DNA of 64,000 nt from positions 372,001 through 436,000 of the forward strand of contig NZ_JACJOT010000006.1 of the NCBI RefSeq assembly GCF_014695715.1, in the 5' to 3' direction. This DNA is from Microcoleus sp. FACHB-68 (lineage in GTDB: Bacteria; Cyanobacteriota; Cyanobacteriia; Cyanobacteriales; Oscillatoriaceae). The position numbers and the translations under genes are program-made. The notes under the pieces are model-generated. The model was not told the origin of the DNA and searched no databases. It worked only from the letters and a program-made list of their open reading frames with translations. Below are positions 1 to 64,000 of the stretch, in pieces (the stretch's first letter is position 1; each line of letters starts with the position of its first letter).

Positions 1-183
1 AATAATTGCCTATCAATAGGTGTAGAAGCAAGCCGATCTTTTTTCTCAGAAGTTACTCACTCTTGCTAGCTAAACTCACAGAATGAGGGTGAAAGGATAC
101 CGTCCCTAGAACAATTACTGATCTTTCTGCCGGCACTAAGGGCATAAAAGAGGATTTGCCTGAAAACTAGGGAAATTAGCTGA

Positions 184-597
184 TTATTCAGGAAGATTAG
201 GCATATAAACCAATTCCAGTTTAATTCCATCAGGATCGGCAAAGAAGACTGCGTAGTAACCCGGTGCGTAATGGTTGTATTCGGCTGGTGGATCGAGAAC
301 TGTAGCGCCTATCTCGACTATCAGCTTATATAAATTATCGACTTGTTCACGGCTGCCGGCGTTAAAAGCAAGATGGTGCAATCCTGGTGAGTAGCGATCA
401 TGGATTTTGTTCGGGGAATTCGGGTTGCCGGTGTAAATTAAGATGGCTCCAGCATCCTTTAACCACCACATGATGAACTCATCGGTTTTTTCCACCTGCT
501 GATAGCCCATGAATCCTAAAATCGCGTTATAAAACGGTTCTGATTTGGATCGATCACTAACCGTTAGGCTTAGGTGATTCACACTACCAAGGGTCAT
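184..597 (-). CDS. VOC (glyoxalase/dioxygenase fold) family protein
   Basis: This is a 137-residue vicinal-oxygen-chelate protein, the usual size for a one-domain glyoxalase/bleomycin-resistance homologue. The paired beta-alpha-beta-beta-beta modules are readable: an NHLSL strand at residues 7-11, a GLHHLAF strand at 72-78, and a C-terminal PDGIKLELV strand. His8, His74 or His75 and Glu128 sit where the family binds its metal. The substrate cannot be read from sequence; lactoylglutathione lyase-like or small dioxygenase-like activity are both possible. It is monocistronic, downstream of the aquaporin gene on the same strand with about 230 bases between them. Confidence 0.88.
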   Translation of the reverse strand: MTLGSVNHLSLTVSDRSKSEPFYNAILGFMGYQQVEKTDEFIMWWLKDAGAILIYTGNPNSPNKIHDRYSPGLHHLAFNAGSREQVDNLYKLIVEIGATVLDPPAEYNHYAPGYYAVFFADPDGIKLELVYMPNLPE

Positions 598-745
598 AAA
601 ACATTTCCCTCTTCTGGAAGAACTAATATATTATAAACTCCGATTTCTGTTTAAGGCACTCTATATCTTTTAATCTGCTTTTTTATAAAAGATACAATTA
701 AGTTAAAAATAGAAAAACAACTTAAAAAGGTTTTCTCAAAATATA

Positions 746-812
746 GGCTGAGGAAATAAGAAATGAGCAAGACTTTTTCTCACCTAAATCTTTCTTACTC
801 AATCCTCAGCCC
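746..812 (-). terminator. Imperfect hairpin downstream of the aquaporin gene
   Basis: The arms GGCTGAGGA and TCCTCAGCC lie 14-80 bases beyond the aquaporin stop and are extended by AGAAA/TTTCT pairing. There is no clean T-run after it in the minus direction, so it may be an RNA-stabilising 3' structure rather than a classical terminator. Confidence 0.4.
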
Positions 813-825
813 TTAATCATCACAA

Positions 826-1515
826 CTATTGATCAGCGCTAATGATGTTATACACCAAAACCGCTAAAATTCCTCCAACAATTGGCGCTAAAATAAACAA
901 CCAAAGCTGTTCTAAAGCCCACCCGCCTTGGAAAATCGCCACACCAATACTTCTGGCTGGATTCACTGAAGTATTGGTTACTGGAATGCCGACTAAATGA
1001 ATGAGAACCAATACTAAACCAATCGGAATACTGGCAAAACCCGATGGAATGTATTTAGGATGGGTGGTTGCCATGACGGCAATTATCAAAAAGAAGGTTA
1101 AGACGATTTCAGTGATGGCTGCTGCAAACAGTCCGTAACCTTCAGGAGAATGCGCTCCATACCCATTCGTCGCAAAACCGGCACTGATATCAAAGCCGGG
1201 TTTTCCTGATGCGATTGCATATAAAATGCCGGCACCCAGTATTGCCCCAACCACTTGAGCGCCAATATAAATTGGCAGCAAAGATTTCTTAACTTTGTTG
1301 GCAAAAACTAAACTGATGCTAACTACTGGATTGACGTGACATCCGGAGATACCGCCAATGGTGTAACACATCACTAATAAAGATAAACCAAAGGCGAGGG
1401 AAACCCCTAAATAGCCTATTTGTTTGCCGGCTAAAACTGCACTGCCACATCCCCCTAAAACTAAAACCATTGTGCCGATCATTTCGGCAATGAAAATTCT
1501 TGCTCTGCTATTCAT
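826..1515 (-). CDS. aqpZ: Aquaporin, AqpZ-like water channel
   Basis: This is a MIP-family channel of 229 residues with six hydrophobic helices, in the inner membrane. The second pore motif is a canonical NPARS, preceded by IPVTNTSV. The His, Thr and Arg of the AqpZ water-selective filter are all visible (LIHLVG, NTS, NPAR). The first pore motif reads HVNPVVS, so the usual NPA alanine is valine. The reading frame stays open upstream to 1662, but that extension is charged and not family-like. The ATG at 1515 gives the normal start (MNSRARIFIAEMIGT) and has an AAGG-type ribosome site upstream. It probably mediates osmotic water flux. Confidence 0.92.
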   Translation of the reverse strand: MNSRARIFIAEMIGTMVLVLGGCGSAVLAGKQIGYLGVSLAFGLSLLVMCYTIGGISGCHVNPVVSISLVFANKVKKSLLPIYIGAQVVGAILGAGILYAIASGKPGFDISAGFATNGYGAHSPEGYGLFAAAITEIVLTFFLIIAVMATTHPKYIPSGFASIPIGLVLVLIHLVGIPVTNTSVNPARSIGVAIFQGGWALEQLWLFILAPIVGGILAVLVYNIISADQ

Positions 1516-1953
1516 AATTCTGTTTATTTCGCCTTTCAACAAGTTTTCTTGCGACGTGTGTTGCTTGTTGCCGGCAAAGCGAATTAACGCTTTTATCAAA
1601 AGTAATACCTTTCTGGATTTTGGCACTACAAATTTAAGGGTAGCCGGTAATGTGAAACTCACCCATTACCAACAACCAATTTGGAGGGCTTAACAGAAAT
1701 GGTATAAAAATTCAATAAGCCAGCAACCAGAAAAAGAGGGACACTGAAAAATCCAAGAGAAGAAATTATAATTTCTTTCTTTTCTCGTCCCGTCTGACTT
1801 CTGAATATTGACTTTTAAATTATTCCCAATAAATTTGTACTAATAACGCACGGGTGAGATGGCGAATGCAACAGATAAGTTATTCCTTACAAGTAGAATA
1901 AACTCATCCGTTGCATTTATGCGTCTCGCGAGGAGCCGGTGCCACCTTTACTT
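1516..1953. other. Gene-free spacer between leuC and the aquaporin gene
   Basis: There is no convincing gene here. The aquaporin frame is open to 1662, but this is read as leader. A perfect 16-base palindrome (AGAAATTATAATTTCT) sits at 1761-1776, and a long hairpin follows leuC (listed separately). Confidence 0.6.
1865..1917 (-). terminator. Long hairpin after leuC
   Basis: The arm at 1865-1885 (beginning AATGCAAC) pairs with 1896-1917 (ending GTTGCATT) over about 20 positions, with a 10-base loop and few mismatches. It starts 36 bases past the leuC stop. There is no T-run in the minus direction, so it is a 3' structure or a factor-dependent terminator. Confidence 0.6.
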
Positions 1954-3276
1954 TTAGCTGAGGAATTCGCGGGGATCTGTCACGTAGCCGGTGAGTGCGG
2001 AAGCTGCGGCTGTGTAAGGTGAGGCGAGATAAATACCGGCCTCTTTATTGCCCATACGTCCAGGGAAATTGCGGTTGGTGGTGGATACGCAGATTTCTGG
2101 TTCATTCACCCGACCAAAGGTATCTTTCGGCCCACCCAAACAAGCGGCGCAGGAAGGTGCAGCCGGCTCAATGCAACCAGCAGCCAAGAAAATCTCCGAC
2201 AGCGTTTGTCCCTCGTATTTCTGGCTAAACAGGTCTTCATAAACCTTTTGGGTAGCCGGCACCAAATAAGTCGGCACCTTTACCTGTTTGCCTTTGAGAA
2301 TACGGGCGGCGTTCATAAAGTCTGAAGTTTTGCCGCCGGTGCAGGAACCGATATAGACGCGATGAATCTTAACATCGCTGCATTCTCGTGCTAGGGCGCG
2401 ATTATCAGGGGAGTGAGGTTGGGCAACCACCGGCTCTAATTTAGAGACATCACCCCGCCAAGTGCTGTAGAACTTGGCATCAGCGTCAGTGTAAACCGAC
2501 TCAAACGGCTTATCAGTGCGGGCGCGAACATAGTCAAACGTCGTTTGATCCGGCGCAATCGTCCCATTTTTGCCGCCGGCTTCAATCACCATATTGCACA
2601 GCGTCATCCGCTCTTCCATCGTCATCCGCTCAACCGCCTCGCCGGCAAATTCCATTGTCCGGTAAGTGGCACCAGAGACGCTGATATCCCCAATAATTTG
2701 CAAAATCAAATCTTTTGCCAGCAAATAATCCGGCATTTCCCCATCAAGGATAAACCGCATCGTCGCCGGCACTTTGATCAGCAACTTGCCGGTGCCCATA
2801 ATAAAACCGGCATCCGTATTGCCAATGCCGGTGGCAAACTGACCAAACGCGCCGGCGTTGCAAGTGTGAGAATCCGTGCCAAACAGCACTTCTCCCGGAC
2901 GGGTGTGACCTTCCTGAGCTAGGGCAATGTGGCAAACACCCTTATAATCCGGATTTGCCTTAAAATCCGAGCGATCAGTGATGTCGTAGAAATATTTAAT
3001 CCCCTGCTCGCGTGCAAAATCTCGCAGAATATCCACGTTGCGGTTAGCTCGCTCATCCGCCGTGAAAATGTAATGGTCTGGGATCAGAACAATCTTCTCA
3101 GAATTCCAAACCTTGGCATCTGCACCGAATTCGCGCTTAAAAACGCCAATCGTTCCAGGGCCACAAACATCATGGGTCATTAACAAATCAACATCAACCC
3201 AGATATTCTCCCCCGGCTCCACAGCCTCACGACCGGCAGCTCGTGCCAATATCTTTTCAGTGAGGGTCATCCCCAT
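1954..3276 (-). CDS. leuC: 3-isopropylmalate dehydratase large subunit
   Basis: This aconitase-family enzyme interconverts 2- and 3-isopropylmalate in leucine synthesis; it needs the LeuD small subunit, which is not in this window. It has 440 residues, shorter than the enterobacterial LeuC and like the HacA/archaeal branch of the family. The 4Fe-4S ligands are visible in IGSCTGG and in the SCAACLGG pair near the C-terminus. The substrate and cluster motifs LFGTDSHTCNAG and EGHTRPGEV are also present. The frame is open to 3315, but the ATG at 3276 is chosen because GCAGGAGAA precedes it at normal spacing. It is transcribed alone. Homoaconitase is a formal alternative within this branch; leucine synthesis is far more likely in a cyanobacterium. 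Confidence 0.92.
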   Translation of the reverse strand: MGMTLTEKILARAAGREAVEPGENIWVDVDLLMTHDVCGPGTIGVFKREFGADAKVWNSEKIVLIPDHYIFTADERANRNVDILRDFAREQGIKYFYDITDRSDFKANPDYKGVCHIALAQEGHTRPGEVLFGTDSHTCNAGAFGQFATGIGNTDAGFIMGTGKLLIKVPATMRFILDGEMPDYLLAKDLILQIIGDISVSGATYRTMEFAGEAVERMTMEERMTLCNMVIEAGGKNGTIAPDQTTFDYVRARTDKPFESVYTDADAKFYSTWRGDVSKLEPVVAQPHSPDNRALARECSDVKIHRVYIGSCTGGKTSDFMNAARILKGKQVKVPTYLVPATQKVYEDLFSQKYEGQTLSEIFLAAGCIEPAAPSCAACLGGPKDTFGRVNEPEICVSTTNRNFPGRMGNKEAGIYLASPYTAAASALTGYVTDPREFLS

Positions 3277-3423
3277 AACAATTCTCCTGCGGAGACGCTC
3301 CGCGCATTCTTTCAAATCAACAGGCTACACCATCTATACTAATGAGCGCTTCTGCTGTTTGCTTCACTAATATTCTCAACCGAGCCGGTTGTTTAGGCCG
3401 TTATTGCCTCAAGCGCAGACAAC

Positions 3424-5088
3424 TTAAGGAGAAATTGTCACATCGCCGGCAGTCGGAGTATTGCTCACAGCCCGTAACATCGTGGCCAGCGCTCGATTAT
3501 AACCGAGAATTGCTCGCACTCGGTTGCCCTCAGAACGAGTTAACTCACTTTCAGCATCAATCACTTCACTTTGGGTGCCCACACCGGCTTGGAAGCGCAA
3601 CCGTGCCAGACGCAAAGCTTCCCGTGAGCGCTCTACCTCCACAGAAGACGTTTGAATATTTTCAAAATTAGCCCTCAAATCGTAGTAGGCTTGCTCCACC
3701 TGCAAGCGAACTTGGTTGCGCTGATCGGCAAACTGAGTTTCCGCGATCTGCGTATCGACTTCCTCCTGATTGGCCCTAGCCCTAGTCGCGCCCCCATTAT
3801 ATAAATTCCATCTCAACCGCGCTCCGACGGCGTAACCATCAGTAATGTCAAAATCATCGGCAAACACATCTAACACGTTGTAGTTGCCAAATACACTGAC
3901 TTGAGGACGCCCACCAGCCAGCGCCACCCGCCGCTGCTGTTCGTTAATTTCCCGCTGTACTAACTGTTGTTCCAATTCAGCGCGGTTTCTAAACGCCTGC
4001 ACGATGCTCTCTTCTAGCGTGAGATTCCAAAAACCGGCCACTTCTACGGGATCTGCGGCTGAAATATTCGTCGGCAGAGACAAACTCAACAACTGAGCCA
4101 ACTGGCGCTGGGAAACTTGCTGATCGCGTAGCGATTGGGTCAAATTTTGCGTCTCATTCGCTAACTGCACCTGCGCCCGCAATACATCAAAGCGGGTTCC
4201 CACGCCGGCGCGTTCCAATGCCTCGGCATCCCGCAAACTTTGTTGAGCATTTCTTACGGCAGATTGAGCGATCCGCACTTGCTCATCGGCTTGCTGCACA
4301 TCGTAATAAGCATTCGCCACATCGAGCTGCAATTGCTCATCAATGCGCTCGACTTCTAACTGATTCAGCTTGACTTGTCTGTCTGCGGCTTTGATGTTAG
4401 CAGAGCGACGCCCCGATGTGATCACGTCGTAACTTAACTCTAACTGGCCACTCAAGCTACGCGAGATGGTACTTGCGCCCTCCTGGCCCGGTTGTTGTTG
4501 CTCCAGCCGCTCATTTTGCAGCTGTCCCTGTGCCGAATCTGAACGGGTGACATCGGCATTTAAATCTAGTGAAGGCAGTTCTGCCGACAGCGCTTCTTGC
4601 AGGGAATAGCGAGAACGTTGTAATTGTTGCTCGGCTACCTGTAAATCTTGATTGTTGCGCCGTGCCAGTTCAATCGCCTGCTGCAAGGTGATCGGCTGAG
4701 TTCCCACCACTCTCACTTCTTCCGGTTTGGTGGGAAATTGCAGGGGGTTCGGGTCGGGGTTGAGGTAGGCAGGAGCCGGTCTTGATGCCCCCGTTAAAGG
4801 ATTCTCTCGCGCTTGTAAGGGCACTTGTTCAGCTTCGGCTGTCTCTCTTTTGTCGCTGATAAGCTGCTGGTTACTCCCGTCGTCGGCTGTCCCTTCTGCA
4901 TTGGGCGAGGATTGGCTGGAGGCGGGGGTTGTAGCCCACGTTACATCTTTCCGCAATAAGTATGAATCTCCTGCAAATGGATCGGCAGGAGTGGAGGAGG
5001 GTGTTGTTTGGGAGGAACTGGGTTTGATGTTGCTGAGGGCGACTGTAACACCTAGTCCAGCAGCTATCAGATGACGCAAGGTTGACAT
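3424..5088 (-). CDS. TolC family outer-membrane efflux protein
   Basis: The product (about 554 residues) is a TolC-like trimeric export duct. A signal peptide follows the ATG at 5088 (MSTLRHLIAAGLGVTVALS). A Pro/Ser-rich linker of about 100 residues comes next, then two outer-membrane-efflux repeats rich in long amphipathic helices. An upstream in-frame TTG at 5139 would add 17 residues; the ATG is preferred because it starts directly at the signal peptide. It should work with an inner-membrane ABC or RND pump and a periplasmic adaptor, none of which is adjacent. In cyanobacteria such proteins export exoproteins, toxins or glycolipids, and the cargo cannot be read here. RTX proteins further along the window are possible type I cargo, an inference only. 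Confidence 0.88.
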   Translation of the reverse strand: MSTLRHLIAAGLGVTVALSNIKPSSSQTTPSSTPADPFAGDSYLLRKDVTWATTPASSQSSPNAEGTADDGSNQQLISDKRETAEAEQVPLQARENPLTGASRPAPAYLNPDPNPLQFPTKPEEVRVVGTQPITLQQAIELARRNNQDLQVAEQQLQRSRYSLQEALSAELPSLDLNADVTRSDSAQGQLQNERLEQQQPGQEGASTISRSLSGQLELSYDVITSGRRSANIKAADRQVKLNQLEVERIDEQLQLDVANAYYDVQQADEQVRIAQSAVRNAQQSLRDAEALERAGVGTRFDVLRAQVQLANETQNLTQSLRDQQVSQRQLAQLLSLSLPTNISAADPVEVAGFWNLTLEESIVQAFRNRAELEQQLVQREINEQQRRVALAGGRPQVSVFGNYNVLDVFADDFDITDGYAVGARLRWNLYNGGATRARANQEEVDTQIAETQFADQRNQVRLQVEQAYYDLRANFENIQTSSVEVERSREALRLARLRFQAGVGTQSEVIDAESELTRSEGNRVRAILGYNRALATMLRAVSNTPTAGDVTISP

Positions 5089-5264
5089 ACGTTTTTTTTG
5101 CTCTGCTGTGTTGGAAACAACTTCAGATTTGTCAAGCAACCTTAAGCAGAATAGCAGTTCGCTTTAACAGTTCGCTCTTGACCAAGGATTTAAGGCGCTT
5201 GGGAATGGGTAATTTTCTGTATTTTCATCCCCTCACCCCCTCTCTTTCCCTTAGCCCTTAGCCC

Positions 5265-6611
5265 TTACCGGAAGGGCAATAAAATTGTAAAGCTGCTGCC
5301 TTTGTTTAAGATGCTCGAAACCTGGATGCTACCCTGGTGAGCTTGGGCAATGGCTTGAGCGATCGGCAAGCCGAGTCCTGAACCGCCTGTGTGCCGGGAG
5401 CGATCGCTGTTGACTCGATAGAAACGGTCAAAAATTCGCGTTTGCTCTGCCGGCACGATGCCAATGCCGGTGTCCTGGACGTGAATCATAGCATGGTGGT
5501 TGCCGCGCTCTAAAATAACCGTGACTTGGCCACCGGCAGGGGTGTATTGAATGGCGTTGACGACTAAGTTTAAAACTAAACGATAAAGCTGTTCTTCGTC
5601 ACCCACCACTGCCACGGGTTTGTTAGTTCGGATGTCTGTGGTGAGCTTAACACCGGCTGCAATCGCCAGATCCGCTAATTCTTCGGCTACATCACTGATT
5701 AGATCGTTAAGACAACAGAGAATTTGGGATTGGGGATTTGGGGGTTGGGTTTCTCTGTCCATGCGCGACAGGAGTAATAGATCCTGAACAAGCTGGGACA
5801 GCCGGTGGTTCTGGCGCTCAATGACTCGCAGGGTGTCTCGTGCTTCACAGTCGCTGAGGTGAGTCATTCTGAGAACGGATTCAACGGTTGCTCTGATGGC
5901 GGCTAAAGGGGTTCGCAACTCGTGGGCGGCATCGGAGGTGAATTGTTGGATTTGTTGGTACGATCGGTAAATCGGTTGCATTGCTAGTCCCGCCAGCCAC
6001 CAGCCGGCACCGGCAACTGCAATCATGGCAATGGGCAATCCTAAAAATAAAATCCATGCGATTGCGGCGAGATAGTCATCAAAGTCTTTGAGTGATCGTC
6101 CGACTTGAAGATATCCCCAGTCGCGGTTGTTTTGGGTATGCAGTGGCAGGGAAATTTGACGGTAGCGGTTACCGCCGGCATCTTTGAGGGTGCGCCACAA
6201 TTTTTCTGTGGAGGTGGCTGGTAATCCTGTGGGTTGGCTGCCGGCGAGGGCAATTAAGCGTTCTGAAAGATCCACTAAGCGCACGTAATACGCGCCTTGA
6301 TGCAGCGCACCGGCAGTATGACGCGCAGGGTTTGTTGGGGAGTTCTGGCACTCTTGGCCGGCTAAACAGATGTCTGGCAAGAGTTTCTCCGCTGCCGGTT
6401 CTAAGCGTCCGGGCTGTTTCAGTAGTGGTTCAATGCTATCGTGCAGGGTGCCGGCAACCGATTCTAATTCGCGATCTATTGTTACCCAGTGGGCGTGAGT
6501 GATGGCTTCGTAGACGCCTAACCCACACAGGCTTAAAATTAGACCCATGACGCCGGCATACCAACTAGCCAATCGCCACCGAGTTAGCTGAAAAAGTTTA
6601 TTTTGGTTCAC
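5265..6611 (-). CDS. Sensor histidine kinase, RppB-like
   Basis: This is a membrane histidine kinase of 448 residues. A first transmembrane helix (about 16-36), a periplasmic segment of about 140 residues with two cysteines near a CLAGQEC motif, and a second helix (about 182-210) precede the HisKA domain. The phospho-acceptor lies in AAHELRTPLAAIRA. The N, G1 and G2 boxes (NLVVNAIQYTP, DTGIGI, GGSGLGLPIA) are intact, so it should be active. The N-terminus resembles the cyanobacterial RppB/NrsS group, which senses redox or nickel. Its usual RppA-type response regulator is not adjacent, so it is an orphan here. The stretch at 5723-5748 inside the gene is a G-rich heptad repeat (see findings). 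Confidence 0.88.
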   Translation of the reverse strand: MNQNKLFQLTRWRLASWYAGVMGLILSLCGLGVYEAITHAHWVTIDRELESVAGTLHDSIEPLLKQPGRLEPAAEKLLPDICLAGQECQNSPTNPARHTAGALHQGAYYVRLVDLSERLIALAGSQPTGLPATSTEKLWRTLKDAGGNRYRQISLPLHTQNNRDWGYLQVGRSLKDFDDYLAAIAWILFLGLPIAMIAVAGAGWWLAGLAMQPIYRSYQQIQQFTSDAAHELRTPLAAIRATVESVLRMTHLSDCEARDTLRVIERQNHRLSQLVQDLLLLSRMDRETQPPNPQSQILCCLNDLISDVAEELADLAIAAGVKLTTDIRTNKPVAVVGDEEQLYRLVLNLVVNAIQYTPAGGQVTVILERGNHHAMIHVQDTGIGIVPAEQTRIFDRFYRVNSDRSRHTGGSGLGLPIAQAIAQAHQGSIQVSSILNKGSSFTILLPFR

Positions 6612-6753
6612 AGCTTGTCTCTCATTTCTGATTGCCGGTTATGTTTGGCGTTGTCGAATTATCTGGTATTTGGTTATTCTGTTTTAGGATAAGAATTATT
6701 AGGGCTTTTGGTATTTAAAAGTCGGTTGTGTTAAATAATTAATATGGATTTTT

Positions 6754-6806
6754 TTAACCGCAGATGCACGCAGATAAACGCAGATAAATGCAGATAAGCG
6801 CGGATG
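6754..6806. repeat. CGCAGATAAA-type interspersed repeat
   Basis: Five to six near-copies of a CGCAGATAAA/CGCAGATGCA word stand head to tail. A second copy of the same family is at 42317-42410. It is an intergenic repeat with no coding sense that I can see. Confidence 0.7.
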
Positions 6807-6846
6807 TCATTTGTAATTGTTAACTTAACTTAACAGGAGTCTGAAA

Positions 6847-7446
6847 ATGGCCGGCAAGAAAATTTTAATGCTCGTTGGTGATTTTGTGGAAGATTACGAG
6901 GTGATGGTGCCTTTTCAAGCTTTACTAATGGTGGGTCACACGGTTCATGCTGTTTGCCCGGATAAGAAAGCCGGTGAGATTATTCGCACTGCTGTTCACG
7001 ATTTTGAGGGCGATCAAACTTATAGCGAGAAACCGGGTCATAATTTTACTTTAAACGCTACGTTTGATGAAGTGAATGCCGCAGACTACGATGCACTTGT
7101 TGTCCCAGGTGGCAGAGCACCGGAATATATCCGCTTGAACGATAAGGTGTTGGAAATCACTCGCCATTTTGCCCAAACAAAAAAGCCAATGGCCGCAATT
7201 TGTCACGGCTTGTTGGTTTTATCGGCTGCCGGTGTTTTAGAAGGCCGGCGCTGCACAGCTTACCCAGCCTGTAGCTTTGATGTACTGAGGGCAGGAGGCA
7301 AATACAGCGAGATTCCCGCCTCGGAAGCGCTGGTAGATGGCAATTTGGTAACCGCACCGGCATGGCCGGCTCATCCCCGCTGGCTGGCTGAATTCCTCAA
7401 GCTGTTGGGCACTCGGATTGAACATTCAGAACGGGTTGCTGTGTAA
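6847..7446 (+). CDS. DJ-1/PfpI family protein
   Basis: The 199-residue product has the DJ-1/PfpI fold of the class I glutamine-amidotransferase-like superfamily. The nucleophile elbow reads AAICHG, with Cys119 followed by His120. A conserved acidic residue near 15-18 (EDYE) could support the cysteine, as in Pfp[10 protein letters not shown] is the typical oxyanion-side loop. Family members act as deglycases, chaperones or cysteine peptidases; the exact role is not readable. AGGAG lies 7 bases before the ATG. It stands alone between a divergent kinase gene and a cupin gene. Confidence 0.9.
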
Positions 7447-7569
7447 AGGGAATCAGGCAAGCACTGTCTCCTGATACCATACTTTGGTACAAAATAGTGA
7501 TGTAAGTCACAAATATTTTAAAGCTATCCGCTAGATTAGAACTAACCGCTCTAATCTGGGGAGGCTCCT

Positions 7570-8010
7570 ATGAGTCTAATTAAGCAGGTAGAAATCCGGA
7601 CTTTAACATCAGCGAAGTCTGGAATGGTTGAGTTTTACACACCTCAGTCTAGCCACGAAACCATGTTAGTTCAGGTGGCGGCTGGGGTTGTTGACGATAT
7701 ATTTGTGCATCATTTCCAAACTGATCAACTGCTCGTGGTGCGCGGGAGTTTTGTGTTAGTAATCTTACAAAACCGGCAATATCGGTATATTCCTTTAAGC
7801 GAACACCTGCCGGCGGTTGTGACGATTCCTCCCGGCGTACCTCACGGTGCGATAAACTTTAGCGAGGAACCGTGTGTTATGGTGAATGCTGTATTAAGAC
7901 ATGGCATCGCTAACGAGCGAGATTACCGTCCCATGAAGCCACGAATTCCCTATAATATGGCAGCGGCTAAAGCAGCTCTAGAACAGCTTCTTAGTCTTGC
8001 TACAGCATAA
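7570..8010 (+). CDS. Cupin-domain protein
   Basis: The 146-residue product reads as one small beta-barrel. The first cupin motif region is VHHFQTDQLLVVRGSFVLV and the second is IPPGVPHGAINFS. Several expected metal ligands (HH, Q/E, H) are present. A strong GGGGAGG ribosome site precedes the ATG. Cupins of this type are sugar isomerase- or epimerase-like or bind small ligands; I cannot assign a reaction. It is followed 48 bases later by the DUF167 gene on the same strand. Confidence 0.8.
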   Translation: MSLIKQVEIRTLTSAKSGMVEFYTPQSSHETMLVQVAAGVVDDIFVHHFQTDQLLVVRGSFVLVILQNRQYRYIPLSEHLPAVVTIPPGVPHGAINFSEEPCVMVNAVLRHGIANERDYRPMKPRIPYNMAAAKAALEQLLSLATA

Positions 8011-8058
8011 TCCTTAAACCGGCTGCTTTCAGTTGCTCTCTTTCAAAAACTTACCTGT

Positions 8059-8280
8059 ATGGAAGTTATCAAAGTCAAAGTCAAACCCAATTCCAAACAA
8101 CAAACCATACAGGAAGAACCGGATGGAAGTTTTACGGTACATTTGAAGTCGCCGCCGGTGGATGGCAAAGCAAATGAGGAATTAATAAAAGTTCTAGCTA
8201 AAAAGTTTGAGATTCCTAAATCCCAAATTACGATTAAATCAGGCTTGTCTTCAAGAAATAAGCTTATTAATTTGGGATAA
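8059..8280 (+). CDS. DUF167 (YggU) family protein
   Basis: This is a 73-residue small conserved protein. The family signature is clear: VKVKPNSK near the N-terminus, then [24 protein letters not shown], and an [10 protein letters not shown] end. Structures of the family show a compact alpha/beta fold, and the function is unknown. It may share a transcript with the cupin gene just upstream. Confidence 0.88.
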
Positions 8281-8694
8281 AAGTATGATTTTTAACTGCT
8301 ACTTAAGCCAATTAGTGTTAGGTAGAACTGTTACGTTTCAAAAATATGGGAAGCATAAGGATTTTACGGTTATGTCTGACACTAAGCGATAGACTTAACC
8401 GTACAAAGTCATAATCGGCAGGAATATCCCTTCCTTAAAGAATATCTTTTTTTTGTTTGGATTTGGGTTATCTACCTAGTGGGAACTTCTATATCGTTCT
8501 CAGCTTAACTGTAAAAGTTTATGCAAATCCGATTTAAAACAAGTTCACACCGGCACCCAAAAAAATCCCTCAAATCCTTGACATTGCAAGCCTTTCGAGG
8601 ATTTCGCTAGCCAGCAAAAATATCAGCAGGCGTTACATTCACAATCCCCTCATCCCCGCGCTGCCGGCCTTTTCTCAAAAATTGACGGGACTTA
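8281..8694. other. Gene-free spacer
   Basis: The spacer contains only short unsupported frames, for example a 35-codon one from 8285. It lies between convergent genes. I see no RNA gene or strong hairpin. Confidence 0.5.
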
Positions 8695-11600
8695 TTAAAA
8701 ATGACAGGGATGTGGCCTAGCAATTCCATAGCCTTGGGCGTAATCGACTCCCAGCGTCCGCAGCTTCATGAGGATCTCATCATTTTCCACAAACTCAGCA
8801 ATCGTTTGTAACCCCATGACATGAGCGATGCGGTTAATCGCCTCGATCATCGCAAAGTCGAGTGGGTTATCCACAACATTCTGCACAAAACTACCATCAA
8901 TTTTAAGATAATCCACCGGCAGGTTTTTTAAATAAGCAAAAGAAGACGTGCCACTGCCAAAATCATCCAAAGCAAAATAACAGCCCAATTTCTTAAAAGT
9001 GTGGATGAACTGAGCAACTTTGGTTAAATTAGCCAGGGCAACTGTTTCGGGAATTTCAAAACAAAGAACGTGAGGCGGAACTTCATGCAAAGCGAATTGC
9101 TCTTGCAGAAAATCATGGAACTGGTCATCGTTAAGAGTGGCACCAGAAAGATTAATGCCATACAGCCTTTGTCGGCGACCGGCTGGCTGTTGAGGGGTGC
9201 CGGCAGCCAACTGATTATTCCGCGTTGACAGGTGAGCAAATAGTGTGCGAATCACCCAACGATCAATCGTGTGCATGATGTTGTAGCGTTCCGCTGCGGG
9301 AATAAACGCCATTGGCGAAACCAGATTGCCGGCTTCATCTTCAAGGCGCAACAAGACTTCATAATGCTCTCTGTTAAACGAGCCATCTGTAATTGGAATA
9401 ATTGATTGGAAAAAAAGACGAAAGCGATTTTCTTCAAACCCTTGGGTAATCCGGGAAACCCATTGCATTTGGCTGTGCTGCTGCGCCAATTCGGTTTCAT
9501 CACTCTGATGAACGTGCACTCGATTTCGCCCTTGTTCTTTAGCGGCATAACAAGCCCCATCGGCGGCATTTAATACATGAGTTAAACTACAACTTTCGGT
9601 ATTAATTGCAACCAAGCCAATACTGGCACCAATACTAAAAACTTTATCTTCCCAAATAAAACGAAATGCCTGAATACTTTCACGGAGCGAATTTGCAATT
9701 CGCCGCGCTTGTTCTAAGGGACATTGATGAAGCAGCACGGCAAATTCATCGCCGCCAAGACGAGCAAGACTATCCGTTTTACGCACACCGGCTTGTAGAA
9801 GGGTGCTAATTTGACGCAGCAGTTCATCGCCAGCCACATGACCGCAAGTATCATTAACAATCTTGAACCGATCAAGATCCAGATAACAAAGTGCGTGCTG
9901 TTGGTTTTGCGTCTGAGCAATCAGCAAAGCCCGTTTCAAATGTTGTTCAAATTCGCGCCGGTTGATTAAGCCGGTTAAAGCATCATGACTCGCTTGCCAG
10001 GATAGCTGACGCGCAAGGGCGCGTTCTTCGGTGACATCATGAAACACCAGCACCGCACCGATAATTTGACCGGCACTGGCGAGAATGGGTGCAACCGATT
10101 CATCAATGGCCAACTCTGTGCCGTCCTTGGCAATCAGGAGGGTTGGGTTAGCCAGTTCTCCAATGCGGTTGCCACGCAGGGCGGCTTCTACCGGGTTGTC
10201 CACCGGCTCACGGGTGATTTCATGAACAATGCGAAACACCTCGCTTACCGACAATCCAATGGCTTCTTGAGCCGACCAGCCGGTTAATCTTTGGGCTGCG
10301 GGATTGAGAGAGGTAATATACCCTAAAGCATTCGTGGTAATTACCGCATCGCAAATAGAGTGCAGCGTGATCTGAGCCAGTTCTTTTTCTTGAAACAGCG
10401 CTTGTTCAACACATTGGCGTTCCATGATTTCCTGGCGCAGTTGTCCAACCGCTTGTTCGAGTTCGGCAGTGCGTTCTTTCACCAGTTCTTGCAGGTGTTC
10501 CTTATGCTGGCGCAGCTCTTTTTCTGCCCGTTTGCGCTCTACAATTTCCACAACCAACTGGTCGTTAGACTCTCTTAACGCCGCAGTGCGTTCCTCGACT
10601 CGCATTTCCAGCTGTTCCTTTGCCTCTCTGAGTGCGGCTTGTGCCCGTTGGCGTTCGGTAATGTCGATGCCGGTGGCGATGATATATTTGATTGACCCGT
10701 CTGAGTCGGGAAGCACGGTATTTGTCCAAGCAATGAGCCGGCGATTTCCACTTTTTGTCACCCAATAATTTTCATATTGGTGGGGACCCTGGTTCGTTTG
10801 CAGTTCTTGAAAAACCGCAACCGCCGGCTCAACCTCTTCAGGCAGCAGCAACAAATCCCACAGCAGCCGGCCTTCTACTTCCGGCGCTGAGTATTCGGTG
10901 GTTTGCTCACAGCATCGATTAAAGCGAATAATTCGCCCCTGTGGGTCAAGAACCACGACTAAAGCGCCGGCGGTATCCAACACGGTTGTAACAAAGTTAC
11001 GCTCTTCTCGTAGGGCTTCTTCAGCGGCTTTACGTTCCGTAATATCTCGTGCTACCCAAATCACGGTGTCTGCCTGCATCGGCGAAATGCTAGCGGCAAA
11101 CCATCGCGTGGGCACTTGTCCCTGCGCCCTTCCCGACTCTCTCATGAGCAGGCTGTACTCAACATTAATCATCTGCCCAGTTTCTAAAGCCAAATGGATA
11201 TAGCTGAGAAACAGTTCAGCTTGGGATGGCTCAAAAACCTCATGCAGTTCTCGACCAATTAGCTCAGTTGCCGGTTTGTACAAAAGTGCGGGATTTGTGG
11301 GCGCAATTTTAAGATAGCGTCCTCGCGCGTTGAAAACGACGATGACATCGGGGATTGCCGCTAATATGAGGCGAAGTTCAGCCTCTGAAGTCCGCAGTGC
11401 TTTTGCCGTCCATTCCCGTTCAGCAATCTCAAGTTGCAGTTGCTCATTCGCTTTCCTGAGTATGCCGTCTTCCGGGGGTGATAGGGGGGTGGCAAGCTCA
11501 TCTACAGTAGGTTTTAGCTCCTTATTGGCCTTCTTCATAGCTGCTTCTGTCTGATCGCATTCAGTAATGTATGTGACGGGTTCCGAGAGATTGCGAGTTT

Positions 11601-12324
11601 GGCCTGCCGGTGTCAGCAGGGGCTTTTCTATTGTGTAAAACTTATTCAGGTTAGGCAAAAAGTGCTTGACTTCTGCTGGGTTTTGAGCCAAATCGGCATC
11701 GTTACCACCGTACTCAATTTGGGCACCTGTTTGGTTGAGCCAGATACCAGTTTCTGGCCTGCTTGTGGTGCAGGCAGCGGCATGATCCACTAACTGACCT
11801 TTCGCACTCAACCAGATGACATCGGCATTTAACAACAAACAATTATCCTCATGCCGGCAATCTTTCCTTTTAAAAATTTTGTGAGTTTGGAAGGCTGGCC
11901 AGTAACTTTCTAAGTAGTTCTGTAAATCCCCAGCATCCATGTCTAGCCGGCAGCTCTTGCCCAGTTGTTTTTGAAAGATTCTGTCTGTAAATTGTAACCA
12001 AAGTTTATAAAAAACGATATCAAGCTGATATAGCCCAGAAACCCATAATTTCATTGGCACTTGCTCGGCAATATACTGGGAGCCTTTTTCATGGGCTTGC
12101 CAGGAGTGTAACGAAGCCAGCGAGGAAAACTCTAAGATCCCCGGATAGTTTTTATTTTCTCCCTTCCCCATTCTTTGTCCTTGAATTTCCCAAGTCATGG
12201 GCGCAAAGCTGAACAATCTTGCCGTTTCCCCACTTTCTTCCACCTTCTCAATCGTAAAGCGAATACAAGGAATTTTGTTATTGCTCAAGCAGATTGGGAA
12301 CGGGTTAAGAGCAACTTTTGACAA
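8695..12324 (-). CDS. PAS-rich diguanylate cyclase/phosphodiesterase (GGDEF-EAL)
   Basis: This 1209-residue cyclic-di-GMP enzyme starts with about 260 residues I do not recognise. A coiled coil and PAS domains follow at about 310-430 and 435-565, then a helical stretch, then a third PAS at about 650-770. The GGDEF motif is intact near residue 856, and an RKTD inhibitory site lies five residues before it, so cyclase activity should be product-inhibited. The EAL domain has EVLLRL in place of EALLR, near 988. It retains DDFGSG, KIDGSF and a late AEFVEN glutamate, so phosphodiesterase activity is plausible. No transmembrane helix is visible. The start is uncertain: the first usable codon is TTG, and the same frame is open 140 bases further upstream without a standard start. 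Confidence 0.9.
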   Translation of the reverse strand: MSKVALNPFPICLSNNKIPCIRFTIEKVEESGETARLFSFAPMTWEIQGQRMGKGENKNYPGILEFSSLASLHSWQAHEKGSQYIAEQVPMKLWVSGLYQLDIVFYKLWLQFTDRIFQKQLGKSCRLDMDAGDLQNYLESYWPAFQTHKIFKRKDCRHEDNCLLLNADVIWLSAKGQLVDHAAACTTSRPETGIWLNQTGAQIEYGGNDADLAQNPAEVKHFLPNLNKFYTIEKPLLTPAGQTRNLSEPVTYITECDQTEAAMKKANKELKPTVDELATPLSPPEDGILRKANEQLQLEIAEREWTAKALRTSEAELRLILAAIPDVIVVFNARGRYLKIAPTNPALLYKPATELIGRELHEVFEPSQAELFLSYIHLALETGQMINVEYSLLMRESGRAQGQVPTRWFAASISPMQADTVIWVARDITERKAAEEALREERNFVTTVLDTAGALVVVLDPQGRIIRFNRCCEQTTEYSAPEVEGRLLWDLLLLPEEVEPAVAVFQELQTNQGPHQYENYWVTKSGNRRLIAWTNTVLPDSDGSIKYIIATGIDITERQRAQAALREAKEQLEMRVEERTAALRESNDQLVVEIVERKRAEKELRQHKEHLQELVKERTAELEQAVGQLRQEIMERQCVEQALFQEKELAQITLHSICDAVITTNALGYITSLNPAAQRLTGWSAQEAIGLSVSEVFRIVHEITREPVDNPVEAALRGNRIGELANPTLLIAKDGTELAIDESVAPILASAGQIIGAVLVFHDVTEERALARQLSWQASHDALTGLINRREFEQHLKRALLIAQTQNQQHALCYLDLDRFKIVNDTCGHVAGDELLRQISTLLQAGVRKTDSLARLGGDEFAVLLHQCPLEQARRIANSLRESIQAFRFIWEDKVFSIGASIGLVAINTESCSLTHVLNAADGACYAAKEQGRNRVHVHQSDETELAQQHSQMQWVSRITQGFEENRFRLFFQSIIPITDGSFNREHYEVLLRLEDEAGNLVSPMAFIPAAERYNIMHTIDRWVIRTLFAHLSTRNNQLAAGTPQQPAGRRQRLYGINLSGATLNDDQFHDFLQEQFALHEVPPHVLCFEIPETVALANLTKVAQFIHTFKKLGCYFALDDFGSGTSSFAYLKNLPVDYLKIDGSFVQNVVDNPLDFAMIEAINRIAHVMGLQTIAEFVENDEILMKLRTLGVDYAQGYGIARPHPCHF

Positions 12325-13151
12325 AACTTTATGAAGATTGCTATCTGCAACTGCAATAGGTTCCAGAGCGATACTCCTTTCGTAACGAGGGGGATGGTTT
12401 GGGTGGTGAGTGACAGTAGCAGCTAGCGCCCCATACGAAGTTGCTTTGAATTTGTTGTAGGCTCCAGCCGTCGATTAATAGCGCTGCGGTGTTCCACACT
12501 AGAATGCGCCCATCACGGTTGCCGGTCATGACAAAATTATTCAAATTCTGCCTACTCGCGGCTGGTTACAGTTACCGTTAAAAATGCTCGAACAGATGAA
12601 TATCATCGGGGTTCGGCAAGAGAGAGCGCGACATTTTTTTTCTCGAATTTACCAGCGGCTGCGGCTGTCGGCAGAAAAACTGTCATCTCATAACCTTAAA
12701 TTTGAGCGTCAGCTATGATTTCAACATTTGCTCATTGTTAAGAAGCTAAGAATATCGGTAACTTGTTTGGCAATTTGGTGAAATGCCTCCTTTTTTCTGG
12801 CTGGCTCAACACTAATTAATAATTTTGCTTTCTACCTACCGGACGCCATCGCTTGCCTTTCTCCCCAAATTTAGAGTTTTTCTGGCAATTATTCCTCCTA
12901 AATGCCCAATTTTGACACTTTTTCAATTATATGTGGTAAAAGATTAATGCCGGCTTTCAATCAGCTACGATTTGAGCGTTCCAGCTCGCTCAGAACTTTA
13001 ATAATTGCGGAGAGTCAGGCCCAACCGGAATATTTTCAAAATTTAACTTCGCTACGGTAATCTTACTAAAATACAGTTTCCCACTTGCAGAGGAATTAAG
13101 TTACAGAAAAACTTAAAATTTTGGATAAGTTTTCACTCTGGCAAATTAATT
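12325..13151. other. 827-base gene-poor stretch with protein-like fragments
   Basis: On the minus strand, a short frame from 12544 reads MTGNRDGRILVWNTAALL, which resembles a WD40 blade. A different minus frame, continuous with the GGDEF-EAL gene, stays open to about 12466. On the plus strand, a 44-codon frame at 12584-12718 is also protein-like. The rest, to mobA, is AT-rich with no feature I can support. Confidence 0.4.
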
Positions 13152-13769
13152 ATGCAAGTAGAAAAAAGCGATCAGGCGCTGAGTGCGATAGTGCTGGCGG
13201 GTGGCCAAAGTTCCCGCATGGGTCGGGATAAGGCTTTGATCGCACCTCAAGGCGTTCCACTGCTCAAGCAGATTTATGAGATTGCTGTAAAGTGCGCTTC
13301 GCCGGTGTATGTCGTGACACCTTGGCCGGAACGATATCAAGATATCTTGCCCAATAGTTGCCGGTTTATCCGAGAGGAGCCTTTGCCTGACGAGACGGAA
13401 CCCCACGGGCCGCTGGTGGGATTGGCCCAAGGATTGGCACAGGTGCAAACACAATGGGTACTGGTGCTCGCTTGCGATCTGCCTCGGTTGCGAGTTGAGG
13501 TTTTGCAGAGTTGGATAGGGCTGCTGGGTGATGTCGAGGATGATGCTATCGCCCTGCTGCCGCGAGATGCCAAGGGCTGGCAACCGTTGTGCGGCTTCTA
13601 CCGGCACAGTTGTTTGCCGGCACTCCAAGAGTTTATCAACCAGGGGGGCCGGTCATTTCAGCGTTGGTTATCTCAACATCCTGTGCAAGAGGTGCCGGTG
13701 AGCGATAGGCAGATGCTGTTTAATTGCAACACCCCCACCGATCTCGAACAAGTAAAACACGAAACCTAG
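13152..13769 (+). CDS. mobA: Molybdenum cofactor guanylyltransferase
   Basis: MobA joins GMP to molybdopterin using GTP to give the bis-MGD form of the cofactor, which nitrate reductase NarB requires. The 205-residue length is typical. The nucleotide-binding motif LAGGQSSRMGRDKAL is at residues 16-30, and LACDLPRL near 110 is the metal-binding aspartate segment. The gene stands alone. moeA (51 kb) and ntcB (56 kb) in this window belong to the same nitrate/molybdenum theme but are far from it. Confidence 0.92.
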   Translation: MQVEKSDQALSAIVLAGGQSSRMGRDKALIAPQGVPLLKQIYEIAVKCASPVYVVTPWPERYQDILPNSCRFIREEPLPDETEPHGPLVGLAQGLAQVQTQWVLVLACDLPRLRVEVLQSWIGLLGDVEDDAIALLPRDAKGWQPLCGFYRHSCLPALQEFINQGGRSFQRWLSQHPVQEVPVSDRQMLFNCNTPTDLEQVKHET

Positions 13770-13950
13770 GCAGTTGTTTCAATTATCACATTTTCTCCTG
13801 CCTTCATTGTTTACCGATGGCGTCTTCTATCTTTCGGTAGATAGTGTAAAAAAAGTCTAACTGTAGAGAGAGGCCGCTTGTTCTTTCCATCTTTTAAGAT
13901 GAACGTATGACAAAGCCTCTTAGTCAAAACTCAATAAAACGGAGAACAAT

Positions 13951-14139
13951 ATGAGCATTGAAGATAGAGCAGCGGCTACTGCTAAAAACATAGAAGGTAA
14001 AATTCAAGAAGCGGTGAGTGAAGTCACAGGCGACCCGAAAGACAAAATTGAAGGTCAAGTAAAACAAGAGGAAGCGGCGAATATGCACGCTAAAGAAGAC
14101 GTTAAAGATGGCGTAAAAAACTTCATCGATAAAGCTTAA
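13951..14139 (+). CDS. CsbD family stress protein
   Basis: This is a 62-residue, very hydrophilic, lysine- and glutamate-rich protein of the CsbD type. The motif GKIQEAVSEVTGDPKDKIEGQVKQ follows the family pattern, split across residues 11-34. Homologues are induced by general stress and are largely disordered or helical. GGAGA precedes the ATG, and a strong terminator follows 27 bases after the stop, so it is a single-gene transcript. Confidence 0.88.
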   Translation: MSIEDRAAATAKNIEGKIQEAVSEVTGDPKDKIEGQVKQEEAANMHAKEDVKDGVKNFIDKA

Positions 14140-14166
14140 AGTTTTTTGCTTTAATCTTTAAATAAA

Positions 14167-14202
14167 ATAAATCCAGCAGAATCGATTTTGCTGGATTTAT
14201 TA
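14167..14202 (+). terminator. Rho-independent-type terminator of the CsbD gene
   Basis: A perfect 13-base stem (AATAAATCCAGCA with its complement) and a 10-base loop are followed by an AT-rich run (TATTTGATAAAAA). It lies 27 bases after the stop codon. Confidence 0.8.
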
Positions 14203-14203
14203 T

Positions 14204-15026
14204 TTGATAAAAATTCACTTAAATCCATATTGCCGCGAAAATCTTCCTGGTTTTCCATTAGGCTTGATTCTAAATTTGGGTTAGCTTTAGTGCTTTTCTA
14301 GGAAGCGCTCGTTGTGAGTTTGAACCCAAAATATCGTTAGATAATAGTATTTTTATCAGCTTGCAGTGGAGCCTCTCAGGTCAAATAGCACCGCTGGAGT
14401 CACTGAATAGCCTGGTTTTTGGACGAGGTAGGCTGAGGAAAAGTTCCCAAAACCAGCGAATTCATCTGTTTTGCTTTGCGCCGGCTGCGGCCAAATTGTC
14501 TGCTTGGCGCTGGGCATTCATTTATGAGCGGTAAAGCTTATAATTGGACACTATTCGGTTGCCTTAATATTTTCTTAAGAATCTTGATGAAACAAGGGGG
14601 TTTGCAACTTCTTCTACAAGATAAGTTCAGCAATTACCAATAAGGGTGATAATAGCCTAGAGATTCAAGTAAGCACATCTCAAACGAGAACCGTCCAGTG
14701 AGTAAACGTTGTTTGTTCGCTCTCACAGCGCAGTTATTCGCTATCCCAAACCGGAATAACTTTCCAAATTTGGACAGTTTGTTAACTGCAACAAGGAAAG
14801 TTCCCGGAGGCGGTGCCGGCAAACAATCTAAAAACAACCTGGAAAGGATGCCGGTGAAGCATTCCCCCCTTTAAAAGGACGTGAGTTGCGGCTGAGAACC
14901 TACTAGACAGTTGAGGAACCATAACGTATGTTCTTAACAGTTGAAAGCACCTCAGAAATAATCGACATATAGAGGAACTTACCTTGACCCCCACCCCAGC
15001 CAACCGCTTAATTTAACCCAGACACC
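14204..15026. other. 823-base spacer without a supported gene
   Basis: Only short frames are present (for example a 39-codon one at 14524), with no recognisable motif and no good ribosome site. It probably holds the promoter and leader of the SLH-protein gene that starts at 15027. Confidence 0.5.
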
Positions 15027-16223
15027 ATGAAAACATCTTTCCCCGTTAAATTCGCTGCCTTTGCCGTAGCAACACTCTCAACAATCACCGCTTTAAGCCC
15101 ACTTCTGGCTGCAACTTTTGGCAAAACAGAAGTTGACCAAAATAAATTCGTTGCGGTGGCTCAACCGCTTGCCAATAATACTTATAAACTGTTGGTAATC
15201 GAACAGCTATCGAGTGCGCGTCCCTGCTGGAGTGAAAGTGGGTCGAGTCCTGTCCAAGTGCAACCGCTGCTGCTGAACTTTGACTTCACCGGCATCTGTT
15301 CCCGCAGCTTGGATAGCAACGGCTACTCTATCCGAATGGCCGATCAAGATTTAGGATTGCAGTACAGCCTGCGGGTTGTTAACCGAGATGGAGATATCCG
15401 GCTGCTGGGAACGAGCACGACTCGAAATGCACCTGTGATTGAAATCGGAAGAACGAATGGCCTTTCCAATGATTTTTCTAAAATCGTTCTGAATCCGGGC
15501 TGGCGGATGACCAAACGAACTTACGATGGCAAGACTTTAGGGCACGTTTACTTTACCAGCGATCAAGCATTAGGTGCTACCCCAACAGATGGGGGTAACA
15601 CCGGCGGAACCAAATTCGCAGACATCCGCACCGATGTTTACGGCAAGGAAATCGATCAAGCTGTGGAACTCGGATTTGTTGCCGGTTTCTCCGATAATAC
15701 CTTCCGCCCGCAAGAAACCTTAACCCGTGAGCAATTGGTGTCTTTGGTGGTGGAATCCTTGAAAAACATCCCCAATGCCAATATCACCCTCCCCACTCAA
15801 GCGACATCTCGCCCCTATCCGGATGTGGATACCTCGCGCTGGAGTGCGGCGAAGATTCAATGGGCACGCGATAACAACTTGATCAGTGGTTATCAAGATG
15901 GCACCTTCCGACCGGCACAGTCGGTGACACGGGCTGAAATGATGGCAGTGTTGCGACGGGCGGCAGAAAAGGGCAAATCGCTGCGCGGACTGCCCACGAC
16001 TCTCGGTGCCAAACAAACGCCTAAAGTGTTCTCAGACACGTCAACTCACTGGGCAGCTCCCCTGATCACTCAGATGTCTGGCTATTGTAATGTCGCTTCC
16101 CCACTCAATGAAACCGGCAACGCCTTCTACCCAGATCAAGCGGCACGCCGTAACTACGCGGCTGCGGCGACTCTGCGGACATTGAACTGCGTCAAGTCGG
16201 AATCAGCAACCCCAACACCGTAA
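15027..16223 (+). CDS. DUF3747 and SLH-domain envelope protein
   Basis: This exported protein of 398 residues begins with a signal peptide (residues 1-29, ending SPLLAAT). A DUF3747 domain of about 150 residues follows, with paired cysteines (PCW and GIC). Three S-layer-homology repeats come next: FADIRTDVYGKEI near 194, YPDVDTSRWSAAKIQ near 268, and FSDTSTHWAAPLI near 337. The ITRAEM-type SLH motif appears as LTREQL and VTRAEM. SLH domains bind secondary cell-wall polymer on peptidoglycan, so the protein likely sits at the wall or outer-membrane interface. The combination is common in cyanobacteria and its function is not established. The gene converges on the MOSC gene with a 20-base gap. 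Confidence 0.9.
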   Translation: MKTSFPVKFAAFAVATLSTITALSPLLAATFGKTEVDQNKFVAVAQPLANNTYKLLVIEQLSSARPCWSESGSSPVQVQPLLLNFDFTGICSRSLDSNGYSIRMADQDLGLQYSLRVVNRDGDIRLLGTSTTRNAPVIEIGRTNGLSNDFSKIVLNPGWRMTKRTYDGKTLGHVYFTSDQALGATPTDGGNTGGTKFADIRTDVYGKEIDQAVELGFVAGFSDNTFRPQETLTREQLVSLVVESLKNIPNANITLPTQATSRPYPDVDTSRWSAAKIQWARDNNLISGYQDGTFRPAQSVTRAEMMAVLRRAAEKGKSLRGLPTTLGAKQTPKVFSDTSTHWAAPLITQMSGYCNVASPLNETGNAFYPDQAARRNYAAAATLRTLNCVKSESATPTP

Positions 16224-16243
16224 TTGCAAGGGCGCTAATGCTT

Positions 16244-17047
16244 CTACGGTTGATTTAAAAGATCACCAACCGCGATAGGGCCACCGGCAATCACGGTGGC
16301 TAAAACGCCGGTTTGGGCGTGGCCAAATTTTTGGGGAAGTAAGGAAAATAGGGGAATATCCCGTTCGCCGGTTTCGGGATTAACATCTATGTTCGCACAC
16401 CGGCCAATCCGGGCGGAGATAGCGATTCGGCATTCTCCTATTTGCAATTCTTTCCCAATCCAGTTGAATTCTTCCCAAGCGGATACGCCATCTATAACGA
16501 TGTTCGGACGGAACCGGCGGGCGTCAACCGGCTGACCGGCTTCTGTTGTGATGGCATCAAGAGTTGCCTGACTGACGAGGGAAATATGCACCGGCTGCCG
16601 GTCGGGATAGCGTGTGGTGCCGGTGCCGCTGCCGACAAGGCGCAGGGGGGCTTTCTCTGGGTGCCGTGCGGTTGCCGTGGGGTGCAGGGAAGCCAGGTAG
16701 CCGGTAAAAAATGCCCCGATGAGTTCGCGTCCTGCCGGTGTGCCGGTGTCTGCAACGAATAGGGGAATCCCCTGCCGGTGAACACTTAAATTGCCCGTTT
16801 GCGGCTCGTATTGGCACTGTAGGCCGGCTAAACCAGGCCAGTCGTTCTGCATGGCAAAATTGCCTTTAGGCAGCCAGGGAACGCTTTCTTCTGGGTCGGA
16901 AATCTTATCGGCTTCGACATACATTAAGGCAAAGGCGCGATCGCCGGGAATGCCATGCCCTGCTTCCAGGGTGACGCGCTCGCACTCATGGGGCGTCAGA
17001 CCTTTAATCGGGTAAGTAAATAACTGCTTGATTGCTGCCGGTGTCAT
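16244..17047 (-). CDS. MOSC-domain protein
   Basis: The 267-residue protein has an N-terminal MOSC_N beta-barrel (IKQLFTYPIKGLTPHECERV) and a C-terminal MOSC domain. The cofactor-binding segment reads IGRCANIDVNPETGERD, with the cysteine that holds molybdenum in the YcbX/mARC relatives. It probably reduces N-hydroxylated compounds or handles molybdenum cofactor sulfur; the exact substrate is unknown. It belongs functionally with mobA and moeA of this window. RCCGGY hexamers are especially dense in this gene (about 16). Confidence 0.87.
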   Translation of the reverse strand: MTPAAIKQLFTYPIKGLTPHECERVTLEAGHGIPGDRAFALMYVEADKISDPEESVPWLPKGNFAMQNDWPGLAGLQCQYEPQTGNLSVHRQGIPLFVADTGTPAGRELIGAFFTGYLASLHPTATARHPEKAPLRLVGSGTGTTRYPDRQPVHISLVSQATLDAITTEAGQPVDARRFRPNIVIDGVSAWEEFNWIGKELQIGECRIAISARIGRCANIDVNPETGERDIPLFSLLPQKFGHAQTGVLATVIAGGPIAVGDLLNQP

Positions 17048-17141
17048 GGGATTTGATTGATGAAAATAATTGCAATTATGCCTTAATAATTTAAGCTAAT
17101 TGCGTGATTAAATGTCAACCAAATCCATGACTAAAAACACT

Positions 17142-17753
17142 TTATCCAAGTTTGGTTTTATCTTTATAAAGGCGGTGCAGCCAAATTGTTTCTGCTTCTT
17201 TTTCTGCTTGAGAATCGCTTAGCGAAGAATAGCGAATTTCTGCCTCACCCATACTCCAACTATCGCAGCAAGCTGTAATTGCTTTTTTGGAATACTCAAT
17301 ACTTTCTCCCTTTTTATTGTTACCTCCTGCCTCATTCTTGTCATAAGTCCAGGGAGACCATTCTCCGTTGGGATCGTTAACGATAAATCCATTGTCGGTG
17401 TATCCCTTGATCACGAGAATATGACCGACTGCTGTAAAAAAACCGTGTACGATACAAATTTTTTCCTGATCAATAGCTTCTCGGATATCTTTGAGAGTGC
17501 CTTTTTCAGTTAGGTCGTCTTTGATGCCGGCATAACTTTCAGCTAGACTTTTTAATCCCAGCGTCGTAAAACGATTCCAGCCTTTGTCAACAGCCCGTTT
17601 GTAGAGTTCATCCTCTAATTGATGGTAGTTACCGTTACCTCGAACACCCAAGTACCAAAGGCACATTGCAAGCGATGTCACATTACAAGCTGTGTAGGGT
17701 TCAAACTCATTGTCTAGTTGAGAAAAATAGGGAACACCCTTAATAACTTTCAT
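17142..17753 (-). CDS. C39-like (papain-fold) peptidase family protein
   Basis: The 203-residue product matches the peptidase_C39_2 type. The catalytic cysteine is in YTACNVTSLAM (Cys23), and the histidine lies in GHILVIKGY, followed by NDPNGEW, the usual Asn/Asp segment. No signal peptide or export ABC transporter is apparent, so it is not a bacteriocin processing transporter. It may cleave peptides or cell-wall material. It is followed downstream by the MOSC gene and preceded by an amidase gene on the same strand, about 100 bases away. Confidence 0.82.
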   Translation of the reverse strand: MKVIKGVPYFSQLDNEFEPYTACNVTSLAMCLWYLGVRGNGNYHQLEDELYKRAVDKGWNRFTTLGLKSLAESYAGIKDDLTEKGTLKDIREAIDQEKICIVHGFFTAVGHILVIKGYTDNGFIVNDPNGEWSPWTYDKNEAGGNNKKGESIEYSKKAITACCDSWSMGEAEIRYSSLSDSQAEKEAETIWLHRLYKDKTKLG

Positions 17754-17859
17754 GATTTGACCTCACAAATTTTTAGACGATCCTGAAAAAATTGCTAGAG
17801 AAAGAAATCTAGGCCGGCAAAAAGCGCGGACACCAGATATAAGCTCAGATATTCTAAGC

Positions 17860-18540
17860 CTAAAAGCAGCAATTTGAATCGCCGGCACTTGGAGAAATAT
17901 CATCGGCATTTCTAGCCGTAGTGGTGAAAGCCGCAAAAGGTGCTTGCTCGTTTGAAGATAAAACTAAACTTTTGAATTTATCCCAAGGGAAGTTAACCCC
18001 AGGATCTGTACGATGGTCTGGGTCGAGCTTTGCATGGGATACGATATGGCGAAGATTGGGATACTTTGCCCAACAATAACGAACAATTTTTGCTGTCACA
18101 GCAACCTGCCAATCTGAAAACCTATCCGCTGTTGTTTGTGTGTTCACAACTTCGATTCCCAAAGACCAATGATTGACTCTGGTTCTGCCGGCATTCACAT
18201 CTGCGTGAAACACTTCGTTGCGAACGTGCCATGCTGCGAGAGTTTCAGGCGCACAAGCCCAAATGAGTTGACCATGTTGCGGTTCATTCTCATCTGGAAC
18301 CAGCCAATGAAAACTGGCTTTGCCGTCTCGCATGACTGAAATTGCGCCTTCGGAACTCGTGCCGGCTGTTGCGTGTATTACAACCGCTTTAATCCCGTCA
18401 ATGGGATGGACATCGCGCTGCGTTGTACATTCTGACCAATAATTACGAATGCCGGGATACCAAGTTTCTGGGATGGAAACGTCTGTTGGCCGGTTTGTGG
18501 TGGGAAGATCAAATTGATAGGTTTTTGGATCGCTTGCCAT
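17860..18540 (-). CDS. N-acetylmuramoyl-L-alanine amidase (Amidase_2)
   Basis: This 226-residue zinc amidase cleaves the lactyl-amide bond between muramic acid and the stem peptide. Zinc ligands appear in AVVIHATAG and HAKLDPDHRTDPG, and NHWSLGIEVVNT is the central conserved segment. No signal peptide is evident, as in phage-type and some recycling amidases. About 30 C-terminal residues are low-complexity. It neighbours the C39-like peptidase gene, and both could act on peptidoglycan or its peptides. Confidence 0.9.
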   Translation of the reverse strand: MASDPKTYQFDLPTTNRPTDVSIPETWYPGIRNYWSECTTQRDVHPIDGIKAVVIHATAGTSSEGAISVMRDGKASFHWLVPDENEPQHGQLIWACAPETLAAWHVRNEVFHADVNAGRTRVNHWSLGIEVVNTQTTADRFSDWQVAVTAKIVRYCWAKYPNLRHIVSHAKLDPDHRTDPGVNFPWDKFKSLVLSSNEQAPFAAFTTTARNADDISPSAGDSNCCF

Positions 18541-18768
18541 AACTTAATTTTTCGTTTCAGGGTTAGTGATAACGAAATTATTTCTGGCAGTAAAGGGAGT
18601 ATCAGGGAGAAAAAGTGACTAATTTATGTAAATTTGTGTAAATTCTCGGATACATTCGTTAACCGGCGCAAAGCCGGCATCGTCAGCCCCAAATCAATGA
18701 TGCTTCGTTTCATCTTATAGGACTTTCTATTACCGAAAGTCTGCAAATTCTTAGTGCCAAAAGTTTAG

Positions 18769-19002
18769 AACCGAGAAGCCGTAACGCCGGCCAAGTTATA
18801 TGAAGAAATCTTGCCGAAAGTTTCTTGGCGGGAATTGCTAGAGGCGTTAGAATCCCTCGAAGCTAGAATGTTTCTTGAAGCCGGTGAATCAGGCTTAACG
18901 CTGCAACCCGTCATTATGGAATATGTGACACAACACTTTATCACAACCATTGACAGGAGATTGTCACCCCAAACTTCAACTGTTTTAGAACTGGTGCTTT
19001 AA
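18769..19002 (+). pseudogene. Remnant of an NB-ARC (STAND NTPase) protein
   Basis: A reading frame from just after a stop at 18766 to the stop at 19000 gives LLEALESLEARMFLEAGESG and then QPVIMEYVTQHF. This is the winged-helix end of the NB-ARC module found in large cyanobacterial NB-ARC/WD40 proteins, where the usual text is LLEALESL...FTLQPVVMEYVTE. The nucleotide-binding half and any WD40 repeats are gone, and the frame begins mid-domain. It is therefore a decayed fragment rather than a small gene. Confidence 0.7.
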
Positions 19003-19056
19003 TTGCCGGTGAAATCAAATGCTAAGAAAAGGGTAAAAGAGTAACAGAGACAAGGG

Positions 19057-21696
19057 TTAAATAGCCCTCATCGGATCGAGAGCCACCCGAAAACCGACGA
19101 AGTTGTAGCTGAAGACCGACATCAAGTCACCACGATTCGCACTGCGGCAGTACCTGGGGTAGTTTTTCCAAGAACCTCCACGCTGCAACCGAAAATTACT
19201 ATCTCCTCCACTTTCCCACGCACTGCCATCAGAAGTAGCATTGTTGTAATTTTCATGCCAGACATCTTGACACCACTCCCAAACATTGCCGTGCATATCA
19301 TACAGTCCGAAGGCATTGGGTGGAAAACTCCCTACATCGGTTGTTTGTTTGCGGTTAACGCCTTTCGGTACTGAGGCGTAGGTGGCGTTGCCATCATAGT
19401 TAACTAAAAAAGGGGTGATTGTCTCGCCAAAGTAAAATGGGGTGGTGGTGCCGGCGCGGCAGGCATATTCCCACTCTGCCTCGCTGGGTAAACGATAGTT
19501 GCGTCCTGTTTTTTCCGAGAGTTTCTGGCAAAATTCAACGACATCATTCCAAAATACATTTTCCACCGGCCTGTTATTACCTTTAAATTTAGCCGGGTTA
19601 TTGCCCATCACTGCTTGCCACTGTGCTTGGGTGATGGGATATTTTCCTAATAAAAACGGCTGTAGCGTTACCCAATGCTGTGGACTTTCACTGCTAAATC
19701 GTCCTACTTCCGTGTTTGGGGAACCCATGAGAAATGTGCCGCCGGGAATTGACACCATTTCCAGAATTACATTGTTACCAAGTTTTTCAGCAAAAACTTC
19801 TGCTTGTCTTTGCTGACTGTTAACAATTTTTCCTTGAGCATCGACGGTAACAGTTGTGAATTCAAAAGAGGAAGTTGGAAGGGCAGACGCTGCAATCACT
19901 GTAGTCTGTTGAGACGGCACGGAAGGAGTGGGAAGAACCGGCGCTGAGATCGCTGCGGGAACGAGTGCCACCCGAAAACCGAAGTGGTAGTTCCTGAAGT
20001 TCGGCCCGTACCTGATACGAAGCGCACTACGGCAGTACGCGGGGTTGAGGTTCCAAGAACCTCCACGCCGCAACCGGTATTTGCTATCTCCCCCAATTTC
20101 CCACGCACTGCCATCAGAAGGCGCACCGTTGTAATTTTCATGCCAGACATCTTGACACCACTCCCAGACATTGCCGTGCATATCGTACAGCCCAAAGGCA
20201 TTGGGCGGGAAACTCCCGACATCGGTTGTTTGTTTTCGACATTGACCCTGTGGCCCAGAAGCGTAAATATAAATGCCATCATAGTTAGCCAAATCAGGTG
20301 TAATTGTCTCGCCAAAGTAAAACGGGGTGGTAATGCCGGCGCGGCAGGCATATTCCCACTCCGCCTCGCTGGGTAAACGATAGTTACGCCCGGTTTTTTG
20401 CGAGAGTTTCTGGCAAAATTCAACGGCATCATTCCAAGATACATTTTCTACTGGCCTGTTATTTCCTTTAGAGTTAGCGGGGTTATTGCCCATCACTGAT
20501 TGCCACTGCGCTTGAGTGACAGGATATTTTCCCAGGAAAAACGGCTGTACCGTTACCCGATGCTGAGGACTTTCATAGCCATATCGCCCTTCTTCCGTTT
20601 CTGGGGAACCCATGAGAAATCTGCCGCCCTTAATTGACACCATTTCTAAACTGACGTTGTTACTGAGTTTTTCTGTAAAAACGTCTGCTTGTCCCTGCTG
20701 CCGATTAACAATTTTTCCTCTAGCATTGACGGTAACAGTCATGAATTGAAAGGGATAAGTTGGAAGAATGGGTGCTGCAATTACTGTACTCGCTTGAGAT
20801 GGGACGGAAGGAGTCGGAAGGACTGGTGGCGAGATAATAGTCTTCGTTTGAGGTGGGGCTGTTGGCAGCGCTGATCCTGACACTAAAGAATTCAGCGCTT
20901 GCAAAGCTTCTGTCGCATTCGCATAGCGCCCAGTGAAGTGATCTCGCACCATTTTGCTTAAAATGTCTGCTAACCCATCGCTCACAGAAGCGTAATTTTT
21001 CCAAATCACTTCACCATCATTATCTTCTTCGAGCAAATCAGGCTCTACTCCAGTCAAAGCAAAAATGACTGTCCTCCCCAGTGCGTAAATATCGCTGCTT
21101 GGTTTTGGCTTCCCCATTGCCTGTTCGCTGGGCATAAAACCAAGCGTTCCAATAGAAACCGTGCGGCTCGTTTTTCCTGATAAAATTGTCTTCTGAATGC
21201 CAATCTCCTTAACTGCTCCAAAGTCAATTAGCATCAACTTGCCATCTTTTCGCCGCATGATATTCTGGGGCTTAATATCTCGGTGGATGATATTATTCTG
21301 GTGAACATAGGCCAGGATTTCTAAAATATCCTGTAATAATTTAATCGCATAAGTTTCGCTTAACTTTTTGCCTGGACTCAATTCTTTGCTTAAGTCATGC
21401 CCTTCGATGAATTCCTGAATGAGATAAAATTCTTGATTTTCTTCAAAATAAGCAAACAGCTTGGGAATGCGCTCATGGTTTTGCGCCAGTTTATATAAAA
21501 TTTCTGCTTCTTTTTGAAATAACCGCTGGATATCCGGTTCAATTGCTTGGGGATGAAGCCGCTTGACGACACATTTAGGCTTGGGAGTGATGGGAATATC
21601 TAAATCGTTTGCCAAATAGGTTTCCGCAAACCCGCCGCTTCCCAGCACTTTGACGATTTCGTAGCGATTCCGTAGTATTTGGCCGGCAACGAGCAT
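19057..21696 (-). CDS. Ser/Thr protein kinase with two FGE-sulfatase modules
   Basis: This is a eukaryotic-type kinase (residue numbers from the longest frame, first codon at 21747). It has GSGGFAET at 36-43, Lys62, HRD at 155-157 and DFG at 175-177, all intact. After a Pro/Thr-rich linker come two tandem formylglycine-generating-enzyme-like modules, about 372-600 and 645-893, some 80% alike. One of the two FGE cysteines is missing, so formylglycine synthesis is not expected; the modules more likely bind ligand through the C-type-lectin-like fold. Both modules end in a hypervariable stretch (listed separately). The start at 21696 is chosen because GGAG lies 8 bases upstream and the family starts MLVAGQIL; the frame is open 17 codons further. 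Confidence 0.9.
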   Translation of the reverse strand: MLVAGQILRNRYEIVKVLGSGGFAETYLANDLDIPITPKPKCVVKRLHPQAIEPDIQRLFQKEAEILYKLAQNHERIPKLFAYFEENQEFYLIQEFIEGHDLSKELSPGKKLSETYAIKLLQDILEILAYVHQNNIIHRDIKPQNIMRRKDGKLMLIDFGAVKEIGIQKTILSGKTSRTVSIGTLGFMPSEQAMGKPKPSSDIYALGRTVIFALTGVEPDLLEEDNDGEVIWKNYASVSDGLADILSKMVRDHFTGRYANATEALQALNSLVSGSALPTAPPQTKTIISPPVLPTPSVPSQASTVIAAPILPTYPFQFMTVTVNARGKIVNRQQGQADVFTEKLSNNVSLEMVSIKGGRFLMGSPETEEGRYGYESPQHRVTVQPFFLGKYPVTQAQWQSVMGNNPANSKGNNRPVENVSWNDAVEFCQKLSQKTGRNYRLPSEAEWEYACRAGITTPFYFGETITPDLANYDGIYIYASGPQGQCRKQTTDVGSFPPNAFGLYDMHGNVWEWCQDVWHENYNGAPSDGSAWEIGGDSKYRLRRGGSWNLNPAYCRSALRIRYGPNFRNYHFGFRVALVPAAISAPVLPTPSVPSQQTTVIAASALPTSSFEFTTVTVDAQGKIVNSQQRQAEVFAEKLGNNVILEMVSIPGGTFLMGSPNTEVGRFSSESPQHWVTLQPFLLGKYPITQAQWQAVMGNNPAKFKGNNRPVENVFWNDVVEFCQKLSEKTGRNYRLPSEAEWEYACRAGTTTPFYFGETITPFLVNYDGNATYASVPKGVNRKQTTDVGSFPPNAFGLYDMHGNVWEWCQDVWHENYNNATSDGSAWESGGDSNFRLQRGGSWKNYPRYCRSANRGDLMSVFSYNFVGFRVALDPMRAI
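19096..19170 (-). other. Putative DGR-type variable region, second FGE module
   Basis: These 25 codons, from the TGG after RGGS to the codon before GFRVA, differ from the matching stretch of the first module at 28 of 75 bases. The flanking DNA is about 90% identical. Fourteen codons end in C, the NNC form expected when AAC template codons are mutated at adenines. It is followed by a shared block at 19077-19095. Confidence 0.65.
19981..20055 (-). other. Putative DGR-type variable region, first FGE module
   Basis: This is the counterpart of the stretch at 19096-19170. Codons include CTC, TAC, ATC, TTC and CAC around invariant CRSA. Fourteen of 25 codons end in C. The conserved block GGTTTTCGGGTGGCNCTCG follows at 19962-19980, at the place where DGRs keep their initiation-of-mutagenic-homology element. 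Confidence 0.65.
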
Positions 21697-21824
21697 AGTG
21701 GGTACTCCGGGCAGTGGCAATTTAATTGATTTTCGCATAATTGCCATTGCGCCGGCACCTTACTGATGCCAGCTATCTTGCAGCTCTCAACAAATCTTAT
21801 TAAAAAATAAGACCCTGTTTAAAA

Positions 21825-23462
21825 TTACCTCAACCGGCCTGATCTCAAGATACTAACAATTAACCACAATCCTAGAAAACTCGCTGCGTAAAACAAGGCG
21901 CTGCTAACGACACTTTGACCGTTAGAAAAGACAATGGCTGCCCCGATGATCAGTGATCCAACGACAATACTAAACGAGAGCCGGTTAGCTGAATCATCCA
22001 TCGTGCGGCGAACCCCATCGAGTTCTTTTACAGTTAAATTCCACCGCAACGTTTCAGAAGTAACTCGCTCTAGCAATAACTCAACTTGACGCGGAGACTG
22101 CAAAGAAAGACTTTTTATATCGAGTGCAGTTCTCAAAACGGCTTGCAGTGGATCGTCGCCAAAAAGCTGCCGGCGAAACAAGTCTGTAATTAAGGGTTTA
22201 ACTTCATCGAGTAAATTAACGTCGGGGTCAAATTGACGTGCAACTCCCTCCAAATTTGCCAGTGCTTTCGCATACAATCCCAAGCTACCAGGCAAGCGAA
22301 CTTTATTTTCACGAGAGACTTGCAGCACTTCGTAAAATACTTGAGAAAAGTTAATTTGCGAAAGGCTGATGTTGTAATATTTCCGCAGCATTCGCGCAAA
22401 GTCGTTTTCCAAGTTTGACAGCTTATCCGGAACAGCAGAATCCGACAATTGCATGGTTAACTGAGCGCATCGTGCTGCATCTAAGTCAACAATTGCTAAT
22501 AGCATTTCTGTCAAAACTTGCTGGGTGCGCGGGTCAAGCCGGCCCATCATCCCAAAATCTAGCAAAGCGAGCCGGCCATCTCTGAGATAAAACAAATTAC
22601 CAGGATGGGGGTCAGCGTGAAAGAATCCATCGATGTATATTTGCTGGAAGAAAGCCCGGAATAGCAGGGTTGTTATGGCTTTACGCTTAGCCCTAACATC
22701 CCCATTATTAGAACCGGCATTTAAATCAGCTAATAGTAATGGCGCTCCGTCTAGCCACTCTAAAACCAGTAACTTTTCAGTGGTTAATTCCCAAATAATT
22801 TCTGGAACCATCAATTGCGTAGGGTCAAACCAACGACTGGTTGACAAATTGCGCCGCAATTGATTTGTGTAGCTAGCTTCTTGGGTGAAATCAAGTTCTG
22901 CCTGAAGCGCGGTGGCAAATTCATCGGCTAAAGCAACAACATCGTAATCTTTGCCAAACTCTGTGAGGGCAACCAAGTCTGCCAAAGCCCGGATCAGAGA
23001 GATATCTTGGGCGACAACGACATCAATGCCGGGACGCTGAACTTTTAGGGCAATTTGCCGGCCATCTCTTAAGGTGGCTTTATGGGTTTGGGCAATTGAG
23101 CCGGCAGCCACTGCACGCGGTTCCAGGGTGGCAAAAACTTCTTCTAAAGGCTTTTGCAATTGTTGCCGGATCACCACTTCCACTTCTGACCAAGGAACCG
23201 GCGGCACATTGGCTTGCAGATCCGTCAAAGCTTCAATGTATTGTGCCGGCAATAGATCCGGGCGCGTGCTCAGAAGCTGGCCCAACTTGACATAAACCGG
23301 ACCCAACTCCACTAAGATTTTACGCAGGACAGCCGGTGTGGGCAGTTTGGGTTCATCGGATTTGCCGCCGGTCAGCAGCACTCGCATATAGTCCCAGCCG
23401 TTGCGTAAGACTACTTCGATGATTTCTCCCTGGCGGCCACTGGTTCTGGTTAAAGAAAACAT
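21825..23462 (-). CDS. ABC1 (AarF/UbiB) family atypical kinase
   Basis: This is a 545-residue member of the ABC1K family, which in cyanobacteria and plastids is tied to quinone and tocopherol metabolism. Hallmarks are the KxGQ motif (LGQLLSTRPDLLP), AAGSIAQTH (the Ala-rich loop in place of the glycine loop), LKVQRPG, FHADPHPGN and LLDFGMMG. Two C-terminal hydrophobic helices suggest membrane attachment. The frame extends to 23540, but the first 26 residues of that form are encoded by a G-rich heptad repeat, so the ATG at 23462 is chosen. Confidence 0.9.
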   Translation of the reverse strand: MFSLTRTSGRQGEIIEVVLRNGWDYMRVLLTGGKSDEPKLPTPAVLRKILVELGPVYVKLGQLLSTRPDLLPAQYIEALTDLQANVPPVPWSEVEVVIRQQLQKPLEEVFATLEPRAVAAGSIAQTHKATLRDGRQIALKVQRPGIDVVVAQDISLIRALADLVALTEFGKDYDVVALADEFATALQAELDFTQEASYTNQLRRNLSTSRWFDPTQLMVPEIIWELTTEKLLVLEWLDGAPLLLADLNAGSNNGDVRAKRKAITTLLFRAFFQQIYIDGFFHADPHPGNLFYLRDGRLALLDFGMMGRLDPRTQQVLTEMLLAIVDLDAARCAQLTMQLSDSAVPDKLSNLENDFARMLRKYYNISLSQINFSQVFYEVLQVSRENKVRLPGSLGLYAKALANLEGVARQFDPDVNLLDEVKPLITDLFRRQLFGDDPLQAVLRTALDIKSLSLQSPRQVELLLERVTSETLRWNLTVKELDGVRRTMDDSANRLSFSIVVGSLIIGAAIVFSNGQSVVSSALFYAASFLGLWLIVSILRSGRLR

Positions 23463-23520
23463 GGGAATTGGGGATTGGGAATTGGGGATTGGGCATGGGG
23501 CATAGGGCATTAGGGCATGG
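23463..23520. repeat. Short tandem repeat (GGGGATT/GGGCAT heptad type)
   Basis: The block holds runs of GGGAATT, GGGGATT, GGGCATG and GGGCATA words. It resembles the short tandemly repeated heptamers (STRR) known from filamentous cyanobacteria. It sits directly before the ABC1 kinase start codon. Confidence 0.75.
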
Positions 23521-23591
23521 GATAAGTGGAGGAATGCCATAAGCTATCCCCAAGCTGTCAGCCCGATGACCCAATGACTCCAGACTTATTC

Positions 23592-24653
23592 TTACAGCAG
23601 ATTCTCGAATTTGGCGTCTGCCTGTAGGCTTTTGATCACCTGCTTGATGTCTTGGGTGCGGTCTTTTTTGACGATTAAAGTGACGTTGCCATCGCGTACA
23701 ACGACGACATCCTCTAAACCGATCGTGACAATCACCTCTTCTGAGTCAGCGGCGTAGAGAATCGTGCCGGTGGTGTCTAGCCCAACATGGGTGGCTAATT
23801 CGACATTGACGGCGTCTCCTTTGAGCAGGCGTTCAATCGCATTCCAGTCGCCGAGATCGTCCCAGCCAAAAGAGGCCGGCAACACGTAGGCTAACTGGGT
23901 TTTTTCCATCAAGGCGTAGTCAATACTTATCTTTTCTAATTGCGGGTAAGCATCGCGTCCTTGTGCTTCTAGCTGCTGCATCAGGGTAGGCGCGTGGGTG
24001 CGAAGTTCAGCCAGGACAACACCGGCACGGAAAATAAACATCCCGCTATTCCAGCTAAAACGCCCGGTTGACAAAAACTTTTCCGCTGTCTGCCGGTCTG
24101 GTTTTTCGGTAAACCGGCTCACGCGATAAACCGGCAATTCTTCAAAGGTGCCGGCACTGTCGCCTTGCTCAATGTAGCCGTAGCCGGTGGAGGGAAGGTT
24201 CGGCTTGATGCCGAGGGTGACGATTGACGCTTCAGAGGCCGCCAATTGGGTTGCGGCGCTAATCGTTTGCCCAAATGCCACTTCGTCCCCGATCCAGTGA
24301 TCTGCCGGGAAAAAGCCGATGACAGTATCATCCCCGTAGCGGCGCTGAATTTCCAAGGTTGCCCAAGCGACTGCCGGCGCGGTGTCCCGTCCTTCTGGTT
24401 CGATCAGTAAGTTTTCTTCCGGCAACTGGGGAAGCTGTTCACGCAAGCCTTCCGCAAGCTGGGCAGAGGTGACGACCCACAACCCGTCCCAACCGCCGGC
24501 GAGTGCCAGGAGGCGGTCTGCGGTTGCTTGCAGGAGACTTTTGCCACTGCCGTCAAGACTTAAAAATTGTTTAGGCCGGTGCCGCCGGCTGAGCGGCCAG
24601 AAGCGTTCGCCTTTGCCGCCGGCAAGAATAACAGGGATTAAGGAGCGATTCAT
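23592..24653 (-). CDS. manC: Mannose-1-phosphate guanylyltransferase
   Basis: The enzyme makes GDP-mannose from GTP and mannose-1-phosphate for polysaccharide and glycoprotein synthesis. The 353-residue form has the pyrophosphorylase signature LAGGKGERFWPLSR at its start, then FPADHWI, the FTEKPDR substrate loop and WNSGMFIFRA. The isomerase domain of bifunctional ManC proteins is absent. An upstream in-frame start at 24743 exists, but family members begin at MNRSLIPVILAGG, so 24653 is used. A second, different GDP-mannose enzyme (fusion) lies at 38-40 kb. Confidence 0.9.
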   Translation of the reverse strand: MNRSLIPVILAGGKGERFWPLSRRHRPKQFLSLDGSGKSLLQATADRLLALAGGWDGLWVVTSAQLAEGLREQLPQLPEENLLIEPEGRDTAPAVAWATLEIQRRYGDDTVIGFFPADHWIGDEVAFGQTISAATQLAASEASIVTLGIKPNLPSTGYGYIEQGDSAGTFEELPVYRVSRFTEKPDRQTAEKFLSTGRFSWNSGMFIFRAGVVLAELRTHAPTLMQQLEAQGRDAYPQLEKISIDYALMEKTQLAYVLPASFGWDDLGDWNAIERLLKGDAVNVELATHVGLDTTGTILYAADSEEVIVTIGLEDVVVVRDGNVTLIVKKDRTQDIKQVIKSLQADAKFENLL

Positions 24654-25138
24654 GGTTGGCTTTAGCCCGTTGCGAAGCTCAATCTTTCTTCGCCCTATAC
24701 TACAAGGTTTTTCCGCTTTCTGCGTCTGTGGGGTGAAGATCAACCGATGATTGTAGAGCTGCCGGTGATAAATCTTCCATTGGGGGGATACGGCTCAGCA
24801 GTTCTGCCCCGTAAATGTAGATTGGGTAAGGGTTCAGCAACGCGCTCCTATCCAGTTGATTCGGGTTAAATTTTCACGGCCTGTCTAAAGCTCGAAAACA
24901 GTCTGGGTGCGGATTTTATCGAGTTTAAGTCTGGCCGGTCAACGAGAAAATCTTCTAGATATCTCTGTGGGATTTCAACAGGGAGGACTGTTTTCACGTT
25001 GGCCGGCGAAACGACACTCTAAAATTTAAAATCTACAATCGATCCGGCGCTGTGTATTAAAAAACCCAGGCTATAATCAGTCGCGTTGATTTTAATTTAA
25101 CCGTACGCGCAGGCTGTGGTTTTGCGAGTGAGGTCAAG
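24654..25138. other. Divergent spacer between manC and the LCP gene
   Basis: No gene is supported. A perfect 10-base inverted repeat (GAAAACAGTC at 24894-24903, GACTGTTTTC at 24986-24995) lies in the LCP leader. It could be an operator or a long-range hairpin. Confidence 0.5.
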
Positions 25139-26587
25139 GTGGTAGAAGGAGTAGATCCGTTTAAAGAGGGTGCAGACTCTCAACAATCGGAGGTTGTGGA
25201 AAAACCACAGAAGTCTGCAAGCGCCGGCAAACGAATGCCAGTGTTGAAATTCACTGGGATCGCAAGCCGGTCTATGTTGTGGAGTTTAGGATTGATTCTG
25301 ACGGCAACGATGTCGGCCACGCTAGGGGCAACACTAGCACTGATGACACCTTTGTCGCTCCCGCTTGGCCCTAAAGAGCCTGCAGGGCGATCGCTTCAGG
25401 ATGTGTGGCAAGAAACCTTTAATTACCGGCTGACACGACCCGTCAATATTTTAATTTTGGGCATTGATCGCGTTCCCAAGGCGCGGGAAAACTCTCCAGA
25501 AATTTTTGCCGGTCGCAGTGATACGATGCTGCTGCTGCGGGTAAATCCGAAGGAAAACACGGTGAATATGCTGTCAATTCCTAGGGATACTCAAATAGAA
25601 ATTCCGGGATTTGGCACGCAGAAAATTAACGAGGCAAATGTTAAGGGAGGCGCAGCTTTAGCCGCCCGGATGGTGAGTCGCAACCTCAACGGCGTGCCGG
25701 TTGATCGCTATGTGCGCGTCAGCACCGGCGCATTTCGAGAGTTAGTGGATCTTCTCGGTGGGGTTGAGGTGTTTGTCCCTCACCCCATGTCTTATGTGGA
25801 TGAAACCCAGAAACTCAATATTGACTTAGCCGAAGGTTGGCAAACTCTTGATGGGGAACAGGCAGAAAAGTTCGCCCGGTTCCGCAATGAAAATAAAGGT
25901 GATATCGGTCGGGTACAGCGGCAGCAGAGTTTACTGAAAGCATTGCGAAACCGGCTTTCTAGTTCGACGGTGTTGCCTCGGTTGCCTCAAATTATCCGGG
26001 TGATGCAAAAGTATATTGATACGAATCTCAGCCTGGAAGAAATGCTAGCGCTGATGAATTTTAGTCTTCAAATGCAACCAGATGATTTAAAAATGGTGAT
26101 GTTACCCGGTCGGTTTAGCGATCCACAAGAGTATAAAGCTAGCTACTGGATTCTGGATAGTGAAGGGCGCGATCGGGTCATGCGCGATTATTTTGCGATC
26201 TCATCTAAACCAAAGGTTCCGGGAGAAGGTGAGGCAGATTTGCCTCAAGGCGATAGCTTTGCCGCCCGTCAGTTACGCAGTCCCCTGAAAATTGCGATTC
26301 AAAACGCTTCTGATTCACCTGAAATTGCAATGTTTGCGGTTAACTATCTCCAAGACCACGGCTTTGATAATGTGTATCTTGTGCAAGATTGGCCCGACCG
26401 GCTCCTCAAGACGCAGATTATTGTTCAAAAAGGTGATTTACAAGGGGCAGTACAGCTTAAAAAAGTCTTAGGGTTTGGCAATATTGAATCGGATTCTACG
26501 GGCGAGCTAGAATCTGATTTGACAATTCGGGTGGGTCAAGATTGGGTTCAATTTTATTTGAAATCTGCTTCTTCCCCTCGCCGTTAA
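25139..26587 (+). CDS. LytR-CpsA-Psr (LCP) family protein with LytR_C domain
   Basis: LCP enzymes move glycopolymers from lipid carriers to peptidoglycan or other acceptors at the outer face of the inner membrane. The 482-residue protein starts at a GTG. A basic cytoplasmic tail is followed by one membrane helix at about 50-76. The LCP domain carries GRSDTMLLL, LSIPRDTQ and GDIGRVQRQQ, with the arginines and aspartates that bind the pyrophosphate. A C-terminal LytR_C domain (IAIQNAS...) covers about 383-478. It converges on the DNA methyltransferase gene with only 2 bases between the stops. Confidence 0.9.
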   Translation: MVEGVDPFKEGADSQQSEVVEKPQKSASAGKRMPVLKFTGIASRSMLWSLGLILTATMSATLGATLALMTPLSLPLGPKEPAGRSLQDVWQETFNYRLTRPVNILILGIDRVPKARENSPEIFAGRSDTMLLLRVNPKENTVNMLSIPRDTQIEIPGFGTQKINEANVKGGAALAARMVSRNLNGVPVDRYVRVSTGAFRELVDLLGGVEVFVPHPMSYVDETQKLNIDLAEGWQTLDGEQAEKFARFRNENKGDIGRVQRQQSLLKALRNRLSSSTVLPRLPQIIRVMQKYIDTNLSLEEMLALMNFSLQMQPDDLKMVMLPGRFSDPQEYKASYWILDSEGRDRVMRDYFAISSKPKVPGEGEADLPQGDSFAARQLRSPLKIAIQNASDSPEIAMFAVNYLQDHGFDNVYLVQDWPDRLLKTQIIVQKGDLQGAVQLKKVLGFGNIESDSTGELESDLTIRVGQDWVQFYLKSASSPRR

Positions 26588-26589
26588 TT

Positions 26590-27882
26590 TTACCTTTTGC
26601 TTCGGGTTCTCGGTTCTATGACTTGTGAATTTACACCGTAACGCTTAGCTGCTTGAGACATATTGAGTTCGAGTAACTTTTCTTCTCCCATTTGCCAATT
26701 TTCCGCCGGCTTCTGTAGCGGTACATTTAAAACACGGATAATCTCTGATGCTACAGCTTTTGCTAATAAAGGTGGCACTGAGTTGCCCACTTGCCGGCAG
26801 CCGTGCCACTTTGTCACATGGAATCTAAACCAGTCGGGGTATGAGTGCAACCGCGCTGCCTCCCGTACCGTAATACATCGCGGCGTAAATGGATGAATGG
26901 GTCGAGGAGAGGTGAAAGCGCCGCGATTGCTCGCTGTGCCGGCTCTAAGTGTGTTGCAAATGCCTTGCGGATTAAGCTTATGGAAGCGACTAATCGGCTC
27001 TATTTTACCGGCAACGGTGCCGGCGAATCTTTTGATTGATTCCAGGGTGTGTTGTGTACCCAAACTAGAAGTCAGAAGTTGCGAATTAAATTGTCGCCGG
27101 TAGGAATAATCATCATCTACAGGATAAAAATTACGAAGTTGACCGCTATATTGACTCGGCTTTCCATACTCTGCGATCACCCAATCTTTGCTGAGCAATT
27201 CTGGGTAATCTTCGACTTCCGGTAAGTCTCCTATCGCATCCCACACCGTCGGGCACGAGGTTAACATAGATAATTTGCTGGAATTCTTACCGCTTAATGT
27301 TGCAGGGCAGGTAATCGCTTCAGGATATTGCGGTAAAGTTAAGCCTTTTTGACATCCCAGGAGAAACAATCTTTCCCGATTTTGGGGTACGCCATAATGA
27401 GCGGCATTAAGAACTTTGTAATTTTCTTCTACTTCATAATCCTTTAATTGAAATTCCTCTATAATCTCCTCCAATAATTTCTGATGTTTTCCGAGGGTCA
27501 AACCTCGCACGTTTTCCATGACAAAATATTTAGGTTTAAGATCTAAAACCAGCCGCAAAAAGTGAAAAACAAGGGAATTGCGAGGATCATCAAGTGCCCT
27601 TTTGCCAATTAGTGAAAATCCTTGACAGGGAGGGCCACCGAACACAACATCAATCTCGCGATTTCCTATTGCAGATAAATTTCTGATGGCGTCTGCAGTT
27701 GTATCGGCAACACTCTGACACAAAACTGACCAAAACGGGAAATTGAACTCGTGAGTCGCGCAATGAATGGGATCAAGTTCCACCGCAGCTAGTACATCAA
27801 ATCCTGCTTGTTCAAATCCCAAACTCATGCCGCCCGCGCCGGCAAACAAATCAACACCGATTGGACGGGTAGTTCCGTTCAT
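26590..27882 (-). CDS. DNA (cytosine-5)-methyltransferase, orphan
   Basis: This is a 430-residue m5C methyltransferase. Motif I is DLFAGAGGMSLGFEQAG (residues 11-27). Motif IV is GGPPCQGFS with catalytic Cys86, motif VI is ENVRGL, and motif VIII is QNRERLF. Motifs IX and X end with RQVGNSVPPLLAKAVA. The target-recognition segment lies between motifs VIII and IX. No restriction endonuclease gene is adjacent, so it is a solitary enzyme that may regulate or mark the genome. The tail MSQAAKRYGVNSQ looks helix-turn-helix-like. Its target cannot be read, but RCCGGY is an attractive candidate (see findings). Confidence 0.93.
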   Translation of the reverse strand: MNGTTRPIGVDLFAGAGGMSLGFEQAGFDVLAAVELDPIHCATHEFNFPFWSVLCQSVADTTADAIRNLSAIGNREIDVVFGGPPCQGFSLIGKRALDDPRNSLVFHFLRLVLDLKPKYFVMENVRGLTLGKHQKLLEEIIEEFQLKDYEVEENYKVLNAAHYGVPQNRERLFLLGCQKGLTLPQYPEAITCPATLSGKNSSKLSMLTSCPTVWDAIGDLPEVEDYPELLSKDWVIAEYGKPSQYSGQLRNFYPVDDDYSYRRQFNSQLLTSSLGTQHTLESIKRFAGTVAGKIEPISRFHKLNPQGICNTLRAGTASNRGAFTSPRPIHPFTPRCITVREAARLHSYPDWFRFHVTKWHGCRQVGNSVPPLLAKAVASEIIRVLNVPLQKPAENWQMGEEKLLELNMSQAAKRYGVNSQVIEPRTRSKR

Positions 27883-28064
27883 AACAAGCTTTTTAAATTA
27901 TTTCAATTAGCTAAAATAAAAAATAGATGACTTTATCAAATGTCTTACATTGATTGATTCTAGCGTAATATATTTTCAAAAAAATGTCATTTTTTAAATC
28001 ATTTTTTTTACTATTTGCGTGTATAAAACCCCCTAATTAATGATTTTGACAAAGTCATCTGCAC

Positions 28065-29045
28065 TCATTTTTGAGATTGAGCTGCCGGCTCAAAGGGGGT
28101 GTATTTTCCTCCCAGAGATTCTACAATTGTGCGGGTATTCGCAACCATCATTTTGATATAAGAATCTCCTGTGCCACCGGCAGCCCCGATTGAATCAGAA
28201 TAAAGCTGATTCGGTGCTAATTTTACGCCCGATTCTTCCGCGACTGTTGTAATTAGCGCCGGGTTAATCGTTGTTTCTGCAAAAATTGCCGGCACACCCG
28301 CAGCTTTGACTGCATCCACTAATTTTCTTACAGTCTGGGCGCTCGGTTGCTCCTCGGTACTAATGCCAATCAATGTGCCGATAATTTTTATTTGATACGC
28401 CCGTCCATAATATTGAAAAGCATCGTGGGTGGTAACGAGCCGGCGCTTATCGGCAGGAATGGTTGCAATTTGTTTGCCAATCCAATTATCTAACTGTTTT
28501 AATTCCCCTGTCAGTCGCGTTGCATTTTGTGTGAATTTCTCTCGATCTTCAGGTAAAAGCGAAATTAACTCATCACGAATGAGGTTCACCATCTGAATCA
28601 CATTTTTAACATCACCCCAAACGTGCGGATCGGGGACTTTTTCCCCTGCTTTATCTAATTGCAAAGACTTGATAACTTCTCCCACAGGCACCTTACGCCC
28701 TTTGTTACCGGCAGCATTCATTAATTTAATTAACCCAGGCTCCAAATTGTAGCCATTGTAGAGAATCAAATCTGCTTTTTCTAAGGCAACACTATCTGCC
28801 GGCACCGGCTCGTAAACGTGAGGATCTGCACCCGGTTGCAAGATGCCGGTGAGCTGTATTTCATCCCCAGCCACTTCTTCCGTTAAATCCTCAATAATTG
28901 TGCTCGTTGCTACTACATTTGGCTTGTCACTGTTGGTTGATGCTTCACGATTTCCTCCCTGGGGACTACACCCACTAAACCAAAGTCCCAAAACAACCAC
29001 AACTGCCGGCAGCAAAAGGTTTCTGATGCTTCGTGTGTAAGTCAT
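28065..29045 (-). CDS. mntC: Metal-binding protein of a manganese/zinc ABC transporter
   Basis: This is a cluster A-I (ZnuA/MntC/PsaA) solute-binding lipoprotein of 326 residues. The signal peptide ends in a lipobox at GLWFSGC. The four metal ligands are in GADPHVYE (His), DPHVWGD (His), IFAETTINP (Glu) and YSDSIG (Asp). The His-rich loop of ZnuA is missing, which favours manganese over zinc. Its ATPase and permease genes lie divergently at 29147 and 30022, so expression is likely coordinated from the shared spacer. A GTG one codon earlier could also start it. Confidence 0.88.
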   Translation of the reverse strand: MTYTRSIRNLLLPAVVVVLGLWFSGCSPQGGNREASTNSDKPNVVATSTIIEDLTEEVAGDEIQLTGILQPGADPHVYEPVPADSVALEKADLILYNGYNLEPGLIKLMNAAGNKGRKVPVGEVIKSLQLDKAGEKVPDPHVWGDVKNVIQMVNLIRDELISLLPEDREKFTQNATRLTGELKQLDNWIGKQIATIPADKRRLVTTHDAFQYYGRAYQIKIIGTLIGISTEEQPSAQTVRKLVDAVKAAGVPAIFAETTINPALITTVAEESGVKLAPNQLYSDSIGAAGGTGDSYIKMMVANTRTIVESLGGKYTPFEPAAQSQK

Positions 29046-29146
29046 CACTTTTGTATATCTCTCGGATTATTTCTCTTTATAGATTTTTTCATATTCCTTT
29101 CATTTTTGCAGTAGGCTGTAAAGAAAGCATTCCAACAGAGCAGGTT
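29046..29146. promoter_or_regulatory. Shared divergent promoter region of the metal transporter
   Basis: This 101-base AT-rich spacer separates the divergent binding-protein and ATPase genes. It must carry both promoters. I could not identify a defined metal-regulator box by eye. Confidence 0.5.
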
Positions 29147-29956
29147 ATGAAGACCGTCAAGTTGTCCCGCGATCTTGATATATCCCAACTCCGACATCAA
29201 TTCAACGACACCCAATTAAGTTCCGATCTCATGATTACCGTTAGTCATTTAGGTGTCCAGTACCGCACGGTAGAGGCGTTGCGTGATGCAAGCTGTGTTG
29301 TGCGCGGCGGACGACTCACCGGCATTATTGGGCCAAACGGTGCCGGGAAAAGTACCCTTTTAAAAGCGATGCTGGGATTAGTTCCCGCCACCAGTGGCCA
29401 AGTTCTCTACGGTGACAAAACCCTGTCAGAACAGTTGCAGTACGTGGCTTATGTGCCGCAGCGTTCGCAAATTGACTGGACTTACCCCGCTACTGTCTGG
29501 GATGTGGTGATGATGGGACGCATCAGAAAAACCGGCTGGTTTCGGCGCTTCTCTACAGTCAGCCGGCAAGTTGCTGCAAATGCCTTAGATCGCGTTGGCA
29601 TGAGTGACTACCACAACCGGCGAATTGGCGATCTTTCCGGTGGACAGCAGCAGCGCGTGTTTCTGGCGAGAGCACTCGCTCAAGAAGCAGAGGTTTTTTG
29701 TTTTGATGAGCCGTTTGTTGGCATTGATCAAAAGACTCAAGCCGTAATCTTTGATATTTTCCATGAATTAGCATCAAAGGGTAAAATTGTACTCGTTGTT
29801 AACCATGATCTAGGCGAATCAATTACTCACTTTGATGATTTGATTTTGCTTAATACTGAAGTTGTGGCAACCGGGAGCCGGCAACAGGTTCTCAGTCGAG
29901 AAAACTTGTACCGCGCTTATGGCGGTAAAGTCATGTTCTTTTCTGAAGCAGCATAA
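29147..29956 (+). CDS. mntA: Manganese/zinc ABC transporter ATPase
   Basis: This cytoplasmic ATPase of about 269 residues powers the metal importer. The Walker A motif is GPNGAGKST, the signature is LSGGQQQR, Walker B is VFCFDEP, and the H-loop is VVNHDLG. The frame is open to 29033, but that would overlap the divergent mntC start; the ATG at 29147 (MKTVKLSRDL) fits better. The permease gene follows after 65 bases. Confidence 0.9.
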   Translation: MKTVKLSRDLDISQLRHQFNDTQLSSDLMITVSHLGVQYRTVEALRDASCVVRGGRLTGIIGPNGAGKSTLLKAMLGLVPATSGQVLYGDKTLSEQLQYVAYVPQRSQIDWTYPATVWDVVMMGRIRKTGWFRRFSTVSRQVAANALDRVGMSDYHNRRIGDLSGGQQQRVFLARALAQEAEVFCFDEPFVGIDQKTQAVIFDIFHELASKGKIVLVVNHDLGESITHFDDLILLNTEVVATGSRQQVLSRENLYRAYGGKVMFFSEAA

Positions 29957-30021
29957 GTCTTAACTTTGCGAATGTACCCGAAATAAAACACAAACTCATG
30001 CTGTTTTTATCTTAAATTCTT

Positions 30022-30918
30022 ATGCTTGAAGCTTTAATTGAGCCGCTACAGTATGGATTCATGCAGCGCTCACTCATTATTGCCATTTTAGTTGGCTCAA
30101 TTTGCGCTGTTGTTGGCAGTTATTTAATGGTGCAGCGCCTCGCGTTACTCGGTGATGCCATCAGTCATTCTGTGTTGCCGGGACTGGCAATTGCGTTTTT
30201 TTTGGGTGTTAATATTTTCGTGGGGGCGTTCATTGCCGGCATTCTCAGTGCAATGGCAATTGCCTGGATTCGCACGCGATCACCCATTAAAGAAGATGCG
30301 GCAATGGGGATTGTTTTTTCTGCATTTTTTGCCCTCGGAATTACTTTAATTACGGTTATTCAGAAAGACAACAAAATTGATCTCAATCACTTTTTGTTTG
30401 GCAACATTCTGGGTGTTACAGCTTTAGAAGTTCGAGACACGGCCATCATAGCAGCAATTGTGATGGTGGTTGTGGTGCTGCTGTACAAAGAATTACTGTT
30501 TTATACCTTTGATCCAGCAGGCGCTCAGGCGGCGGGTTTGCCGATTAATTTACTTAATTTTGGTCTAATGGTATTGATCGCCCTAACAGTGGTGGCGAGT
30601 ATGAAATCTGTAGGGGTTATTTTAGTTTTGTCACTGCTAATTACACCGGGCGCGACGGCTTATCTGTTAGTTTCGCGTCTCCATTTAGTCATGATTTTAG
30701 GTGCCGGCATTGGGGTTGTTTCTAGCATTGCCGGTATGTATCTCAGCTATTTTTATAACCTGCCTTCTGGCCCTGCAATTGTTCTCGTTACATCTGGGTT
30801 GTTTGTGTTAGCTTTGCTGTTCAGTCCCAGTCAAGGTATTTTCACTCAGCGCCGATCAGGTTCGAGACAGATGCCGGTGTGGCAGGAGTTGAAGGCTTTA
30901 ATGCGTTCCCGTTCGTAA
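30022..30918 (+). CDS. mntB: Manganese/zinc ABC transporter permease
   Basis: This is an ABC-3 family integral membrane permease of 298 residues with about eight to nine hydrophobic helices. The coupling region GDAISHSVLPGLAIAF and the late VGVILVLSLLITPGATA segment are typical of ZnuB/MntB. It is translated after the ATPase gene, presumably from one transcript, to complete the importer with the divergent mntC. Confidence 0.9.
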   Translation: MLEALIEPLQYGFMQRSLIIAILVGSICAVVGSYLMVQRLALLGDAISHSVLPGLAIAFFLGVNIFVGAFIAGILSAMAIAWIRTRSPIKEDAAMGIVFSAFFALGITLITVIQKDNKIDLNHFLFGNILGVTALEVRDTAIIAAIVMVVVVLLYKELLFYTFDPAGAQAAGLPINLLNFGLMVLIALTVVASMKSVGVILVLSLLITPGATAYLLVSRLHLVMILGAGIGVVSSIAGMYLSYFYNLPSGPAIVLVTSGLFVLALLFSPSQGIFTQRRSGSRQMPVWQELKALMRSRS

Positions 30919-31044
30919 AGACTCAGTCGGTATCCTAATACTTTACTTAACTTATATAGCCCCACCGGCACTTGGGAATTTGTCAGCGCTTTGTTCCTGG
31001 CAAGCGTCTAACGAATCGCGGTAGCATAACAAAAGTTAATATCT

Positions 31045-31059
31045 TACTCAGATTGAGTA
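31045..31059. promoter_or_regulatory. Small palindrome upstream of prxQ
   Basis: TACTCA-GAT-TGAGTA is a perfect 6-base inverted repeat, ending 13 bases before the ATG of the peroxiredoxin gene. It could be an operator or a leader hairpin; no binding protein is known to me. Confidence 0.35.
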
Positions 31060-31072
31060 GTAGCGAGGCGCG

Positions 31073-31531
31073 ATGACAGTCAAAGTTGGAGACACTGCAC
31101 CCGATTTCACCTTACCTTCTCAAACCGGCACCCCCGTCAGCCTCCACGATTTCCGAGGCAAAAAGGCTGTTGTGCTGTATTTTTATCCCAAAGACGACAC
31201 CCCAGGCTGTACGACTCAATCCTGCGCTTTCCGCGATAAGTACCAAGCGTTTAAGGATGCCGGTGCTGAGGTGATTGGCGTCAGCGGCGACTCCCTGGCG
31301 TCTCACCAGCAATTTGCCACCAAGCACAATCTGCCTTTCACCCTGTTAAGCGACAGTGGCAACCTATTGCGGAAGCTTTACGGCGTCCCGTCAACCTTGG
31401 GAATCCTTCCGGGTAGAGTGACTTATGTCATTGATCGCGATGGTGTTGTTCAGCATATCTTTAACTCCCAGATGAACTTTAAAGCTCACATTGAGGAGTC
31501 GCTGAAAACATTGCGACAAATCCACGTTTAG
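31073..31531 (+). CDS. bcp: Peroxiredoxin Q/Bcp
   Basis: PrxQ reduces hydrogen peroxide and organic peroxides using thioredoxin. The 152-residue protein has the peroxidatic Cys46 in DDTPGC and the resolving Cys51 five residues on, the hallmark of the atypical 2-Cys PrxQ type. FYPKDDTPG and [13 protein letters not shown] are classic motifs. It has no signal peptide and is cytoplasmic. It stands alone, 94 bases before an IS1 element. Confidence 0.93.
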
Positions 31532-31625
31532 AAACCATTAACACGCAAGTAGAAGCGAGAAGTGAAAAATTTATTTCTTTCTTTTCGCTTCTGTTTTGAG
31601 AATTCATTGACGATTTCGTCGTCAT

Positions 31626-32427
31626 GGCGTTGCTGAAAAGGTAATGTTTTAGGCGAACAGAGGTACTACCCGATAGTTCAAATAGTGGAGCAACAAGCGA
31701 AGTGAACACTTGAGCATCTCCAAGGATTTGGAATAGCATAAGGTTTTGCGATGTAGTCGTGCTATGTAGTGTCGTAACCTGGTGTTTTCCCCCTCCACAC
31801 GAGTCATATAGGTCTTACTGACCAGATGAGCACCCGCTTCGATAAACATTGGATAAACCGTACAACCATCTGTGACGTAAAAGAAACACTGCCAACACCT
31901 GACGGTGTGCCATAAAGACTTGAAGGTTTGGGCGCTGCGATCGCGCAGCGTCGCCTTCGGCGAATCACCGATGGTCCAGGCCACAATCCCTGGCCTAAAG
32001 TGATTGACAGCCGTCCAAATCCAAACTTTGTTGCCTTTGTTGCCAATAAAGGTTTGCACTTCATCCAACTCTGTCACTTCTGGAATTTCTTCGGCCTCTG
32101 GCGCATCGGGCAATCGATGGCCAGCTGCTCGAATCCAGTTCATCAAGGTTGTATGATCAATCTCACTGACCCGTTCGATGCCCCGCAGTCCCATGCCGTT
32201 GAGATACATCTTGATACATAATTGCTTCACCTGTGGCGAGTAAGCCCACTGACGGTAGGATTCGAGGAACTGACGAGTGCAGTGCTTACACTTGTAGCAT
32301 TGTCTGCCTCGACGATCACCGTTTTTAGCCGTTTGACTTGAGTGACATTGAGGACATTTCATTGTTGAGTCGATGAACATTTCATCCCTCTATTCTTCCA
32401 CTTCAGCATTACTCTTTCAGCAACGCC
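31626..32427 (-). mobile_element. IS1-family insertion sequence, 802 bases
   Basis: Terminal inverted repeats of 21 bases match at 19 positions (GGCGTTGCTGAAAAGGTAATG at 31626-31646 against the complement of 32407-32427). A single transposase gene fills the inside. No target-site duplication was evident. A truncated relative lies 1.2 kb away at 33619-33771. Confidence 0.85.
31649..32362 (-). CDS. IS1-family transposase
   Basis: The 237-residue product has an N-terminal zinc ribbon (CPQCHSSQ, then CYKCKHC), a helix-turn-helix region around GLRGIERVSEIDHTTLMNWI, and a DDE-type core (ELDEVQTFIGNK, then WIWTAVNHF and YVTDGC). IS1 of E. coli needs a programmed frameshift between two frames, but here the gene is one continuous frame, as in other IS1 subgroups. 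It looks complete and the ends are intact, so the element may be active. The ATG at 32362 is chosen because it starts directly at the zinc ribbon. Confidence 0.85.
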   Translation of the reverse strand: MKCPQCHSSQTAKNGDRRGRQCYKCKHCTRQFLESYRQWAYSPQVKQLCIKMYLNGMGLRGIERVSEIDHTTLMNWIRAAGHRLPDAPEAEEIPEVTELDEVQTFIGNKGNKVWIWTAVNHFRPGIVAWTIGDSPKATLRDRSAQTFKSLWHTVRCWQCFFYVTDGCTVYPMFIEAGAHLVSKTYMTRVEGENTRLRHYIARLHRKTLCYSKSLEMLKCSLRLLLHYLNYRVVPLFA

Positions 32428-32701
32428 GATGGAAGTTATCCTAAAATGCTTCTCGGGAGTGCCTTGACCCGCCCAATCTAGCAAAGCGGTTCCCAGTTGC
32501 GGTCGCTTGAGCTGTGTTGACAACGTTTTCGGTCTAAACTCCAGTAAGCATGACAAACACGAGAACCGTCGCGTTCAATCTATCAAATTAGTGAATTCGT
32601 TCAAAAACTTATGACAGAAGAACCTCTATCTGGGGGACGATTTGATCAATGAGCCAAATCAAGTACAAATAGAATGCTAAATCTCATAAAGATTGTATTC
32701 A

Positions 32702-33151
32702 ATGAAACTGAATAATTTTACGAAACGGCTTTCCATTGTAGGACGCTGGATAGCAACAACTCTGTTTTGTCTGTCAGCGATCACCTTCGTTTGGCAAGGT
32801 GCGTTTTTCTCAAACACCGCCGCAATGGCTTCTCCTGCTGCAAGCTTGATCGCATCGACAGACGCGGGCGATCAGGTTCAAGAAAAAGCAAGTGTTGATG
32901 CTGGCCGAGCCAAAAATTTCATCGAGGATACGAAAGATAAGGTTAAGGAAACTGCAAATAAAAATGCCGCTCGCGTTGATCAAGCAACGGATAACGATGG
33001 TAGTTTCGTTGAGCGCAAAGCCAAGAGAGATAGGGATCGAATTGAGCAAAGAGCAGAGGAAGATGCGGCTCGAACTAAAGAAGCAGTAGACAATACAAAG
33101 AATGCTGTTGAGCGCACTGTTGATAGCATCAAGGAGGTTTTTAAGAATTAA
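32702..33151 (+). CDS. Hypothetical exported helical protein
   Basis: The product is 149 residues, not assigned to a family. Residues 1-50 contain a long signal-peptide-like segment (basic N-terminus, hydrophobic stretch near 17-40, then AAMASPAAS). The rest is very hydrophilic, rich in Lys, Asp, Glu, Ala and Arg in a heptad-like pattern (KDKVKETANKNAARVDQATD), resembling LEA or CsbD-like stress proteins. A TTG three codons earlier is less likely than the ATG at 32702. It lies between an IS1 copy and decayed sequence, so it may be recently acquired. Confidence 0.65.
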   Translation: MKLNNFTKRLSIVGRWIATTLFCLSAITFVWQGAFFSNTAAMASPAASLIASTDAGDQVQEKASVDAGRAKNFIEDTKDKVKETANKNAARVDQATDNDGSFVERKAKRDRDRIEQRAEEDAARTKEAVDNTKNAVERTVDSIKEVFKN

Positions 33152-33170
33152 AAAATAGATATATAGATTG

Positions 33171-33244
33171 AAAAGTCAATGTACATTGCTTTATTCATGG
33201 CATCTAATTAAACCTGAATGAGCGATGTACATTGATTGACTTTT
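33171..33244. repeat. Long imperfect inverted repeat after the helical-protein gene
   Basis: The arm at 33171-33197 (beginning AAAAGTCAAT) pairs with 33215-33244 (ending ATTGACTTTT), apart from a 4-base bulge and a few mismatches. The left arm contains the 12-base palindrome CAATGTACATTG. It may act as a terminator for the upstream gene or be a miniature element end. Confidence 0.6.
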
Positions 33245-33296
33245 GTAATTCTTCCGGACTTGATTGTGGGAAATGTGGATTGAGGCGCTCTCTACC

Positions 33297-33455
33297 TCAT
33301 TTCTTCTCTCCAAAACCTTTGGCCTTGGTGGAAATCGTGACAGCAGTAGTAGGAGCCATTAAGTCATCGGGTCGAATTTGGAAATAGAGTAGGGTTTGCA
33401 GCAGAATCTTTTCGATTTTAAAGCGATCACGTTCATCAACGTTTACGGGATAATC
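33297..33455 (-). pseudogene. Broken coding fragment, family not recognised
   Basis: On the minus strand, 52 codons between a TGA and a stop read as convincing protein (DYPVNVDERDRFKIEKILLQ, then IRPDDLMAPTTAV). There is no start codon at its head. It looks like the C-terminal end of a lost gene. Confidence 0.5.
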
Positions 33456-33618
33456 TCAGGAATTTTGCTACCGCAGGCGAGCGCATAGTTTAATTTTGTA
33501 GATCTGACTTAAATTACAGATCTACGATGTTGCTGATTCAGGGTATGAACCGATAGCTTAAAGCTGTGAAAACTCGTTTGGTATTTGGAAGAATCATACC
33601 TCTGAGTAGCGCCAACGA

Positions 33619-33771
33619 CGGTAGGATTCGAGGAACTGACGACCGCACTGCTTGCACTTGTAGCATTGTCTTCCTCGACGGTGCCCGTTTTTAGCTGTTT
33701 GAGTTGAGTGGCATTGAGGACACTGCATCCCTCTATTGTACCGACTCTAGCATTACACCTTCAGCAACGCC
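33619..33771 (-). mobile_element. Truncated IS1 remnant
   Basis: The stretch matches 32240-32427 of the intact IS1 copy. It includes the zinc-ribbon region and the terminal repeat (complement reads GGCGTTGCTGAAGGTGTAATG). About 30 bases are deleted inside, and the other 600 bases of the element are missing. Confidence 0.8.
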
Positions 33772-33883
33772 TCGTAGTCATAAGTGATCTAACCTCCTGT
33801 CTGGAGTAAACCACTGCTTGTCTGTGCAAACTTAGACCTCTGGTGCGTTTTTACTGGTGAGACTTAAAGACAACAACTGCAAA

Positions 33884-34243
33884 TCAAGATTGCTTGTCCA
33901 AGTCTCCACGAGTTTTATCTATATACGCTTTTCCTACCTTTAAATACTCCTTAACGGCATCCGCGTGTAATTGTGCAGCTTTAGAGTGTTCCTCTGCTGA
34001 TTTCACGTACAGTTCTGTGGAGTTTGATTTGTTTTCTGGGATTGCCTGAGCGAATTCTTGGGCTAATCGAGCGTGTTCCTGTATTGTCTTACCGTATTCT
34101 TCGATTAACTTCCCCTCTTCTTCTGCGCCCTGGCTCAGATCCTTGAGAACGTTCCCGCAGTTTTCGACTGACTTGCCATGTTTTTCTGACAAGCTGGCGT
34201 GTTTGTGTGCCGCCTTTGCGTTTTCATCTGAAATTTCATGCAT
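33884..34243 (-). CDS. Hypothetical helical protein
   Basis: The product is a 119-residue protein with no recognised family. It is almost wholly charged and helical, with repeated H/E/K/A heptads (AKAAHKHASLSEKHGKSVE, EHSKAAQLHADAVKEY), a coiled-coil or apolipophorin-like look. It has no signal peptide or membrane segment. AGAGGAAG precedes the ATG at fair spacing, which supports expression. It borders the IS-rich patch. Confidence 0.65.
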   Translation of the reverse strand: MHEISDENAKAAHKHASLSEKHGKSVENCGNVLKDLSQGAEEEGKLIEEYGKTIQEHARLAQEFAQAIPENKSNSTELYVKSAEEHSKAAQLHADAVKEYLKVGKAYIDKTRGDLDKQS

Positions 34244-34447
34244 GAGTCATCTTCCTCTTAGCCTGAGAATCGATCTGTTAGACATTCAAATCGTTTGATT
34301 TTAATACTTGTCTGCCTTAGCGATCGTCTGGCTTAAGATTGATGTGCGCTTATGTGTTAATCGCGACTTGCAGGGGTTAATGTTGAGCCGGCTTTATTAT
34401 TAAATTGTTTCAAATTGTCCGTTATATTTGTAAGCCTTCAAGGGGTT

Positions 34448-34487
34448 CGGTAATGCCCGATCTGCGCTGATTGAGCAGGCATTACCG
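34448..34487 (-). terminator. Hairpin after the hibernation-factor gene
   Basis: A perfect 10-base stem (CGGTAATGCC with GGCATTACCG) starts 17 bases beyond the hpf stop. There is no T-run, so it may be a stabilising 3' hairpin. Confidence 0.55.
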
Positions 34488-34503
34488 GCTACTTACTTAG
34501 CGC

Positions 34504-35166
34504 TTATACCTGCCCAGATTTTGACTTCTCCGGACTTGCACTATTACTGTGAGCGGTCTTTCCGTTTTTACCATTTGTATGGCCATTGCCGTTACGCGGT
34601 TGAATCACCCCATAACCGCCGTGGTGTTTTCGTTCGTATATGACGTTAATCTCCCCGCTTTCGGCGTTGCGGAACATATAGAAGTCATGATCGATGACCT
34701 GTAGCTGTTCTAAGGCTTCAGCAATCGTCATTGCCGGCATGGCGAAATACTTTGTCCGTACCACTTCGCTGGGAAGTTCGGCAGTGCGATCACCAATTAG
34801 ATCGGCCACCACTTGCTCTTGTTCCGGAACCTCTACACTAGCGGTTGGTTGAACGTTTGTTTTTTGCTCGTGGCGTTTTTCTTTATATTTACGCAACTGC
34901 CGAGCGATTTTATCCGCGACTAAATCGATGCTGGCATACAAGGTTTCGCTGCTTTCTTCGGCGCGGATCACCGTTCCGTTAGCGTAGATTGTCACTTCAG
35001 CTGCTTGATTCGGGGTGATCCGAGGATTTCGAGCTACTGACAGATGCACATCCACTTCCATTGTCAAGTTCTGAAAGTGACTCACCGCTTTCTCAATCTT
35101 TTGATTGACGTACTCACGAATCGCGTCGGTGATTTCAATATTTTTGCCGTGGATAACAAGCTTCAT
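34504..35166 (-). CDS. hpf: Ribosome hibernation promoting factor, long form (LrtA)
   Basis: The long HPF dimerises ribosomes to 100S particles in the dark or under starvation; in cyanobacteria it is the light-repressed LrtA. The 220-residue protein has the N-terminal HPF fold (residues 1-100, [28 protein letters not shown]). After a linker comes the C-terminal dimerisation domain ([19 protein letters not shown], then [21 protein letters not shown]). A Gly/Asn-rich tail follows. The long AT-rich upstream spacer fits the long leader of lrtA mRNAs. Confidence 0.92.
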
Positions 35167-35760
35167 ATTCTATCTTTCCGCTGAATTCCCCATCTGTGGT
35201 AAAGGTGTAAGGCAGAAGGTGGAATTAATTGTTTTTCCTTCATCCTTCATCCTTTCAGGGTGGGGGGAAAGCGGGGCGGATATTACCGCTTCCCTTGATC
35301 CAATGGTTTCGCCCGTTTTCAGGGACTTTTTGTCAAAACCGGAGCTGAGAATGTTGGTAATTCTCTGCTATCAAGGCGTTGGGGTTGAATCCCATTTTTA
35401 CTGTGTCTGTCTTCGCTTGCGCCACCCTGAGAAAGAGGATTGGCTTTTTGTCCGGCAAGAGTGAAGTCGCCGGCGATGCGTCGCTCTTTTGTGTCCTCAG
35501 GCGTTCGACCTTGAAGGGTTATGAATCAACCAGGGCAGATTCTTCTACTTGCAACCAGCTCTCCTCAGCGCATTAAGAAGGGGTTGTTCCAACCAAGTCA
35601 TCTCCTCGATAAATTAACCTACATACACCCTATCACTTTGTATTCTGGAGAACAGAGACTTTTGGTTTCTCTTCAAAATCTGTTGCATTCCTTGAAAAAT
35701 CGTGATGTCATTCTATTGACTCTTGCCTGAATTTACGTCAAATTCCTCTTGATTTTTTGC
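35167..35760. other. Divergent spacer between hpf and lipB
   Basis: No supported gene is present; a short frame at 35521 has no protein-like features. It must hold the hpf leader and the lipB promoter. lrtA transcripts in other cyanobacteria have long untranslated leaders. Confidence 0.5.
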
Positions 35761-36471
35761 ATGGATTCGACTATTTTCTCAATTTCCACCGAACACCCTG
35801 AGCCGCACCCCTCTCGTTGTTGGTTATATAACGAGGCACAAGTTCCTTACTCGGTTGCCTGGAGGTGGCAGCAGTCACTGGTGGCAGCACGCCGCGACAA
35901 CCCTGAATTAGAAGATGTTTTGATTTTGCTGGAGCATCCGCCGGTGTACACGCTGGGACAAGGCGCGAGTTTGGACTTTCTCAAATTTGACCCCACCGGC
36001 ACCGAGTTTGAAGTACACCGGGTTGAGCGGGGGGGTGAAGTGACTTACCATTGTCCCGGACAGTTGGTTGGCTATCCGATTCTCAATTTGCGCCGGCACC
36101 GGCAGGACTTGCACTGGTATTTGCGTCAGCTAGAAGAAGTTTTAATCCAAGTCTTAGAAACTTACGGACTTAAAGGCGAACGGGTTGCCGGTTTTACAGG
36201 CGTTTGGGTGGAAGGACGCAAAGTTGCAGCTATTGGCATTAAAGTTAGCCGGTGGATTACTATGCACGGGTTTGCCTTAAATGTCTGTCCTAGCTTAAAA
36301 GGCTTTGAGCGCATTGTCCCTTGCGGAATTTCCGATAAGCCGGTGGGCAGTTTGGCACAATTTATTCCCGGCATTGAGTTAGACTCAGTGCGTCAAGACG
36401 TGGCTGCCGGTTTTGCTAGAGTGTTTAACTTGCAATTGATTGAGCAACAGGCTCGTGATCAATTGTTTTGA
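35761..36471 (+). CDS. lipB: Octanoyltransferase
   Basis: LipB moves octanoate from acyl carrier protein to lipoyl domains, the first step of lipoate synthesis. The 236-residue protein has [18 protein letters not shown], the lysine motif [17 protein letters not shown], and the catalytic cysteine in [11 protein letters not shown]. An earlier in-frame TTG at 35749 exists, but the ATG at 35761 is preferred. It stands alone. Confidence 0.93.
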
Positions 36472-37090
36472 TGGCAGCAAAGATCAAACGCTTGAGTGTA
36501 AATTTTTTTTAACAGCAGTGGTGCCGGTAAAAAATTTAACAAAGAATTTTAACAGTTCTTTATTGTTCCAAATTTCTTAAGGATGGGGCTGCCGGTAAAT
36601 TTTCTAAAAATTTACACGCCGCAAATCGCTGAAATCCAGTCCGATTCTTGACTTACCCGTTTACAGTCAATCTCAAATTGAAAATTGAAAATTAATCTGC
36701 GGTAAAATGGCCTCTAAACATTGTTCAAAATTGCCCGAACACTGAGTGCCAGTAGTTTCTGATACAGAATGCCCTTAAACCGGCTTGCTGATTATCAGTG
36801 TGGGGAGGGTGCATCTACTGGCTGGAACTTTATTGAATAAGACAGCAAACCTAAGATTGTTAAGAGCGCTCTTGGCTCAATACCATTCTTTTGTTTTGTT
36901 TGATGTTAATTCTTGTTAAAAACTTGTTTTTTTGTGGTCGAAGCTGGGACGAAAGCATCCGGATTTTGACGACATTGCAGACAAGCAAGAAGCAACTGTT
37001 TCCAGCCTAAAAATCCATGTTGAAGCCGGCTGTGATTCAGCAAAGTTGCTTTAGCAGTGCTGCGGCGAGTTGTGAGAGCCTTCCCCAATT
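36472..37090. other. 619-base spacer
   Basis: This is an AT-rich spacer with a repeated TGCCGGTAAA word near 36530 and 36590 and an AATTGAAAATTGAAAATT microrepeat near 36680. I see no gene or RNA signature. Confidence 0.5.
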
Positions 37091-37444
37091 ATGAGTACAT
37101 CAATTGACCGCGTTGACTCAGCCTTAGCTGAGCTAGTTCGTTTCAGTTTGCGAGCGTTGGCGTCTAAACCGGCCAGACGTTTGCGGCACTTCTTGGGAAA
37201 AGAATCGCAAGGCGGGACAGAGGAGCGAACCCGCACACTGAGCAGTGCCGGTGCCGGAATTGCCAGCTACGCCGCGCCCCTATCACCCCTAAGAGAACGA
37301 GACACAACCGCCTTGGCAGACTTGTTTGAGCGAGAGGATCTCGATGAAATTGAAGCAGATGTTAGCATTCATCTGCACTGGTTATGGCCTGAGCCTTGTT
37401 GGGAAGAGGAACCGTTGGACTTTTTTTTAGAAGAGTCTTTTTAA
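37091..37444 (+). CDS. Hypothetical protein, probably conserved in cyanobacteria
   Basis: The 117-residue product matches no family that I can name. The first third is basic and helical (DSALAELVRFSLRALASKPARRLRHFLGK). The middle is low complexity. The end is very acidic and aromatic (LFEREDLDEIEADVSIHLHWLWPEP, then WEEEPLDFFLEESF). There is no signal peptide. The strong contrast between ends suggests a small adaptor or regulator, but this is speculation. No ribosome site is obvious. Confidence 0.6.
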   Translation: MSTSIDRVDSALAELVRFSLRALASKPARRLRHFLGKESQGGTEERTRTLSSAGAGIASYAAPLSPLRERDTTALADLFEREDLDEIEADVSIHLHWLWPEPCWEEEPLDFFLEESF

Positions 37445-37524
37445 AGAGGCTAGGAGAGAGGGAGAGAAATACATTTCATCCCTCATCCATAGCGTTCTTG
37501 TGGGCGTAGCTTTGGCCGATTCCC

Positions 37525-38076
37525 CTAAAACGGAATTTCATCAAGGCTAGAATCTGAATCGCTCTCAGCACTGGGCGGCGTCGAGGCGGGACGTGTTGCC
37601 GGCGGTGGAGTTTGGGGATTGGCAGCAGGAGATTGCTGCCATGAGGGCTTTGATTCCCCGCCGGTTGGGGCGTCGCTCCAGCGAGGTGCGGGAGTTGCTG
37701 GAGTCCGTGAACCCAAGGGCACCACGTTGCTAGGGGCAGATGCGGGAGCGGCAGGAGCGGTGAAGTCGGCATTCGCCCCTAGGCTGTGTATCCGTTGAGC
37801 GGTTAACTCAGCGCGTTTTTCCTTAAACCCTTCAGGCCGGTCAATGGTATTCATATTCAACCGGCCTTCAATCACAACCCGATCGCCCTGGTGATAGCGT
37901 TCTTGGATTTCTTGGGCCAGATTTCCCCATCCCACCACCTTCAAGGTTGCCGGTGGATCTTCTGCACGGCTGCCGGGAAACTGCACCAGCATCTCAGCAA
38001 TGGGGATTTGGTTGTCAGGAGTGTAGCGCAATTGCGGATCTTGAATAATTTCCGCCATCAAAATGCAGCTGTTCAT
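37525..38076 (-). CDS. ssb: Single-stranded DNA-binding protein
   Basis: SSB protects single-stranded DNA and recruits repair and replication proteins through its C-terminal tip. The 183-residue protein has an OB fold in residues 1-110 (MNSCILMAEIIQDPQLRYT, VVIEGRLN). A Pro/Ala/Ser-rich linker follows, and then the acidic tip SSLDEIPF, which keeps the DxIPF signature. It resembles the second, shorter SSB type of cyanobacteria. It is 86 bases downstream of the GDP-mannose fusion gene on the same strand. Confidence 0.9.
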   Translation of the reverse strand: MNSCILMAEIIQDPQLRYTPDNQIPIAEMLVQFPGSRAEDPPATLKVVGWGNLAQEIQERYHQGDRVVIEGRLNMNTIDRPEGFKEKRAELTAQRIHSLGANADFTAPAAPASAPSNVVPLGSRTPATPAPRWSDAPTGGESKPSWQQSPAANPQTPPPATRPASTPPSAESDSDSSLDEIPF

Positions 38077-38162
38077 AAACGAGCGTGTTCCTCTTGCAGT
38101 GGCTAGCGATTAACTTTTCTGATACATCAATCCTTACCTCAAGTTTAGTATGGGCTTGCCGG

Positions 38163-40670
38163 TCACGACTCTTGCTCGATAAACACCTGAATGCGGTTGC
38201 GGTAATTCCGCAAGGTTTCATCCACCCATTCTGGACTGTTGCTGTTGGCAAAAATGTGTACCAATGGTTCACCGGCATCGGGCAAAATTAACACCCAATT
38301 ATCCCGAATCCGATCAAAAACCTTCACCCCATCGACTAACTCCAAACTATCCGTTGAGTGGATTTCCACCAGATGGCGCATCAAAGCCCCTTTAATCGTC
38401 CAAGGGCAGCGCATGGTATAGGAGCGATGGACAACGCGGGGCAATTCCGAGCGAATTTGGGCCAGGGAACGCTCTTGCAACCTCAGCATCTCAATTAACT
38501 TGGCAATGCAGAACATCGCATCAAACCCTGGATGCAGTTGCGGGAAAATAAAACCCATCTCGCCACTGCCGCCCAAAACCACATTCGGATTCATCTGACA
38601 CGCCTCCATTAAGGCGGTGGGATTGGCTTTCGTGCGAATCACTCGACCGTCGTGCCGGCGGGCAATTTGCTCAACCGCACTTGAGGTGTGAATCGGCACC
38701 ACCACCGCCGCCCTGGGATTTGCAGTCAAAATCATATTCACCATCATTGCGGTCAGCATTTCCCCACGAATGGGGCTGCCAGATTCATCGACGAGAATGA
38801 GCTGTTCCCCATTGGCAGATACCTGGACGCCAAAATTAGCCCTGAGCGCTTCCACCACATGACCCAGTTGAATGAGCAGGCTCTCCCGGTCGTCTGTAGA
38901 GGGTGCGCTTTGGTTAAGACTGGCATTGAGTACCACTGCATCACAGCCAAATTTGGCCAGCAACTGCGGCAGTACGGCTCCAGAAACCGCATAAACATAG
39001 TCAATGACCACTTTGGCGCGACTGTGGTGAATTGCTTCTGTATTAAGATTCTTTTCAAAGGCCGTGCTGTAAAGATCGATCACTTGACTGGGGTAAGCCA
39101 TGTGGCCGATTTCATGAATCTGTGCCCGCCGGAAGTCTTCTTTGAAATAAGCCCCCTCTATTTTTTTCTCGCGGGCTTTGGTGATATTAATGCCGTTCTC
39201 ATCAAAGAATTCTATCAACAGGGAATCAGCCCGGTCGGGGTGTACGCGCACATGAATGCCACCGGCAACGGATAAGGTGGGCACAACTGTGCGGGTTACA
39301 GGAATCGCTGTGGCTTCTAGGTTTTGGATATTGGTTCCTACAGACATTAAACCGGCAATCAGCGACCGGGAAACCATGCGCGAGATACTGCGCTGATCGC
39401 GGGATACGGCGACATTGGCACCAGGTTTTAAGGTAGAACCGTAGGCGGCTCCTAATTTGACGGCAAATTCTGGGGTGATGTCGATATTGGCGAGTCCAGA
39501 GACGCCCCGCTGGCCAAAAAGATTGCGCTGGGCGGCGTGACCCCAGATTAAGTTGATGTTTAAAGTTGCCCCAGATTCGATATTTTTGCTGGGCCAAACT
39601 CGCACGTTGGGGCTGACTTGCGCTTCTTCTCCGACGCTTGAGAGCGCCCCAACGACGGCACCTTCTAAGACATGAGCACGCCGGTCTACTCGTACTCCTC
39701 TGGCGGTTACACAGGCTCGCAGATGGGCTTCATCGCCGACAATGACGCCATTCCAGATGATGGGGCGCTTGATGTCGGCATCAGCACCGATGGTGACGTT
39801 GTCGCCAATGACGGTGCCGGCATCGATCTGCACACGAGGGCCAATCCGGCAGTTGTTGCCAACCAGCGCCGGCGTTTCAATGTGAGCGGTGGAATCGATA
39901 TAAGTGTTTTGGCCGATCCACAGTCCTACAGAACGCTCTTCGTAGGCAAAATCGAGTTTGACTTTGTTATGCAGGCCATCGTACTGGGCGGAGCGGTAAG
40001 CGTCTAGGTTCCCAACATCACACCAGTAACCTTCTGCAACGTAGCCATACATCGGCTCATTTTGTTCTAAAAGCAAGGGAAACAAATCTTTGGAAAAGTC
40101 GCTTTCTTGATTAGCTGGCAGATATTCTAAAACTTCGGGTTCTAAAATATAGATGCCGGTATTGACGGTATCGGAAAAAATTTCGCTCGTGGAAGGTTTT
40201 TCTAAAAACCGACGAATCCGGCCTTCTTTATCAGTAATCACCACGCCGAATTCAATCGGATTGGGAACGTGGGTCAGAACAATCGTGGCTTTTGACCTCT
40301 TTTGTTTGTGATACTGAATCGCGGCGGCTAAATTAAAGTCGGTGATGCTGTCACCGCTAATAACTAAAAAGGTTTGGTCGAGCAGTTCTGCAATATTCTT
40401 AACGCAGCCGGCAGTTCCTAATGGTTGATCTTCCTCTACGGCGTAGGTCATCTGCACGCCAAAGTCGCTGCCATCTTGGAAGTAGTCACGCATGACATCT
40501 GGCAAATAGTGCAGTGTCGCAATAATTTCTGTAATATTGTGCCTTCTGAGAAGATTGATGATATGTTCAGCAATCGGTCGATTCAGGATAGGCACCATCG
40601 GTTTGGGCAGATCGCAAGTCAGCGGTCTCAGCCGCGTTCCTGAGCCTCCAGCCATTAGCACTGCTCGCAT
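38163..40670 (-). CDS. Mannose-1-phosphate guanylyltransferase/phosphomannomutase fusion
   Basis: This is an 835-residue bifunctional-looking protein common in cyanobacteria. Residues 1-235 are a nucleotidyltransferase ([21 protein letters not shown] at the start, then [12 protein letters not shown]). Residues 250-380 are a left-handed beta-helix of hexapeptide repeats. The remainder is a phosphohexomutase-like domain with a serine loop region [12 protein letters not shown] and GGIHVRVHP. It would link mannose-6-phosphate, mannose-1-phosphate and GDP-mannose. The mutase active-site serine context (S-R-D) differs from the canonical TASHNP, so that half may be weak or regulatory. Confidence 0.87.
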
Positions 40671-41311
40671 AATTCCTCCTTAGCTGTTTAGCACGCTTCA
40701 TTAAATCGTGGCGAATTCTGCGCGTTCGGATGGTCGATCTCTAGTCTCCATCTGAGGTAGAACTCTAGGCTCCTACTCAGATCCGCTCTTGCCTCAGAAT
40801 AGGTTGGCTTTTACAGCCGCTCCTCAATATAGATTATCGGTTGAATCTACAGCCGTTGTGGGGACGAGATTTTGCCAATGTGTAACAGGATGAATCAGAT
40901 CATGCTTAATCTTTAATATTTATTAAACACCAGTCGGGGTTTACTGTGGCACAGTTGCGCGTTGAAAGCACTAGAGTTGCTGGGCATTGAACAACGCCGA
41001 ACCTTTGTAAAAGGATAGGGCGGTGTAAAGTTTTCCGGTTTGGGAATAAGACCAAGGCAGACGGGTGGGTAAACTGGATAAACTAGAACTGAAGCTAAGC
41101 TTCTTTGAAGGGTCGCTAGAATTCGCTTGTTAGCGTACCTGAACGGAAACAGAAGGCCAGTACCGGCCCGCAGGTCAATCCGCGTAGTCACGCTATTGCA
41201 GCGAAGGGTTTGAGCCGGGTTCGCTGTGATCTACTCTTACCCTAATGGTCAGATTCGGCTTGATGTTTTCAATCTTAATTTCTTTAGTCATTTTGGGAAT
41301 AGATTGTAATT
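40671..41311. other. 641-base divergent spacer
   Basis: A 92-codon minus-strand frame at 40913-41191 has no family features and is not called. The rest is promoter DNA for the two divergent genes. There is no RNA signature that I can see. Confidence 0.5.
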
Positions 41312-41506
41312 ATGGGTCAGTTTATCTTTTTCGCCTTGCTAGTAGGTTATGGAGTGGGGATGTGGAAGTTTTGGAAGGGGTTTGAGCGCACAAATTTTGA
41401 TCGCACGCTACCCAACCGAGTCAGGTTAGCGCTGTTGTGGCCGGTGCTGTGGGCGGCAAATCCGTCCTATCGCAAGAACTTTACTAAGGCACTAAAGGGC
41501 CGGTAA
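41312..41506 (+). CDS. Small hydrophobic hypothetical protein
   Basis: This 64-residue protein has one hydrophobic segment at residues 3-17 and a second weaker one near 42-50, separated by a basic loop (WKFWKGFERTNFDRTLPNR). It has a conserved cyanobacterial look, but I cannot assign a function. It is followed by a methyltransferase gene after 7 bases, so the two are probably co-translated. Confidence 0.75.
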   Translation: MGQFIFFALLVGYGVGMWKFWKGFERTNFDRTLPNRVRLALLWPVLWAANPSYRKNFTKALKGR

Positions 41507-41513
41507 TGAACTG

Positions 41514-42263
41514 ATGTCTAAAAAGCGCGATTTGTCGGTTCAGGGCGGTAAAGATAGTCCGTCGGAACGTTCCTATGATTTCAGCCTGACATCAGATAAC
41601 TGGCAATCTCAATTGTCTCAGGTGGCTTTGCGCTTTAACCGGCAGTATCGAAAAGAACCTTTCGATCTGCCGGCGGAAGTTGAAGCGATGCCGATTTTTC
41701 ACGAGTGGGCTGCCGGTACTTTGCAAGCTAAAATTGTTTCTCCTTTCTGGGAAATTGCCCAACCCCAAAAGAATCAACGCTGCTTGGATATTGGCTGTGG
41801 TGTTAGCTTTTTAATCTATCCGTGGCGCGATTGGGAAGCCTATTTTTACGGCCAGGAAATCAGCACTGTGGCGCGGGAGGCTTTAAATGCCCGTGGCCCC
41901 CAACTTAATTCAAAATTGTTTAAAGGGGTAGAACAAGGGCCGGCGCACCAGTTAAAATACGAGCCGGCTCAGTTTGATTTGGCAATTGCGACGGGTTTTA
42001 GCTGTTATTTCTCTCTGGAATATTGGGATGCGGTGATGGCTGAGGTTAAGCGGGTGCTTAAACCGGGTGGTTTTTTTGTTTTTGATGTGCTTGATCCAGA
42101 GGCACCTTTATCGGAAAATTGGGCGATTTTAGAAACTTATCTGGGGGCTGAAGTGTTTCTTGAACCAGTAGCGGATTGGGAAAAAACGATAAAAGCTGCC
42201 GGTGCTCAGATTGTTAAGCGACAGCCGGGGGAGTTATTTCAATTGTATAAAACTCGATTTTAA
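41514..42263 (+). CDS. SAM-dependent methyltransferase
   Basis: This is a class I methyltransferase of 249 residues. The SAM-binding motif I reads CLDIGCGVSFLIYP, motif II/III is FDLAIATGFSCYF, and VKRVLKPGGFFVFDVLDP is the typical post-motif strand. The substrate is not identifiable. An N-terminal extension of about 75 residues (YDFSLTSDNWQSQLSQVALRF) may be the substrate lid. It probably shares a transcript with the small membrane protein just upstream. Confidence 0.88.
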   Translation: MSKKRDLSVQGGKDSPSERSYDFSLTSDNWQSQLSQVALRFNRQYRKEPFDLPAEVEAMPIFHEWAAGTLQAKIVSPFWEIAQPQKNQRCLDIGCGVSFLIYPWRDWEAYFYGQEISTVAREALNARGPQLNSKLFKGVEQGPAHQLKYEPAQFDLAIATGFSCYFSLEYWDAVMAEVKRVLKPGGFFVFDVLDPEAPLSENWAILETYLGAEVFLEPVADWEKTIKAAGAQIVKRQPGELFQLYKTRF

Positions 42264-42316
42264 GGAGTGCTTTGTTTCTGTGCCGGTGCTAAGGTTTTTG
42301 TCAGGGTTAAGATTTT

Positions 42317-42410
42317 TTAACCGCAGATTCCGCAGGTGAAACCCGAATGTGCTTTGCTCGTCATAGGAGTTCCACCTGCCTCCGCAGATAAACGCAGATG
42401 AATGCAGATG
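42317..42410. repeat. CGCAGATAAA-type interspersed repeat, second copy
   Basis: AACCGCAGATTCCGCAGG and, 50 bases later, CCGCAGATAAACGCAGATGA are of the same family as 6754-6806. The copy reaches into the possible start of cobK, so the downstream ATG is preferred there. Confidence 0.7.
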
Positions 42411-42424
42411 TTTATGATAGTCTG

Positions 42425-43261
42425 ATGTGCCGGCATCATAATGGTCGCATCTGGCTGGTTGGCGGAACTCAAGAAAGTGCGACTCTGGCTAGAATGATTG
42501 CTCAGGAGCAATGGCCTTGTACTGTTTCTGTCACTACAGAAGCCGCTACAGCTTTGTATCCATCAGCACCTCTGTTGCGTGTGCGGGTTGGCAAATTGGA
42601 CGCAATTGAGCTAGCGCAATTTTTGCAAGCCGAGTCAATTTCTGTAATTTTAGATGCTTCCCATCCCTACGCGGTCGAAGTTTCTAAACTCGCTATTGCG
42701 GCTGCTTGTCAATATCAAATTCCTTATTTGCGTTACGAACGCCCAAGGTTAGATTTAATCTCCCGCGCCGATCATCCAAATTTTTCTGATCAGGGTCGGG
42801 AAAATTCCCAAACTTACATTTGCTTAGACAGTTTTGACACGCTGTTAAGAAGTGAAATTTTAACAGGACAGCGAGTGCTGTTAACTGTCGGATACCGGAC
42901 TTTACTTTTATTTCAACCTTGGCAAGATAAATGCACCCTATTTGCCCGGATTTTGCCTTCTGTGCCGGCGCTAGAGGCAGCTTTGGCGGCTGGTTTTACG
43001 CCTGATCGTCTGATTGCACTGCGTCCGCCGATTTCGCTGGATTTGGAGAGATCCCTCTGGCAGCAGTGGCAGATTTCTCTGGTGGTGACAAAGGCATCTG
43101 GGGTTGCCGGTGGTGAGGATGTGAAGCGGATCGTTGCCAGTGAGTTGGGTGTGCCGGTGGTGGTGATAGATAGGCCGGCTATTGAGTATCCGCAACAAAC
43201 GAGTGATGTGGCAACGGCTGTGCAGTTTTGCCGGCAGCATCTTACTCCTTCAAAGTTATAG
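42425..43261 (+). CDS. cobK: Cobalt-precorrin-6A reductase
   Basis: CobK/CbiJ reduces precorrin-6A to 6B with NADPH in the corrin pathway. The protein (278 residues from the ATG at 42425) has GRIWLVGGTQESATLAR at the start. The substrate-binding segment DASHPYAVEVSKLA and the late LVVTKASGVAGGEDVK motif are present. An earlier ATG at 42398 exists, but it lies inside a repeat. The cobalamin gene cobO is 7 kb away. Confidence 0.88.
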   Translation: MCRHHNGRIWLVGGTQESATLARMIAQEQWPCTVSVTTEAATALYPSAPLLRVRVGKLDAIELAQFLQAESISVILDASHPYAVEVSKLAIAAACQYQIPYLRYERPRLDLISRADHPNFSDQGRENSQTYICLDSFDTLLRSEILTGQRVLLTVGYRTLLLFQPWQDKCTLFARILPSVPALEAALAAGFTPDRLIALRPPISLDLERSLWQQWQISLVVTKASGVAGGEDVKRIVASELGVPVVVIDRPAIEYPQQTSDVATAVQFCRQHLTPSKL

Positions 43262-43999
43262 GTATTTTCTTCCCAAAGATGGCAAGTTTAATATTATTTT
43301 TGTTAGATGCCAGATATAAGTTTTATGGTATAATCGCAACGTTATCTCAATTGAGGTTCCAGTCTTGACTGTGTCACACTCAGGCTATAACCTTTGACAG
43401 ATAACCCGTTTAGGGCTGCATCTACTACTCTACAAAATCTAACTGCTCTGAAAGGCTTGACCTTTTTAAAACTTGAACTTTTGCATCTACTCTACAAACG
43501 TTAGGGCAGGTTACTGGACGCGTCCATAATCGACTCAGGCTTTTCTGGTAAAAGCCTTTTTCTTTGCGGATTCCAGGCTTTGAAAATTAGGAATTTATCT
43601 CTAAAGCTCTAATATTTTGCCGGCAAGTGTAAATAATAGTGAACGAGCTGGCAAGCGGTCTTTTCATCGCTTAAAGTTCAAGTTAAGACCCAATTCTATT
43701 TTAAGAATGGCCGAGCTTGGTAGGCTAGTTTAACTCATCAATACTCCTGTTTAAAAGTAAAAAGCCTCAGTATAAACTCGGTTGTTAGCTCAAAAACTAT
43801 CGTTTATAAAGGTAATGAATTTTTGCCCTTTAAACACTGATAAATGTAACAAATTCTTGCTAAGGGAACGTTAGCTTTCATTTGTTAGTCAAAACAGTTA
43901 TAAAAAGTTTCTATTGCCTCTCGATTTGGCCGGAGAGGCGGAATAAGTTTACCCCGATTTAAAGTTAGAACTTTTCATCAGATTTGAGGTGCATCTCTA
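43262..43999. other. 738-base spacer before the RTX/beta-helix gene
   Basis: No gene is supported. The word GCATCTACTCTACAAA appears at 43483-43498 and, with a three-base insertion, at 43418-43436. The leader is AT-rich. A GAGGTG ribosome site precedes the ATG at 44000. Confidence 0.5.
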
Positions 44000-46900
44000 A
44001 TGACTTCTCCAGAACTTGCGGCATTTTCTTCGATTTACGACGAAACCTATTACTTAGGACAAAATCTTGATGTCAAAGCAGCGGTTGATGGGGGTGTTTA
44101 TAGTTCTGGTTGGGAACATTTTTCGTTGCATGGATTGAATGAAAGGCGCAGTCCTAGCGGCGGATTTGATGCAGCTTATTATCTGACGAAAAATGCTGAT
44201 TTTTTAGAAGCATCGAGCCAGAGAGATTTAATTTTAGCGATTCCAGGGGATGATGTGATCCTCGGCTTGGGAGCTAATGATTATATTAATGGAAACCAGG
44301 AAAATGACAAACTCTATGGCAACCAAGGAGATGATATCCTTCACGGGGGTACAGGGAATGATACCTTGCAAGCCGGCCTAGATAATGACCAAGTTTTTGG
44401 CGATCTGGGTCATGATTTCAGCTATGGCGAATTGGGGGATGATACGGTTATCGGCAATGAAGGAAGTGATAGTCTTTTTGGTGATGCCGGCAACGATTAT
44501 TTAAATGGCAATGTAGAGGCAGATAATTTATTGGGCGGTGAAGGAAATGATACCGTGCAAGGAGGGCAAGGGGAAGATAGTTTAAATGGGGATGCCGGCG
44601 ACGATAGTTTATCCGGCGATCTTGGCAATGATACGATTGCCGGCAATCTTGGTGCAGATACCATTGCCGGTGGTTTGGGAAGTGACCTTTTTGTGATTGG
44701 TCAGGGAACCGGCGGCCCTGCTGTCGCGAATGCTGATTTTATCACAGATTTTGTCAATAACGAAGATTTAATTAAGTTAATTGAACCCTTGACCTTTGAG
44801 GATCTCAATATTGTTCAAGAGACAGTTGAAAACGTCCCTAATATCATTATTCAAGACAAACTCACCGGCGAGTATTTGGCAGTATTAAAGGGCATTGACG
44901 CAGACCAAATTAGCCCGAATGATTTTATCTTTACACCCAAGCCGCTTCCTGAAGTCTTCCCACCTGGTTACTATGTCTCGCCTGCCGGTTCTGATGAAAA
45001 CCCCGGCACTCCTGAAGAACCTTTCCAAACGATTCAAAAAGCTGCCACCGTTGCTCAAGCTGGAGATACTGTTTACATCAGAACCGGCACCTATCGAGAA
45101 AAAATAACTCCCGCTAATTCTGGAACGGCTGAGCAACCCATTGTTTTTAAACCCTACAAAGATGAAGAAGTCATTGTGAGTGGGGCAGACTTAGTAACCA
45201 ATTGGAATTTACATGAAGGAAATATTTATAAAGCGCCCATGAATGGGGATTTGGGTGAAGGCAATAACCAAATTTTTGTGAATGGGCAAATGATGGTAGA
45301 AGCCCGATGGCCAAATATTGATAAAAATCCCGCTGAAGTGACTCGGTTAGATAATGCCGTTTCAGATACGGGAACTGTTAGTAATCCGAACGCGCCGAGA
45401 GATGCGATAATCACCGGCACTTATACAGATTCAGATTTAACGCAGTTGGCTAACTTCTGGAATGGCGCAAAAATTAATTTTGTTCCCGGTTTAAATTGGC
45501 ACCCGCAAACGGGAGATGTCACCAGTTCTGCACCGGGTACAATCAATTTTGACTTTAAATGGGGCGCTGCTGAATTTTATAAACCTCAAGAATCTAATTA
45601 CTATTATCTATGGGGTAGCTATTCGGCTTTAGATACCGCTAAAGAGTGGTTTTATGATCCCAACTCCACGACCCTGTATCTCTGGGCACCTAATAACGGA
45701 GATCCGGCAATCTCTACCGTTGAAGCCAAAGCAAGAATTACGGCTTTTGAATTAAGAGATAAATCTCATATCACGATTGAAGGCATTGATATTTTTGGGG
45801 CAAATATCAATACCAACCAAAATAGCAGCCACATCCTTTTAGATAAAATTGATGTGAAGTATGGTTCCCACTCTCAAGTTATTCCGGGTTTATATCTTGT
45901 CGGCACTCCCAGTATCAGAATAGCTGGTAATTATAACGAAATTCGCAATAGCCACATCGCCTACAGTTATGATAGTGGCGTCAGAATTGACAAAAACAGT
46001 ATTGGCACTAAAATCTCCAATTCTGTTATTCACGATACCGCTTATGCCGGCTTAGATGCTGCGCCCATTATGGCCGCCGGCACCCAAACTCAGATCGTCA
46101 ATAATACCTTGTTTAACAATGGCGCAACACCCCTGATTAATCTCAGGGATCTGGATAACGTCAGCGTTATGTATAACGAAGCCTATAATGGCGGATTACA
46201 ACTTTCTGATAATGGGGGAATTCTCGCCTTTAAAACAGATGGAAAAGGCAGTCAGATCGCTTACAACGCTGTCCACGACATCAAATCTCTGTTAAATTAC
46301 GATTTGAGTTACTATGGTGGACCCGGAATTTATCTGGATGAATCTTACAATTTTAATGTGCATCACAATGTTGTTTGGGAAGCCTCTTCAGAAGGACTCG
46401 CTTTAAGACCTCGAAGTTCTGGTATCAGTGATCCGGCAATCTTTAACAACATCTACAACAATACGTTTGATGATTCAATCTGGTTCCAACCCACCGGCAA
46501 CACATTTGCCGGCACTGTTCTAAAAAACAATGTTTATTCAGAATTGAGCAGAACCAAACCAAGAGCTGATATCATATTTGAAAACAACATTGTTGCTGCT
46601 GAAACCGATCCAAAATATATCGCGCCGGCAACCCGAAATTATCAACTACAAGGCACTTCTTCTGCCATTGATGCCGGCCAAATTCTACCTCCTTTCACCG
46701 ATGGTTTTGCCGGTGATGCCCCTGATATTGGAGCCTTTGAAAGTGGCCAACCGGCGTTTATTTCTGGGGCAGTTATTTTAGAAGAAAATATCCCCGCGTT
46801 AAAACTCACCTTCAATGAACCTGTAGATGGCAAAGTTTCTGGGACAATAACCGGCTTACCCATTGGCAGAAAACTCCCCGGAAACTTTAAGTTAAAAATT

Positions 46901-47104
46901 GGCACCTCAGAAGCGAGTGGCAACTTCTTCTCAAGTTATATTGATCCCGTGACACATCTATCCACAGTTGTATTTACAGATGTCGAAATTGGCTCGCAAA
47001 CAGGCAGCCCACTCGCTTTTGCTCAAATTGGCACCGGCACACCCATTTCCACCCGTCAACGGCTAACTATCCCTGTCGTGTCAACTTCTGTGGAGAATCC
47101 TTAA
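44000..47104 (+). CDS. RTX repeat and parallel beta-helix protein
   Basis: The 1034-residue protein joins three parts. Residues 1-75 hold a cyanobacterial YLGQNLDVKAAVDGG...SGWEHF motif pair. Residues 80-235 are Ca-binding RTX nonapeptides (GNQGDDILHGGTGND and similar, about ten copies). Residues 330-930 begin YYVSPAGSDENPGTPEEPF, the DUF1565 entry of right-handed beta-helix proteins, and continue with NNxxxN stacks typical of alginate or pectin lyases and epimerases. There is no signal peptide, which suits type I export through a TolC duct. It could be a polysaccharide lyase, epimerase or adhesin. Catalytic residues were not identified. Confidence 0.85.
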   Translation: MTSPELAAFSSIYDETYYLGQNLDVKAAVDGGVYSSGWEHFSLHGLNERRSPSGGFDAAYYLTKNADFLEASSQRDLILAIPGDDVILGLGANDYINGNQENDKLYGNQGDDILHGGTGNDTLQAGLDNDQVFGDLGHDFSYGELGDDTVIGNEGSDSLFGDAGNDYLNGNVEADNLLGGEGNDTVQGGQGEDSLNGDAGDDSLSGDLGNDTIAGNLGADTIAGGLGSDLFVIGQGTGGPAVANADFITDFVNNEDLIKLIEPLTFEDLNIVQETVENVPNIIIQDKLTGEYLAVLKGIDADQISPNDFIFTPKPLPEVFPPGYYVSPAGSDENPGTPEEPFQTIQKAATVAQAGDTVYIRTGTYREKITPANSGTAEQPIVFKPYKDEEVIVSGADLVTNWNLHEGNIYKAPMNGDLGEGNNQIFVNGQMMVEARWPNIDKNPAEVTRLDNAVSDTGTVSNPNAPRDAIITGTYTDSDLTQLANFWNGAKINFVPGLNWHPQTGDVTSSAPGTINFDFKWGAAEFYKPQESNYYYLWGSYSALDTAKEWFYDPNSTTLYLWAPNNGDPAISTVEAKARITAFELRDKSHITIEGIDIFGANINTNQNSSHILLDKIDVKYGSHSQVIPGLYLVGTPSIRIAGNYNEIRNSHIAYSYDSGVRIDKNSIGTKISNSVIHDTAYAGLDAAPIMAAGTQTQIVNNTLFNNGATPLINLRDLDNVSVMYNEAYNGGLQLSDNGGILAFKTDGKGSQIAYNAVHDIKSLLNYDLSYYGGPGIYLDESYNFNVHHNVVWEASSEGLALRPRSSGISDPAIFNNIYNNTFDDSIWFQPTGNTFAGTVLKNNVYSELSRTKPRADIIFENNIVAAETDPKYIAPATRNYQLQGTSSAIDAGQILPPFTDGFAGDAPDIGAFESGQPAFISGAVILEENIPALKLTFNEPVDGKVSGTITGLPIGRKLPGNFKLKIGTSEASGNFFSSYIDPVTHLSTVVFTDVEIGSQTGSPLAFAQIGTGTPISTRQRLTIPVVSTSVENP

Positions 47105-47824
47105 TAGGGCATGGAAGAAGAGAGGGCAGGAATTTGTTGCAGTCATGATAGAAAATCTGCACATAATTGATCTGCCCTTTCGCTTTTTCTAAGCTACATA
47201 TCTGCCATTAATGCAGAGAAACCTATTCAATGACTGGTAGCAGTTTAAAAACGAATTTGTAAAAGCATCTTGTGCAGCAGCCGGTTTTGTCAAAATAACC
47301 GCCCTTTATAAGCAAGCTCAACAAACGAATTCCTGGGTGTGCCGGCTGAAATTCAGTGAGCAAAACAACCGTATGGTTATCACCCTATTTCCCGCCTGAA
47401 AAGGTTCGGTGATTGCACTCTCCCCTCCTCACCCAGTTCACAATCGCTCGTTCATCATAGAAATAAGGGGGTTTTGCGCTGAGAGAAAATAAGTCTCAGA
47501 TAAAGAAGAGGCAGGCGCGATCGTAGTTTCTTAAATTTTGGGAAAGCTTGAGAATATCAGACTTGAGAAAGAACCGTGGGGTATTTACGGGAGTCTACAA
47601 TTGGAATAACATAGAGAAAAGTAAACTCATACCGAGTTCGACTTAAAGATACTCTCAGTATTTATGGTCTGTTGCCAGGGGGGTTGGCCCTAGGTTCGTG
47701 CCGATCGCTAGCCCTAAACGAGAGAGCTTATAGAAGCTGCAACCGACTAAACCGCGAGTTCCTGCCCATTAGAGCAGGCAGGTGAATAATAGTTTGTTAT
47801 ACGTTAGGGAGTCACGAGTCACCC
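47105..47824. other. 720-base spacer and probable long leader of the sigma gene
   Basis: No gene is supported; minus-strand frames are shadows. A small hairpin (CCTGCC/GGCAGG, 47762-47783) lies 41 bases before the sigma-factor ATG. AGGGAG sits about 15 bases from the ATG. Confidence 0.5.
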
Positions 47825-48829
47825 ATGCCCACTGCAAAAAACCGTACCATGAACGCCAACCCCACTTATATGGGCGCACGGCCATCTGCACCGGCTGATA
47901 TCGTACGAACCTATCTGCACGAGATCGGGCGGGTGCCGCTGTTAACCCACGAGGAAGAAATTGTCTTGGGTAAGCAGGTGCAGCAAATGATGGCGTTTGT
48001 CGAAGCCAAAGAAGCGCTGTCTGCCAAGCTGAACCGCGAACCAAACCAGCAAGAATGGGCTTCTCATGTAGAGATTTCTGAAGCCGAACTCAGTCGAATT
48101 CTGTTGGTGGGACAGCGTGCCAAGCAAAAGATGATCGAAGCCAACTTGCGTTTGGTGGTAGCGATCGCTAAGAAATACCAAAAGCGCAATCTGGAGTTGC
48201 TGGATCTGATTCAAGAAGGCACACTCGGTTTAGAGCGAGGCGTGGAAAAGTTTGACCCTACGCGAGGGTACAAATTCTCTACTTATGCCTATTGGTGGAT
48301 TCGCCAAGCGATCACACGAGCGATCGCACAGCAAGCGCGGACGATTCGCTTGCCGATCCATATTACCGAAAAGCTGAACAAAATCAAAAAAGTACAGCGA
48401 GAACTGACTCAGCAGCTTGGTCGCAGCGCCACGCCGGCTGAAATTGGTCAAGCTCTAGATTTAGAGCCGGCTCAGATCCGCGAATACCTGACGATGGCTC
48501 GTCACCCAGTTTCTTTAGATATCCGTGTTGGAGACAACCACGACACGGAATTGCAAGACTTGCTGGAGGATGAAGCCGCTTCTCCCGAAATTTACACCAC
48601 CCAGGAATTGCTGCGCCAAGACTTGGAGACGCTGCTGGCAGAATTGACTCCGCAACAACGCGAAGTTATTAGCTTGCGCTTCGGTCTCAAGGATGGCCGC
48701 GAGTTGTCCTTGGCAAAAGTGGGTGAGCAACTCAGTCTCAGTCGCGAGCGAGTGCGCCAGCTTGAACACCAAGCTTTAGCCCAGCTACGCCGCCGGCAGG
48801 CCAATGTACGCGAGTATTTGGCTAGCTAA
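47825..48829 (+). CDS. Group 2 RNA polymerase sigma factor
   Basis: This is a sigma-70 family protein of 334 residues without the long region 1.1 of a primary sigma. Region 1.2 is [20 protein letters not shown], and region 2 is [18 protein letters not shown] through [17 protein letters not shown] (core and -10 binding). Region 3 follows, then region 4 with [16 protein letters not shown] (-35 binding helix). It belongs with cyanobacterial SigB/SigC/SigD-type non-essential sigmas that respond to light, nutrient and stress; which one is not decided here. A terminator follows. Confidence 0.93.
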
Positions 48830-48895
48830 GAGCTAGGAGAGGGAGAATTCTTAATTCTCCTAAATCTCTAATCTACTCACCTTTTATATGCGATG

Positions 48896-48929
48896 TATGG
48901 CGGGAATTTTTTTCTCGCCATATTTTTTT
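48896..48929 (+). terminator. Rho-independent terminator of the sigma gene
   Basis: The stem TATGGCGGGAA pairs with TTCTCGCCATA (10 matches and one G-T), has a T loop and is followed by seven T. A weaker hairpin (GGAGAATT/AATTCTCC) at about 48842-48860 lies closer to the stop. Confidence 0.85.
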
Positions 48930-49095
48930 ATGAACATTTGTAAACATTTTCAGAAATTAAAAGTAACCGAGTTGAAGCCAATGCAAACAGCCAGTGCTGT
49001 ACCTAGATTCTCATCTAGGATTAATTATTGAAACCTCTAGGGGGACAATCAGGGTGTGCAACAGATTTGTCCACTTTTTTTCATCGAGCCTTCAA

Positions 49096-49614
49096 ATGCT
49101 GAACAGTTTCTCTAGGCCGCAAGCGAAGAGAACCCAAGCTTCGGGATTCGTCGCAAAAAGCATATTTGCTACCGTAACTGCTTCCTGCACCCTAGGGGCT
49201 GTTGGGATTGAATTGGCTGCGGGGCAAGCGGAACATAAGTTTCGTCTGATTGGTCAATTGCCGCCCGCAGATACCTTCACTGGAACTGAGAGCCAGCTTT
49301 TAGCCGATGGAGTTTACCTGTTTGGCGAAGATCCAGAACCGGAACAGGTGGGGAAAGCCTATATGGTATTTGAAGTGCGCCGTGGCCGGCTGATTGGGGC
49401 TTTTTATATGCCGAGTTCTTCTTTTGACTGCGTATTCGGCAATGCTCAGTCGGAGCGCTTAGACGTAACCATTGTTAATAGCTACGAACGAACAACTTAT
49501 CCCTATTCTGTCCCACTTCTGGATTTGCACCCGATCGACAGCTTCAGTGCCAACGACCGGCGCATCCTCAGTACCTGTACAGAAACCTATCAACAGCAAG
49601 TCTGGAACCAGTAA
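49096..49614 (+). CDS. Hypothetical exported protein
   Basis: The 172-residue protein has no family that I can name. Residues 1-40 look like a signal peptide or membrane anchor (KSIFATVTASCTLGAVGIELAAG). The mature part has LLADGVYLFGEDPEPEQVG, a YMVFEVRRGRLIGAFYMPSSSFDC motif and a second conserved cysteine (STCTETYQ). The frame opens earlier with a GTG at 48994, but the ATG at 49096 starts the exported form cleanly. It is probably a cyanobacterial conserved envelope protein. Confidence 0.72.
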   Translation: MLNSFSRPQAKRTQASGFVAKSIFATVTASCTLGAVGIELAAGQAEHKFRLIGQLPPADTFTGTESQLLADGVYLFGEDPEPEQVGKAYMVFEVRRGRLIGAFYMPSSSFDCVFGNAQSERLDVTIVNSYERTTYPYSVPLLDLHPIDSFSANDRRILSTCTETYQQQVWNQ

Positions 49615-49649
49615 AGCAATTTCTACTGTTCTCTGTACTCCTTTAAAAC

Positions 49650-50318
49650 TTAAAACTCAATGCCGGGTTGCGCTTTAACGTTTTGCTCACGGAAGGGATG
49701 CTTAATTAAAGTCATTTCAGTTACGAGGTCTGCTTGGTCAATAAGCGCAGCCGGTGCGCCCCTGCCGGTGAGAATCACGTGAGAGTCTGCCGGCTTTTGC
49801 TCTAAACCCGCCAGCACTTCTTCAACGCTTAGATAACCAAGTTTGAGCGCTACATTGATTTCATCAAGCAGCACCAGTTTAAATTCAGGATTGCGAATAA
49901 ATTCCAAACCAGTCTGCCAAGCGTGCTGGGCTTTTTCGATATCACGCTGCCGGTCTTGAGTTTCCCAGGTGAACCCTTCTCCAAGGGCGTGAAACTCTAA
50001 CTGATCCGCCCACCGGCTAAACACAACCTTTTCCGCCGGCTCCCACGCACCTTTAATAAATTGTACAATTGCCACCCGGTAGCCATGTCCCAGGGAGCGC
50101 AGCACCATTCCCAGCGCTGCTGTGGTTTTGCCTTTCCCGTTGCCGGTGTGCACGACAATCAAGCCTTTTTCTTGGGTTCGTGCCGCCAGCCGTTCTTCCT
50201 GCACTTCTTTGCGTCGCTGCATCTTCTGCTGGTAGCGATCAGGCGTCAGCGATGTCTCCTCTTCTAGGGTATCGGTTTCCACATCTTGATTCGCGTTGAG
50301 TTCGGTATTTGTTTGCAT
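49650..50318 (-). CDS. cobO: Cob(I)yrinic acid a,c-diamide adenosyltransferase
   Basis: CobO/BtuR adds the 5'-deoxyadenosyl group to corrinoids using ATP. The P-loop reads GNGKGKTTAALG in this 222-residue protein. The segments IVQFIKGAWEPAE, LVLLDEIN (Walker B-like) and ILTGRGAP are typical. An N-terminal charged helical extension of about 50 residues precedes the core. It is convergent with the preceding gene. Confidence 0.93.
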   Translation of the reverse strand: MQTNTELNANQDVETDTLEEETSLTPDRYQQKMQRRKEVQEERLAARTQEKGLIVVHTGNGKGKTTAALGMVLRSLGHGYRVAIVQFIKGAWEPAEKVVFSRWADQLEFHALGEGFTWETQDRQRDIEKAQHAWQTGLEFIRNPEFKLVLLDEINVALKLGYLSVEEVLAGLEQKPADSHVILTGRGAPAALIDQADLVTEMTLIKHPFREQNVKAQPGIEF

Positions 50319-50753
50319 CAGGAGTCTCTATTTTTAGGAAAGTGGGAAAGGGGTGCCGCAATCTGTTTACGTTAAACAGACAGTGAAACTGTTTTACAAC
50401 TATTTTAGATTTTAAATTTTAGAGGTTCATCTTGGCTTCAAACCAAACTTTATTAGAAATTTCACAAGGAATGGGGCTTTCCCATTTCCTGCAACTTTAA
50501 GGCAAAACTGTTGCAGACTCAACTTTATGTCAAAGTGCCGATGGCAATTCATAGCTTGCCGGTTAAGCTTGGATTAAGAATAGATTAAAAAGGGAGGCTC
50601 GTTACAATGATCTAACAGAAGCGTCATTGCTATTCACTTCGATCCAATGGCAACCGCCGGCACTCACAACTTCAATCGGCAACGAGTCAGCGCAGCAGTT
50701 ATCTAATTGCAATATAGCTCAGATACAAAATTTAACAAAAGGTGGATAGACTT
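50319..50753. other. 435-base divergent spacer
   Basis: No gene is supported. A small hairpin, ACAGTGAAACTGT, is near 50379-50391. It carries the promoters of cobO and the small protein gene to the right. Confidence 0.45.
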
Positions 50754-51017
50754 ATGGTAGAACCCTCTGATTTTTTATCGCCGCGCAGTCGCTTCTACGG
50801 CAAATTTACGCCCGAAAACCTGGCATTTGATGCAAATTTACAGGAATTCGCGCAAAAAGTGACGATTATCTGCGCCTTAGAAACGGGAGGTAAGATTTCC
50901 CCAGAACAAGCTTATGAAGACATTAAACGGCTTTGGCGTCAACTGAAAAAATCTAAAAAGCAACTGGGAATTGGTGAACCCCCCCCCAATCCCGAAGAGA
51001 AGCGGGATGAAACGTGA
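50754..51017 (+). CDS. Small conserved cyanobacterial protein (DUF7219-like)
   Basis: The 87-residue protein opens SDFLSPRSRFYGKFTPENLAF and continues with a helical stretch containing ALETGGKISPEQAYEDIKRLWRQLK. I believe this is the DUF7219 family, recalled from memory. The function is unknown. AAAGGTGG lies 8 bases before the ATG at 50754, which decides the start over a GTG at 50742. It is on the same strand as moeA, 145 bases upstream of it. Confidence 0.75.
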   Translation: MVEPSDFLSPRSRFYGKFTPENLAFDANLQEFAQKVTIICALETGGKISPEQAYEDIKRLWRQLKKSKKQLGIGEPPPNPEEKRDET

Positions 51018-51105
51018 AGCAGAACTGCCGGTGCGGGGGACAATTGAAAAAGAAGAATTAAGCGAGAGAATTTAAAATATTCTTCGTTCTTAATTTTTCA
51101 TTTTT

Positions 51106-51125
51106 CAACTCTCACTTGAGAGTTG
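51106..51125. promoter_or_regulatory. Perfect hairpin in the moeA leader
   Basis: CAACTCTC-ACTT-GAGAGTTG is an 8-base perfect stem with a 4-base loop, ending 37 bases before the moeA start. It has no following T-run, so it is not an ordinary terminator for the gene before. It could be an operator or leader structure. Confidence 0.45.
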
Positions 51126-51162
51126 AAACAAACGCACAGGTTTGGAAGCAGGGAAGATGGCT

Positions 51163-52425
51163 ATGTTGCCGGTTAAAGAAGCAGAGTCAATCATTTTAGA
51201 TTTGGTTGAACCTCTCGATCACCAACAAGACGTTGAGGTTGTGGACTTGCTCTCAGCCCACTCGCGCATCCTAGCAGTGCCGGTGATCAGCCGGCTAGAT
51301 TTTCCTCACTGGGATAACTCCGCAATGGATGGCTATGCGGTGCGCTATAAAGATGTTGTCGATACCAACGCCCAGCAACCCGTACAGCTGGAAATTGTAG
51401 AAGAGATTCCAGCCGGCTATAAACCTCAAGTCGTGATTAAACCAGGACAAGCCGCCCGTATCCTCACCGGCTCAATGATGCCAGAGGGGGCAGATACGGT
51501 GGTAATCCAGGAAGTCACGCGGCGCGAGGGCAATTGCGTCGTGGTATTAGCCCAGCCGGCAGAATCGGGCGCGTTTGTGCGCCACCAAGGCTCATTCTAC
51601 AAAGCCGGCAACCCACTGCTGCCGGCGGGAATTGCACTTCAGGCACCGGAAATAGCTGTACTCGCAGCCGCTCAATGTACCCAAATGACCGTATACCGAC
51701 GTCCCCGTGTGGCGATTATCTCCACCGGCAACGAACTCGTCACGCCTGAGCAACCGCTGCAACCAGGGCAGATTGTAGACTCCAATCAGTATGCTTTAGC
51801 AGCCGCCGTGACAGCAGCCGGTGCGGTGCCGGTGCTGTTAGGGATTGTGCCGGATGAACCAGAAGCACTGAGAGATACCATTGCCAAAGCCGTCGCTACT
51901 GCTGACGTGGTTCTCTCCACCGGCGGCGTTTCCGTGGGCGATTATGATTATGTTGATGAAATTCTGGCAACTTCGGGAGCCAAAATTCACATCACCTCGG
52001 TTGCGGTTAAACCCGGTAAACCCTTAACCGTTGCCACATTTCCCCCGGCTTCCACCCAGCGATCAGTTTTGTACTTTGGTTTACCAGGAAATCCCGTTTC
52101 CACCTTAGTAACATTTTGGCGCTTCGTCGAGCCGGCATTGAAAAAGTTAGCCGGCTTATCTAAAGGTTGGCAGCCAGTGTTTTTGCCGGCGCGAACCCAA
52201 TATGACTTGCGATCAGATGGCAAGCGGGAAAGCTACCTGTGGGGGCAACTGCATTTAATCGATGGCGTGTACAGATTTCAGCTTGCCGGTGGCAGCCACA
52301 GCTCAGGGAATTTAATTAATTTAGCCCAAACAACCGGATTAGCCGTCGTGCCGGTGGGCAAAAAATTGATTTCTGCCGGTGAATGCGTGCAAGTGATGCA
52401 ACTCGGCTTGCCGGTGAGTCATTAA
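51163..52425 (+). CDS. moeA: Molybdopterin molybdenumtransferase
   Basis: MoeA inserts molybdate into adenylated molybdopterin. The 420-residue product has four recognisable parts: RLDFPHWDNSAMDGYAVR (domain with the catalytic acidic patch), RILTGSMMPEGADTVV, the long MoCF segment VAIISTGNELV...IVDSNQYAL and STGGVSVGDYDYV, and the C-terminal beta domain. The ATG at 51163 is chosen because AGGGAAG stands 6 bases upstream and relatives begin MLPVKEAESII; earlier in-frame ATG and TTG codons exist. With mobA it serves nitrate reductase. Confidence 0.93.
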   Translation: MLPVKEAESIILDLVEPLDHQQDVEVVDLLSAHSRILAVPVISRLDFPHWDNSAMDGYAVRYKDVVDTNAQQPVQLEIVEEIPAGYKPQVVIKPGQAARILTGSMMPEGADTVVIQEVTRREGNCVVVLAQPAESGAFVRHQGSFYKAGNPLLPAGIALQAPEIAVLAAAQCTQMTVYRRPRVAIISTGNELVTPEQPLQPGQIVDSNQYALAAAVTAAGAVPVLLGIVPDEPEALRDTIAKAVATADVVLSTGGVSVGDYDYVDEILATSGAKIHITSVAVKPGKPLTVATFPPASTQRSVLYFGLPGNPVSTLVTFWRFVEPALKKLAGLSKGWQPVFLPARTQYDLRSDGKRESYLWGQLHLIDGVYRFQLAGGSHSSGNLINLAQTTGLAVVPVGKKLISAGECVQVMQLGLPVSH

Positions 52426-52480
52426 ACAGATTCATCTGCCTATCCCTGACGACACACTGCGCCGACATTGGAAATTTGTA

Positions 52481-52541
52481 GTGCGGGCATCTTGCCCGCT
52501 AGCCTTCATTTTAGGAAGCAAGATGCTCCCTGTGACAATAT
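52481..52541. repeat. Interspersed hairpin repeat (GTGCGGGCATCTTGCCCGCT type)
   Basis: GCGGGC-ATCTT-GCCCGC forms a tight stem, and GCAAGATGCTCCC follows as a degenerate inverted copy. This intergenic repeat type, which I recall from other cyanobacteria, lies 56 bases after moeA. It can also act as a terminator. Confidence 0.6.
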
Positions 52542-52623
52542 TTTGTAAATCTGGGATGCACCCAGTTTAATTAACCAAACCGGCAGCGAGAGAATTGATT
52601 GCGTTTAAAACGAAAATGCCTGC

Positions 52624-53400
52624 TTAAAAAACCTGAAAATCAGACGAATCAAGGTCTGAAGCACTCACTCGGTAGATAACCGCTAAATACTCGCCGGTTC
52701 TGGTAACTTGAATTACAGAATCTCTTGAATCCGTGGGGCTGGTCGCAATCGTTAAATCCCTAACAGTTAAACCATTGGTTAACCCAATCCGATCTCGCCC
52801 AACCTGAAAGTCTTCAATTAAATCGTAACCCGTGCCAGTTGCAAATAAAAATAGATCATTACCGTTGCCTCCATTCATATCATCTTGACCAAAGCCGGCA
52901 ATCAGCGTGTCTTCACCATCTTCACCGCTCATAAAGTCATTGCCGAAATCGCCGGATAGCAGATCATTACCGGATGCCCCGTAAAGAAAATCATCATTTT
53001 GACCGCCGTACAAAGTATCATTGCCGGCACCGCCCTCAATATCATCGTTGCCGATATTGCCATTGAGATAGTCGTTGCCGTCCTCTCCATAAACCTGATC
53101 ATCTCCTTGACCGCACAGGAGAATATCGCTGCCGGTGCCGCCATAAATTACATCATTTCCCTGATTCCCAAACACCCAATCATCACCCGGATTGCCTTCA
53201 AAATAATCGTCTCCATCAAAGCCGATTAAGGTATCGTTATTTTCTCCGCCGAATACGTTATCATTACCTTCAGCCGCCTCAATGTAATCATTGCCATCCT
53301 GCCCGTAGAGGATATCATCGCCTTGAAAGCCGCGAACCAAGTCAGGTTGGGCGCTGCCTTCGAGCCGGTTGTTGCTATTATCTCCAAATAAATCTGCCAT
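52624..53400 (-). CDS. Small RTX calcium-binding protein
   Basis: The 258-residue protein is almost wholly RTX nonapeptides. About ten GNDxxxGxxGDDxLxG units run from residue 8 to 175 (for example GFQGDDILYGQDGNDYI). A C-terminal domain of 80 residues starts FLFATGTGYDLIEDFQVGRD, matching the end segment after RTX repeats in the large protein at 44 kb. No catalytic domain or signal peptide is present. It is likely a calcium-dependent secreted or surface protein exported by type I secretion; the function is otherwise unknown. Confidence 0.87.
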   Translation of the reverse strand: MADLFGDNSNNRLEGSAQPDLVRGFQGDDILYGQDGNDYIEAAEGNDNVFGGENNDTLIGFDGDDYFEGNPGDDWVFGNQGNDVIYGGTGSDILLCGQGDDQVYGEDGNDYLNGNIGNDDIEGGAGNDTLYGGQNDDFLYGASGNDLLSGDFGNDFMSGEDGEDTLIAGFGQDDMNGGNGNDLFLFATGTGYDLIEDFQVGRDRIGLTNGLTVRDLTIATSPTDSRDSVIQVTRTGEYLAVIYRVSASDLDSSDFQVF

Positions 53401-53496
53401 CGCTTAGAACCTGAGAATGCAAGTAACACTCTTGCGATCTTAAGCGATTGCATCAAAATCTCCCATGTATAAAAGCGCGGCTTATACAAACTTTAA

Positions 53497-54363
53497 TCAA
53501 TTCTGGCTCAAAAACTCACGCATATACTGATTCACCAACTGCGGTTGCTCCTGCTGCACCCAGTGGCTGCAATTGGGAATATAGTGGATTTGAAAATTTC
53601 GCACATAAGCTTCTGTGCCGTAAGTTAATTCCTTACCTAGTGCGGTATCCTTTTCACCCCAAATCATTAGGGTTGGAACTTCCAAAATTCCCCATTTCTG
53701 CGGTTTGAAAAAGCCCTGAAAAGCGTTGCGGTAGTAGTTGAGCATGGCAGTTAGCGCACCCCGCTTGGCGGCAGCATTTTTGTAAGCTTCAATATCTGCC
53801 GGGGAAAACGTGCTTTTATTCACCGCCATACCTGTTAAAGCCGTGCCAATCGCTTGATAATCGTTCCACTGCAACAACGATTCCGGTAACCCCGGCAGTT
53901 GGAAGAAAAACACATAGGAACTCTTCAGTAATTGTTGGGGAGTCATGAATCCTTGAGCAAATTTTGCTGGATGGGGAAGATTGAGAATAATCAATTTTTC
54001 CACCATTTCTGGATGTGCGTAGGCAAAACTCCAGGCGATTGCCCCTCCCCAATCATGTCCAGCAAGAATGCAGGTTTCATAACCTAAATTTGTGATAATT
54101 CCCTTCACATCCTTAATAAATTCCTCCATCATATAAGCGGACTGTTCTTTTGGTTTGTCGCTGTCGTTGTAGCCGCGCAAATCAACGGCAACCACTTTAT
54201 AATTTTTGGCAAATTCTGGAATTTGATGCCGCCAAGAGTACCAAAACTCTGGAAATCCGTGCAGCATCAGCATTAGCCGGCCTTCCCCTTGGGTGACATA
54301 ATGAAGTTTCACCCCATTCGTGGTGATATATTCGTGCGTCCAAGAACCTTCTAATACAGACAT
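53497..54363 (-). CDS. Alpha/beta hydrolase, epoxide-hydrolase-like
   Basis: The fold is alpha/beta hydrolase, 288 residues long. HGFPEFWYSWRHQIPEF is the HGxP oxyanion motif of epoxide hydrolases and haloalkane dehalogenases. The nucleophile is the Asp in GHDWGG, the acid lies in WGEKDTALG, and the catalytic histidine is in IPNCSHWVQQEQP. A cap domain sits between about 140 and 220. The substrate is unknown. It stands alone. Confidence 0.9.
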   Translation of the reverse strand: MSVLEGSWTHEYITTNGVKLHYVTQGEGRLMLMLHGFPEFWYSWRHQIPEFAKNYKVVAVDLRGYNDSDKPKEQSAYMMEEFIKDVKGIITNLGYETCILAGHDWGGAIAWSFAYAHPEMVEKLIILNLPHPAKFAQGFMTPQQLLKSSYVFFFQLPGLPESLLQWNDYQAIGTALTGMAVNKSTFSPADIEAYKNAAAKRGALTAMLNYYRNAFQGFFKPQKWGILEVPTLMIWGEKDTALGKELTYGTEAYVRNFQIHYIPNCSHWVQQEQPQLVNQYMREFLSQN

Positions 54364-54493
54364 GAATGTTTCCTCAATCTAATTTATATTTAGATTTTCG
54401 AGGATTCTTGAATTTTAGGGTTCTGTTTTAAGGAGGAATTCTCGATTTTTCTGCTAAAAATGTTAACCTTGCCGGCTGATCATAAACATCCGA

Positions 54494-55558
54494 TCAAACT
54501 TGCGGAGTCAGTTGCACAGAAGAAACCGCTTTGGTAATTTCCGCTAATTTCTCAGCAACATCACCTTTTGTCAGCATTGCTTCAGCCTCAGCAATTCCCG
54601 CCGGCATATCTGCACACACACCACAACGCCACAAATAAAACCCACCATTCCAAATCGCAGACTGCATTAATTCAGAAGGTTTTCCGTGCAAAACTGCCTG
54701 CATCTGTTCCACAAGCTGAGCATTAGACTCAAAAGGCAGATCACTGCCATCAAAACCATAATCACGGGGAGGCAGAAGGATGCGCTCAAAAGGTACATTG
54801 GGTTCTTGGATGCCAATAATTGCCGTGCGATCGCGGGGTAAATTACAACTGCCTTCTAATCCCTTCACGGTTGTAAACCGCTGGATGCCTCGCAACGCTA
54901 AAGCGTCTTGAAACATTCCTTCTGTGGGGGGGTGGACAAATCCTGCAACAATATGAGCCTCGCCGGCATAGGGGCACCAAATCAACTCCAGCGTCGAGAA
55001 GGGGGGACGTTTGCCAATTTGGGAACGGTAAGGAACCATTTGATAAGCGTGGGGAAAATGGTTCGGTAGATAAACAAATCCTAGTAGCGTTTTCTCAAAG
55101 ACGTGCTGAGTTTGCCCGATATCTAGACGATCCCAATTAACGCCCAAACCTTGCCAAATTTCAATCAGAGGAATGCCTTCTTTAGTTGGCATCCGATCGC
55201 CGCCATGTAGCACCACCGGCACCCCAGCCGCCGCTAAGATTAAAGCTGTTATCGGAGTCACCGGCGCGTAGCGATCGTGCCCATCATAAGGACAGCCTAA
55301 AACCGTTACAGGGCGGCTAAAACCGGCAGGTTGCAATGTTTGTCCGAGTTCACTATAAGCATCCAGCATCCCCGCCAATTCCTCGCCGGTGGGGCGCTTG
55401 ATCCGGTGGGCGATTAAAAATGCCCCAATCTGCGCCGGCGTTGCTTCTTCTAGCAACATCATCCTCGTTGCGGCGGCTGCCTCTTCACGGCTTAAATTTT
55501 TGCCGGTGTGGTTGCCACTGCCTACTTTCCGCAGTAATTCCCTAAATGCGTTGCTCAT
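54494..55558 (-). CDS. Anthranilate phosphoribosyltransferase-family protein (TrpD2-like)
   Basis: This is a 354-residue member of the nucleoside phosphorylase/TrpD fold. MSNAFRELLRKVGSG...LSREEAAAATRMML is the family's helical N-domain, and HGGDRMPTKEGIPLIEIW replaces the canonical TrpD substrate loop. That makes it a TrpD2/YbiB-type protein rather than the tryptophan enzyme, and its role is unclear. GGGGGAG precedes the ATG at 55558, which is preferred over 55579. It lies immediately downstream of ntcB, and relatives sit near nitrate genes in other cyanobacteria, as I recall. That suggests a role in nitrogen control. Confidence 0.83.
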   Translation of the reverse strand: MSNAFRELLRKVGSGNHTGKNLSREEAAAATRMMLLEEATPAQIGAFLIAHRIKRPTGEELAGMLDAYSELGQTLQPAGFSRPVTVLGCPYDGHDRYAPVTPITALILAAAGVPVVLHGGDRMPTKEGIPLIEIWQGLGVNWDRLDIGQTQHVFEKTLLGFVYLPNHFPHAYQMVPYRSQIGKRPPFSTLELIWCPYAGEAHIVAGFVHPPTEGMFQDALALRGIQRFTTVKGLEGSCNLPRDRTAIIGIQEPNVPFERILLPPRDYGFDGSDLPFESNAQLVEQMQAVLHGKPSELMQSAIWNGGFYLWRCGVCADMPAGIAEAEAMLTKGDVAEKLAEITKAVSSVQLTPQV

Positions 55559-55584
55559 GCCTGTGACTCCCCCCAACATCTAAA

Positions 55585-55648
55585 TACCATTTTGAAGCTT
55601 TGATTGATTTTTGAATCAATCACCTGTCGGCTGTTTCGCAAAATGGTA
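55585..55648. terminator. Nested hairpin between ntcB and the TrpD2-like gene
   Basis: The outer perfect 10-base stem TACCATTTTG (55585-55594) pairs with CAAAATGGTA (55639-55648). The inner perfect 9-base stem TGATTGATT (55601-55609) pairs with AATCAATCA (55614-55622). This is a strong structure in the 124-base gap; it may attenuate read-through from ntcB. Confidence 0.6.
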
Positions 55649-55682
55649 GAAAACACCAAATCGCCTACGCTCGATTAAAGCA

Positions 55683-56657
55683 TTATGCGACTTGAACGGG
55701 TTGTGTCGGGGTTGACTGCTTTTTTCCCGGTAATTGGTTAAAATTCGCCGGCACTAATTCATGCACCAGTTCATAGAAGCGCTGAATTGGCGGAATTTGC
55801 AGCCGATCGCGAGAAGTAACCAGAACCACCTGACGCGTTAAAGCCGGCTCACCAAGCCCCTTTGCGTCGGTTTCAATCGAGCGAATTGCAAGACTCGAAT
55901 CGCTCAGCGCCTCAATTAGGGCAGACTTAGGTAAGAGCGCAATCATTTCTCCCTGACGCACCACGCCTCGGAAAGCATCCAGCGTGTTTAACTCCAACGC
56001 TGTTTGTAACTTCATTCCCCGCCGTTCAAATTGTTCTTGCACAAGGCGCTGCATTCCATAACCATCTTTAAACAGCACTTGCGGGTAACGCCCTAATTCT
56101 TTCCAAGGAACCGCTTCATACTGAGTCAGGGGATGATCCCCTGCCATTAATATCTCTAGCGGTTCGTTGTAGAGCACATCCACCATCAGATCCGGACTCG
56201 CCGTTAAAAAGCGGTTATTCATGACGATCGCAATATCCACCAGTCCATCTTTGAGAACTTTCAAGGCGCGATCACTGCCGAGGGAAGTCACCCGCAACTG
56301 CACATCTGGATAATCTTGACCAAATTTTTGCAACACCGGCGGCAAGCTGTAGGCGCACACCGAGTGAATGGCGGCAACGCAAAGTTCTGGCTGTTTCCCT
56401 GCCAGTAAATCCGCTAATTCTTGCGTGGCATTGTCCCACTCCTGACAAATTTTGCGGGCGTGAGGGAAGAAGCGTTCGCCTCCTAGAGTCAGCTTAGCCT
56501 GCGCTGTTCGGTGAAACAACGGCAAACCCAAGTCGGCTTCTAGCGCCTGGACTTGCCGGCTGATGGTTGATTGGGTGACGCCGCACTTTCGGGCTGCTTG
56601 CTGAAAGCTGCCGGTTTCAGCGACTGCTAAGAAGGCTTGCAACTGCTCTAACCGCAT
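55683..56657 (-). CDS. ntcB: LysR-type nitrate assimilation regulator NtcB
   Basis: NtcB activates nitrate and nitrite assimilation genes when nitrite is present. The 324-residue protein has the LysR winged helix at residues 1-60 (MRLEQLQAFLAVAETGSFQQ, then GVTQSTISRQVQALEADLG). The co-inducer domain contains ELCVAAIHSVCAYSLPPVLQ and SLGSDRALKVLKDGLVDIAIVMNN. Both match NtcB closely as I recall it. The frame is open to 56750, but that start would lie upstream of the NtcA promoter, so the ATG at 56657 is used. A canonical NtcA box and -10 sequence lie in front of it. Confidence 0.85.
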   Translation of the reverse strand: MRLEQLQAFLAVAETGSFQQAARKCGVTQSTISRQVQALEADLGLPLFHRTAQAKLTLGGERFFPHARKICQEWDNATQELADLLAGKQPELCVAAIHSVCAYSLPPVLQKFGQDYPDVQLRVTSLGSDRALKVLKDGLVDIAIVMNNRFLTASPDLMVDVLYNEPLEILMAGDHPLTQYEAVPWKELGRYPQVLFKDGYGMQRLVQEQFERRGMKLQTALELNTLDAFRGVVRQGEMIALLPKSALIEALSDSSLAIRSIETDAKGLGEPALTRQVVLVTSRDRLQIPPIQRFYELVHELVPANFNQLPGKKQSTPTQPVQVA

Positions 56658-56694
56658 GGTGGTGTAGCCTAGATCACAATTTAGTTCTTTACAA

Positions 56695-56736
56695 ACCTTA
56701 GCCGGTTTACCCGTTTCGTTCGGTAGAGTTTGATAC
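56695..56736 (-). promoter_or_regulatory. NtcA-activated promoter of ntcB
   Basis: GTAGAGTTTGATAC at 56723-56736 is a perfect GTA-N8-TAC NtcA box. Exactly 22 bases downstream on the minus strand is TAAGGT (56700-56695), a TAN3T -10 element. The start codon follows 37 bases later. This is the textbook class II NtcA promoter layout, and it means ntcB is switched on by nitrogen limitation. Confidence 0.85.
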
Positions 56737-57121
56737 AGCACAACCAGCAATTCTCACTTCATCCGCGATCCCTCATCCGCCATCCCGCTTCCCTTTAAGT
56801 TTTGATTGAATAAATAATTTGAACTTGAATATACAAAATACCGCTTTTTTTACAGCAATCTAAATCAGCGGTTTCTGCCGGCACAACCATTTCAGAAAAA
56901 CTGAGATATGGTAGAAAATATTGATATTTTTTTGAGTTATGAAGGCAGCAGATTTCTTGAATGATTAGAAAAATCTGTGGCGGCAAACTTTAAAGTTGTC
57001 TATTTTCAATAAATTTTGTAAAGCAATTTTTTTGGAGAGATAGTCATCCTACTAAATCGGGTGTCATATTTCTAGCCGATAAGAGAATGTTCAGGAAATT
57101 CTGCTAGGGACTGTTACAGCG
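56737..57121. other. Divergent spacer before the large histidine kinase
   Basis: No gene is supported. AT-rich sequence leads to the ATG at 57122. A short frame at 56795-56986 is a shadow. Confidence 0.45.
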
Positions 57122-60100
57122 ATGGACTTGCCACAAGTTTTTGAGCCGGCGCAACCGCACCAAACTGTAAAAATATCTCAGCCTGCCGAGGTTCAACTTC
57201 AACCCAAAAGAATTGAACTGCTGTTGCGCCGCAACAACGAATTCATAAAACAGGTGCAACAGCGCACAGCGCAAGCCCAAGCAAACTTTCGGCAAATTCA
57301 ACAACAATCTCAAAAACTAAAGCGACAAGCCCAGCAGATCCGGATGAGTGAGTGTATTAGCAAAGCGATTCGCCAGCAAGTGCCATTAGATGAGATTTTG
57401 CAAACAACCGCCAACCAACTGCAAAAAGCGCTTGAAGTTAGCCGCTGTCTGATTTTTTGGCCAGATTCTCGCACTCAGATGGTGACTTGCCAGAGGTTAG
57501 AAAGTACAGTCCAACCAGAAAGTCTTGCCGGCAACCCGTGTAATTTTTCTAGAAATTATCACCAAACTTTAGCGCAAGATGAACCCGTCATTTTGCCGCA
57601 CATTGATGCCACTGTCGCGCCGGCACTTCAGCAATCCGCTGACGAGTGTGGCATTCGCGCCATTTTGATTGTGCCATTGAGCGGGCAGCAATCTTATCTC
57701 GGTGAAATCGCCCTGCATCAGTGTGATCGGGAACGAGAATGGAATATAGATGAAGTAGAATTTGTCAAGTTAATTGCTGAGCGATGTGCCCTCGCCATCG
57801 AGCAAGTCCAACTCAGTGAGCAGGTGCAAGCCGAAAAACGGGAGAGACAACGGGTGGAAAAGTCTTTGCAACAAAGCGAAGCCAAATATCGTAGCATCTT
57901 CGAGAATGCCATTGAAGGCATCTTCCAAACCACACCGGAAGGAGGCTACATCAGCGCCAATCCTAGCCTAGCCGGCATTTATGGCTACAACTCGCCGGCA
58001 GAACTCATTGCTAACCTCACAGACATTGGACGGCAGCTATATGTCAATCCAACGCGACGCGATGAGTTCATGGCACTCATACAAGAACACGGGAGTGTAT
58101 CCGAGTTTGAGTCTCAAGTTTATCGGGCTGATGGCAGCATCATTTGGATTTCCGAGAACGCCCACGCAGTAAGGAATTCCGCCGGCACACTGCTTTACTG
58201 CGAAGGGACTGCCCTGAATATTAGTAAGCGCAAGCAGGCGGAGTTGGCTTTAAAAGAACAACAAGAGTTTCTGCGTCATGTCATTGATACCAACCCCAAT
58301 TTGATTTTTGTTAAAGATTGGGAAGGAAAGTTTACTTTAGTTAACCAAGCGCTTGCCGATATTTATGGAACAACGGTTGAAGATTTAATTGGCAAGAAAG
58401 ATGCAGATTTTAATCCAAATACCGTAGAAGTTGAAGCGTTTTTGGCTGCCGATCAAGAAGTTATGAGCGCATTGCAGCCTAAGATGATTCCAAAAGAAAT
58501 AGTCAGAAGCCCGAATGGAGAGGTTCGCTGCTTCCAAACAATTAAAACGCCGCTGCTGTCTCCAGATGGTCAAGCCCGCCACATTCTCGCTGTTTGCAAC
58601 GATATCACAGAGCGCCAGCAAACTGAAAAAGCACTGCAAGAGTCAAAGCAGATGCTGCAATTGGTGATGGATAATATTCCCCAGTTAATTTTCTGGAAAG
58701 ATAGAAATTCTGTTTATTTGGGTTGCAACCGTAACTTTGCACGAGCTGCCGGTGTTAGTACGCCTGAAGAGATTGTCGGCAAAACAGATTACGATTTGGC
58801 CTGGAAAAAAGAGGAATCTGACTGGTTCCGCGAGTGCGATGCGCGTGTGATGGAGACAGATACGCCCGAATTTCATATCATCGAAACCCAGCGTCAAGCG
58901 GATGGCAAAGAATCTTGGGCAGATACGAATAAAATTCCCCTGCATGACAGTGCCGGCAATGTTGTGGGAATTATCGGCACTTATGAGGACGTTACGCTTA
59001 TTAAACAGGCAGAAGAAGCGCTGCAAAAAGTCAACCAAGCGTTAGAAATGCGAGTGCAAGAGCGCACAGCAGAGTTGAGCGAGGCGAACGAACAATTAAG
59101 AAGGGAAATTGCCGAAAAATTGCAGGTGGAAGAGGCACTGCGAGAATCAGAAGATCGCTTTCGTAATTTGATTGAAACAACCAGCGACTGGGTGTGGGAA
59201 ATCGATGAAAATGCTGTCTACACATACGCTAGTCCCAAAGTGCGCGATTTGTTGGGCTACGAACCTGAAGAAGTCTTGGGTAAAACACCTTTTGACTTGA
59301 TGGCTTCAGAAGAGGCTTTTCGCGTTTCTACGATTCTTGGGCCGATGGTTGCAACTCAACAGCCCTTAGTCTGTGTGGAAAACACAAACATTCACAAAGA
59401 TGGCCGGCAGGTTATTCTTGAAACCAGTGGAGCGCCGGTTTTTGATGCAGATGGGGTATTCCGGGGTTATCGCGGTATGGCTCGCGATATTACCGACCGC
59501 AAACAGGCAGAGGCGGCGCTGCGAGAAAGCGAGGAACGCTATCGGTTGATGGCAGATCATGCGACTGATATGATTGGCCGGCATACCCCAGAGGGCGTTT
59601 ATCTCTACACCTCGCCGGCGTGCCGCACGTTGCTAGGATATGAGCCAGATGAACTGGTGGGACACTCGGCTTATGAGTTTTTCCATCCAGAAGATGTGCC
59701 GGTGATCCAAACGTGCCAATCCAACATCCTAGAGCAGCCGGACACCTATACCGTCACCTATCGCATCCGCCGCAAAGATAACCGTTACATTTGGTTTGAA
59801 TCCACCGGCAGGAGCGTCCGCAACCCAGACACCGATGAGGTTGAGGCACTCGTAACCGTTTCTCGCAATGTCACCGAACGCAAGGAAGCGGAAGAGGCGC
59901 TGCGTGAGGGTGAGTTGCGGCTGCGTCTGGCGCTTAATGCTGCCCAAATGGGCGCTTGGGACTGGGATATTGAAGCGGGCAAGATCACTTGGTCCCAGAA
60001 AACCGAATCAATTTTCGGCTTTGCCCGTGGCGCATTTTCTGGAACTTGGGAGGCTTATTTCCATCGTATCCATCCGGAGGATCGCCAGTATCTGAGTGAG

Positions 60101-61993
60101 GCGATTTCTCGCAGTTTGGAGGAAGGAAAATCCTATGATGTCGAACATCGCATCCTCTGGCCAGATGGCAGCGTCCACTGGGTTGCCGCGAAGGGTTACG
60201 TCCTGCGTCACCCCACAGGCCGGCCTCTGGGAATGAGCGGTGTCGTAATGGACATTACCGAGCGTAAGCAGGCTGAGGAGGCGCTACAGCGACAGTTAGC
60301 TGCCGTGGAAGCGGCAATGGATGGCATCGCTATTCTCAATTCTGAAAGTCAATATATCTACCTGAATGAGGCTCACGTCAAAATATTTGGATATGACAGG
60401 GCGAGTGAACTAGCCGGCAAAACTTGGCAACAAGTGTATTACCCAGACGAAATTCAGCGATTCGAGAGCGATATTTTACCCGGACTTTGGCAAAAGGGAA
60501 GTTGGCAAGGAGAAGCAACGGGCAAAAAACGGGATGGCACGACATTTTTAGCAGACGTTTCGCTGACTGTGATTGCAGATGGTGGGTTAATCTGTGTCTG
60601 TCGCGACATTAGCGAACGTAAGCAGGTGGAGGAGATATTAAAAGTGCAGGAACGGGCAATTGCAGCCAGCAGCAATGGAATTGCGATTTCCGATGCCAGA
60701 TTACCGGATATGCCGTTGATTTATGTTAATCCTGCTTTCGAGCGTATGACGGGTTACAGCGCAGCAGAAGTGATTGGACAAAACTGCCGGTTTCTGCAAG
60801 GCAACGAGACTGATCAAGTGGGGTTAAAACAACTGCGGCGTGCGCTTAAAGAAGGGAAAGAGTGCAGCGTCGTTTTACGCAACTACCGCAAAGATGGATC
60901 TTTATTTTGGAATGAGTTAAATCTTGCGCCTATTTACGATGATCGCGGCACTCTCACTCACTTTATTGGCATTGAAACAGACATCACTGAACGCAAGCAA
61001 GCAGAGGAGGCGCTAAAGGCTGCAAAGGATCAATTGCGTGCGGTTTTAGATGCTGTGCCGGGATTTGTTTCTTGGATAAGTTCAGATTTACAATATCTCG
61101 GCGTAAACCGGCATCTGGCTGCTTATTTCAATGTGTCTCCAGAAGCGTTTGCCGGCCAAGAACTCGGCTTTTTTGAAGGTGGCTTGGAATTTGGTGAATT
61201 TATGCGTGAGTTTTTTGCCGGTTCTAAGCTAGCCGCCAACCAAGTGATTGACGCACAAGTCAATGGGAGCCGGCAAAGTTACCTGATCGCCGCTCAGAAA
61301 TACCAGGAAGGTGCCGCTGCTGTCTCGGTGGCGATTGATATTACTGAACGCCAACAGGCACAGGAGCAACTAAAAGCTTCCCTAAAAGAGAAAGAGGTGC
61401 TGCTTAAAGAAATTCACCACCGCGTTAAAAACAATTTGCAAATTATTTCCAGTCTGCTTAAGCTGCAATCGTCATACCTTAAGGACCCTGAGGCGCAGGC
61501 GCTGTTTAAGGACAGCTACAACCGGGTTCGTTCAATGGCGCTCATTCATGAAAAATTGTATCGCTCCTCAGATTTGGCTAAAATTGATTTGGCCGACTAC
61601 ATCCGCAACCTGCTAGGAAATTTATTTAGTTCCTATGGGATTTCTTCCCAGGCGATTGAGTTGAAATTAAAAGTGGATAATATCTCCCTTGATGTTGATA
61701 CAGCAATTCCTTGCGGTTTAATTATTAATGAATTAGTTTCTAATTCAATTAAATACGCATTTACCTCCGATCTCGGTGGGAAAATTTGTGTTGAATTTTC
61801 CTTGAACAAAGCAAATGACTATATTTTACTGGTCAGCGATAATGGAGTCGGGTTGCCTTCAGATTTTGATTTAGAGCAAACCGATTCCCTAGGGTTACAG
61901 TTAGTTTTTAATTTAGCTGAGCAGTTGGGAGGAACCATTAATTTAAAGACTGACCGTGGGACTGAATTTCAAATTCAGTTTGGAAAACATTAA
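57122..61993 (+). CDS. GAF, nine-PAS (one LOV) histidine kinase
   Basis: This is a 1623-residue soluble kinase. After an N-terminal coiled coil comes a GAF domain (about 80-235). PAS domains follow near 252, 381, 510, 677, 803, 931, 1059, 1176 and 1302, with a coiled coil at 635-665. The eighth PAS is a LOV photoreceptor with GQNCRFLQG (adduct Cys1222), [13 protein letters not shown] and FIGIETDIT. The kinase is of the HisKA_2 type ([14 protein letters not shown], phospho-His1433), then HATPase ([19 protein letters not shown]). It is followed after 16 bases by a REC-kinase gene and a response-regulator gene, so the three likely form one pathway that senses light plus other cues. Confidence 0.93.
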
Positions 61994-62009
61994 AGATTAG
62001 GAATGAGTA

Positions 62010-63113
62010 ATGACTAAGGCAAGTATTATTATCGTCGAAGACGAGAGAATTATTGCTCTTGATTTAAAGAATAGTTTAAAGAATTTGGGATATGCGGTAA
62101 ATGCAATTGTTTCCTCTGGAGAAAAAGCGATAGAGAAAGTTGCAGAAATTCATCCAGATTTAGTGTTGATGGATATTATGCTGCAAGGAAATATGGATGG
62201 CGTGGAAGCGGCTGAAGTGATTCGCACCCTCTATCAGGTTCCCGTGGTATTTTTAACCTCGCATACGGATGAAACAACTTTAGAAAAAGCCAAAAAAACT
62301 CAACCTTTTGGCTATATCGTCAAGCCTTTTGAGGAAAGAGATTTACACACCACTTTGGAGATTGCTTTGGCAAGAGCCAAGGCGGAAGCCGAAGTTCGTA
62401 AAGCGTTGGAAAAAGAAAAAGAACTGAATGAGCTGAAGTCTCGCTTTGTTTCGATGGTTTCCCATGAGTTTCGCACTCCCATGTCTACGATTCTTTTTTC
62501 CGCGACTTTATTAGAAAACTATGGAGATCGATGGACAGAGGAGAAAAAAGTTACGCATTTACATCGAATTCAAACCGCTATCAAACAGATGGCTGAAATG
62601 TTAGATTCCATTTTGGTGATTGGTCAAGCGGATGCCGGCAAATTAGAATTTAACCCAACTTGTGTAGATTTAAAAAAATTTTGCCGAGAACTTCTGGAAG
62701 AAATTCAGCTCATTACGGCTCATCAGCACTCCATTGATTGGATTTGTCAAGGCGACTGTACTCAAGCCGAAATGGATGAAAAACTACTGCGGCACATTAT
62801 CAATAATTTGCTTTCTAATGCTATTAAATATTCTCCCTCAAAAAGCCCCATTAAGTTTAAACTCACCTGTGAGAATGATCAAGCAGTTTTTTACATTGAA
62901 GACAAAGGGATCGGCATTACCCCAGAAGATCAAAAACGTCTATTCGAGACTTTCCATCGAGGAACAAACGTCGGTATGATTTCTGGAACCGGCCTGGGAT
63001 TGGCCATTGTTAAAAGAGCTGTGGACTTGCACCGTGGGGAGATATCGTGTCAAAGTGAAGTGGGAGCCGGCACTGCATTTACGGTGACGCTGCCAATGAG
63101 AAACCATGTTTAG
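62010..63113 (+). CDS. REC-histidine kinase hybrid
   Basis: The 367-residue protein starts with a receiver domain (phospho-Asp55 in LVLMDIML, Thr83-Ser84, Lys105 in YIVKPF). A coiled-coil linker and a HisKA domain (His152 in SHEFRTPM) with an intact HATPase (NLLSNAIKYSP, DKGIGI, GTGLGLAI) follow. This REC-first layout suggests that the upstream LOV kinase phosphorylates the receiver, which then gates this kinase. It starts 16 bases after the previous stop. Confidence 0.93.
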   Translation: MTKASIIIVEDERIIALDLKNSLKNLGYAVNAIVSSGEKAIEKVAEIHPDLVLMDIMLQGNMDGVEAAEVIRTLYQVPVVFLTSHTDETTLEKAKKTQPFGYIVKPFEERDLHTTLEIALARAKAEAEVRKALEKEKELNELKSRFVSMVSHEFRTPMSTILFSATLLENYGDRWTEEKKVTHLHRIQTAIKQMAEMLDSILVIGQADAGKLEFNPTCVDLKKFCRELLEEIQLITAHQHSIDWICQGDCTQAEMDEKLLRHIINNLLSNAIKYSPSKSPIKFKLTCENDQAVFYIEDKGIGITPEDQKRLFETFHRGTNVGMISGTGLGLAIVKRAVDLHRGEISCQSEVGAGTAFTVTLPMRNHV

Positions 63114-63137
63114 TTTGGAGCTTTCCCACTTAGAAAA

Positions 63138-63860
63138 ATGAAAAAAATATTAGTTATTGAAGACGAAGAAGCAGTCCGCGCTAACATTTTAGAACTGCTG
63201 GATGCAGAAAATTTTGCAGCGCTTGAGGCAAGTAATGGCCTTCTAGGCATTCAGTTAGCTCAAGAACATCTGCCCGATTTAATTATTTGCGATATTATGA
63301 TGCCAAACCTTGATGGTTACGCCGTGCTGGCTGCCTTAAGAAGTGAGCCGGTGACGGCTACAATTCCCTTAATTTTTCTAACAGCAAAAGATGATAGAAG
63401 TTCTACGCGAAAGGGAATGGAATTAGGAGCAGACGATTATTTAACGAAACCCTGTACCTCGAATGAATTGCTCAAAGCGATTTCAATTCGGCTAGAAAAA
63501 CACGCTGCCTATAAGCAACAATACACGACTGAGCGCGAGCGAGCCAAAGGACTACAGCAAAGAGTGCGAGAGCTTCAGCAGATGAACACCACCGCAGAAG
63601 ATTTGCTCCAAAGCCTTTCTCAGGAGTTGCGCGATCCGCTGTCGAATATCACAATGGCAATTCAGATGCTAAAAATTTCTCCAACTGAAGAAGCTCGCAC
63701 CCGCTATCTCAAAATTTTACAAGAAGAGTGCGCCCGCGAAATCGCCATCATTAATCAGCTTGCTAACTTGCAAGATTTGCTCACGCATGAAAATGCTAAA
63801 CTGTTTAGTCGAATAAATTTTATCAGAACTTTTAATCTCAATTCAAATTTCAAAGAATAG
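63138..63860 (+). CDS. Response regulator with a degenerate kinase stub
   Basis: The 240-residue product has an intact receiver domain in residues 1-122 (Asp52 in IICDIMMPNLDG, Lys104 in YLTKPC). A coiled coil follows, then a HisKA-like region in which the phospho-acceptor histidine is replaced by glutamine (SLSQELRDPLSN, Gln162). No ATPase domain follows. It may bind or sequester a partner kinase rather than phosphorylate. It lies 24 bases after the REC-kinase gene. Confidence 0.88.
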   Translation: MKKILVIEDEEAVRANILELLDAENFAALEASNGLLGIQLAQEHLPDLIICDIMMPNLDGYAVLAALRSEPVTATIPLIFLTAKDDRSSTRKGMELGADDYLTKPCTSNELLKAISIRLEKHAAYKQQYTTERERAKGLQQRVRELQQMNTTAEDLLQSLSQELRDPLSNITMAIQMLKISPTEEARTRYLKILQEECAREIAIINQLANLQDLLTHENAKLFSRINFIRTFNLNSNFKE

Positions 63861-63929
63861 TATTTTAAAAAAATACAAAACTTAAACGAATTTACTGAGT
63901 TGTAACCTTGTTAATAATTTGCAAGAACT

Positions 63930-64000
63930 ATGCCAAAAATTCTAGTCATAGAAGATGAAGAATTAATCCGGGAAAACATTTTAGAACTGCTGGAGTTAGA
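63930..64000 (+). CDS. Response regulator, partial at window end
   Basis: The first 23 codons of a receiver-domain gene are visible (MPKILVIEDEELIREN, then ILELLE). It is clearly paralogous to the receiver of the preceding gene, and the rest lies beyond the window. Confidence 0.85.
   Translation, partial: MPKILVIEDEELIRENILELLEL

Follow-up and report, generated by a model that had tools for sequence, protein, structure and literature searches.

Does the densely changed block in the first FGE module of a kinase gene of Microcoleus sp. FACHB-68 represent a variable region (VR) of a diversity-generating retroelement (DGR), and if so, what became of the element that wrote it? The gene lies in a stretch of 64,000 nucleotides, here called the window, of a genome referred to as G000. 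Its protein product carries an N-terminal kinase domain (PF00069) followed by two FGE-sulfatase modules (PF03781), which form a repeat with a spacing of 885 bp (Table 1). VR1 extends over approximately 90 nt from a conserved GGSW to a GFR motif, and VR2 does likewise in module 2. The VRs stand at the ends of both FGE modules, and VR1 is internal to the protein. A third VR of G000 was found in a second kinase-FGE gene (G000:C16:137349-137438). Between the kinase-FGE-FGE gene and its neighbour, a 77-codon open frame on the plus strand (18769-19002) gives the impression, from its sequence, of a fragment of a larger regulatory protein.

Table 1. The kinase-FGE-FGE gene, its domains and its variable regions (positions in the window)
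Feature	Position	Strand	Remarks
Kinase-FGE-FGE gene	19057..21747	-	896 aa
Protein kinase domain PF00069, residues 29-282	20902..21663	-	Domain scan; coordinates computed from residues
FGE module 1, PF03781, residues 368-594	19966..20646	-	Domain scan; coordinates computed from residues
FGE module 2, second PF03781 stretch	19081..19761	-	Limits derived from the 885-bp repeat spacing, not from scan output
Variable region 1 (VR1), GSWNLNPAYCRSALRIRYGPNFRNYHFGFR	19972..20061	-	Holds the reported block 19981-20055
Variable region 2 (VR2), GSWKNYPRYCRSANRGDLMSVFSYNFVGFR	19087..19176	-	Same frame in module 2

The preliminary description had proposed the block as a DGR variable region after comparing the two modules with each other. 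An exact recount returned the same 28 differing bases out of 75 in the 25-codon block, 16 non-synonymous changes among 17 altered codons and 14 of 25 codons of module 1 ending in C; codon positions 1 and 2 indeed take 22 of the 28 differences (13, 9 and 6 at positions 1, 2 and 3). The flanking identity of about 90% was found to apply when the poorly matching stretch 20239-20273 is left out (19/183 and 33/297 differences, approximately 89-90% identity), whereas the whole flank 20056-20573, upstream in the gene, differs at 73 of 516 bases (86% identity). Third positions dominate the changes in this flank (13/16/44 at positions 1/2/3). The density of changes is not unique to the block: among 242 stretches of 25 codons the densest hold 29-36 differences (19942-20025), sliding into the diverging module end, and the stretch 20236-20310 also holds 28, with a profile of 5/8/15. 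The unusual feature of the block is its codon-position profile and not the number of changes. Its comparison partner in module 2 is itself a VR, that is, one VR had been compared with another.

The module and the VR frame of the genus are common to relatives that carry bAvd, a reverse transcriptase (RT) and a template. The cassette of G003, a member of the same family, consists of a kinase-FGE target, bAvd (PF22296) and a 351-aa RT with the motif GLPIGNLTSQ, followed by an AAC-rich template. G100 has a target, an RT and a template together with bAvd; G238 has bAvd, RT and template, and templates were also read in G006, G155 and G170.

Columns with a majority of adenine in five of these templates (G003, G006, G100, G155 and G170), none of which belongs to the genus of the window, were defined as adenine (A) columns. 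This gave 28 A columns among the 90 columns of eight VRs from three species of the genus (G000, G001 and G002). All 28 vary among the eight VRs, compared with 21 of the 62 others (p=2.5e-10); the Fisher tests take columns as independent, and the eight VRs are kin. The same was seen within codon position 1 (16/16 A columns and 4/14 others vary) and codon position 2 (12/12 and 5/18). Mean pairwise differences amounted to 0.62 and 0.57 at A columns and to 0.07, 0.13 and 0.14 at the other columns of positions 1, 2 and 3. Repeats with single templates gave p=7e-10 to 4e-8 for G003, G006, G100 and G155, p=1e-8 for L133, p=8e-7 for L136 and, in an ungapped comparison with a template that apparently has an indel, p=2e-5 for L135. 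At 9-18 of 63 non-A sites the L136 template (from G238), which is non-cognate, does not agree with the genus VRs. Between modules 1 and 2, differences fall on 17 of the 28 predicted A columns and on 11 of the 62 others (p=8e-5). Of 88 AAN codons, 74 have C as their third base (the others being 12 T, 1 A and 1 G); two-fold codons ending in Y in the flanks have C in 168 of 479. Confinement of the variation to A columns is shown in the form of a strong enrichment, with adenines taken from templates of other genera.

These data bear on the reading that ordinary duplication and positive selection on exposed loop residues, with no retroelement involved, produced the block. Such selection would fit the mostly non-synonymous changes and their place in a loop region of a binding-type fold, but the variation tracks the A columns of other genera's templates also within codon positions 1 and 2, third bases stay C, and the paralogous locus C does not vary. 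At this third kinase-FGE locus, which lacks the signature and was matched in G000 by sequence only, 1-3 of 28 A columns and 5-6 of 62 others differ. Neither ordinary drift nor residue selection would predict the combination of A columns and third-base C. We rejected positive selection alone on the third bases and A columns and consider this reading extremely improbable, and we are nearly certain that the VRs were written by a DGR.

Sequence comparisons of module 1 gave matches to PvdO (2.2e-43), Treponema TvpA (PDB 2y3c; 9.7e-28), which we take to be a DGR variable protein, and FGE (about 5e-26), and the VR aligned with the C-terminal part of the PvdO, TvpA and FGE chains. Judged from the listing, the matched PDB chains apparently are not kinase-FGE-FGE fusions. 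In the FGE alignment the cysteine of the GGSYMC motif, presumably the catalytic one, falls on a variable codon, which reads leucine in module 1. Predicted from 16 aligned rows, a structure of module 1 reached a mean pLDDT of 50.4 and was set aside. By analogy, the FGE module may serve as a binding rather than an enzymatic domain, tuning or triggering the kinase. In the available parts of the respective papers, a binding-domain role with a kinase is proposed for cyanobacterial DGR targets (PMC7517822) and a conflict-sensor role for related systems (PMC10907252 and PMC12691664).

The genomes of the genus were searched for the writer of these VRs. The G000 assembly comprises 6.5 Mb in 19 contigs and is 99.92% complete; G000, G001 and G002 each reach at least 99%. 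Two RTs of G000 exceed the PF00078 cut-off, but their best PADLOC models are the defence RTs UG19 and Drt8 and they were rejected as DGR RTs. A single PF00078 match was found in each of G001 and G002; read side by side, these are nearly the same sequences as the two G000 RTs. The UG19-type RT of G000 (L001:1072-3418, contig C8) is divided into two overlapping frames, one of 335 aa followed by another ORF that matches UG19 by itself; the G001 relative (L114) is one long open frame. A profile built from two DGR RTs detected no DGR RT in G000, G001 or G002 (best values 1.2e-13, 1.0e-7 and 5.8e-4, respectively) and gave 2.8e-162 or better for 11 near-full-length matches in other genomes. Protein searches and PF22296 revealed no bAvd in the three genomes. 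VR patterns with 2-3 mismatches found the three VRs of G000 and no template, and a looser VR pattern found four places in G001 and three in G002, none with a template-like AAC run. A template-like pattern returned two VRs in G000 and nothing further there, and nothing in G001 or G002. Remnants of RT or Avd were not seen by tblastn in the window or in L101-L105 (best E=0.49; the positive control was found).

The preliminary description had looked to a DGR RT and an adenine-rich template elsewhere in the genome; within its assembly, G000 has neither. Its naming of a DGR variable region finds support in the A columns of foreign templates and in the variation in three species, whereas a working DGR in G000 is unsupported (no DGR RT, bAvd or adenine-rich template). 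We judge the block to be a DGR-written VR, the gene having two of them, and an orphan as far as the G000 assembly shows. G001 being a metagenome-assembled genome, a gap in assembly or binning could explain why the cassette is missing; on balance we lean towards a writer that the cell itself has lost over one that the assembly alone lacks.

The VR pattern, allowed up to 2 mismatches, was also run against 291 genomes from the order, themselves a sample from a larger group. It matched 23 genomes and the reversed-pattern control none; a match alone does not prove a VR in each genome. Ten of the 23 have a DGR-like RT at E<=1e-30, two of these RTs being doubtful (G193 partial with a stop, G224 weak), and 13 do not. 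A partial bAvd match lies approximately 190-220 bp from a VR match in four genomes (G115:C1:4909586-4910038, G193:C8:1837-2235, G016:C1:3994852-3995175 and G084:C102:3121-3443), and from the sequence these places look like decayed DGR cassettes. G004, of the same family and 95% complete, has VR-like FGE ends (L109, L054) with no match to the DGR-RT profile or to bAvd and is a possible further orphan.

Comparison within the genus showed that the gene of the window (locus A) is syntenic in G001 and G002, with adjoining DNA approximately 90-92.5% identical. The second VR locus is syntenic in G000, G001 and G002, with neighbours 91-94% identical; the gene beside it is, judged from its sequence, presumably RNase-J-like. 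Between syntenic VRs (9 pairs), 12-21 of the 28 A columns differ, against 4-10 of the 62 others; the pairing of modules at locus A is a choice, as G002 has one module only. The block is therefore clearly not identical across strains, a comparison that had been proposed together with the genome search. Module make-up varies in the genus: when L101 and L102 are set against the window gene, the locus A kinase gene has one FGE module in G002 and two in G000 and G001, and module 2 of G001 contains an extra repeated stretch.

Such differences could also have arisen if recombination of entire FGE modules had moved old DGR products between loci and between species, with no rewriting within the genus. 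The variable number of modules between species is consistent with this, as is the module tree, which is unresolved, the flanks of all pairs, orthologues and paralogues alike, being 82-89% identical. It is opposed by the alleles themselves: no two of the eight VRs share one (A-column identity 7-17/28, flanks >81%), and exchange alone would require an unseen donor pool. We therefore hold shuffling without rewriting to be very doubtful. Because of the module tree and the like identity of all flanks, module exchange may nevertheless account for part of the difference between species, and the claim that the VRs were rewritten strictly after speciation is weakened by the same tree.

Drift at sites without template adenine was used to ask whether the VRs are active or frozen. 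Compared with their own consensus, the genus VRs differ at 1-5 of 54 conservative non-A sites, VR2 of the window being the most drifted of the eight (5/54), and the VRs within G000 differ from each other at 3-8 of 54. As a yardstick, six VRs adjoining the template in G003, G006, G100 (two), G155 and G170 have no non-A mismatches and three remote VRs of G003 and G006 have 1-2. In the DGR-bearing sister genus, 7 of 63 non-A sites are mismatched in a VR situated approximately 2.3 kb from the G006 template, and four remote VRs show 3-8 such mismatches. At two remote VRs of this sister genus (L059/L068 and L089/L090) the residues are the same in the species G006 and G003, an example of how orthologues appear when left unrewritten; remote targets can therefore stay unrewritten while a cassette is present. 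The drift in the genus exceeds that of most template-adjacent targets and resembles that of remote targets coexisting with a cassette. Sequence drift favours frozen VRs, but only to a modest degree, given that remote VRs of the DGR-bearing sister genus have drifted just as far. A simple ancient freeze is hard to square with the difference of the VRs between species: the machinery either disappeared once the species had split, and more than once, or lies outside the assemblies.

If it does lie outside, a DGR might still be present and active, either on a plasmid or another element that the assemblies lack or in a fraction of the population, and rewrite the chromosomal VRs in trans. In favour of this, VRs of different species are as different at A columns as paralogues, and Thiohalocapsa PB-PSB1 offers a precedent in the available part of PMC10907252. 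Cyanobacterial plasmids do carry DGR cassettes: among 31 matching records, 6 have a DGR RT with 63-70.5% identity, and the four of these six that were inspected contain bAvd and RT. Their template-like copies, however, have at least 16 non-A mismatches (ungapped). Also against an active element are the absence of the cassette from all three nearly complete assemblies and the drift of the genus VRs at non-A sites described above. FGE module DNA matched 49 plasmid records, and among the 15 matches listed one covers at least 80% of the query. Viral contigs revealed no exact VR/TR pattern match and no confirmed DGR RT relative; 90 phage records matched the DGR RT, all below 60% identity, and the ten matches listed are not cyanophages by name. 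A still active DGR is in our view rather unlikely.

The explanation that we find probable overall is that mutagenic retrohoming by a cyanobacterial DGR of the kinase-FGE type wrote the VRs, that the writer has been lost here and that the VRs are frozen. An AAC-codon-rich template RNA would have been reverse-transcribed, bases being inserted at random opposite adenines; the resulting cDNA would have replaced the end of the FGE module, leaving NNC codons. Both modules of the window gene, and as a third case the second kinase-FGE gene, would have received a VR in this way, from a writer that presumably acted from elsewhere on remote targets. After the probable loss of the writer in G000, the VRs may now be frozen binding sites of a sensor kinase. 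A further idea, which we regard as quite improbable, is that sensor kinases at fixed chromosomal loci are kept DGR-ready and owe their rewriting to an itinerant DGR, carried by a mobile element that enters lineages and later disappears from them, so that mutator and targets are apart.

Several elements of this picture are already published, namely kinase-FGE targets, remote VRs, RT-less paralogues and tandem VR modules. Vallota-Eastman et al. 2020 (PMC7517822) described cyanobacterial DGRs whose variable proteins join a kinase to a CLec domain and have remote paralogues. As far as the available part of that paper goes, its systems resemble the present one in the fusion of a kinase to a C-terminal FGE/CLec module with a VR and in dispersed remote targets, and the Nostoc PCC 7120 paralogue all3226 has TR-VR homology and no nearby RT, its authors considering removal of the machinery possible. 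The genomes there were picked for a complete cassette, whereas the three genomes of this genus yielded neither RT nor template, and remote matches there are near gene 3' ends, whereas one of the two VR modules described here is internal to the gene. In Thiohalocapsa PB-PSB1, according to the accessible part of PMC10907252, targets of one DGR have no matching template elsewhere in the genome and the intact RT is found in structural variants. Shared with our locus are remote targets, for which diversification in trans is published there, and tandem VR-bearing CLec domains, with the RT there only in structural variants of the population. The targets there are parts of vWA/STAND/MoxR systems whose RT is present in the genome or population; our target, by contrast, is a kinase, and the searches found no RT. 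As far as the limited literature covered here goes, these VRs seem not to have been described; the work found on DGRs that names Microcoleus does so as a comparison and in a reference.

The interesting part is the combination of a writer missing from all three genus genomes with a strong difference of the VRs between species. Remote DGR targets are now seen also in a genus where no machinery was found, and templates of other genera can, through their adenines, reveal a VR whose cognate template is missing. The 13 of 23 VR-pattern genomes without a DGR-like RT at the threshold used suggest that RT-based surveys may under-count DGR-shaped proteins.
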